From an uncultured beta proteobacterium (GTDB lineage: Bacteria; Pseudomonadota; Gammaproteobacteria; Burkholderiales; Burkholderiaceae_C): DNA of 41,794 nucleotides. Positions 1 to 41,794 of the stretch are shown here, piece after piece (within the stretch, counting starts at the first letter, position 1; the number at the start of each line of letters is the position of its first letter). A program made the position numbers and the translations under genes. The stretch is from NCBI GenBank assembly GCA_903845345.1, contig CAIMXF010000292.1, positions 1 through 41,794 on the forward strand, given 5' to 3'. The notes below the pieces were generated by a model, which worked only from the letters and a program-made list of their open reading frames with translations, searched no databases and had not been told where the DNA came from.

Positions 1-1
1 C

Positions 2-490
2 TACAAGCGTTTGCGGGTTGTCCAAACGTCTTGTTTGATAAAGCATGCGCTACCAACTCTAGTCAAGGTGAGGACAATGATTGCAACCAACGCGAATCCT
101 GTGAGATCGGTCAAAAGCTGGGCGCCGGTGCCAGCGGCGATGCGACGTTGGCAGGAGTCTAGCGCCGGCCTGAGGCATGTGGGAACAACGATCTCAGAAC
201 ATCCTGCAAAAGGTGTTCGCAGCTGCGGCCAAGTGCTTTGGGCGACTGCATTGAATGACTCGCAAGTCGGCCTCGCTTGGGGATGGGCATGTCTCCACGG
301 CGAGGTTGTTGTTATGACCGACCCGATGGGGGTCGCCACGAACCTTGCACTTGTTGACGACGAATCGGGACAGCCGCTGACTGCAAGTCAGGTGATGTGC
401 TGCCTAAATTCGGTGATCTACGGCCTGCCCTGGCGGGACACGATACGTAGCGCAATGGACGTCCGACCCCAAGCCCCGAATCTGAGCTGA
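2..490 (+). CDS. RsaM/TofM-like (DUF4902-like) quorum-sensing modulator, 5' end possibly outside window
   Basis: Open frame from window edge to TGA at 488-490; C-terminal pattern WGWACLHGEVVV...GVATNLALVDDESGQPL...LPWRDTIRSA resembles the RsaM/DUF4902 family from memory; adjacent to a LuxR gene. Confidence 0.45.
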   Translation, partial: YKRLRVVQTSCLIKHALPTLVKVRTMIATNANPVRSVKSWAPVPAAMRRWQESSAGLRHVGTTISEHPAKGVRSCGQVLWATALNDSQVGLAWGWACLHGEVVVMTDPMGVATNLALVDDESGQPLTASQVMCCLNSVIYGLPWRDTIRSAMDVRPQAPNLS

Positions 491-504
491 CGGGGCCCCG
501 TCAG
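487..504. repeat. 18-bp perfect palindrome CTGACGGGGCCCCGTCAG containing the stop codon of the upstream ORF
   Basis: 9-bp arms with no loop, no T-tract. Confidence 0.8.
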
Positions 505-582
505 ACGTGTTTAACTGATTTCAAGTCTGAAGCGACCCAGACGGCCCAAAGCCTTTTTGCAGCCCCAAATTCTTCGGGGTGA

Positions 583-1317
583 TCATTCGCACTGAATGAG
601 GCCGAGCTTTATCGCTCGCAAGATTGCTTCATATTTAGTCGAGCAGCCAAGCCTTTGCATTGCCCTTCGCAACAGCAAGGTCGCATGATGCTCCGAGAGG
701 GACATTGCCATTCCAACTTCCCAGGACGTCTTGCCATCCATGGTCCACCGGAGTGCTTCAAGCTCGCTTCGTGCCAGAGACAAAGCGTTATCCGACCCTG
801 GCGGCGTTGGCAAGGAAAGCTCGAACGCAGCTGCCTGCGCGTGCGACGCGAACTCTAATAGATCTTGGGAAATTCGCTTGAAGTGCGGAACACGCTCGGG
901 TCGGTCGTAGCTCCAATCCGCACCAAATACGAAATGGCGACCCCGCCCTGGATGCATTGCGACGGCAACACCACTTCTATATCCAAACGCGGCTTGATGC
1001 TCCCAAAGCTCCTCTTCCCTAGCCGACGCATATGCACGACGATCCCACACAAGTGGAGCACTTGATCGCTTGCAATGTTGGCAAACGGGATCGATCCGAC
1101 TCGTGTCCTGGTTTAGGAATTCCTCAGCGAACCCCTCAGGGGTATTGGAGACGCTTTGAAACTCACTCATAGTCGGAGAGTGGTCCGTGACCACCATGGC
1201 AGCGACGATCTCGAAGCCTAGACTCTGTCCAAAAGCGACGATCTGTCGACGGTAGTCTTTCACGCTAGTGGCGTGCAGTACCTCAAGGCACTTCCGGTTG
1301 AACAAAGAGTCTGTCAT
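583..1317 (-). CDS. LuxR family regulator with autoinducer-binding-like N-terminus and C-terminal HTH
   Basis: MTDSLFNRKCLEVLHATS...; RIDPVCQHC, W and G positions fit the AHL-binding domain; C-terminal LARSELEALRWTMDGKTSWEVGMAMSLSEHHATLLLRRAMQRLGCSTKYEAILRAIKLGLI is a LuxR-type HTH. Confidence 0.85.
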   Translation of the reverse strand: MTDSLFNRKCLEVLHATSVKDYRRQIVAFGQSLGFEIVAAMVVTDHSPTMSEFQSVSNTPEGFAEEFLNQDTSRIDPVCQHCKRSSAPLVWDRRAYASAREEELWEHQAAFGYRSGVAVAMHPGRGRHFVFGADWSYDRPERVPHFKRISQDLLEFASHAQAAAFELSLPTPPGSDNALSLARSELEALRWTMDGKTSWEVGMAMSLSEHHATLLLRRAMQRLGCSTKYEAILRAIKLGLIQCE

Positions 1318-1538
1318 CGCCTGTCCGCTCGCATTTTCATCGCACCCTGCTGCGTTTCGTGCCGATGTGGTCACGTGGGCCCATACCCCCTGACGCATCC
1401 CGGCACGGGAGTTCTCGACCGGAACCCCTCGCCAACACGGTAGCACCCGCTTTTGGTGCGGGCATCACCTGGACACGGTATGCCCTGCCTCCTAGCTTCC
1501 CGCGAGGAGGTTACCGCTGTCGTGGAAGTGGCAGTGGG

Positions 1539-2711
1539 CTACTGCGCCGCGCGCTTGGCCAGCTGGCGCGCCACGAACGTGAGCGCGGCAGCGGTGAGGA
1601 CGGCCGACAGGAGGACGCTCGGCGCGACGTCGAGCATGGTGATGGGCGCGTTCTTGAGGACGCGGTTCATGAGCGTGGTCTGCGCGATGGACGGCACCCA
1701 CAGGTTCCACGCGGCCTCGCCTTCCTCGTTGAACAGGCCGACCAGGGGGGCCATCGTGAAAGCCATCGTGAGCAGCACCATGTTGGCCTGGGCTTCCTTG
1801 ACGGTCTTGCAGCGGATGGCGACGGCCATCATCAGCGCCGCGATCATGGCGGCGAGCGGCGCGAGCAGGCCGATGAAGGACGCGGCCTCGACCCAGCCGA
1901 AGCGGAACAGCGCGGCGAGCGATTCGCTGCGCAACAGGCTTTGCGCGGGCAGGAAGCTCAGGCACGACAGCACGGCGATGAGCAATCCCAGCGCGAACAC
2001 CGCCGCCCACTTTCCGATCACCAGCGCCCCGCGCGACGCGGGCGTGGCGAGCAGCGGTTCGAGCGAGCCGCGCTCGCGTTCGCCGGCGGTGGTGTCGAGT
2101 GCCGCGGTGAGCGCGCCGTAGAGGACGGCCATCAGCACGAACACCGGCACGATGTTGGTCATCTGCGCGGCGCGGGCGGCGTTGTCGGCGATGTCGTGCT
2201 CGTCGATCCGGCTCACGGTCATGATGGACGGCGCGACGCCGTGGGCGATGAGTCGCAGCGACGCCTGCTCCTGGTCGAAGCCCTGCAGCAGCTGCGCGAC
2301 CGGACTGACGGCGGCCTGCGCGCGACCGTTGGCGCTGCTGTAGAAGAGTTCGATGCGCGGCTGTTGTCCGTGCGCGAGGTCGTCCTCGAAACGGGACGGC
2401 ACGATCACCACCGGATCGCCGAGCTTGCTCGCCTTGAGCTGCGCCTCCCAGTCGGCCGGCGCGGCCTTGACGGTGAAGGTCTGGCGTTCGATGTAGTTGC
2501 GCAGCGTCGGCGCGCCGTCGAGGCCGATGACGACGATCTCGCGCGTCTCGGCCCGCTTCTCGTACTTGCCCACCAGCGACGACAGCAGCACCAGCATCAG
2601 CGGTCCCATCAGCACGGAGCTGATGAACACGGCCATCAGCGTGCGGCGGTCGCGCAACGCATCGCGCAGCTCCTTGACGAACACGATCCACGCGGCTTGC
2701 GGCATCTTCAT
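1539..2711 (-). CDS. ABC-2 type (NatB-like) transporter permease
   Basis: MKMPQAAWIVFVKELRDALRDRRTLMAVFISSVLMGP... with multiple TM segments and TTAGERERGSLEPLLATPASR motif; ATGA overlap with ATPase gene. Confidence 0.88.
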   Translation of the reverse strand: MKMPQAAWIVFVKELRDALRDRRTLMAVFISSVLMGPLMLVLLSSLVGKYEKRAETREIVVIGLDGAPTLRNYIERQTFTVKAAPADWEAQLKASKLGDPVVIVPSRFEDDLAHGQQPRIELFYSSANGRAQAAVSPVAQLLQGFDQEQASLRLIAHGVAPSIMTVSRIDEHDIADNAARAAQMTNIVPVFVLMAVLYGALTAALDTTAGERERGSLEPLLATPASRGALVIGKWAAVFALGLLIAVLSCLSFLPAQSLLRSESLAALFRFGWVEAASFIGLLAPLAAMIAALMMAVAIRCKTVKEAQANMVLLTMAFTMAPLVGLFNEEGEAAWNLWVPSIAQTTLMNRVLKNAPITMLDVAPSVLLSAVLTAAALTFVARQLAKRAAQ

Positions 2712-3469
2712 TGCGGCTGGCCCTCCGTTGCGAACGCGAGGCGGACGAAGGCGTCCTCGAAGTCGTCGCAGCCCGCCTGCTCGCACAGGCTCGCGACAGT
2801 GCCGTCGGCCACGTGCTTGCCGCGCGACACGACGACGACGCGGTCGCACAGCCGTTCCACCTCCTGCATGATATGCGTGGAGAAGACGATGCATTTGCCC
2901 GTCTCGTCGCGCAGCACGCGCAGGGCCTCGCGCAGCGCACGCGTGGCGACCACGTCGAGGCCGTTGGTCGGCTCGTCGAGCACGATGTTGTCGGGGTCGT
3001 GCACGAGCGCGCGCGCCAGCGCCGTCTTCATGCGCTCGCCCTGGCTGAAGCCGTCGGTACGCCGGTCGAGCAGCGACTCCATCTCGAGCAGGCGGCCCAG
3101 ATGTTCGCAGCGCGCCTGCGCCACGTCGTCGGCCACGCCGTGGAGGCGGCCGTGGTAGACGATGTTCTCGCGGGCGGTCATGCGCGGATACAGGCCGCGT
3201 GCGTCGGACAGCACGCCCAGCCGCGCACGCACGCCTTGCGGGTCTTCGCGCATGTCGATGCCGTCGACGCGGATCGTGCCGCTGTCGGGCGTCACCAGCC
3301 CGACGAGCATGCGCAGGCTCGTCGTCTTGCCGGCCCCGTTGGGGCCCAGCAGTCCGGTGATGACACCGTCCTGCGCGTGCAGCGTCATGCCGTCGACGGC
3401 CACGACCGTGCGCGCCTGGCGGCCGCGGCCGCTCGTGAACTGCTTGCGCAGGTTGTCCATCGCGATCAT
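2708..3469 (-). CDS. ABC transporter ATP-binding protein (NatA-like)
   Basis: Walker A GPNGAGKTT, FSQGERMK signature, Walker B NIVLDEPTNGLD. Confidence 0.93.
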   Translation of the reverse strand: MIAMDNLRKQFTSGRGRQARTVVAVDGMTLHAQDGVITGLLGPNGAGKTTSLRMLVGLVTPDSGTIRVDGIDMREDPQGVRARLGVLSDARGLYPRMTARENIVYHGRLHGVADDVAQARCEHLGRLLEMESLLDRRTDGFSQGERMKTALARALVHDPDNIVLDEPTNGLDVVATRALREALRVLRDETGKCIVFSTHIMQEVERLCDRVVVVSRGKHVADGTVASLCEQAGCDDFEDAFVRLAFATEGQPQ

Positions 3470-4986
3470 CGCGACTCCTTGTTGGCGGGCGGCGTGGCGT
3501 CCTCGGGCGCGCGGGGGGACGCGTCGTCGAACCGGTTCGGATCGTTGTCGGCCGGCTTCGCGCGCGCGGGCAGCGGCGGCTGGAATGCGAGCGGGCGCGG
3601 CACCTTGGCGGCGCAGCTCGTGTCGACGGCCTGCGCCTCGGCGTCGGTGGCGGCATTGATGAAGTGGAAGACGGCGTCGCGCATGCAGGCGATGCCGGTG
3701 ACGTTGTGGCCGTTGTTGGCGACGACCACCGAGCGCGCGTTCGGACCGAGCGCCTTGGCCACGCGCTCGGCGTGGCGTGGCGGCGTCACGGGGTCGATGC
3801 CACCGGACAGCAGCAGCACCGGCGCGGCACTGCGCGGTATCGTGTAGAACGCCGCCGGCACGTCGCCGCGCGGCCAGTTCGCGCACGCGGCGCGGTACAG
3901 GCCGCGCGCGCCCTCGTCGCTGCCGGCGCCGTTGGCGGACGCCATGCGCGGTGCGTCCTCGGCGCAGATGACGGAGAAGTGCTCGCCTTCGGCGATGTCG
4001 GCGCCGCCTGCGGCCAGGGCCAGCAGCGGCTCGAAATGGCCCGCTGCGGCCTGCTCGATCGCGTGCGGCAGGATCGCGCCGAGCACCGGCGAGTACAGGC
4101 CGGGACGCACGAGGCTGCGCAGCGCCTCGCGCGTCATCGTCACCTGCCGCGTCTCGCCGGTCACTGGACCGACGAAGGTGACGGGCCTGGGCATGGCGGC
4201 GAGCAGGCCTTGCCATGTCTGCGCGAGCTTCGGATACGTCAGCGCGCAGGCCTTGTCGGCCGCACAGTCGCGAAACAGCGCGGCCAGCGCGGCGTCGGCA
4301 TCGGCGTCGTCCGAGTCGGGCAGCACCATGTCCGGCGGCGCGACGCCGTCGATCATCACGCGCCGCACATGCTGCGGATAGGCCCGCAGGTATTCGAGCG
4401 ACGCCCGCGTGCCGTAGCTGATGCCCAGCAGGTTGATCCTGTCGGCGCCGAGCGCTTCGCGCACGGCGTCGGTGTCGGCCCTCGCGATGGTGGTGGTGTA
4501 GAAGCGCAGGTCGCCCCAGGGCAGCTTCTGCAGCGCGACGCGGCAGTCGTCCAGCGCGGCGATCGCGCGCGCACGGTCGAGCGCGCGCCCCAGCGACTCC
4601 TCGGCCGTCGGCTCGTCGCACTTGAGCGGCGCGCTGTGGCCGGTGCCGCGCTGGTCGATCAGCACCAGGTCGCGCCGCGCGCCCAGGCGCGCGGTGAGGT
4701 GATCGATCACGCCGGCCAGTTCGATGGCGCTCTGGCCCGGGCCGCCGGCGAAGAAGAAGATCGGGTCGGGCAGCTTCTGGCGCGCGAGCGCCGGAATGAC
4801 GACGACGTGCAGGTCGATCTGCGTGCCGTCGGGCCTGGCCGGATCGAGCGGACGCTTGAGAACGCCGCATTGCGCGTCGTGACCGAGGCCGGTCAGCCGG
4901 CAGGTGTGCAGCGTCAGCGGGGCGGCTTGCGACGCGGCGCCGGCCAGCAGCGCGAACGCCGCCACGACCGCCGCGCGCCACGGCAT
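3466..4986 (-). CDS. alpha/beta hydrolase (tripeptidyl aminopeptidase/proline iminopeptidase-like), secreted
   Basis: Signal peptide MPWRAAVVAAFALLAGAASQA; FFFAGGPGQSA, DQRGTGHS, GISYGTRASLEYL nucleophile elbow; C-terminal GGIDPVTPP and NNGHNV. Confidence 0.88.
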   Translation of the reverse strand: MPWRAAVVAAFALLAGAASQAAPLTLHTCRLTGLGHDAQCGVLKRPLDPARPDGTQIDLHVVVIPALARQKLPDPIFFFAGGPGQSAIELAGVIDHLTARLGARRDLVLIDQRGTGHSAPLKCDEPTAEESLGRALDRARAIAALDDCRVALQKLPWGDLRFYTTTIARADTDAVREALGADRINLLGISYGTRASLEYLRAYPQHVRRVMIDGVAPPDMVLPDSDDADADAALAALFRDCAADKACALTYPKLAQTWQGLLAAMPRPVTFVGPVTGETRQVTMTREALRSLVRPGLYSPVLGAILPHAIEQAAAGHFEPLLALAAGGADIAEGEHFSVICAEDAPRMASANGAGSDEGARGLYRAACANWPRGDVPAAFYTIPRSAAPVLLLSGGIDPVTPPRHAERVAKALGPNARSVVVANNGHNVTGIACMRDAVFHFINAATDAEAQAVDTSCAAKVPRPLAFQPPLPARAKPADNDPNRFDDASPRAPEDATPPANKESR

Positions 4987-4994
4987 CCGGCGGC

Positions 4995-5375
4995 TCACGC
5001 TTGCGCGGAGGCGGTGCCCGCCCCCTTCTTGAGCGTGGCCGCGTCGAGCTTGGCCAGGTCGTCGAAGCCGCCGATGAACTGGCCGTCGACGAAGATCATC
5101 GGGAACGTGGTCCAGCCCGTCCACAGCTTCAGCGGCAGGCGCTTGCGCCATTGGCTGGCGTAGTTGCCGTACTCGATGTACCTGTACGCGACGCCGGCGG
5201 CGTCCAGCCACTGGCGGGCCTTCTTCGGGAACGGGTTCCAGGCCATGCCGACGACCACCACCGCGTTCGCGGCGACCGCGGCCTCCACTTCGGCGATGAC
5301 CGCGCGGCCCTCGTCGGCAATGCGGGCGCGGATCGCGGGATGGACGCGGGAGTCGTCGAGGATCTGTCTGGTCAC
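4995..5375 (-). CDS. glutaredoxin-like protein (GTG start inferred)
   Basis: VVVVGMAWNPFPKKARQWLDAAGVAYRYIEYGNY...TTFPMIFVDGQFIGGFDDL glutaredoxin fold pattern. Confidence 0.75.
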   Translation of the reverse strand: MTRQILDDSRVHPAIRARIADEGRAVIAEVEAAVAANAVVVVGMAWNPFPKKARQWLDAAGVAYRYIEYGNYASQWRKRLPLKLWTGWTTFPMIFVDGQFIGGFDDLAKLDAATLKKGAGTASAQA

Positions 5376-5566
5376 GTTGGCACCGACTGTGGTTGGGCTG
5401 GATCGCCAGCGTAGCAGAGCGGCCGCGCGCCGCCACCGTCGTTCGACCCCGATATCCGTCGATCCGTCGCCACCCGCGCTCGTGCAGGGTCGGCGCGTTT
5501 TGGGCATCATGGGCGCCGGTTCGCGTCGCGTCAGTCCGGCGCGTGCCTCATTCACGAAAGACCGTC

Positions 5567-6175
5567 ATGAAGCTCTACTACAGCCCCGGCGCCTGCTCGC
5601 TCGCCTCCCACATCGCCCTGTGCGAGGCCGGCGTCAAGTTCGAACTGGTCAAGACGGCGCTGCAGACGCACACCCTGGCCGACGGCACCGACTTCTACCA
5701 GGTCACCGCCAAGGGCCAGGTGCCGCTGCTCGAGCTCGACGACGGCGAGCGCCTGTCCGAAGGCCCGGTGATCCTGCAGTACATCGCCGACCACGCGCCC
5801 GGCACCGGCCTCGCGCCGGCGGCCGGCACGATGGCGCGCTATCGCGTGATGGAGTGGCTCAACTTCGTCACCAGCGAGCTGCACAAGGGCTTCTCGCCGC
5901 TGTTCAACGGCAAGATGCCGCAGGAGGCCAAGGAGATCTTCGCCGCGCGACTGAAGGACAAGTTCGCCTACGTCGACCGCCAGCTCGAAGGCAAGGACTA
6001 CCTGACGGGCACCCGGTTCTGCGTGGCCGACGCCTATCTGTTCACGATGACCCAGTGGGCCGAAGGCCGCGGCATCGACCTGTCGGGCTTTCCGAACGTC
6101 GAGGCCTTCATCGCGCGCACGAAGGCGCGTCCCGCGGTGCGCGACGCGATGAAGGCCGAAGGCCTCATCAAGTGA
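5567..6175 (+). CDS. gstA: glutathione S-transferase
   Basis: MKLYYSPGACSLASHIALCEAGVKFELVKTAL... typical bacterial beta-class GST. Confidence 0.93.
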   Translation: MKLYYSPGACSLASHIALCEAGVKFELVKTALQTHTLADGTDFYQVTAKGQVPLLELDDGERLSEGPVILQYIADHAPGTGLAPAAGTMARYRVMEWLNFVTSELHKGFSPLFNGKMPQEAKEIFAARLKDKFAYVDRQLEGKDYLTGTRFCVADAYLFTMTQWAEGRGIDLSGFPNVEAFIARTKARPAVRDAMKAEGLIK

Positions 6176-6184
6176 CCCGACGGA

Positions 6185-7402
6185 TCAGCCGACCGCCTTC
6201 GGCGTGACCTTGCTGGCCGACTCCTTGGCGAGCACGCGGGCGCGCTCGACGTCGGCGTCGTGCGCCAGCGCCACGCCCATGCGGCGCTTGACGAAGCTCT
6301 CGGGCTTGCCGAACAGGCGCACCTCGGTCTGCGGCACGCGCATCGCGTCGGCCAGGCCGTCGAAGCGGAGCGCCTTCGCGTCGACGCCGCCGTAGATCAC
6401 GGCGCTCGCGCCCGGGCTCTTCAGCGACACGTCGACCGGCAACCCGAGGATCGCGCGGGCGTGCAGCTCGAACTCGTTCTGCCACTGCGTGATCATCGTC
6501 ACCATGCCGGTGTCGTGCGGGCGCGGGCTGACCTCGCTGAACCACACGTCGGCGCCCTTGACGAACAGCTCGACGCCGAACAGCCCCTGGCCGCCGAGGT
6601 CGTCGGTGACCGCCTTGGCGATGCGCTCGGCGCTCGCGAGTGCGGCCGGATCCATGCGCATCGGCTGCCAGCTCTCGACGTAGTCGCCCTTGACCTGCAC
6701 GTGGCCGATCGGCGCGCAGAAGCTCGTCTGCATCGCGCCGTTGGCGCCCAGCGAGCGCACGGTCAGCAGCGTGATCTCGTAGTCGAAGTCGATGAAGCCC
6801 TCGACGATCACCCGGCCGTGGCTCACGCGGCCGCCGGCCATGGCGTAGTCCCACGCGGCCTTCACGTCGGCCGGGCCGTCGATCCTGCTCTGGCCCTTGC
6901 CCGAGCTGCTCATCACCGGCTTGACGATGCACGGGTAGCCGATCTTGTCGTCGATCGCGGCCTGCAGCTCTTCCAGCGAATCGCAGAACACGTACGGGCT
7001 CGTCGGCAGCGCCAGCGTCTCGGCGGCCAGGCGGCGGATGCCTTCGCGGTCCATCGTCAGGCGCGCGGCGCGCGCGGTGGGGACCACGCGCACGACGCCT
7101 TCGGCTTCCAGCGCCTGCAGTTCATGCGTGGCCAAAGCCTCGATCTCGGGCACGACGAGGTCGGGCTTCTCGCGTTCGATCAGCGCGCGCAGCGCCACCG
7201 GATCGCTCATCGTGATCGTGTGCGCGTGGTGCGCCACCTGCTGGCCGGGCGCGTTCTCGTAGCGGTCGACGGCGATCGTCTCGACGCCCAGGCGTTGCAG
7301 CGCGATCAGCACTTCCTTGCCGAGCTCGCCGCTGCCCAGCAGCATCACGCGGGTGGCGGCAGGGCTCAGGGGCGTGCCGAGGGGCTTGTTGTAGGTTGTC
7401 AT
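6185..7402 (-). CDS. purT: formate-dependent phosphoribosylglycinamide formyltransferase
   Basis: [48 protein letters not shown]... ATP-grasp, SSSGKGQS. Confidence 0.95.
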
Positions 7403-7430
7403 GATGGTCGGGAGGTCGAAAGGAAAGGGA

Positions 7431-9023
7431 TCAGGCCTTGGTCGGCGCCCTGAACACGGCGTCGCAGCTGGCGCGTTGCGGGTCGCCATCCGGCAGCTTC
7501 GTGCAGAGTCCGTGCACCTGCGCGCTCAGGTGGTCGACGACCGCCTGGTGCTTGCCGTCGGCGTTCCACTTCGCGAGCTTGGCGCCCAGGCGTTGCAGCG
7601 AGCGGCCGCTGCGCTGGTCGAACGCGTTGGACTGGCCGCCGGCCTCGTTGAACACGGCCTGCGCGGTCGCTTCGATGCGCTTCGAATCGTCGGGCGCCAG
7701 GTCGACCAGCGCGCTCAGGTAGGCCGTGCCCCACTGCAGGCGCGTGGCCGGGCCTTCGCTCTTCTCGAAGGCCTGCTGGTACCACCGCAGCGCCTCGGCG
7801 TTGTGGCCCTGCTTGCGCGCATTGGCGCCGAGCTCGCTCATCAGGTAGTACGGCGAATGGCTCTTGGCGAGACTCGACTTCAGCAACGTCGCCGACTCGG
7901 TCCACAGGCCGGCTTCCTCGAGCAGCTGCGCGGTGGTCGGGATCACGGCCTGGCGCTCGAACGCGTTGGTGGTCTCGCGGTCGGTGGCGGCGGCGGTGTC
8001 GCGGACTTCCCGGACGAGCGTCGGCGGCAGCTTGGGATGCATCGTGTCCTTGGGCTGGTCCAGGCGGGCGAGGTCGACGCGCGCGAACAGCGCGTCGAGG
8101 CGGTCGCCGCGCGACAGCGTCTTGTCGGCCTGCAGGCGCACCAGCGACGTGTCGAACGACGCGACCAGCTTCGCGCGCTCCGGGCCGGGCGTGGGCGCGA
8201 GCGCGGTGACGAGGTCGGACGCGCTGTTGGTCAGCACGTCCATGTAGGTGCGGCTCAGCGCCGGGTCGGCCAGCACCTGCGCGACGCGCGCACGCGTGGC
8301 GGCGTCGGGCGACGGCGCGTTCTTCTCGTCGCCGTCCCCGATCGACTTCAAAGCCAGGCGCGTGCACGCCGCCGATTCCGTCGCCGGGCAGGCCGCCGCG
8401 AGCTTGCGCAGCAGCGGGCCGCGTTCGGCCGCGGGCACGGCCTGCGCGCCCTCGTCGGTGTCCCACGAATAGAACGCCAGCAGGCGCCACTCGCCGCCCG
8501 TCAGCGGCTTGCCGGCACGCGCGTCGGCCAGCACCGTCGCGATCGGGCGGCCGCTGGCCATGCCCAGCTGCAGCAGCTGCAGCACCTGCGCGGCGTCGAC
8601 CTCGCCCGGCAGGCGCGTCAGTTCCTTGCGGTCGGGGCTGAACAGGATCAGCGTGGGGTAGCCCGACACCTTGAACTTCGTGCCCAGCTTCTGGGCGCCG
8701 GGCGCGTCGCCGTCGAGGTGCACGGCGACCAGGCTCCTGGCCTGTTCGGCGAAGTCCTGGCGATTGAACAGCGTCGCCTTCAGCTGGTTGCACGGCGGGC
8801 ACCACACGGCGCCCCAGTACAGCAGCACGGGCTTGTTCTGCGCCTTGGCGGCGGCGAAGGCCTTGTCGATGTCGGCGTCGCTGGTGGCGTCCTGCCAGGC
8901 CACGTTGCCGGGCGGCGGGCCGTCGGCGGCGCGGGCGGCGATGCCCGGGCCGGCCAGCGTCGCGGCGAGCGCGAGGGCCAGGGCGGAAGCCTTCAGGGTG
9001 CGGGAATGCGGCAGGCGGCTCAT
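7431..9023 (-). CDS. thioredoxin-fold secreted protein
   Basis: Signal peptide then [23 protein letters not shown] (WCPPC) and [10 protein letters not shown]; long helical C-terminal region. Confidence 0.85.
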
Positions 9024-9185
9024 CGAGGAAGTCTCCAGGGATACGGAAGTGCGGCCCGCGGCACGACGGCGACCGGCGGGTCGGGGCGAGGCGCGGGCGG
9101 GGCGGCGCGGACAGCTATTGTCCGCGACCTCCGGCACGCGGGCACGCGCATGCTCGTGCCCGCGACGAGGATACGGTCGCGACGC

Positions 9186-9926
9186 TCACGCCGCCAGGTC
9201 GGGCGGCGCCGCATCCGGATCGCCCAGCGCCTGCTGCGTCGACTCCTCGGCCGGCTCCGGCGTCGCGCGCGCCAGCGCCATCCAGGTGGCGAAGGGCAGC
9301 CGCAGCGCGCGCCGCGGGGCGGGACGCAGCACGTCCAGCACGCCGTCGCGCTCGCCCATCACGCCGTAGTCCTCGGGCACGTCGTCGGCGTCGCCGATGC
9401 CTTCGGCCAGCACGTACCAGCACTCGCGCGCCATCTGCCGGTAGGCCTCGCCCTTGGCCGGCCGGCGCAGGTCGCCGAGCAGGTCGGCACGTCGCACCTT
9501 GATCTCGTGGACGATGGGCTCGAGGTAGTCCTCGACGGTGGTGTTGCGCACCGAGAACAGGTCGGGCCGCGAGACCGTCCATTGCCCGGTGCCGAGCGTG
9601 TCGTCGCCGATGCGCACGCGCAGCGACAGCCCGCGCCACGCGATGCGGCCGGCGCGCTGCATCGCGACGGCGACGCGGCCGATCAGCGCCTCGTGGGCGT
9701 CGCGCGCCGCACGGTTGCGCGCGAGCGTGGCCGCCAGCACCGCGATGCCGGCGTCGGTGACGCGAAGCGTCTCGCGGCCGTCGCCGTCGCGCAGCCGCTC
9801 CACCCAGCCGGCCGCCAGCAGCTCGACCTCGACGAGATCCTGGCTGGGCCAGCCCGCCGAGCGCCAGATCGCGCGCAGGCGTCGGCGATGCAGTTCGGTC
9901 AGGGAGGGCGAGGGGGTGGCGAGCAT
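9186..9926 (-). CDS. hypothetical protein with possible PD-(D/E)XK nuclease-like (MmcB-like) core
   Basis: RPDLFSVRNTTVEDYLEPIVHEIKVRRADLLGDLRRPAKGEAYRQMARECWYVLAEG; D...EIK pattern; N-terminal region looks winged-helix-like. Confidence 0.5.
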   Translation of the reverse strand: MLATPSPSLTELHRRRLRAIWRSAGWPSQDLVEVELLAAGWVERLRDGDGRETLRVTDAGIAVLAATLARNRAARDAHEALIGRVAVAMQRAGRIAWRGLSLRVRIGDDTLGTGQWTVSRPDLFSVRNTTVEDYLEPIVHEIKVRRADLLGDLRRPAKGEAYRQMARECWYVLAEGIGDADDVPEDYGVMGERDGVLDVLRPAPRRALRLPFATWMALARATPEPAEESTQQALGDPDAAPPDLAA

Positions 9927-10011
9927 CGCAAAAGTATCCGTTTACTACCCGCTCATGGCGTGAGCTTCGAACAATGGAGGCGTCATTTCACCCAGCCAGA
10001 AGGAGACGACC

Positions 10012-10590
10012 ATGGCCAGGAAGATTCTGATGATCTGCGGGGATTTCGGCGAGGACTACGAGACGATGGTGCCGTTCCAGGCCTTGCAGGCCGTCGGCCA
10101 CGTGGTGCACGCGATCGCGCCCGACAAGAAGGCCGGGGAGTACGTGACGATGGCGATCCACGACTTCGACGGCGCGCAGACCTACAGCGAGAAGCCCGGC
10201 CACCGCTTCACGCTCAACGCGAGCTTCGCCGACATCCGCGCCGAGAGCTACGACGCGCTGGTGGTGCCCGGCGGCCGTGCGCCCGAATACCTGCGCATGA
10301 ACCCGCGGGTCGTCGCGATGACGACGCATTTCCTGGCGGCCGGCAAGCCGGTGGCCGCGATCTGCCACGGCGCGCAGCTGCTCGCGGCCACCGGGCTGAT
10401 CAAGGGCCGCAAGGTGTCGGCCTATCCGGCGTGCCAGGTCGAGGTCGAGCTGGCCGGCGCCGAGTACATGGGCATCGCGGTCGACCAGGCGGTCACCGAC
10501 GGCAACCTCGTCACGGCGCCCGCCTGGCCGGCGCATCCGGCCTGGATCGCGCAGTTCCTGGCGGTGCTCGGCACGCGGATCGCGCTGTAA
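10012..10590 (+). CDS. DJ-1/PfpI family protein
   Basis: [25 protein letters not shown]...[15 protein letters not shown]...[11 protein letters not shown]. Confidence 0.93.
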
Positions 10591-10717
10591 AGCCACGATT
10601 GCGCCGTTGGCAAGCCGACGCCGACGGGCGTACATTGGCCGCAGGGGCGTCGCTTCCTGCGCCGCCTTTCAGAGAGCCGCGCGCACCTGGCGACCCGGCC
10701 TGGCCAAGGAGACAAGC

Positions 10718-11152
10718 ATGTGTGAAATCTTCATCAGCGCCGATCCCGCGAGCTACGAAAGCCGCACGCGCTCCGTTCGCCTGCACGGCGTCGTCACCAG
10801 CATCCGGCTGGAGCATCTGTACTGGGAGGTGCTCGAGGAGATCGCGCGCCGCGACGGCCTGAGCGTCGTCCACCTCATCGAGAAGCTCTATGACGAGCTC
10901 GTGGCCGCGCGCGGCGGCGTCGGCAACTTCACGTCGTTCCTGCGCGTCAGCGCGCTGCGCTACGAGGCGCTGGTGGCGCAGGGCCGCATCCCGGCCGACG
11001 TCGGCGTGCCGATCCGCTCGCTCGATGCCAAGGCCGTGCTGCACCAGCTGCCCAAGGGCTGGAGCATTCCGGCGACGCCGCCGGCCGCGAGCGGCGACGC
11101 GCCCTCCGCCGGCCGCGCGCTGCAGCGGGCCTTGACGCGCCTGCCGCACTGA
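10718..11152 (+). CDS. ribbon-helix-helix domain protein
   Basis: MCEIFISADPASYESRTRSVRLHGVVTSIRLEHLYWEVLEEIARRDGLSVVHLIEKLYDEL; RHH_4-type pattern. Confidence 0.8.
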   Translation: MCEIFISADPASYESRTRSVRLHGVVTSIRLEHLYWEVLEEIARRDGLSVVHLIEKLYDELVAARGGVGNFTSFLRVSALRYEALVAQGRIPADVGVPIRSLDAKAVLHQLPKGWSIPATPPAASGDAPSAGRALQRALTRLPH

Positions 11153-11175
11153 AGACGCGGCCACCGCGTCTTCAG
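11149..11175. terminator. 12-bp perfect hairpin shared by two convergent genes, contains both stop codons
   Basis: CTGAAGACGCGG-CCA-CCGCGTCTTCAG; TGA of the RHH gene at 11150-11152 and TGA (complement) of the LysR gene at 11172-11174; no T-tract. Confidence 0.6.
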
Positions 11176-12194
11176 CCGACGCGAAAGCGTCCCGGCGGCG
11201 CGTTGTGGGCGAGCGCCGAAGCGTCCACCGCTTGCTCGCAGGTGCGCATCGTCCGCGACAGCAGGTCGATGAACGCGCGCGTCTTCGCCGGCATCAGGCG
11301 GCGGCCGGGAAACACGGCCCAGCAGTCGGCGTCCGGCAGGCACCAGTCGGGCAGGATGCGCTGCAGCTCGCCACGCGCCAGGTAGGGCTCCGCGAAGAAG
11401 TCGGCGACGGCGACGACGCCCGCGCCGCTGCGCGCCAGGCGGATCAGCACGTCCGGCGAGTTCGCGCGCACGTGCTGCTGCGGCACGAGGGCGTGCAGGG
11501 CGATCCCGGCGGCCGCGCGCCTGGCCTTGGCCGTGGACGGCCGCGGCGCATCGCCTGCGGCCGCCTCGCGCAGCGACAACTGCCAGGGCACCGGGTCGCC
11601 CGCGCGCGACAGCAGCATCAGTGCCGGCATCGTGCGCAACGCCTCCGGCGCCAGCGGCTCGCCGTGCTCGCGCAGCAGCGACGGCGCGGCGTACAGGCCG
11701 GTCGTGAACGTCGCCAGGCGGCGCGCGGCGAGCTGGGCGTCGTCGGGCAGCGCGCCCATGCGGATCGCCAGGTCGAAGTTCTCGCCGATCAGGTCGACGC
11801 GGCGCGGCGAGAGGTCGAGTTCCAGCGCGACGTCGGGATGTTCGCGGATGAAGTCGGCCAGCGGCCTTTCCAGCGCGGTGCTCGCGAAGTCGCCCGGCAT
11901 CGACACCCGCAGCCGTCCGCTGGGCCGCGCCTGGCGCGACAGCGCGAACGCGAGCGCGGCGTCCACCTCGTCCGACATCGCCCGCGCGTGATCGAGCACG
12001 CCCAGGCCGAACTCCGTGATGACCAGCTTGCGCGTGGTGCGTTGCAACAGCCGCTCGCCGAGCCGCTTCTCGAGCGCGGCGATGCGGCGCGACACCGTCG
12101 ACTTCGGCAACTGCACGCGCTCGGCGGCGCGGCTGAAGCTGCCGGACTCGGCCACGCGGGCGAACAGCAGCAGGTCGTCGGCGTCGGGGGTCAT
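11172..12194 (-). CDS. LysR family transcriptional regulator
   Basis: MTPDADDLLLFARVAESGSFSRAAERVQLPKSTVSRRIAALEKRLGERLLQRTTRKL. Confidence 0.93.
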   Translation of the reverse strand: MTPDADDLLLFARVAESGSFSRAAERVQLPKSTVSRRIAALEKRLGERLLQRTTRKLVITEFGLGVLDHARAMSDEVDAALAFALSRQARPSGRLRVSMPGDFASTALERPLADFIREHPDVALELDLSPRRVDLIGENFDLAIRMGALPDDAQLAARRLATFTTGLYAAPSLLREHGEPLAPEALRTMPALMLLSRAGDPVPWQLSLREAAAGDAPRPSTAKARRAAAGIALHALVPQQHVRANSPDVLIRLARSGAGVVAVADFFAEPYLARGELQRILPDWCLPDADCWAVFPGRRLMPAKTRAFIDLLSRTMRTCEQAVDASALAHNAPPGRFRVG

Positions 12195-12210
12195 GGTCGA
12201 GTCCTCGGGC

Positions 12211-13470
12211 TCATGCGAACTTGCGCGCCATCGATCGCCCGAAGTCCTTGCTCAGGTGACCCAGCAACGCCGCCCACGGCGACAGCGCCGGCCGCGGTTC
12301 GAGCCCGGCGCCCAGTCGCTCGATCTGCGCGTAGTACCAGCCGGCCTGGCACTGGTTGTTGAGGCCCTGCATGTGCCTGGACGGGCTGTTCGGGCCCCAG
12401 AAGCCGCGGCCCAGCACCAGCCGGTCTTCCGGCACCGGCAGCGCCGGCAGCTCGCCCGCGAGCATGCGGAGCGGGAAGCCGGGGTCGACGCAGAACGGCC
12501 GCGCCAGGCCGATCATGTCGGTCGCGCCCTTGTCCAGCGCGTCGTCCATGCCGGCGCGCGTGCGGAAGCCGCCGGTCACCATCACCGGCATCGTCGCCAC
12601 CGCCTTGATCGCGTCCGCGTATTTCAGGAACATCGCCTCGCGGTGGCGGGTGCTGTCGCGGATCTCGTCCTCGGCGTGCGACTTGAAGAACTCGATCTGC
12701 TCGTAGGTGCCGCCCGAGACCTCGAGCAGGTCGATGCCGGCGTCGCTGAGCCAGCGCACGACCTGCAGGCATTCCTCCGGGCCGAAGCCGCCCTTGACGA
12801 AGTCCGACGAGTTCAGCTTCACGCTCACCGGGAACTCCGGCCCCACCGCGGCCCGCACCGCGCGCACCGATTCGAGCAGCAGCCGCGCGCGGTTCTCCAG
12901 CGAGCCGCCCCAGGCGTCGGCGCGCTGGTTGGTGCGCGGCGACAGGAACTGCGACAGCAGGTAGCCGTGCGCGGCATGCACCTGCACGCCGTCGAAGCCG
13001 GCGGTCTTGAGCACGCCGGCGGTGCGGCCGAAGCGGGCGACGACGTCGCGGATCTGTTCTTCCGTCATCGCGCGCGGCCGGCCGAAGTTGCCGACGAGCT
13101 CGAGCTGCACCGGCGACGGCGCGAGCGGGTGCAGGTTGACCAGCCGCGGACACTGGCGCCCCGGGTGGCTGACCTGCCCCCACAACACGCTGCCGTGCGC
13201 GTGCACCGTGGCGGCCCAGGCGCGCAGTTGCGCCAGGCCGGCGTCGTCCTCCACCACGACGTTGCCGGCACGCTCCAGGTAGCGGCCGTCGATCATGAGG
13301 TTGCCGGTCACGAGCAGCGCCGCGCCGCCGGCGGCCCAGGCGGCGTAGAGGCGCTGGTGTTCCGGCGTCGCCCGCCCCGCCGGCGTGGCGAGGCCTTCGG
13401 TCATGGCCGATTTGCACAGGCGGTTGGCCAGCGTGATGCCGCAGGGCAGCGGCAGCGGTCGGTCGATCAT
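12211..13470 (-). CDS. NADH:flavin oxidoreductase / Old Yellow Enzyme family
   Basis: MIDRPLPLPCGITLANRLCKSAMTEGLA...GQVSHPGRQ...FDGVQVHAAHGYLLSQFLSPRTNQRADAWGGSLENR. Confidence 0.93.
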   Translation of the reverse strand: MIDRPLPLPCGITLANRLCKSAMTEGLATPAGRATPEHQRLYAAWAAGGAALLVTGNLMIDGRYLERAGNVVVEDDAGLAQLRAWAATVHAHGSVLWGQVSHPGRQCPRLVNLHPLAPSPVQLELVGNFGRPRAMTEEQIRDVVARFGRTAGVLKTAGFDGVQVHAAHGYLLSQFLSPRTNQRADAWGGSLENRARLLLESVRAVRAAVGPEFPVSVKLNSSDFVKGGFGPEECLQVVRWLSDAGIDLLEVSGGTYEQIEFFKSHAEDEIRDSTRHREAMFLKYADAIKAVATMPVMVTGGFRTRAGMDDALDKGATDMIGLARPFCVDPGFPLRMLAGELPALPVPEDRLVLGRGFWGPNSPSRHMQGLNNQCQAGWYYAQIERLGAGLEPRPALSPWAALLGHLSKDFGRSMARKFA

Positions 13471-13635
13471 GGCGAGGCTTCTCGTTGAGGCGATGCGTGA
13501 TCTTGCCATCGATTGTCCTGCCCACGGAACAATGAAGTGCATTCAGAGGCCTTCCGGCGCGTCACCGGTGTCAATACAGTCTCATCAAACGGCCATCCCG
13601 TTCACACCGACCCGACACCGCTTCAAGGAGCTCTC

Positions 13636-14265
13636 ATGAACATCCTGCAAATCAACTCCAGCGCACGCTCGTGGGCCAATGGCCAGGGCTCGCAGTCCAC
13701 CCGCCTCGCCAACGAGCTCGTCGAGCAGCTGCGCACCGCCCATCCCGGCGCCACGCTGACCCTGCGCGACCTGACGGCCAAGCCGCACCCGGCGCTCGAC
13801 GAGGCCACGCTCGGCGCGCTGTTCACGCCGGCCGAGGCGCGTTCGGCGGAGCAGCACGCCCGCGTCGCGCTCGACCACGCGCTCATCGACGAGGTGAAGG
13901 CCGCCGACGTCATCGTGATCGGCGTGCCGATGGTCAATTTCGGCATCACCAGCCAGCTCAAGAACTGGATCGACGCGATCGCCAAGGCCGGCGTCACGTT
14001 CAAGTACACCGCCAACGGCCCGGTCGGCCTGGTCGAGGGCAAGAAGGTCTACGCCGTGCTGACGCGCGGCGGCGTCTACCGCGACCAGCCGCACGACACC
14101 CAGGTGCCCTATCTGCGACAGACGCTGGGATTCCTGGGCATCACGGACATCGAGTTCATCTACGCCGAAGGCCTGGCGATGGGCCCGGATGCCGAAGCGA
14201 AGGCGCTGGCGTCCGCGCGGGCCCACATCGCCCGCATCGCCGACGGGCAAGCCGTCGCGGCCTGA
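13636..14265 (+). CDS. azoR: FMN-dependent NADH-azoreductase
   Basis: [32 protein letters not shown]...[43 protein letters not shown]. Confidence 0.92.
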
Positions 14266-14310
14266 GCCTCTTCAACGCGGTCTTCGGGCCGCTTCACCAG
14301 GACACCTTCC

Positions 14311-15231
14311 ATGACCACGACCCTGACCGACCCTGCCCCGAGCGTGACCCCGGACGCCGCCGTGCACAACCCGCGCGCGGTGGAGCGCCTGGTCACGGGC
14401 CAGGCCACCCGCGACGGCGACGGCGTCAAGCTGACGCGCGTGCTGACGCAGCCGCTGCAACGCCGGCTCGACCCGTTCCTGATGCTCGACGCGTTCGGCT
14501 CGGACGACGCCGACGACTACATCGGCGGCTTCCCCGACCATCCGCACCGCGGCTTCGAGACCGTGACCTACATGATCGCCGGCCGGATGCGCCACCGCGA
14601 TTCCGCCGGCAACGAAGGGCTGCTCGAGAACGGCGGCGTGCAATGGATGACGGCCGGCCGCGGCATCATCCACAGCGAGCTGCCGGAGCAGGAGCAAGGC
14701 CGCATGGAAGGTTTCCAGCTGTGGCTGAACCTGCCGGCCGCCGACAAGATGGGCACGCCCGGCTATCGCGACATTCCCACCGGCGAGATTCCCGAGCTGC
14801 GCTTGGCCGGCGCAAGCGTGCGCGTGATCGCGGGCGCGAGCCACGGAGTGGCCGGCGCGGTGCAGAAGGCGCATACCGAGCCGCTGTACCTCGACCTGCA
14901 CCTGGAGCCCGGCGCGACGTTCGAGCAGCCATTGCCGGCCGGCCACAACGCGTTCGTCTACGTGTACCGTGGTGAGCTGGAGATCGACGGCGGCGCCGCG
15001 CGCACGAGCGTGCCGCGCGAGCGCATGGCCGTGCTCGCGAATGCGGCCGATCGCGACGGCGTGCGCCTGCAGGCCGGCCCGCAGGGCGCTCGGGCGCTGC
15101 TGATCGCCGGCCGTCCGCTCGACGAGCCGATCGCGCAGTACGGCCCGTTCGTGATGAACAAGCAGGCCGAGATCTTCCAGGCCGTCGAAGACTTCCGCGC
15201 GGGCAAGTTCGGCGTACCACCGGGTCGCTGA
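14311..15231 (+). CDS. pirin family protein
   Basis: LDPFLMLDAFGSDDADDYIGGFPDHPHRGFETVTYMIAGRMRHRDSAGN... classic pirin HxHxxE core. Confidence 0.94.
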   Translation: MTTTLTDPAPSVTPDAAVHNPRAVERLVTGQATRDGDGVKLTRVLTQPLQRRLDPFLMLDAFGSDDADDYIGGFPDHPHRGFETVTYMIAGRMRHRDSAGNEGLLENGGVQWMTAGRGIIHSELPEQEQGRMEGFQLWLNLPAADKMGTPGYRDIPTGEIPELRLAGASVRVIAGASHGVAGAVQKAHTEPLYLDLHLEPGATFEQPLPAGHNAFVYVYRGELEIDGGAARTSVPRERMAVLANAADRDGVRLQAGPQGARALLIAGRPLDEPIAQYGPFVMNKQAEIFQAVEDFRAGKFGVPPGR

Positions 15232-15249
15232 ACTCCGCGCGACCATGAA

Positions 15250-15273
15250 AAATGGCGCCCGAGGGCGCCATTT
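15250..15273. terminator. bidirectional intrinsic-type hairpin between convergent genes
   Basis: AAATGGCGCCC-GA-GGGCGCCATTT, 11-bp stem flanked by A/T. Confidence 0.75.
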
Positions 15274-15297
15274 CCGCGTTCACGAAGCCGCGCCGGA

Positions 15298-16692
15298 TCA
15301 GGTGCCGGACGACGAACGGAAGAAGTCGAGCACCTTGCCGGTGGTCGGATCCACGCCCACCACGATCTCGGTGAAGATGTTGGGCAGGGTCAGCACGGAG
15401 GTGTACGCGACCAGCACGCTGGCGCCGTTGTTGACTTCGACGATCGAATTCGTGCCTTGCGGGATCGACGAGATCTCGGTGTAGGCCGACGCGGTGGCGT
15501 ACGGGATGACGGAGGCGATGTTGATCTTGTTGACCGACATCGACAGCAGCAGGCCCTGGTTGTTGGACGCCAGGTTGATGAGGCGGAACTTCACGCCCGA
15601 CGAAGTCACCGGCGCGGTGTTGTCGTCGACGAAGATCTTCGCCTTCGGATTGCCTGAGCCGTCGAGGTACACCGCCAGGGTGTAGTCGCCGCCGGCGCTC
15701 AGCGCCGCGGTGATTTCGCCCGGCGGCGAGGTCGTCGAAGCGGGGTCGTTCATCACCACCGGGACGGCGGCGCCGTTGACGGTGACGACCGGCGCCGTGC
15801 CGGTCTGGACGACGGCGTAGTTCGAGTACTGCGGCGTGGCGCTGGGCGCCAGCAGCGTGACGGCCGTGGCCGGGGACGTCGGCGTGACCCCGACGACGGA
15901 AATCGTCGCACCCGGGATCGCCGTGACGGCGCGCGCGCGCGCCGTGGTGTTCAGGTACGACACGGCGGTGCCGCTGGTGCCCTGGGTGAGCACGATCGCG
16001 TTGGCCAGGACGCCGCTGGCGCCCGGGGTCAGGATGATCGTGACGACCTGCAGCGCCGTCAGGGTGATCGCCTGCGGCGACTGGAAGCGCACGTCGCTGA
16101 TGCCCTGCTGGATGCTGTTGGCACCCACGACGGTGATGAAGTACGAGCCCGCGGTGATGCCGGCGAACGCGCTCTGCGACGGGCTGGACGTGGTCGCCGA
16201 GAGGCTCGACGCGATCAGCGTGGAGATGGACAGGTCCTGGGTGGGCGACAGGTAGACGTCCACCGCGCCGATGTCGACGGAGGTGTTGAGGACGTTGATG
16301 TTCGCGTCGCCGGTATCTGGCGTGATGTTGCTCTCGGCCACCAGCACCAGGCGCAGCTCGTTGAGCACGCCGTAGGCGACCAGCGAGTAGCGCTGGTCCT
16401 TGTTGACGGTGCGCACCTGCGCGGCAGTGGCGCTGGTCTCGACGCCGTTGATGGTGGTCGTCAGCGTGAGGCTGACCGAGCCGGCCTGCACGTTGGAGTA
16501 GGCACTGGCATTCCCGTAGGTGATGCCGGTCACGATCTGGTTGGATTCATCCTGGAAGCCCAGCCCGGGGGTCTCGTAGCCGACGCTCGCGTTGACCAGG
16601 CGAACCGGGGCGCTGCCGGAACCGCTGCCGCAGCCGGCAAGCATCAAGGGCACGGCGCCGCCTACGGCCAGGAACTCACGTTTTTTCATCAA
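15298..16692 (-). CDS. DUF4397-like lipoprotein
   Basis: MMKKREFLAVGGAVPLMLAGCGSGSGSAPVRLVNASVG; lipobox and repeated RLVN/VDVYLSP modules. Confidence 0.75.
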   Translation of the reverse strand: MMKKREFLAVGGAVPLMLAGCGSGSGSAPVRLVNASVGYETPGLGFQDESNQIVTGITYGNASAYSNVQAGSVSLTLTTTINGVETSATAAQVRTVNKDQRYSLVAYGVLNELRLVLVAESNITPDTGDANINVLNTSVDIGAVDVYLSPTQDLSISTLIASSLSATTSSPSQSAFAGITAGSYFITVVGANSIQQGISDVRFQSPQAITLTALQVVTIILTPGASGVLANAIVLTQGTSGTAVSYLNTTARARAVTAIPGATISVVGVTPTSPATAVTLLAPSATPQYSNYAVVQTGTAPVVTVNGAAVPVVMNDPASTTSPPGEITAALSAGGDYTLAVYLDGSGNPKAKIFVDDNTAPVTSSGVKFRLINLASNNQGLLLSMSVNKINIASVIPYATASAYTEISSIPQGTNSIVEVNNGASVLVAYTSVLTLPNIFTEIVVGVDPTTGKVLDFFRSSSGT

Positions 16693-16727
16693 AACACTCC
16701 ACTTTCCAGGCCGCGCCTGTCATCTGA

Positions 16728-19010
<2,283 letters not shown>

Positions 19011-19016
19011 GCCGGC

Positions 19017-19178
19017 TCAGGCCTGGCGGGCGTGCTGCGCGGCCTGCGCCATCAGCGCGTTGGTCGCGCCGAGCTGGTTCTCGACCTTCGCGAAGCCCTC
19101 GATGCTGCCCAGCATGCCCAGCGTCATCAGGGCGGCGAGGGCGAACGAAGCGATCCGGGTGGTCAGGGGCTTGGTCAT
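19017..19178 (-). CDS. 53-aa small protein with N-terminal signal/TM segment
   Basis: MTKPLTTRIASFALAALMTLGMLGSIEGFAKVENQLGATNALMAQAAQHARQA; upstream AGGAG-like RBS (complement of ggactcct). Confidence 0.6.
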   Translation of the reverse strand: MTKPLTTRIASFALAALMTLGMLGSIEGFAKVENQLGATNALMAQAAQHARQA

Positions 19179-19406
19179 GATGGACTCCTTTGCGGTGAGG
19201 TGGACTGCGCCGGGTTGGCGTCGTCCGTGATTCGATGGTTGGACTGTAGGCAGCCACGCCCGCGGGTTCCAGCCGCTTGCGACGACTCGCGCGGCGCGCG
19301 TATCAGGCCGCAGGAATGGGCGACGAACCGACAGCTCCACCTCACACTGGCCTCACCGGGGACGGCTAGGATGGCCGGCTTCGCAATCGACACAAGACAA
19401 GGGTGC

Positions 19407-20126
19407 ATGACGGGAGGCAACGAGATCCATTCGCTGTTCTGGTTGGCAGTGACGCGGCTGGGCGAGGCCCAGATCCTGCTGCCGGCCTTCCTGGCGGGCG
19501 CGCTGTGGCTGGCGGTCGCGCGTCCGGCGGGCGCGCGCGGGCGCATCGCCCAGGGCAACGCGCACGCGCACGACCATCCGGCGCGGCGCTCGGCGTGGCG
19601 CTGGGTGATCGGGATCGTCGGGGTCGCGGGCATCACCACCCTCAGCAAGGTGGCCTTCCTCGGCTTCGGCTACGGCATCGCCGCGCTCGACTTCACGGGC
19701 TTCTCGGGCCACTCGATGTTCGCGTGGTCCATCCTGCCGGTGATCGGCGCGATCATCGCCGGCCGGGGCGGCGTCGTGGCCGGCGTGACGCTGGCCGCGC
19801 TGATCACCTACTCGCGCGTCGACCTCGGCGCCCATTCGTGGAGCGAGGCGATCGCCGGCATGGTGCTCGGGGCGGCCGCCGCGGGCTGGACGCTGGCCGA
19901 CTACCTGGCCCACCCGGGCGCCGTGCGCGCGCCCTGGTGGCTGCCGTTGCTGCTGGTCGTGTGGCTCACGGTGCTCCCGATGCACGCGCCGCCGTCGCGC
20001 ACGCACGACCTGGTGGTGGCCGTGTCGCTCAAGCTGTCGGGCCGGTCGCGGCCCTACACGCGCTTCGAGCTGCTGGCCGGGCTGATCCACCCGGCCTGGG
20101 AGAAAGCGGCGCGCACCGCGCGCTGA
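19407..20126 (+). CDS. PAP2-like membrane phosphatase
   Basis: TLSKVAFLGFGYGIAALDFTGFSGHSMFAW...RVDLGAHSWSEAIAG (SGHS, R...H motifs), TM segments. Confidence 0.8.
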   Translation: MTGGNEIHSLFWLAVTRLGEAQILLPAFLAGALWLAVARPAGARGRIAQGNAHAHDHPARRSAWRWVIGIVGVAGITTLSKVAFLGFGYGIAALDFTGFSGHSMFAWSILPVIGAIIAGRGGVVAGVTLAALITYSRVDLGAHSWSEAIAGMVLGAAAAGWTLADYLAHPGAVRAPWWLPLLLVVWLTVLPMHAPPSRTHDLVVAVSLKLSGRSRPYTRFELLAGLIHPAWEKAARTAR

Positions 20127-20135
20127 GTCGGCGAC

Positions 20136-20750
20136 TCAGTGCCCGATGCCGTGGAAGCCGGGGAACGGCGCGACGCCGATCAGCGGCTGGTGCAGGTGCA
20201 GCGCGAACAGCATCCAGGCCAGCACGCCCACGACGACCACGATCGCGCTGCGGCCGCGCTCGGCGGGCGCGATCGTCGGCTCGGTTCCCGCGCGGCGGCG
20301 CTGGCGGGCGGCGCGGAAGTCGAGCACCGCCCACGCCAGGAAGCTGCCGAACAGCACGACGTCGGCCAGCGTGCCGTTGGCCAGCAGGTGTCCCGCGGCC
20401 CAGCACTTCACGCCCAGGATCATCGGATCCTTCACGCGCGCCTTGATGCCGTTGGCGGGCACGAACGCCGCGGTGAGGAGGATGAACGCGATCAGCGTCA
20501 GCAGCGCCGCGAGGTCGTGCGTCCAGCGCGGCGGCGACCACAGGATGTCCGGCTGCTGGCGCGCCTGCCCGAAGCCGTAGCAGATCAGCACGAAGCCGAC
20601 GACCGAGATCATCGAGACGAGGCCCTTCCAGGCGCCCGGGCCGCGCGCGGCGATGAAATCGGTTCGCCGGCGGTCGGCGACGATGCGCACCGAGTGGATG
20701 CCGAGGAACAGGACGAGTCCGAGGATGAGCATGATCATGGCTGCGATCAT
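20136..20750 (-). CDS. NnrU-like membrane protein
   Basis: MIAAMIMLILGLVLFLGIHSVRIVADRRRTDFIAARGPGAWKGLVSMISVVGFVLICYGFGQAR. Confidence 0.8.
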   Translation of the reverse strand: MIAAMIMLILGLVLFLGIHSVRIVADRRRTDFIAARGPGAWKGLVSMISVVGFVLICYGFGQARQQPDILWSPPRWTHDLAALLTLIAFILLTAAFVPANGIKARVKDPMILGVKCWAAGHLLANGTLADVVLFGSFLAWAVLDFRAARQRRRAGTEPTIAPAERGRSAIVVVVGVLAWMLFALHLHQPLIGVAPFPGFHGIGH

Positions 20751-20812
20751 GATGCCGTCGAGGCGGTGGCGCTATCCTCGTTGCCACCACTGTTTGAAGG
20801 AAGACCGCCGAC

Positions 20813-21298
20813 ATGGACACGACGCCCGTCCCCGCCAAGCGCTACTGCTGGGAAGACTTCCCGGTCGGCCACGTGATGGCCCTCGGCAGCACCACCGTCC
20901 GGCGCGAGGCCACGCTGGAGTTCGCGCGCCAGTTCGATCCGCAGCCCTTCCACCTGGATGACGCGGCCGCCGAGGCCTCGTTGTTCAAGAAGCTGTCGGC
21001 CAGCGGCTGGCACACCTGTGCGATGACGATGCGCCTGATGTGCGACGGCTACCTGAACGACTCTTCCAGCCTCGGCTCCCCCGGCATCGACGAGCTGCGC
21101 TGGCTCAAGCCGGTCTATCCGGGCGACACCCTCTCGGCCGAGATGACCGTGCTGGAGTCGCGCGTGATGAACAGCAAGCCGCACGTCGGGCTGGTGCTGT
21201 CGCGCTGGCGCGTCTTCAACCAGGACGGCGCCGACGTGATGACGATGCAGGGCTGGGGCATGTTCGGGCTGCGACACCCGGCGCCGCGGGAAGGGTGA
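20813..21298 (+). CDS. MaoC-like (hot-dog fold) dehydratase
   Basis: RYCWEDFPVGHVMALGSTTVRREATLEFARQFDPQPFHLDDAAAEASLFKKLSASGWHTCAMTMRL. Confidence 0.88.
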   Translation: MDTTPVPAKRYCWEDFPVGHVMALGSTTVRREATLEFARQFDPQPFHLDDAAAEASLFKKLSASGWHTCAMTMRLMCDGYLNDSSSLGSPGIDELRWLKPVYPGDTLSAEMTVLESRVMNSKPHVGLVLSRWRVFNQDGADVMTMQGWGMFGLRHPAPREG

Positions 21299-21339
21299 GT
21301 GGGTGGCTTGGGAACCAGTGTCGAGCAGCCGGGCGTAAT

Positions 21340-21357
21340 TGGTATTACGACTGGTTC
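21340..21357 (+). promoter_or_regulatory. GntR-type operator-like element (distal, upstream of nag operon)
   Basis: TGGTATTACGACTGGTTC; TGGT-N8-TGGT variant of the motif at 21478. Confidence 0.4.
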
Positions 21358-21460
21358 ATGTCCGGAGATGTCAATGCTGTCAGCAATGTACGGGTTTCTT
21401 CCTAGAATTCACGAGTGAAATTCGGTACCCGGCCGGGCATTTCGCACAGCCGGGCGTTCG

Positions 21461-21496
21461 TTGACAGCGGTCCATCATGGTACTATAGTGGTATCA
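21461..21496 (+). promoter_or_regulatory. sigma70-type promoter with overlapping operator, nag operon
   Basis: TTGACA (21461-21466), 17-bp spacer, TATAGT (21484-21489); overlapping TGGTACTATAGTGGTATCA (21478-21496). Confidence 0.8.
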
Positions 21497-21501
21497 CATT
21501 T

Positions 21502-22419
21502 ATGAGCCACACCTGTTATCACCCCGCCTTTGAACAGGCCGACATCCGCTACGCCCTGGGCGTGGACGGGGGCGGCACGGGCACCCGCGTCCGCCTCTGG
21601 ACGAGCAGCGGCGCGTTGGTCGGCCACGGCGAATCCGGCCCGTCGGCGCTCGCGCAAGGCATCGACCAGGCGTGGAAGCACATCGGCCAGGCGGTGGAAC
21701 GCGCGTTCGCGTCGGCCGGACTGTCGACGCCGGTTCCGAACCACTGCGTGCTGGGCCTGGGCCTGGCAGGGGCCGTGGCGCCGCACCTGGCCGCCGCGTT
21801 CTTCCGCGCGGCCCCTGAGTACGCGCTGATCGTGCTGGAGACCGATTCGCGCACCGCGCTGATGGGCGCCCATGCCGGCCGGCCGGGCGCCATCGTCGCC
21901 GTGGGCACCGGCGCGGTCGGCGAGGCGCTGCATGCCGACGGCCGCCGCGTGGCGGTCAGCGGCTGGGGCTTTCCGGTGGGCGACGAAGGTTCGGGCGCCT
22001 GGCTGGGGCTGCGCGCGATGCAGATCGCCCACCGCGCGCTCGACGGCCGCGCCGCTGCCGGCACGCTGGCGCAAGCCGTGTGGCGCCAGGTCAGCGACCG
22101 TCGCGACGCGCTGCTGGAATGGTGCTCCTCGGCGCGCCAGCACGAATACGCTCAACTCGCGCCCCTCGTCTTCGAGTGCGCGGACACCGACGCCGCGGCC
22201 CAGTCGCTGGTGCGGGACATCGGACAGGAAATCGAAGACATGGCGCTCGCGCTCGACCCGGGGCTGCAGCTGCCCATCGTGATTCTCGGCAGCATCGGCC
22301 TGCGCATGGCCGGCCGCCTGCCACCCGCGCTGCGCTCGCGGCTCGTCGAGCCCGCCGGCGATGCGGTCGACGGCGCCCATCGCCTGGTGCGCCAGCAGAT
22401 GAAGGAAGCGGTCGCATGA
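21502..22419 (+). CDS. BadF/BadG-type N-acetylglucosamine kinase-like ATPase
   Basis: ALGVDGGGTGTRVRLWTSSGALVGHGESGPS... phosphate-binding motif; immediately upstream of nagA. Confidence 0.88.
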   Translation: MSHTCYHPAFEQADIRYALGVDGGGTGTRVRLWTSSGALVGHGESGPSALAQGIDQAWKHIGQAVERAFASAGLSTPVPNHCVLGLGLAGAVAPHLAAAFFRAAPEYALIVLETDSRTALMGAHAGRPGAIVAVGTGAVGEALHADGRRVAVSGWGFPVGDEGSGAWLGLRAMQIAHRALDGRAAAGTLAQAVWRQVSDRRDALLEWCSSARQHEYAQLAPLVFECADTDAAAQSLVRDIGQEIEDMALALDPGLQLPIVILGSIGLRMAGRLPPALRSRLVEPAGDAVDGAHRLVRQQMKEAVA

Positions 22420-22514
22420 GCGCCGCCCGCAGGACGGAGAGTTTCCTGATCCGCGCCGCCCGGCCGCCAGCAGTCGCGCGCCTCGCCGTGCGCAGGACGG
22501 AGATTCCCCGATGA
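22416..22514 (+). CDS. putative 32-aa coupling mini-ORF between kinase and nagA
   Basis: ATGA overlap with kinase stop and with nagA start; MSAARRTESFLIRAARPPAVARLAVRRTEIPR. Confidence 0.35.
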   Translation: MSAARRTESFLIRAARPPAVARLAVRRTEIPR

Positions 22515-23644
22515 GCGTTTCCCGCCAGCAGCTGAGCGGCAACGTCCTGACGCCGCAGGGCTTCATCAGCGGCAAGTTGACGATCGTCGATGGCCTCATC
22601 GCCGCCATCGAGGGCCAACCGATCAGCGAAGGCCAGGCGCGGGTGTCGGCCGAACCGCTGATCCTGCCGGGCTTCATCGACCTGCACGTGCACGGCGGCG
22701 GCGGCTTCGACACGATGGAAGGCGGCAGCGCCGTCGCCGAGATCGCGCGCGTGCATGCGCGCCACGGCACCACGTCGATGCTCGCCACCACGATGACGGC
22801 GCCGATGGCCGACATCGGCAAGGCGATGGCCGCGCTGGCCGACGCCTGCCGCACGCATCGCCGCGGCGGCGCGCACGTGATGGGCGTGCACCTGGAAGGT
22901 CCGTACATCAACCCGGGCGCGCTCGGCGCGCAGCCCGATTTCGCGCGGCCCGCGTCGGTCGACGAGGTCAAGGCGCTGCACGCGATCGCCCCGATCCGCC
23001 TGATCACGATGGCGCCCGAGCTGCCCGGCAATCTCGACCTGATCGCGCCGCTGCGCGCGGCCGGCTTCCACGTGCAGATCGGCCACACGGCCGGCACCTA
23101 CGAGGACGGCGTCGCCGCCCTGCAGCGCGGGGCCACCGGCTTCACGCACCTGTTCAACGCGATGAGCAAGTTCCACCATCGCGAACCCGGCATCGCCGGC
23201 GCGGCGCTGGCGCATGCCGAGTTCGCCGAGATCATCCCCGACCTGCTGCACGTGCACCCGGGTGCGATCCGTGCCGCGCTGCGCGCGATCCCCTGCCTGT
23301 ACTGCGTCACCGATTCCACCGCCGCGGCGGGCATGCCCGATGGCGACTACAACCTCGGCAGCCACCGCGTCACCAAGTGCCTGGGCGGCGTGCGCCTGGC
23401 CGACGGCACGCTGGCCGGCAGCACGTTGACGATGGACCAGGCGTTGCGCAATCTCGTCGGCCTGGGCCTGAGCCTGGACGACGCCTCGCGCCGGGTGGCC
23501 ACCAATGCCGCCGACTTCCTCGGCCTGGCCGATCGCGGACGCCTGCTCCTGGGCGCGCGCGCCGACATCGCGGTGCTCGACGCCGATCTGCAACTGACCC
23601 AAGTGATCGTAGAAGGAGATGCCATTGAGCTCACGGATGTTTGA
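22511..23644 (+). CDS. nagA: N-acetylglucosamine-6-phosphate deacetylase
   Basis: LPGFIDLHVHGGGGFDTMEGG, GVHLEGPYINPGALGAQ, TGFTHLFNAMSKFHHREPGIAGAAL. Confidence 0.95.
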   Translation: MSVSRQQLSGNVLTPQGFISGKLTIVDGLIAAIEGQPISEGQARVSAEPLILPGFIDLHVHGGGGFDTMEGGSAVAEIARVHARHGTTSMLATTMTAPMADIGKAMAALADACRTHRRGGAHVMGVHLEGPYINPGALGAQPDFARPASVDEVKALHAIAPIRLITMAPELPGNLDLIAPLRAAGFHVQIGHTAGTYEDGVAALQRGATGFTHLFNAMSKFHHREPGIAGAALAHAEFAEIIPDLLHVHPGAIRAALRAIPCLYCVTDSTAAAGMPDGDYNLGSHRVTKCLGGVRLADGTLAGSTLTMDQALRNLVGLGLSLDDASRRVATNAADFLGLADRGRLLLGARADIAVLDADLQLTQVIVEGDAIELTDV

Positions 23645-24647
23645 CGAAGCGCGCGAAGCCCCGGCGGCCGTGGCTCGTCTGATGGCGGCCGACCTTGCCG
23701 CCTATGTCTCGCTCGGCGAGCAGCTCCGTGCCGATCCGCCGCGATCGGCCCTGACGGTGGCGCGCGGCAGCTCCGATCACGCCGCGCATTACATGGCCTA
23801 CCTCGTGATGGCGCGCCTCGGCCGCCTCGTGACGTCGCTGCCGATGTCGCTGGTCACGCTGTACCAGTCGCAGCTCGATTGCAACGGCCTGGTGTCCTGG
23901 GGCTTCTCGCAATCGGGCCAGAGCCCCGACCTGATCGCGCCGACGCGCTTCTTCCGCGCCGGCGGCGCGCGCACCGTGGCCGTGGTCAACGACGCCGGCT
24001 CGCCGCTGGCCGAGGCCGCGCAGTGGGTGCTGCCGCTGCACGCCGGCGCCGAGACCAGCGTGGCCGCGACCAAGAGCTACATCGCGCAGCTCGTCGCGGG
24101 CGCGCGCATCGTCGCGCACTGGCAGGACGACAAGCCGCTGCTGGCCGCGCTCGAGACGCTGCCGGAAGTGCTGGAGCGCGCCGCGTACGCCGACTGGTCG
24201 CCGCTGGTCGAGGCGCTGGTGCATGCGGACAAGCTGTTCGTGATCGGCCGCGGCACCAGCCTGGCGATCGCGATGGAAGCCGCGCTGAAGTTCAAGGAAG
24301 TCTGCGGCATCCAGGCCGAGGCGTTCTCCGGCGCCGAGGTCAAGCACGGCCCGATGGCGCTGGTCGAGGAAGGCTATCCGCTGCTGATCTTCGCCCCGCG
24401 CGGCCCGGCCCAGGCCGGCCTGCTCGCGCTGGCCGAGGAGATGCGCCGCCGCGGCGCGCGCGTGCTGGTCGCCGCGCCCGTGGGCACGCCGGGCGCCGAG
24501 CTGCCTCTGGTGGCCGCGGGCCACGAGGACCTCGACCCGATCTCGGCGATCCAGAGCTACTACCTGGCCGTCGAAGCCCTCGCGCGTGCGAAGGGGCTCG
24601 ATCCGGACAAGCCGCGTCACCTGAACAAGGTCACGCTGACCCATTGA
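23625..24647 (+). CDS. SIS-domain glucosamine-6-phosphate deaminase (NagB-II-like), TTG start inferred
   Basis: ARGSSDHAAHYMAYL..SQSGQSPDLI..ETSVAATKSYIAQ..IGRGTSLAIAMEAALKFKE; AGGAG 6 nt before TTG at 23625. Confidence 0.88.
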   Translation: MSSRMFDEAREAPAAVARLMAADLAAYVSLGEQLRADPPRSALTVARGSSDHAAHYMAYLVMARLGRLVTSLPMSLVTLYQSQLDCNGLVSWGFSQSGQSPDLIAPTRFFRAGGARTVAVVNDAGSPLAEAAQWVLPLHAGAETSVAATKSYIAQLVAGARIVAHWQDDKPLLAALETLPEVLERAAYADWSPLVEALVHADKLFVIGRGTSLAIAMEAALKFKEVCGIQAEAFSGAEVKHGPMALVEEGYPLLIFAPRGPAQAGLLALAEEMRRRGARVLVAAPVGTPGAELPLVAAGHEDLDPISAIQSYYLAVEALARAKGLDPDKPRHLNKVTLTH

Positions 24648-26176
24648 TGATGAGTGCCGTGCCCGCGTTCCACCCTGGCCATCTCGTCATGGTCGACATC
24701 CCGGGCACCTCGCTCGACCCCGCGACCGCCGAGTTCCTGCGCCGCCATCACGTGCGCGCCATCTGCCTGTTCCGCCGCAACCTCGGCACCGAGGACGAGA
24801 TCCGCAAGCTCACGTCCGACCTGCGCGAGATCATGGGCCCGAGCTGCCTGATCGGCATCGACCAGGAGGGCGGCTCCACCGTCCGCGCGACGTTCCTGCC
24901 GCAGGCCCCCGCCGCGATGGCGCTCGGCGCGATCGACGACGAGGCGCTGTGCGAGGAGGTCGGCGCCACGGTGGCGCGCGGCCTGCGCAGCCTGGGCATC
25001 AACTGGAACTTCGCGCCGGTCCTCGACGTGAACAACAACCCCGGCAACCCGGTGATCGCGGAGCGCAGCTTCGGCGAGGATCCGGATGCCGTCGCGCGCC
25101 TGGCCGGCGCGTGGATGCGCGGCTCGCTGCGCGAAGGCGTGGCCTGCTGCGTGAAGCATTTCCCCGGCCACGGCGACACCGCTACCGACTCGCACCACGC
25201 GCTGCCCGTGGTCGACAAGTCGATCGCCCAGCTCGAGGCGCTCGAGCTGCGCCCGTTCCGCGCGCTGGCCCACGCCCACGGCCACACGCCCGCGGCGCCG
25301 GCGGTGATGACCGCGCACATCGTCTATCCGCAGATCGACCCCAAGCATCCGGCCACGCTGTCGCGCCCGGTGCTCACGGGCCTGCTGCGCGAGAACATCG
25401 GCTACGACGGCGTCGTCATCACCGACGCGCTGATGATGAAGGCCGTCCACGACAGGTACGGCCACGCGCTGGGCGCCGTCATGGCGCTGCAGGCCGGTGC
25501 CGACATGCCGCTCGCACAAGGCAGCCTCGAGGAGCAGGCCGCCGCCATCCGCGCGATCGAGGCCGCGTTGCAGGAAGGCCAGCTGCTGCCTGCCGACGTG
25601 AAGCGTTCCGAGGCGCGCCTGGCCGACCTCGCCGCGCAATACCCGGTCGCGCCGCGCGCGTACGACGCCGCGCAGCGTGCGGCCGACGACGCGCTGATGC
25701 GCGCGGCCTGGGCGCGCGGCCTGACCGCATTCGACGGCGCCGGCAGGAAGGCCGCGCCACCCCCGCTGGCCACGCCGATCCGCGTGGTCACGCAGGACTC
25801 CGTCGCCTGCGACGGCGTGTCCGAGGAAGGTCTGCCGGCCGAACGCGTCGCCGAGCTGTTCGCGGCCTTCGGCGACGTGCAGTTCGTGCGCGTGGGCGAC
25901 CTGCGCGACGTCGACGCCACCACGTTCCCGACCGACGGCCGCTTCAACATCCTCGTGTCCAACCACCGCACGCGCTTCGGCGCGGGCGCGGCGACGGCGC
26001 GTCCGGACCTGCACCTCGCGCTGTGGAATCCGTTCCAGCTGTTCGACATCGCGGCCCCGTCGGTCGTCACCTGGGGCTACGCCGACGGCGCGCTCGAAGC
26101 CGCGCGGGCCTGGCTCGAAGGCCGCGCGCAGGCGATCGCGAAGTCTCCGGTGAAGCTCTCTCCGCGCGCGGCGTGA
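24647..26176 (+). CDS. GH3 beta-N-acetylhexosaminidase (NagZ-like)
   Basis: LIGIDQEGGSTVRATFLPQAP, WNFAPVLDVNNNPGNPVIAERSFGEDP, CCVKHFPGHGDTATDSHHALP, GVVITDALMMKAV; ATGA overlap with upstream gene. Confidence 0.93.
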   Translation: MMSAVPAFHPGHLVMVDIPGTSLDPATAEFLRRHHVRAICLFRRNLGTEDEIRKLTSDLREIMGPSCLIGIDQEGGSTVRATFLPQAPAAMALGAIDDEALCEEVGATVARGLRSLGINWNFAPVLDVNNNPGNPVIAERSFGEDPDAVARLAGAWMRGSLREGVACCVKHFPGHGDTATDSHHALPVVDKSIAQLEALELRPFRALAHAHGHTPAAPAVMTAHIVYPQIDPKHPATLSRPVLTGLLRENIGYDGVVITDALMMKAVHDRYGHALGAVMALQAGADMPLAQGSLEEQAAAIRAIEAALQEGQLLPADVKRSEARLADLAAQYPVAPRAYDAAQRAADDALMRAAWARGLTAFDGAGRKAAPPPLATPIRVVTQDSVACDGVSEEGLPAERVAELFAAFGDVQFVRVGDLRDVDATTFPTDGRFNILVSNHRTRFGAGAATARPDLHLALWNPFQLFDIAAPSVVTWGYADGALEAARAWLEGRAQAIAKSPVKLSPRAA

Positions 26177-26242
26177 GCGCGGGCAGACTGTCTCTCGCCC
26201 GTGTCCTACCGCGCCCCCTCACCGCCAGGAAAGAGACCCCCC

Positions 26243-27580
26243 GTGTCCAGTGAATCCGCCGTGTTGACTTCGCCTTCCGCCGCCGACACGACCGCGGCCT
26301 CCGCACGCCGCTCGCCGCTCACCTGGGTGCCGTCGCTGTACTTCGCGCAGGGCCTGCCGTTCTTCGCGGTGAACCTGATCGCACAGCAGATGTTCGTCAG
26401 CGGCAAGGTGCCCACCGACACCATCACGCACTGGATGGGCATCCTCAGCCTCGCCTGGGGCATCCGCTGGCTGTGGAGCCCGTTCCTCGAGCTCGCGCCG
26501 AGCCAGAAAGGCGTGGTCATCACGTTCCAGTGGCTCGGCTCGCTGGGCCTGGCCGCCGTGGCGTTCGCGACGCACCAGCCGTCGTTCTTCGCGGTCTCCG
26601 TCGCGGCCCTGCTCGCCGTGTCGGTGTTCTCGTCGACGCACGACGTGTCGTCGGACGGCATCTACATGGCGCAGCTGAACAACCGCGAGCAGGCCGAATA
26701 CGCCGGCTGGCAGGGTGCGTTCTTCAACGTCGCGCGCTACGCGTCCGCGGGCGGCCTGCTGATCCTGGCCGGCAACCTCGAGAAGGCGTCCGGCTTCGCC
26801 ACGGCCTGGAGCACGATCTTCGGCATCTGCAGCGTGCTGATGCTCGTGCTGGGCCTGTATCACGTGTGGGCGCTGCCGAAGGCGACCGACGTGCGCACGA
26901 TCAAGCCCACCGCGCAGGACGTCGCGAAGACGCTGTGGCACGTGATCGCCGACTTCCTGAGCAAGCCCGGCGTCTGGCTCGCGATCGTCTTCATCCTGCT
27001 GTTCCGCGCCAGCGAAGGCCAGATCCAGACGATCGGCCCGATCTTCCTGCGCGCCGCCCGCCAGGCCGGCGGCCTGGGCCTGACCACCGATGACGTGGGC
27101 TGGGCCTACGGCACCGCCGGCACGATCGCGTTCATCGTCGGCACGATGGCCGGCGGCTACTTCGCGGCCTGGCTGGGCCTGCGCCGCGCGATGCTGTGGC
27201 TGATCCTCGCGATGAACCTGCCCAGCGTCGCGTTCGTGTTCCTGAGCGTGGCGATGCCCACCAACTTCGCGGTCATCGCTTCCGCACTGAGCCTCGAGAT
27301 GTTCGGCTACGGCTTCGGCTTCGTCGGCGTCATCCTGTACCTGATGCAGGTCGTCGCGCCGGGCAAGTTCCGCACGGCGCACTACTCGATCGGCTCCGGC
27401 GTGATGGGCCTGGGCATGAGCTTCTTCCGCTGGATCAGCGGCGACATCGAGACCGCGCTGGGCTACCGCAACTTCTTCATCTGGGGCCTGCTGTGCGCCG
27501 TTCCCGTGCTGATACTGCTGCGCTTCGTGCCGTTGTCCGCGGCCACGCCGGCCGAGCCGAACCAGCCGATCGAGCCGTGA
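26243..27580 (+). CDS. MFS transporter, AmpG-like
   Basis: LTWVPSLYFAQGLPFFAVNLIAQQMFVSGKVPTDTITHWMGILSLAWGIRWLWSPFLE; 12-TM-type hydropathy; GTG start after AGGAAAGAG. Confidence 0.82.
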   Translation: MSSESAVLTSPSAADTTAASARRSPLTWVPSLYFAQGLPFFAVNLIAQQMFVSGKVPTDTITHWMGILSLAWGIRWLWSPFLELAPSQKGVVITFQWLGSLGLAAVAFATHQPSFFAVSVAALLAVSVFSSTHDVSSDGIYMAQLNNREQAEYAGWQGAFFNVARYASAGGLLILAGNLEKASGFATAWSTIFGICSVLMLVLGLYHVWALPKATDVRTIKPTAQDVAKTLWHVIADFLSKPGVWLAIVFILLFRASEGQIQTIGPIFLRAARQAGGLGLTTDDVGWAYGTAGTIAFIVGTMAGGYFAAWLGLRRAMLWLILAMNLPSVAFVFLSVAMPTNFAVIASALSLEMFGYGFGFVGVILYLMQVVAPGKFRTAHYSIGSGVMGLGMSFFRWISGDIETALGYRNFFIWGLLCAVPVLILLRFVPLSAATPAEPNQPIEP

Positions 27581-28530
27581 GCCGCCCGCCGATCTCGTTG
27601 CGCGCCCTTGCCCGCGCGATCGCCGCGGCCTCGTGCGTCGCGGCGGCCGCCGGCTGCGTCGTCGTCAACGCGGGTGTCGCGGCCACGCCCGCCAACCTGT
27701 TCTTCGACGACTTCTCGTATGCCGCGCCCGGCGAGCTGGCCGCCGGCGGCTGGCAGCTTCGCGACGGCGTCGGCCATCCGGGCCTGCCCGGCGGCCGCTT
27801 CAGCGCCCGGGCGATCACGCTGCTCGACGATCCGGCGCAGCCCGGCAACCGCGTGCTGCGCATGACCGCCCGCACCGACGGCACCGGCCCCGGCACCGTG
27901 CAGGCGCAGCTGTGCCACCAGCGCAAGTACCTGCAGGGCACCTACGCCGCGCGCATCCGCTTCAGCGACGCACCGCGTTCGGGCGCCGGTGGCGATCCGG
28001 TGATCGAGTCGTTCTACGCGGTGGCGCCGCTCGCGCATCCGTTCGATCCCGACTTCAGCGAGCTCGACTGGGAGTACCTGCCCAACGGCGGCTGGGGCTC
28101 GGACAAGACGCGGCTGTACGGCGTGTCGTGGCAGACGGTGCAGATCGATCCGTGGGAGGCGCACAACTCGGCGCACGAGGAGTTCGGCTCGTTCGACGGC
28201 TGGCACACGCTGCTGATGCAGGTGACCAAGGGCGCGGTGCACGAGTTCGTCGACGGCCGCGAGGTGGCGGTGCACGACGGCCGCAACGTGCCGGTCTCGC
28301 CGATGACGATCTCGTTCAACCTGTGGTTCGCCGTCGGCGGCACGCTGCCCACCGGCGGCGCGCCGCGCGTCTACGACGAGGACATCGACTGGGTGTTCCA
28401 GGCCAAGGACCAGGTGCTGAGCCCGGCCGATGTCGATGCCCAGGTGCGCGCGCTGCGCGCCGAACATGTGACTCGAACGGACACCGTGCCCGCGCCCGAT
28501 CCGCCGTTGCAGCAGCGCTGCGACATCTAG
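27577..28530 (+). CDS. glycoside hydrolase family 16 lipoprotein
   Basis: Hydrophobic N-terminus with AAAAGC lipobox-like sequence; FSELDWEYL fits the GH16 ExDxE catalytic motif; GTGA overlap with MFS gene. Confidence 0.75.
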   Translation: MSRPPISLRALARAIAAASCVAAAAGCVVVNAGVAATPANLFFDDFSYAAPGELAAGGWQLRDGVGHPGLPGGRFSARAITLLDDPAQPGNRVLRMTARTDGTGPGTVQAQLCHQRKYLQGTYAARIRFSDAPRSGAGGDPVIESFYAVAPLAHPFDPDFSELDWEYLPNGGWGSDKTRLYGVSWQTVQIDPWEAHNSAHEEFGSFDGWHTLLMQVTKGAVHEFVDGREVAVHDGRNVPVSPMTISFNLWFAVGGTLPTGGAPRVYDEDIDWVFQAKDQVLSPADVDAQVRALRAEHVTRTDTVPAPDPPLQQRCDI

Positions 28531-28549
28531 CTCCGGCACGAATGAAGAA

Positions 28550-28577
28550 GGCCCCGATCGCGCGGGCGATCGGGGCC
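28550..28577. terminator. hairpin between convergent genes
   Basis: GGCCCCGATCGC-GCGG-GCGATCGGGGCC. Confidence 0.7.
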
Positions 28578-28596
28578 TTGCTCGTTGGTGCCGGGC

Positions 28597-29895
28597 TTAC
28601 TTCGATGCCGAGGCAGCCGGGGCTGGCGCGGCAGCGGCCGCCTGGCGCGATTGCAGGTACAGGATCCACACGTGCGCCAGCGACGCCGTGCCGGTGGTGC
28701 CGCCGACGGACTGGAACGTCTTCATCGCCTCGGCCTCGCGACCGGCGCGCACCTGCGCATAGCCCAGGTGCAGCCTGGCTTCGTCGGGCTGGCGCAGGCC
28801 GCCGCGCGCGATGCCTTGCGCGATCAGGTCGGCGCCCTTGGCGGCGTTGTCCTGCGTGGTCTCGAGCAGGCCTTGCACGACGAGCGCGTTGCCGTCCTTG
28901 GCGGCGAGGGCGCCCTTCTCGTTGACGGACTCCTGCGCCACGTCGCTCGCCGCGGCCTTGTCGACTTCCGGACGCAGCTTGCCGGCGTCGGCCAGGTCCG
29001 CGCCGGTGAACGGCTTGTGGGCGTAGGCGTCGTCCAGCACCTTCTTGGCTTCGCCCGGGTAGCCGGCCTGCTTGGCGAGCGCCGCGTAGTTGATGCGCTC
29101 GCGGTCGTCGACGTGGCCCAGCACCTGGCTCTTCAGGCGGTAGACGTCGAGCGTCAGGTGGTTGGAGAAGTTGTCGACCTCGCGGGCGCGGCCGATCAGC
29201 TCGCGCCAGTAGTCGGGCTTCGGGTAGTGGACGGCCAGCAGCTCGAGGCCGTAGACGTAGCCCGCGTCGTCCTTCTCGCCCAGGTATGCGCTGACCATGA
29301 ATCGCAGCAGCTTGTCGGTGGGTACGCGGCCGGCCGCGAGCGCGGCATCCACTTCGGCGCGGAAGCCCTTGGCGGCGGCGTCGAAGTTCTTGGCGGCGTA
29401 CTGCGCCTGGGGCAGGAGTTCCTTGAGCTGCGGGTCGTCGCCGCCGGCGTCGAGGTAGCGCTGGATCGCCACGGCGGCCTTGTCGTACTGCTCGCCGGTG
29501 TAGAGGATCTCGGCGACGAACTTGAGCATCAGCGGGCGGTCTTCCGCCGGCAGCAGCGGGTTGGCCAGCAGGGCCTCGAAGTCGGTGCCAGCGTGGGCGT
29601 TGTCGTTGACCGAATATTCGGCCGGCGCCTTCACCCGCAGGATCAGGTACTTCTCGTACGGCGTCAGGTCGGGCAGCGCCTCGATTTCCTTGATCTTGGC
29701 CAGCGAGCCCGCGGCGTTGCCGCCCTTGAGCATGTCCTGGGCCGCGTTGAACGGCGTGGCGAACGTGGGCGGCACGGCGTTCTCGGGCTGCGACGCCGCC
29801 GGGGCCGGCGCAGGAGCGGCGACCGCCGTCGTTGTCGCGCCGGCCAGGCCGGTGGCAAGGGTCAGCGCCAGCACGGCGCGCGAAGTAGCTCTCAT
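28597..29895 (-). CDS. secreted tetratricopeptide-like repeat protein
   Basis: MRATSRAVLALTLATGLAGATTTAVAAPA signal peptide; helical repeats (EILYTGEQYDKAAVAIQRYLDAGGDDPQLKELLPQAQYAAKNF). Confidence 0.65.
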   Translation of the reverse strand: MRATSRAVLALTLATGLAGATTTAVAAPAPAPAASQPENAVPPTFATPFNAAQDMLKGGNAAGSLAKIKEIEALPDLTPYEKYLILRVKAPAEYSVNDNAHAGTDFEALLANPLLPAEDRPLMLKFVAEILYTGEQYDKAAVAIQRYLDAGGDDPQLKELLPQAQYAAKNFDAAAKGFRAEVDAALAAGRVPTDKLLRFMVSAYLGEKDDAGYVYGLELLAVHYPKPDYWRELIGRAREVDNFSNHLTLDVYRLKSQVLGHVDDRERINYAALAKQAGYPGEAKKVLDDAYAHKPFTGADLADAGKLRPEVDKAAASDVAQESVNEKGALAAKDGNALVVQGLLETTQDNAAKGADLIAQGIARGGLRQPDEARLHLGYAQVRAGREAEAMKTFQSVGGTTGTASLAHVWILYLQSRQAAAAAPAPAASASK

Positions 29896-30093
29896 GTCAG
29901 TCCCAGGGGAAACGCTGCGCCGAACGAGGAAAGGGAATTCACGGATGCACGCGGGCGGCGCCCCAAGCGCAAAGGAAAAGTGCGCCATTGTCCTCAAAAA
30001 ACGGACCAGGCTGCCCACGCCGGTGCCAAGGCGAACGAGTCGCCCGCGCGCGACACGGTGCCACGCGCGGCAGGTAGCATGCCCGACCGGGCT

Positions 30094-30834
30094 TCAGGAC
30101 GCGTTGAGTTCGGCGACGAAGTCGTAGGTGTCGCCGCGGTAGATCGACTGCGACAGCTCGATCGCGCGACCGTCGCGCAGGTAGCCCAGGCGCTCGACGA
30201 GCAGGCCGGCGTCGCCGACATCCGCATCGAGCAGGCGTGCCTGTTCCTCGTTGAGCAGCAGCGCGCGCAGGCGCTGCAGCGCGCGCACCGGGCGGTTGCC
30301 GGCGCGCTCGAGGGCGTCGTACAGCGAGTTGTCCACCGCTTCGAGCGACGGCAGCGCCGCCGCCGACAGCGTGGCGTACTCGAGGGCCATTGGCGCATCG
30401 TCGGCGTAGCGCAGGCGATGGAAGCGATAGACCAGGGAGCCCGGGCTCAGCGCGAGCTTCATCGCTTCTTCGGGCGTGACGGTGCCGCTGGAACGCTTGA
30501 TCCATTCGCTGCGCGGCGTGCGTCCGCGGGCGCGCATGTCTTCCGAGAACGACGTGAGCTTGGCGAAATTCTTGTCGATGCGCGTGGAGACGAAGTTGCC
30601 CGAGCCCTGGCGCTGATCGAGGAAGCCCTCGTCGGCGAGGCCCTGGATCGCCTTGCGCACCGTGATGCGCGAGACGCCGAGGTCGGCTGCGAGCTGGCGC
30701 TCGGACGGCAGCGCGTCGTCGGGACCCAGCACCCGCTTTTCGATCGCCTCGCGCAGCGCGCGCTGCAGCTGTTGGTAAAGCGGTTGACTGCCGTCGGGAT
30801 CCAGCGTGTTGAGAAGTTGTGCCAGCGCGCTCAT
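30094..30834 (-). CDS. GntR/HutC family regulator, candidate NagQ/NagR-type amino-sugar repressor
   Basis: PLYQQLQRALREAIEKRVLGPDDALPSERQLAADLGVSRITVRKAIQGLADEGFLDQRQGSGNFV plus UTRA-type C-terminal domain. Confidence 0.9.
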   Translation of the reverse strand: MSALAQLLNTLDPDGSQPLYQQLQRALREAIEKRVLGPDDALPSERQLAADLGVSRITVRKAIQGLADEGFLDQRQGSGNFVSTRIDKNFAKLTSFSEDMRARGRTPRSEWIKRSSGTVTPEEAMKLALSPGSLVYRFHRLRYADDAPMALEYATLSAAALPSLEAVDNSLYDALERAGNRPVRALQRLRALLLNEEQARLLDADVGDAGLLVERLGYLRDGRAIELSQSIYRGDTYDFVAELNAS

Positions 30835-30930
30835 TGCGTGCCCTTGTTGGTGTTGTCGGGGGCTGCATCGCGTTTCGCGACGACGGTCCGGCCGGACAGG
30901 TCGGGGGGGTCGCGAATCGCAGCCTGGCTA

Positions 30931-30949
30931 GCATACCACTCGGGCACCA
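30931..30949 (-). promoter_or_regulatory. operator-like element upstream of the GntR gene
   Basis: On minus strand TGGTGCCCGAGTGGTATGC: TGGT-N7-TGGT, same spacing as other sites. Confidence 0.5.
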
Positions 30950-31077
30950 AAGGACAGTCGATCGAATCCATCGGACGAACCACGCCGGGCGACATGTTCG
31001 GACCGTGAAATCATGAGGCTTCTGCTCGTAAAACCGGTGTTGCCGAAACGCAATATGAGGGTAAACGCATAGGTCAC

Positions 31078-31107
31078 TGGTCTAGACTGGTTGTACAGTG
31101 GTACTAC
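31078..31107 (+). promoter_or_regulatory. triple half-site operator with embedded -10, upstream of TonB receptor 1
   Basis: TGGTCTAGACTGGTTGTACAGTGGTACTAC; TGGT at 31078, 31088, 31099; TACAGT at 31094-31099. Confidence 0.7.
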
Positions 31108-31229
31108 CTTGTCGCATACCAGGTTTCTAGCCCGAGGGTGCACCGTCTGAGCCCATGGAGAGACGGCACGACCCAACCCCAACCGGCCGCGTTCCCGAAG
31201 AAATGCTGCCACCCGAAAAGAGGAGCCCC

Positions 31230-34025
31230 ATGAAGACGAAACTTACGCCCATTGCCGCCGCCGCTGCGGTTGCGATCGCCGGAGCGATTGCCGCCCCGGC
31301 TTTCGCCCAGACCGCTGCGGCGCCTGCCGCTGCGGCCTCCGCCGCCAAGGCTGACGACGTCCAACGAGTGGAAGTCACGGGCATCCGCGGGTCGCTGCAA
31401 AGCGCGATCAACCAGAAGCGCAACGCCGAATCGCACGTCGAAGTGATCACGGCCGAAGACATCGGCAAGCTGCCGGACAAGAACGTCGCCGACTCGCTCG
31501 CCCGCCTGCCGGGCGTGACGATCAGCTCGTCGAGCGGCACCGAAGGCGGCTTCGACGAAGCCGACCGCGTGTCGATGCGCGGCACGTCGCCGTCGTTCAC
31601 GCAGACCCTGATCAACGGCCACAACATCGCCACCGGCGACTGGTTCGTGCTGGGCCAGACCGGTACCGTCGGCCGCAGCGTGTCGTACACGCTGCTGCCG
31701 TCGGAAGTGGTCAGCAGCGCCGTGGTGCACAAGAGCTCCGAGGCCAGCCTGATCGAAGGCGGCGTGGCGGGCTCGGTGGACATCATCACGCGCAAGCCGC
31801 TTGACTTCAAGAAGCCGTTCTCGCTGTCCGCCAGCGCCGGCGTGGTCTACGCCGAACTGCCGGACAAGCTGGACGGCCAGTACAACGGGCTGGTCAACTG
31901 GAAGAACGACGCGAGCACCTTCGGCGTCCTTGTCCAAGCCTTCTCCGAAACCCGCCACATCCGCCGCGATGGCGTGGAAGTGCTGGGCTTCGACACCATC
32001 CAGGCCAACGATGCATCGGCGAAGGCCAACCTGCCGGGCATTGTCGCCGGCGTGCAGTATCCCGACCTGGTCGGCGAGGCGCTGTTCGAGCAGGAACGCA
32101 AGCGCACCGGCGGCACGTTCGACATCGAACTGAAGCCTAACGATGGCATCACGCTGGACCTGAACGGTTTCCTGTCCGACCAGCAAGCGTCGAACATCAA
32201 CCGCAACTACATGTTCTTCGGCCGCAAGCTCGGCGGCGCCGAAGTGCCGACGAACTACACCGTGTCGAACGGCTACCTCACGTCGGCGTCGTACAGCGAT
32301 TCGGCCGGCATGATGGCCGGCATCTACGACCAGATCTCGCGTCCGGACGCCGCCTCGCATTCGCAGTACCTCGACTTCGACGGCAAGTTCCAGGCGACCG
32401 ACAAGCTGACGTTCAACACGAAGCTGGGCCTGTCGAACGGCTACGGCAAGTCCGGGGCGCAGGACGTCGCCGAGACGGTCGTCGGCGCCACCCAGGCGAG
32501 CTTCAGCCTGAACGGTCCCAACAACGCAGCAGGCTGGTCGACCAATGCGACGTCCACCTCGCAAGGCAGTGTCGGCTTCGGTCCCACGTTCAACACCGAC
32601 AGCGGTGACGGCTGGATCTTCGGCGACGGCCATATCAAGGTCGACGACAGCGAGAAGTGGGCGCAGCTGGACGGCCAGTACGACCTCGAGGCCGGCCCGC
32701 TGGTCGACCTGAAGTTCGGCGCCCGTGCCTCGTCGCACAAGCGCGCGCTGTGGGGCGTGGTCGGCCAGGGCCCGACCGCGGTCAACTGGGGTGCCGCTAA
32801 CTACGCCGCGGCCTGCGGCGGCGCCACCACCGACTTCCGTTGCATCCCGGCCGCTTCGGGCAACTACCCGAGCAACTGGGGCAGCGGCCTGAACGCCAGC
32901 GTTCCGGCGTCCCCATGGACGTTCTCGCCGGCGCAACTGGCGGCCTATGACGCCCAGTACGCCAATCGCGATCCGGGCACTGGTACCGACGATCCGGCCG
33001 GCCGCATGGACTACGGCGCCCAATACGGCGTCGGCGAAAAGACCACCGCTGCCTACCTCCAGGGCGACCTGGAAGGGAAGGATTGGTCCGGCAACGTCGG
33101 CTTGCGTCTGGTCCAAACCAAGGAACACATCCAGGACTATGTCCAGCAAGGGATTCCGGGCGCCAATACGGTCACGTCGGCTTTCGGCACCTTCACGTTG
33201 CAGACGACGGATCACACGTACAACGACCTGCTGCCCAGCCTGAACCTGAAGTACAACCTGAGCAAGGACATGCTTCTCCGCTTCGCCGCGTCGCGCACCA
33301 TGACCCGCGCCGACTACGGTCAACTGGCCGGCTCGGTGTCGCTCAACGCGGTGGACGACGTCAACCTCATCGGCAGCGGCACGGGTGGCAACCCGAACCT
33401 GAAGCCGGTCGTGTCGAACAACTTCGACGCGAGCTGGGAGTACTACTTCGCGCCGGGTTCCCTGGTGACGGCCAGCGTCTTCTACATGGACGTGACCAGC
33501 AACATCGGCCTGGCCCAGAAGCACGAGACCTACAACTACATCGACAACGCCCATCAGACCGGCGTGCCGGTGGACTTCGACCTGACCATTCCGGTCAACG
33601 AGTCGGCCAAGGTGCACGGCCTCGAAGCGAGCTGGGAACAGGCGATCTGGGGCGGCTTCGGCGCGAACGCGAACGGCTCCTTCACCAGCGCGACCACCTC
33701 CAGCGGCCTGCCGATGCTGGGCACGTCCAAGACGGTGTACAACCTGGGCGCGTACTTCGAGAACGACTACCTGAACGCACGCGTGTCCTGGAACCATCGC
33801 TCTTCGTTCTACAGCGGCCTGGATCGCAACAGCGCCTTCGTGCAGGGCGCCGGCGGCGCCCTGGCAGCCTCGATCGGCTGGACGTTCAACAAGCACTTCG
33901 ACATCACCCTCGAAGGCCGCAACCTGAACAAGCCGATCCTGCGCTACTACACGCTGGACAACCAGCCGCGTGCCAGCTACGTCAACGGCGCGCAGTACTA
34001 CCTGACGGCGCACTTCTCGTACTGA
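31230..34025 (+). CDS. TonB-dependent receptor 1
   Basis: MKTKLTPIAAAAAVAIAGAIAAPAFAQ signal; VEVTGIRGSLQSAINQKRNAESHVEVITAEDIGKLPDKNVADSLARLPGV plug; C-terminal YLTAHFSY. Confidence 0.95.
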   Translation: MKTKLTPIAAAAAVAIAGAIAAPAFAQTAAAPAAAASAAKADDVQRVEVTGIRGSLQSAINQKRNAESHVEVITAEDIGKLPDKNVADSLARLPGVTISSSSGTEGGFDEADRVSMRGTSPSFTQTLINGHNIATGDWFVLGQTGTVGRSVSYTLLPSEVVSSAVVHKSSEASLIEGGVAGSVDIITRKPLDFKKPFSLSASAGVVYAELPDKLDGQYNGLVNWKNDASTFGVLVQAFSETRHIRRDGVEVLGFDTIQANDASAKANLPGIVAGVQYPDLVGEALFEQERKRTGGTFDIELKPNDGITLDLNGFLSDQQASNINRNYMFFGRKLGGAEVPTNYTVSNGYLTSASYSDSAGMMAGIYDQISRPDAASHSQYLDFDGKFQATDKLTFNTKLGLSNGYGKSGAQDVAETVVGATQASFSLNGPNNAAGWSTNATSTSQGSVGFGPTFNTDSGDGWIFGDGHIKVDDSEKWAQLDGQYDLEAGPLVDLKFGARASSHKRALWGVVGQGPTAVNWGAANYAAACGGATTDFRCIPAASGNYPSNWGSGLNASVPASPWTFSPAQLAAYDAQYANRDPGTGTDDPAGRMDYGAQYGVGEKTTAAYLQGDLEGKDWSGNVGLRLVQTKEHIQDYVQQGIPGANTVTSAFGTFTLQTTDHTYNDLLPSLNLKYNLSKDMLLRFAASRTMTRADYGQLAGSVSLNAVDDVNLIGSGTGGNPNLKPVVSNNFDASWEYYFAPGSLVTASVFYMDVTSNIGLAQKHETYNYIDNAHQTGVPVDFDLTIPVNESAKVHGLEASWEQAIWGGFGANANGSFTSATTSSGLPMLGTSKTVYNLGAYFENDYLNARVSWNHRSSFYSGLDRNSAFVQGAGGALAASIGWTFNKHFDITLEGRNLNKPILRYYTLDNQPRASYVNGAQYYLTAHFSY

Positions 34026-34082
34026 TCTCGCCGGGAGGCCTGCGCGGGGACGTCCCGCGCGGGGATCTCCGGCGACACGGAA

Positions 34083-34109
34083 GACGACCCCCGGGTCGTC
34101 TTTTTTTTT
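34083..34109 (+). terminator. intrinsic terminator of TonB receptor 1
   Basis: GACGACCC-CC-GGGTCGTC followed by T9. Confidence 0.9.
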
Positions 34110-34198
34110 GCCTGGCGCCGCGGCACCCGCTGCAGGCGCGCGGCTATGCTGGCGCATTCCGCCGAAACGGCCGCCTCGCCTTCGCTTCGAGACATTCG

Positions 34199-35221
34199 AT
34201 GACCGCGTCTCTCCCCTCCCTGCCCGAATGGCAGGGCGTCACCCGGGCCCAGTTCGAGGCCGAGATCCTGCCCCGCAATGCGCCGGCGATCCTGCGCGGG
34301 GTGGCTGGCGACTGGCCGTCCGTCGCGCGCGCGCGGCAATCGGCGCTGGACGTCGCGCGCTACCTGGCCGAGCTGGACAACGGCACGCCCGTCGACGCGC
34401 TGATGCTGGCGCCCGAGGAGAACGGGCGCATCGACTACGACGCCTCGATGGAGGGCTTCAACTACCTGCGCGTGCGGACGCCGGTGAGTCGCGTCGTCGA
34501 GCAGGCCTTGCGCTACGCGCAGTTCGCACGCGCACCCTGCGTCGCGGCGCAGAGCGCGCTGGTGGCCCAGTGCCTGCCGGACTTCAAGACGCACAACGTG
34601 CTGTCGCTGCTGGACGCCGGCGTCGAGCCGCGCATCTGGGTCGGCACGGCCATCATCACGCCGGCCCATTTCGACCAGTCGCACAACATCGCGGTCTGCG
34701 TGGCCGGGCGGCGCCGCTTCACGTTGTTTCCGCCCGAGCAGGTCGCCAACCTGTACGTCGGCCCGCTCGAGCACACGCCTGCCGGCATGCCGATGTCGCT
34801 GGTCGATTTCGCCGAGCCCGACTTCGAGCGCTTCCCGCGCTTTCGCGAGGCCCTGGCCAGCGCGCAGGTGGCCGAGCTCGCGCCGGGCGACGCCATCTAC
34901 ATGCCGCCGCTGTGGTGGCACCACGTGCATTCGCTCGAGCGGTTCAACATCCTGGTGAATTACTGGTGGCACCTGGCCGCCGTCGGCCGCGACGTGCTGC
35001 CGCACGTGCTGGACGCGCTCATGCTCGCGGCCGCTTCGCTGCGCACGTTGCCGCCCGCGCAGCGCGACGCCTGGCGCCACCTGTTCGAGCACTATGCGTT
35101 CGACGCCGAGCGCGACGTTACCGGCCACATCCCTCCCGAACGCCAGGGGCTGCTCGGCCCGACGGGCCCGGCGCAGAACGCGCTGCTGCGCGCAATGCTG
35201 GCCAAGCGGATCACAGGCTGA
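34199..35221 (+). CDS. cupin-like (JmjC/Cupin_8 type) protein
   Basis: WVGTAIITPAHFDQSHNIAVCVAGRRRFTLFPPEQVANLYVGPLEHTPAG..ELAPGDAIYMPPLWWHHVHSL. Confidence 0.88.
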   Translation: MTASLPSLPEWQGVTRAQFEAEILPRNAPAILRGVAGDWPSVARARQSALDVARYLAELDNGTPVDALMLAPEENGRIDYDASMEGFNYLRVRTPVSRVVEQALRYAQFARAPCVAAQSALVAQCLPDFKTHNVLSLLDAGVEPRIWVGTAIITPAHFDQSHNIAVCVAGRRRFTLFPPEQVANLYVGPLEHTPAGMPMSLVDFAEPDFERFPRFREALASAQVAELAPGDAIYMPPLWWHHVHSLERFNILVNYWWHLAAVGRDVLPHVLDALMLAAASLRTLPPAQRDAWRHLFEHYAFDAERDVTGHIPPERQGLLGPTGPAQNALLRAMLAKRITG

Positions 35222-35716
35222 ACGAGCCCGTGCGCGTTGGTGATGCGGCCAACGGCGCCGCCGATGACCGCCGTGCCTCCGCGCCCGGAACCCGCAACGC
35301 GCTCCCCGCGCAGGCCCTATCGACGAGCTCGGCTGCCTGGCGGCATCAGCCCGACCCTGAAGGCGTCGAACGTCGCCGTCGAAGTCGCGGGTGCATCCGC
35401 AACTGAGGATGCGCGGCATGCCGTCGTCGCAAGGGCTGCCGGAATCGTGCCCGCGGCGTCGCGAGATGCCAGCTCCGGCCTGGCATCACCGGACATCCGC
35501 GCGTCATCGGCTTGACCTCCCGGACAGCGCAGGCGGCCTCGGCAAAGCCAGGCACCGTTTCCTGATCGGGGCGCCACATTTCATTCGTTCGACCGCTGCA
35601 TCGAACGCGCTGGGTGAGGATCCGCGTCGCGAACGACGCTGATCGCGCGTCGCCTCCACGTCGAAACTCAGTGAAAACCATCGAACCACTTCAAGTCCTC
35701 TTACGTATCATCCATT

Positions 35717-35735
35717 AAATCAACTCATTTGATTT
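35717..35735. promoter_or_regulatory. palindrome upstream of TonB receptor 2 (candidate operator)
   Basis: AAATCAA-CTCAT-TTGATTT. Confidence 0.45.
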
Positions 35736-35974
35736 GATGGAAGCGATCGAACGGCGCCGCACAACGGCACACGATCGTTGCCGCCGCGGCCACGGCCTTG
35801 GCAGGCGCGTTCGCGCGCTTCCAGGGACTGGCTGCACTCGGGGTGCCAGGTGCTGCCTGGCAACGCCCGTGAACGCGTTTCACGTCGCCTGACAAGCGCA
35901 CGCACCGCAGATTCGACCCGACATCCACCGGCCGTGTTCATCAAGAAATGCTGCCACCCGCAAAGAGGAGCCCC

Positions 35975-38641
35975 ATGAAGACGAAACTCAAACCCGTTGC
36001 CGCCGCCGCGGCGGTCACGCTTGCCGGCGCGGTCTCCGCCCCGGCGTTCGCGCAGTCCGCCGGGGCTCCGGCACCGGCCGCTTCGGCCGCCATGGCCACC
36101 AGGGACGATCCGGTCCAGACGGTCGAGGTCACCGGCATCCGCGCCTCGCTGCAGACCTCCACGAACATCAAGAAGAACGCCAACGCCGTCGTGGACGCGC
36201 TGTCCGCCGAAGACGTCGGCAAGCTGCCCGACTCCGACGTCGGCGAATCGCTGGGCCGCATCCCCGGCGTGTCCGTGGACCGCGAGTTCGGCCAGGGCTC
36301 CTCGGTCTCGATCCGTGGCTCGGATCCGCAGATGACCTACACGACGCTGAACGGCCAGACCGTGGCTTCGACGGGCTGGTACGACCAGAAGTCGGTCGAC
36401 CGTTCGTTCAACTACTCGCTGCTGCCCTCCGAGCTCATCGGTGGCATGGACGTCTACAAGACGCAGCAGGCCGACCTGACCGAAGGCGGCATCGGCGGCA
36501 CCGTGATCGTCAAGACGCGCAAGCCGCTGGACCTCGCGGCCAACACGGCGTTCGTCAGTGCCCGGGTGTCCAAGGGCACGGTCAGCACGGATCCGGACAA
36601 GGACGTCTCGGGCATGTACAGCTGGCGCAGCGAGGACAGGCGCTTCGGCGCGCTGGTCGCGGGCGCCTTCGAGAAGGGCATCTACATCCGCCGCGGCATC
36701 GAGTCGGACACGCGCTGGTCGGGCGACGTCGAGCCGACGACCTTCATCCAGAACCGCCAGCGCAGCGCACTCAACCTGACGCTGCAGGCCAGGCCCGTCG
36801 AGAACCTGGACCTGGGCCTGAACTACCTGAAGCTGGCGTTGACGGGCGACAACTCCAATACCAGCCAGTACCTGTTCCAGACCGCCAGCCCGGACAGCAA
36901 CCCGAACGGCCCGGCGACGCCCTGCGTGATGAACGCCGTCGGCGTCTGCGTGACCAGCAACATCAGCGCCGCCGACGCGACGGACGAGTTCGTGCAGACC
37001 TGGGCCCGCAAGGCCAGGATGACCTCCGACAGCCTGGTGCTGAACGGGTCGTACAAGCTGGACGACTGGAAGCTCGAGGCCGTCGGCGGCACGACCAAGG
37101 CCGATGGCGGTACGTCGGAGACGACGAACTACAGCTACTACGCTGGCGGCCTGCCGCTGTGGGCCGGCCAGATCGACGCCACGGGCAAGGAAATCCACAT
37201 CAGCCCGACGACGAACCAGAACTACACGACCGCCAATCTCCCGTCCACGATCGGCCCGGCAGGATCGTGGGCGACGACGCAGGGACCGAACAGCGACAAG
37301 GAGAACTTCGCCCAACTGGACGCCACCAAGGATCTGGACTGGGCAGGCCTGACGTCGTTCAAGTTCGGCGCCCGCGCCACGAAGCACACCTTCGCGCAGA
37401 ACACGCTGCGCGCCAACTTCGCGGCCACGCCGGTCCTGGCCAACACGGCGAGCCTGTACGACGGCACGATGGACACGGGCACGCCCGGCTGGAGCGCTCC
37501 GAAGCCCGACATCGACGCGATGATGGCCAACACCAACGCGAACATCACGTCGTGGTCCGAAGAGCGGGACGGCTACGGCGTCCTGCAGGAGCGCAACACC
37601 TCCGCCTACGGCATGTTCGAGTTCGAGAAGGACCAGTGGCGCGGCAACTTCGGCCTGCGCTACGTCCACACCCGGGCTTCGGCCACGGGCTACAAGTTCG
37701 ACGGCTCGCCGCTGGCGGCCGGCGACATCGCGCAGAACCAGGGCTGGAGCAGCTCGCTGTCCAGCGACCAGGCCTCGTACGGCTACTTCCTGCCGAGCTT
37801 CAACGCGGCGTTCAACCTCCAGAAGGACACGATCCTTCGCCTGGCCGCTTCGCGCGCCATGACCCGCCCGAACTTCGCCAACATGTTGCAGGCGCAGCAG
37901 TCGGGCTATGAAGACGGCGTCGCGGGCAACGAGACGATGGTCTACGGCAGCCCGGGCCTCAAGCCGATGCTGTCGAACCAGTTCGACCTCAGCCTCGAGC
38001 ACTACTACGGCCGCGGCAACCTGGTGGCGGTGGACTATTTCCACAAGAGCATCAGCAACTTCATCACCACCGTGACGAAGTATGACCAGTCGATCGGCGT
38101 GGTCAGCCCCGACAGCGGCCTGGACAGCTGGACGGTCAGCAACTACGTCAACGCCGGCGGGGGCAAGATCGACGGCCTCGAGGCCCAGGTCAACCACGAC
38201 TTCGACAACGGCTTCGGCGTTGTCGGCAACTACACGTTCTCGCACGCGGTGGCCCCGGCGAGCAGCTACGTGGACGCGGTGCCGGTGTTCACGCAATCCT
38301 CGCGCAACACCGTCAACCTGGCGGGCTACTACGAGACCTCGGTCTACTCGGCGCGCCTGGCCTACAACTGGCGTTCCAAGTACATGCTGCGTGAAGATCC
38401 GTACTGGTATGGCAACCGCTGGCACGATGCCTACGGCACGCTGGACCTGAGCCTGGGCTACAACATCACCCCCAAGATCCGCCTGGGCTTCGACGCGACC
38501 AACCTGCTCAAGCAGAAGGACCTCGAGTACGGCACGAGCGGCACGCCGTCGACGCAAAAGGTGCCCTTGCAGGACGGCTACCCCGCCTGGTCGTTCATGG
38601 GCGAGACGACGTACCGCGTCGGCCTGAGCGCCAAGTTCTGA
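35975..38641 (+). CDS. TonB-dependent receptor 2
   Basis: MKTKLKPVAAAAAVTLAGAVSAPAFAQ; VEVTGIRASLQTSTNIKKNANAVVDALSAEDVGKLPDSDVGESLGRIPGVSVDREFGQGSSVSIRG; C-terminal YRVGLSAKF. Confidence 0.95.
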   Translation: MKTKLKPVAAAAAVTLAGAVSAPAFAQSAGAPAPAASAAMATRDDPVQTVEVTGIRASLQTSTNIKKNANAVVDALSAEDVGKLPDSDVGESLGRIPGVSVDREFGQGSSVSIRGSDPQMTYTTLNGQTVASTGWYDQKSVDRSFNYSLLPSELIGGMDVYKTQQADLTEGGIGGTVIVKTRKPLDLAANTAFVSARVSKGTVSTDPDKDVSGMYSWRSEDRRFGALVAGAFEKGIYIRRGIESDTRWSGDVEPTTFIQNRQRSALNLTLQARPVENLDLGLNYLKLALTGDNSNTSQYLFQTASPDSNPNGPATPCVMNAVGVCVTSNISAADATDEFVQTWARKARMTSDSLVLNGSYKLDDWKLEAVGGTTKADGGTSETTNYSYYAGGLPLWAGQIDATGKEIHISPTTNQNYTTANLPSTIGPAGSWATTQGPNSDKENFAQLDATKDLDWAGLTSFKFGARATKHTFAQNTLRANFAATPVLANTASLYDGTMDTGTPGWSAPKPDIDAMMANTNANITSWSEERDGYGVLQERNTSAYGMFEFEKDQWRGNFGLRYVHTRASATGYKFDGSPLAAGDIAQNQGWSSSLSSDQASYGYFLPSFNAAFNLQKDTILRLAASRAMTRPNFANMLQAQQSGYEDGVAGNETMVYGSPGLKPMLSNQFDLSLEHYYGRGNLVAVDYFHKSISNFITTVTKYDQSIGVVSPDSGLDSWTVSNYVNAGGGKIDGLEAQVNHDFDNGFGVVGNYTFSHAVAPASSYVDAVPVFTQSSRNTVNLAGYYETSVYSARLAYNWRSKYMLREDPYWYGNRWHDAYGTLDLSLGYNITPKIRLGFDATNLLKQKDLEYGTSGTPSTQKVPLQDGYPAWSFMGETTYRVGLSAKF

Positions 38642-38761
38642 GGCGCTGGCGCCCAGCGAAGTGGCCGGCACGAGCACGGCCGCTTCGAACCGCACCCCAT
38701 GCATCGGACGCAAGTCCGGCCGCCGGTGTGTTTTCCCGGGGTACCCGCTAGCATCTCGCCC

Positions 38762-39469
38762 ATGCCCGAGAACCACGCGCTCCGGATGCCGCCCGACATC
38801 CGGTCCCTCAGGATCGGCGACCACCAAGTCGTCGTCATCGACAACTTCCTCGAACATCCCGAAGCGTTGGTCGAATTCGCCGCGGAGGGCCGCTTCGAGC
38901 CCTATCCCGGCATGGCCGAGCGAAAGGGCTATCCGGGCATCCGCGCCCGCGCGCCGGGCGACTACTCGCACAACATCACGGAGCTGCTGGATCCGCTCAT
39001 CAAGGTGAACTTCGGCGTCCCCGAGGTGCTGGCCGTGAAGAAGAGCGCCTGCTATTTCTCGCTGACCACCACGCCCCCCGGGGCGCTCGGGCCGCTCCAG
39101 CGCACGCCGCATTTCGACGCGAGCACGCCGCACCACATGGCTGCGCTGCTCTACCTGTGCAACGACGAGCACGGCGGCACGGGCTTCTATCGTCACAACG
39201 CGACCGGCATGCAGCGCATCACGGCCGAGAACCGCGAGCGCTATCTCGACGTCTACTATGAAGAGATCAATGCGCGCCTCCCGGCGCAGCGCTACTTCGA
39301 TCGCTCGGACGAGCGATTCACGCTGCTCGGCGCGATTGCCGCGCGCTTCAACCGCATGGTGGTCTACCCAGGCAGCCTGCTGCACAGCGCCTGCGTCAAT
39401 CCGGCGCTCAGCCTCTGCGGCGATCCGCGAAAGGGTCGATTGACGGTCAATACGTTCTACGACTTCTGA
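38762..39469 (+). CDS. DUF6445-like protein
   Basis: MPENHALRMPPDIRSLRIGDHQVVVIDNFLEHPEALVEFA...RTPHFDAS..HMAALLYLCNDEHGGTGFYRHNATGM..YPGSLLHSACV; 2OG-oxygenase-like HxD...H spacing. Confidence 0.7.
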   Translation: MPENHALRMPPDIRSLRIGDHQVVVIDNFLEHPEALVEFAAEGRFEPYPGMAERKGYPGIRARAPGDYSHNITELLDPLIKVNFGVPEVLAVKKSACYFSLTTTPPGALGPLQRTPHFDASTPHHMAALLYLCNDEHGGTGFYRHNATGMQRITAENRERYLDVYYEEINARLPAQRYFDRSDERFTLLGAIAARFNRMVVYPGSLLHSACVNPALSLCGDPRKGRLTVNTFYDF

Positions 39470-39565
39470 CGGCCCCGCGCGTGACACGGCAGCTCGCTTG
39501 AGACCAGATGAAAACCCGGCTGCGCAGGTGGGTTGCGGGTTAGTACCGATAACCAGCAAGGCAAC

Positions 39566-39584
39566 TGGTAGTACATTGGTGCCA
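39566..39584 (+). promoter_or_regulatory. operator with embedded -10 upstream of a putative ncRNA
   Basis: TGGTAGTACATTGGTGCCA; TGGT-N7-TGGT; -10-like TACATT 39572-39577; flanking inverted ACCAG (39552-39556)/CTGGT (39565-39569). Confidence 0.65.
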
Positions 39585-39741
39585 TGTCGCACGGAGAGCG
39601 GGTTGGAAGTCCTGAGGGCCCGCTCGCGACATCTGGAACGACGGCGGACGAGTGGGTCCGCCCGCCCGAAGTCGATAGCGGGCGTAGTGCCAGTCCGGTG
39701 GGTGGAGGTGAGCCGCGTCTCTCGGCTCACCTCTTTTTTTT
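39584..39741 (+). ncRNA. putative ~158-nt structured intergenic sRNA, predicted amino-sugar-responsive
   Basis: Predicted start 7 nt after the -10; ATGTCGC/GCGACAT and GAGCGGG/CCCGCTC two-part stem, GGCGGAC/GTCCGCC hairpin, CGCCCG/CGGGCG hairpin, terminator GAGGTGAGCCG-CGTCTCT-CGGCTCACCTC-T8. Confidence 0.65.
39705..39741 (+). terminator. strong intrinsic terminator
   Basis: Perfect 11-bp stem, 7-nt loop, T8. Confidence 0.93.
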
Positions 39742-39754
39742 GCCCGCGACGGCC

Positions 39755-39790
39755 AAAAAAAACCGGCCGGTACCCCGAAGCACCGGCCGG
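39755..39790 (-). terminator. intrinsic terminator of ROK gene
   Basis: On minus strand CCGGCCGGT-GCTTCGGGGT-ACCGGCCGG-T8. Confidence 0.88.
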
Positions 39791-39931
39791 CTCGCAATGT
39801 CCAATCAAGAATTGGACTAGCCCGAAACTAATGCCGCGGTGGCTGGCCCTGCCCCTCGCACGTCGCAGTGCGGCCGTCGGCAACCTCGCCCATCGCGCAG
39901 GGGACAAGCCCTGGCACCATTGCGGCCGCCG

Positions 39932-41155
39932 TCACGGGTTGTCCGCCTTCAGCAGCACGCCGAGATTGGGATTGAGCTCGTCGAAGATCGGCAGCGCCGC
40001 GGCCCCGAGGGCCGCCGTGTCGTGACCCGCCAGCCCCGCGATCACCCGCGGGGTCTGGCGGTTGCGGCGTGCGGCGACGGAGGTGTGCAGCGGCTCGAGC
40101 CGCTCGATCAGCAAGGCCAGCACCGACGCCGGCAGGAAGCCGCCGATGACCACGGCCTCGGCATCGAGCATCGATTCGAGGATGTTGACCGCCTGGCGCA
40201 GCCGCTGCGCGGCCTCGTCGAGCCAGCCGTCCAGGCGCGCGCGCGCCGCGGGGCTCGGGTCGAGCAGCATCTGCGGCGTGGCGTGCGCCAGGTCGCCGAT
40301 CTCCAGCGCCTCGTAGGCGGCCTGCAGCGACACGTAGCGCTCCAGGCAGCCGCGGTTGCCGCACGGGCACTGCCGGCCCTCCGGCACCACGATCATGTGG
40401 CCGATCTCGCCCGCGTTGTGGCCCGAGCCCTTGTACAGGTGGCCGTCGTGGAACATGCCGGCGCCCAGGCCGGTGCCGATGAACAGGTAGGTGAAGCTGC
40501 GGAACGTGCGCGCCACGCCGTGCAGGCGCTCGCCGATGGCGGCGGCGGTGGCGTCGTTCTCCATGATCACCGGCAGGCCGATGGCGCCGCCGATCTGCTG
40601 CGCGATCGACAGGTCCTGCCAGCCCGGCAGGGCGGTCGGGCCGACGGCGCTCAGTCCTTCGACGTCGAACGGCCCCGGCACCGCCAGGCCGAGCCCGAGC
40701 ACGCGGCTCCAGTCGGCGTCCGACGACCTGCGCAGCGTCTCGACGACGTCGCGCACCAGCGGCATCGCCTGCGCGGGCGTCGGGTGATCCACGGCCAGCG
40801 TGCAGCGGCCGCGGATCCTGCCGGACAGGTCGACCACCACCGCCACCATCATGTTCTGGTCGATCTGCAGGCCGATCGAGTAGGCGCCGTCCGGGTTGAT
40901 CACGAACGGCGTGGCCGGCTGGCCGCGCGTCCCGCGCTCGGGCGTCAACGCGTTCAGGAAGCCGAGCTTCTGCAGCTCGCTCGCGATGTTGGAAATGGTC
41001 TGCGGCGTCAGCGCGGTCAGGCGCGCGATGTCGGCACGGGTCAGCCGTCCGTGCAGGCGGATGGCCTCCATCACGACGCGCCGGTTGTGGGAACGGGCGA
41101 ATTCGAGATTGGTGCCGGACAGGCTGGCGACGTTGGGCTTGTTCACCGGGGACAT
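39932..41155 (-). CDS. ROK family transcriptional regulator
   Basis: N-terminal HTH (RRVVMEAIRLHGRLTRADIARLTALTPQTISNIASELQKLG) and ROK domain with CPCGNRGCLE zinc motif. Confidence 0.93.
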   Translation of the reverse strand: MSPVNKPNVASLSGTNLEFARSHNRRVVMEAIRLHGRLTRADIARLTALTPQTISNIASELQKLGFLNALTPERGTRGQPATPFVINPDGAYSIGLQIDQNMMVAVVVDLSGRIRGRCTLAVDHPTPAQAMPLVRDVVETLRRSSDADWSRVLGLGLAVPGPFDVEGLSAVGPTALPGWQDLSIAQQIGGAIGLPVIMENDATAAAIGERLHGVARTFRSFTYLFIGTGLGAGMFHDGHLYKGSGHNAGEIGHMIVVPEGRQCPCGNRGCLERYVSLQAAYEALEIGDLAHATPQMLLDPSPAARARLDGWLDEAAQRLRQAVNILESMLDAEAVVIGGFLPASVLALLIERLEPLHTSVAARRNRQTPRVIAGLAGHDTAALGAAALPIFDELNPNLGVLLKADNP

Positions 41156-41177
41156 GATGACCGATCAGGAGGCGAGT

Positions 41178-41206
41178 GTATTAATATAATCAAATTGAAG
41201 TAATAC
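41178..41206. promoter_or_regulatory. candidate ROK operator/autoregulatory region
   Basis: GTATTA...TAATAC inverted repeat enclosing CAAATTGAAGTAA. Confidence 0.45.
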
Positions 41207-41583
41207 TCGACAACCCGCATGCGCCGGGTCGCGGCGGCCTTCGCGCTCGAGGGCGTCGCAGGTCGAGCGCCGGCAACCACCCTGATCGCCAGGAGCGGGC
41301 CGGCGGCCATGCCTTGCGGGGGCGGAGCTGCGCCTCTCCCGCGCCGATCGGTCCCCATCCACCGCGCGGCCAACTTCGAAGGGCATCCCCGCCTGCGCGC
41401 ATCGCCCATGCCAGGCAGGGCTCCAGCCAACAATGGGGGCACGTCGACATCGAGCCGCCGGGCCCGCGCGCGTCGCCGTATCGGGCTGCGCGTATTCTGG
41501 CCCGAGAAGACGCCGACGTGCAGCCCGACAGCAAAAGACGCCCTGCCGCCGTTCGCAGCGTGTAAACCCTCAACAATGCGAGC

Positions 41584-41630
41584 TTGACCCCCAAAGCGTC
41601 GGCCCAGATAATGCAAACAAATTGACTTAA
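41584..41630 (+). promoter_or_regulatory. promoter plus candidate ROK operator for the ABC binding-protein gene
   Basis: TTGACC (41584-41589), 17-bp spacer, GATAAT (41607-41612); CAAATTGACTTAA at 41618-41630. Confidence 0.6.
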
Positions 41631-41647
41631 CAGGGATCGCCTTGCAG

Positions 41648-41794
41648 ATGTCTCCGCCGTTCGCGTTCGCTCGCACGCCCGCGCCCCGCGGGCGTGGCGC
41701 GCGCGCGTGGGCGGCCGCACTGCTGCTTTCCGCCTTCGCGGGCCGCGTCGCCGCCGTGGAACTGACGATGTGGGTGATGCCGGTCACCACCAAC
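41648..41794 (+). CDS. extracellular solute-binding protein of a sugar ABC transporter (partial, runs off window)
   Basis: MSPPFAFARTPAPRGRGARAWAAALLLSAFAGRVAAVELTMWVMPVTTN; signal peptide followed by VELTMWVM typical of family 1 SBPs. Confidence 0.65.
   Translation, partial: MSPPFAFARTPAPRGRGARAWAAALLLSAFAGRVAAVELTMWVMPVTTN

Follow-up and report, generated by a model that had tools for sequence, protein, structure and literature searches.

We propose a conserved RNA gene of ~158 nt, absent from earlier listings, in a soil betaproteobacterium; it lies between two gene clusters in the 41,794-nucleotide stretch of DNA that was analysed (the window). Comparison with relatives provides strong evidence for this gene: it is found as a single locus in four of four Scleromatobacter genomes, three compensatory base pairs are consistent with its predicted fold, and its promoter appears to carry an operator of the chitin/GlcNAc regulon. 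On balance, we favour the reading that it encodes a trans-acting sRNA of this regulon, repressed by NagQ and induced by GlcNAc or chitin.

Structure and conservation of the RNA gene

The RNA is predicted to span positions 39584..39741 (+ strand), its start being placed from the -10 box. At its 5' end, stem P1 (ATGTCGC/GCGACAT, 39584-39590 with 39626-39632) is separated by the bulge ACGGA (39591-39595) from stem P2 (GAGCGGG/CCCGCTC, 39596-39602 with 39619-39625), and the P1/P2 stem (39584..39632) ends in a 16-nt loop. The hairpins P4 (39643-39662) and P5 (39663-39684) are enclosed by the closing helix P3 (39633-39640 with 39686-39693; whole element 39633..39693), which has two mismatched positions in the window and is a perfect 8 bp in Scleromatobacter humisilvae (G003) and in G002. 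A linker (39694..39704), invariant in the four species and a candidate pairing or protein site, leads into an 11-bp intrinsic terminator (39705-39733) that ends in T8 (39705..39741). The terminator of the opposing ROK transcript follows on the - strand (39760..39793) and is kept in G002 and G003; in all, three terminators were found against 0.3 expected. Every pairing of the original prediction is thus present, as are the two successive terminators that it described. The convergent setting that it gave applies to the RNA and the ROK-family gene; relative to the DUF6445 gene on its other side, the RNA lies in tandem.

Fold energy provides only modest evidence for the RNA. The whole RNA has z = -2.6, and without the terminator the values range from -0.7 to -2.0 across the four species. 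Because the antisense strand does equally well or better, fold energy was dropped as the main argument. In G001, the minimum-energy fold is slightly unlike the consensus (-76.7 vs -75.4).

The relatives compared were S. humisilvae and two metagenome assemblies, and each of the four genomes holds one copy of the RNA beside the same ROK gene. The two matches in G001 overlap and both lie at contig ends; they are probably one split locus. Among the four genomes, identity is 90-95% for the RNA and 88-95% when the whole matched stretch, promoter included, is counted. At paired positions, 97.8% of pair cells are kept, while shifting the structure by 1-3 columns as a control leaves 36-43% and no compensatory pair. 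The P1/P2 stem keeps every pair in the four species, with three wobble changes, and of the three compensatory pairs two lie in the P3 closing helix and one in P5. Of 500 shuffles, 8 match or exceed the covariation score, and 59 have at least as many compensatory pairs. The compensatory changes sought in relatives are therefore present, but since only four sequences are available the covariation is suggestive of the structure.

The pace and pattern of substitution also bear on what the locus is. If it were what is left of a vanished NagQ-controlled gene, untranscribed or decayed, whose structured DNA had survived by chance, the ordinary fold energy seen once the terminator is removed would fit. 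However, the RNA has diverged between species by 5.1-9.5%, much more slowly than the ROK gene next to it at its four-fold sites (22-27%), and with the compensatory changes and a terminator intact in four species such a remnant is very hard to credit. A leaderless or dual-function mRNA was also considered, in which the frame from the ATG at 39584 would encode a peptide of ~50 residues or longer. This ATG sits at the predicted start and its frame is open to the terminator in all four species; but at this G+C open frames are frequent, this one continues through the terminator, and pairwise codon changes comprise 5-10 nonsynonymous vs 1-4 synonymous, with differences spread over the codon positions. 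The predominance of nonsynonymous changes therefore points to constraint on the RNA; the protein-coding reading was rejected on this pattern, and an mRNA is improbable.

Outside the genus, no RNA was found at the model threshold in 297 other genomes of the family or in the remaining genomes of a 399-genome sample of the order, and the plasmids and phages searched hold no copy. Nor did the window match any Rfam family at gathering or permissive settings, an outcome of the check named in the original prediction; the best chance scores, 13-19 bits, are far below the cut-offs. When named genomes were scanned for a pattern based on the loop, the genus relatives and three other records came up. The only one of the three with a model match, L013 (21.5 bits), has most of one stem disrupted and reads NEWVKKAEVDSG in one frame, and is probably a chance match in coding sequence; the other two have no model match. 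Around the NagQ orthologs of seven other genera, the best model matches (E 0.01 and weaker) are not convincing, and the best of them, in L109, is a terminator behind a receptor gene. No homologous RNA was found at these NagQ loci, though their nag and receptor sites are kept. By sequence, the RNA appears to form a new sRNA family; as a regulator, it would be of a known kind.

A shared operator and the NagQ regulon

The putative promoter of the RNA contains the NagQ-type operator TGGTAGTACATTGGT (39566..39580, + strand), with tandem TGGT repeats at an 11-bp period, invariant in the four species. A predicted -10 box, TACATT (39572..39577), lies inside it. As originally described, no protein gene lies downstream of this operator/promoter element (39566-39580), and its -35 is weak, with no sigma-70 consensus found; the nag promoter, in contrast, has a full TTGACA at 17-bp spacing. 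In G003, a further repeat precedes the RNA operator site. The upstream CACCAATNACCAG might instead pair with the operator as a hairpin in RNA; this idea was set aside, since the upstream arm is variable and the operator is not, which makes a DNA site likelier.

The likely cognate regulator is encoded in the window on the - strand (30094..30834). It is a GntR/HutC-type protein with GntR (Pfam, 8.5e-18) and UTRA (7.8e-38) domains, probably NagQ; its identity is 99% inside the genus and 77-84% in seven other genera. NagQ is a GntR regulator of alpha- and beta-proteobacteria for which published work gives tandem-repeat sites and control of nag and chitin genes (PMC5343134). The gene adjoins nagK-nagA-nagB-II and a receptor gene, an arrangement common to other genera. 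Operators precede both the nag operon nagK-nagA-nagB-II-GH3-MFS (operator 21478..21492, + strand; operon 21502-27580) and the TonB receptor gene (operator 31088..31102, + strand; gene 31155-34025). The same nag operon and receptor carry near-identical sites in other genera, e.g., TGGTAGTACAGTGGT before the TonB receptor, one base from the site of the RNA. In G124, a strong site standing alone lies before a gene for a TPR-like protein; it was not retained.

The exact pattern TGGTNNTAYANTGGT occurs at three sites each in G000, G002 and G003, namely at the nag operon, the TonB receptor and the RNA, and at four in G001, where the extra one lies at a chitinase gene; a reversed-pattern control gave no matches. 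In each genus genome the pattern is thus confined to regulon loci, which bears out the proposal of an sRNA gene under an operator common to the nag operon and the TonB receptor. As these same sites gave rise to the pattern, the RNA site has to be judged with a matrix that leaves it out. Trained only on the sites at nag, receptor and chitinase, such a matrix gives the RNA site a score of 16.5, the third highest in the window behind two training sites, with the next best at 8.9; one of 2000 shuffles of the intergenic region matches this score.

A scan allowing one mismatch widened the regulon further. Tandem NagQ-type sites (TGGATATATAG/TGGTACTAAAG/TGGT) precede a GH18-like chitinase gene, whose domain was read from the translation in G003 (sites at G003:C18:8657-8682, L048 and L052; G000:C469:10096-10121; G001:C463:5721-5746). 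This gene, far from the cluster in the window, would be a fourth regulon member. At all four promoters, tandem repeats are found and the -10 box takes the same register within the operator, i.e., TATAGT (nag), TACAGT (receptor), TATAGT (chitinase) and TACATT (RNA). NagQ is predicted to bind these operators and to be released by an amino-sugar phosphate.

Other details of the regulon were observed. A further TGGT pair, TGGTATTACGACTGGT, with spacing one base longer, lies ~140 bp upstream of the nag operator (21340-21355). The receptor promoter (31077-31108) carries ACTGGTCTAGACTGGTTGTACAGTGGT beside the tandem repeats, an element that we take to resemble the dre site of DasR/NagR. Some other genera (L113, L114, L116, L117) have a further GntR/UTRA-type gene inserted between nagK and nagA, with 43-47% identity to NagQ.

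Neighbouring genes and independence of the unit

Downstream, the ROK-family gene (39932..41155, - strand; Pfam ROK, 7.9e-40) is a constant neighbour, its product being 96-98% identical in the three relatives. Upstream, the neighbour differs: it is the DUF6445 gene in the window, a TonB receptor gene in G002 and G003, and a cupin-like gene in G001. An RNA derived from the 3' UTR of the upstream receptor or DUF6445 transcript, with no promoter of its own, would agree with the weak -35 and with the same-strand gene that precedes the RNA in the genomes examined. However, the sequence preceding the operator region is unalignable between species, while the RNA and the operator with its embedded -10 box are kept. 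Because the upstream gene changes and the RNA and operator stay, a read-through origin is weakened, and we regard it as improbable too. An independent sRNA gene, to be recognised by its own promoter, an intrinsic terminator and the lack of a conserved ORF, is the reading that these features suggest, promoter and start being predicted from sequence.

The region between NagQ and ROK is itself variable. Receptor, cupin_8 and DUF6445 genes turn over strongly (window 31155-39469; L009, L010, L011, L058), and the TonB receptors are 28-77% identical across species between the near-constant NagQ and ROK. In G001, ~440 bp of extra sequence (L012, about 140-580), absent in the other three species, separates the RNA terminator from the ROK terminator.

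Proposed action and relation to known systems

In the mechanism that we propose, NagQ would occupy the tandem TGGT repeats that overlie the -10 box when amino sugar is absent and so block transcription of the RNA. An amino-sugar phosphate would release it, and the ~158-nt noncoding RNA would then be made alongside the nag operon, the TonB receptor and the GH18-like chitinase, its transcript ending at its own terminator. The RNA would most likely pair with mRNAs in trans, probably with Hfq, through the nearly invariant 16-nt loop (UUGNAAGUCCUGAGGG) and/or the linker (GUCCGGUGGGUGG), and may thereby tune mRNAs outside or inside the chitin programme. Two attributes of an Hfq-type sRNA, an hfq gene in the genome (1.9e-28) and a U-rich terminator tail (T8), are present; a T8 terminator fits Hfq binding. 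Local target prediction gave a best z of -2.2 among 56 tests, not significant against shuffles, and the gene with this score is absent at that place in the relatives. Within the genus, neither loop nor linker has a conserved perfect complement of 11-12 nt.

The lack of a conserved perfect complement also suits the main rival, in which the NagQ-controlled RNA acts by binding a protein or another RNA, as a decoy or sponge in the way that GlmY titrates RapZ, instead of pairing with mRNA. Its compact, highly paired shape with an invariant bulge CGGA and loops would be in line with sequestration. Against it, there is no repeated binding motif, few GGA are unpaired and one of them (TTGGAA) is not conserved, and Rfam shows no similarity to known decoys. 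We consider sequestration unlikely, though the least unlikely of the alternatives, and retain trans-acting pairing as the preferred reading.

Among characterised systems, GlmY/GlmZ, the precedent originally offered, proved a poor one, and DasR-controlled scr5239 (PMC7025569) and ChiX (PMC4098024) are closer. GlmY/GlmZ are sRNAs of amino-sugar metabolism that control glmS, with GlmY acting on RapZ (PMC4098024), but their promoters differ from that of the candidate RNA. ChiX (MicM/RybC) of enterobacteria is tied to the uptake of chitin sugars, a theme that the candidate RNA shares; however, ChiX represses chiP when inducer is absent, and chb mRNA titrates it, whereas the candidate is predicted to be induced with its regulon (PMC4098024). 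Thus ChiX and GlmY/GlmZ have the metabolic theme in common with the RNA and not the logic, and there is no Rfam match. The NagQ regulon of Proteobacteria combines a GntR regulator, a tandem-repeat operator and nag and chitin genes, as here; in the available part of its published description it lists protein genes, and Scleromatobacter would add a predicted sRNA (PMC5343134).

The nearest functional parallel, likened by description and not by sequence, appears to be scr5239 of Streptomyces coelicolor, a noncoding RNA of 159 nt with several stem-loops (PMC7025569), comparable with the ~158-nt, multi-stem candidate. It is encoded near the GlcNAc-responsive, GntR/HutC-type DasR, which represses it through a promoter site (PMC7025569). 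In contrast to the candidate, scr5239 is actinobacterial; its known targets are dagA, metE and pepck, the last of which it represses (PMC7025569). By analogy, the candidate would behave as a GntR/HutC-controlled metabolic sRNA; membership of a known Rfam family is not supported. We give an even chance to the idea that this new family serves the NagQ chitin regulon of Proteobacteria as an RNA arm and arose independently of actinobacterial DasR-scr5239. If true, GntR/HutC amino-sugar repressors recruited a multi-stem sRNA of ~160 nt at least twice, suggesting a recurrent design in which an amino-sugar repressor controls enzymes and an sRNA alike. The locus provides a defined, testable predicted sRNA in the chitin/GlcNAc response of Burkholderiales, and its restriction to one genus would make it a clear example of an older regulon that has gained a young regulatory RNA.
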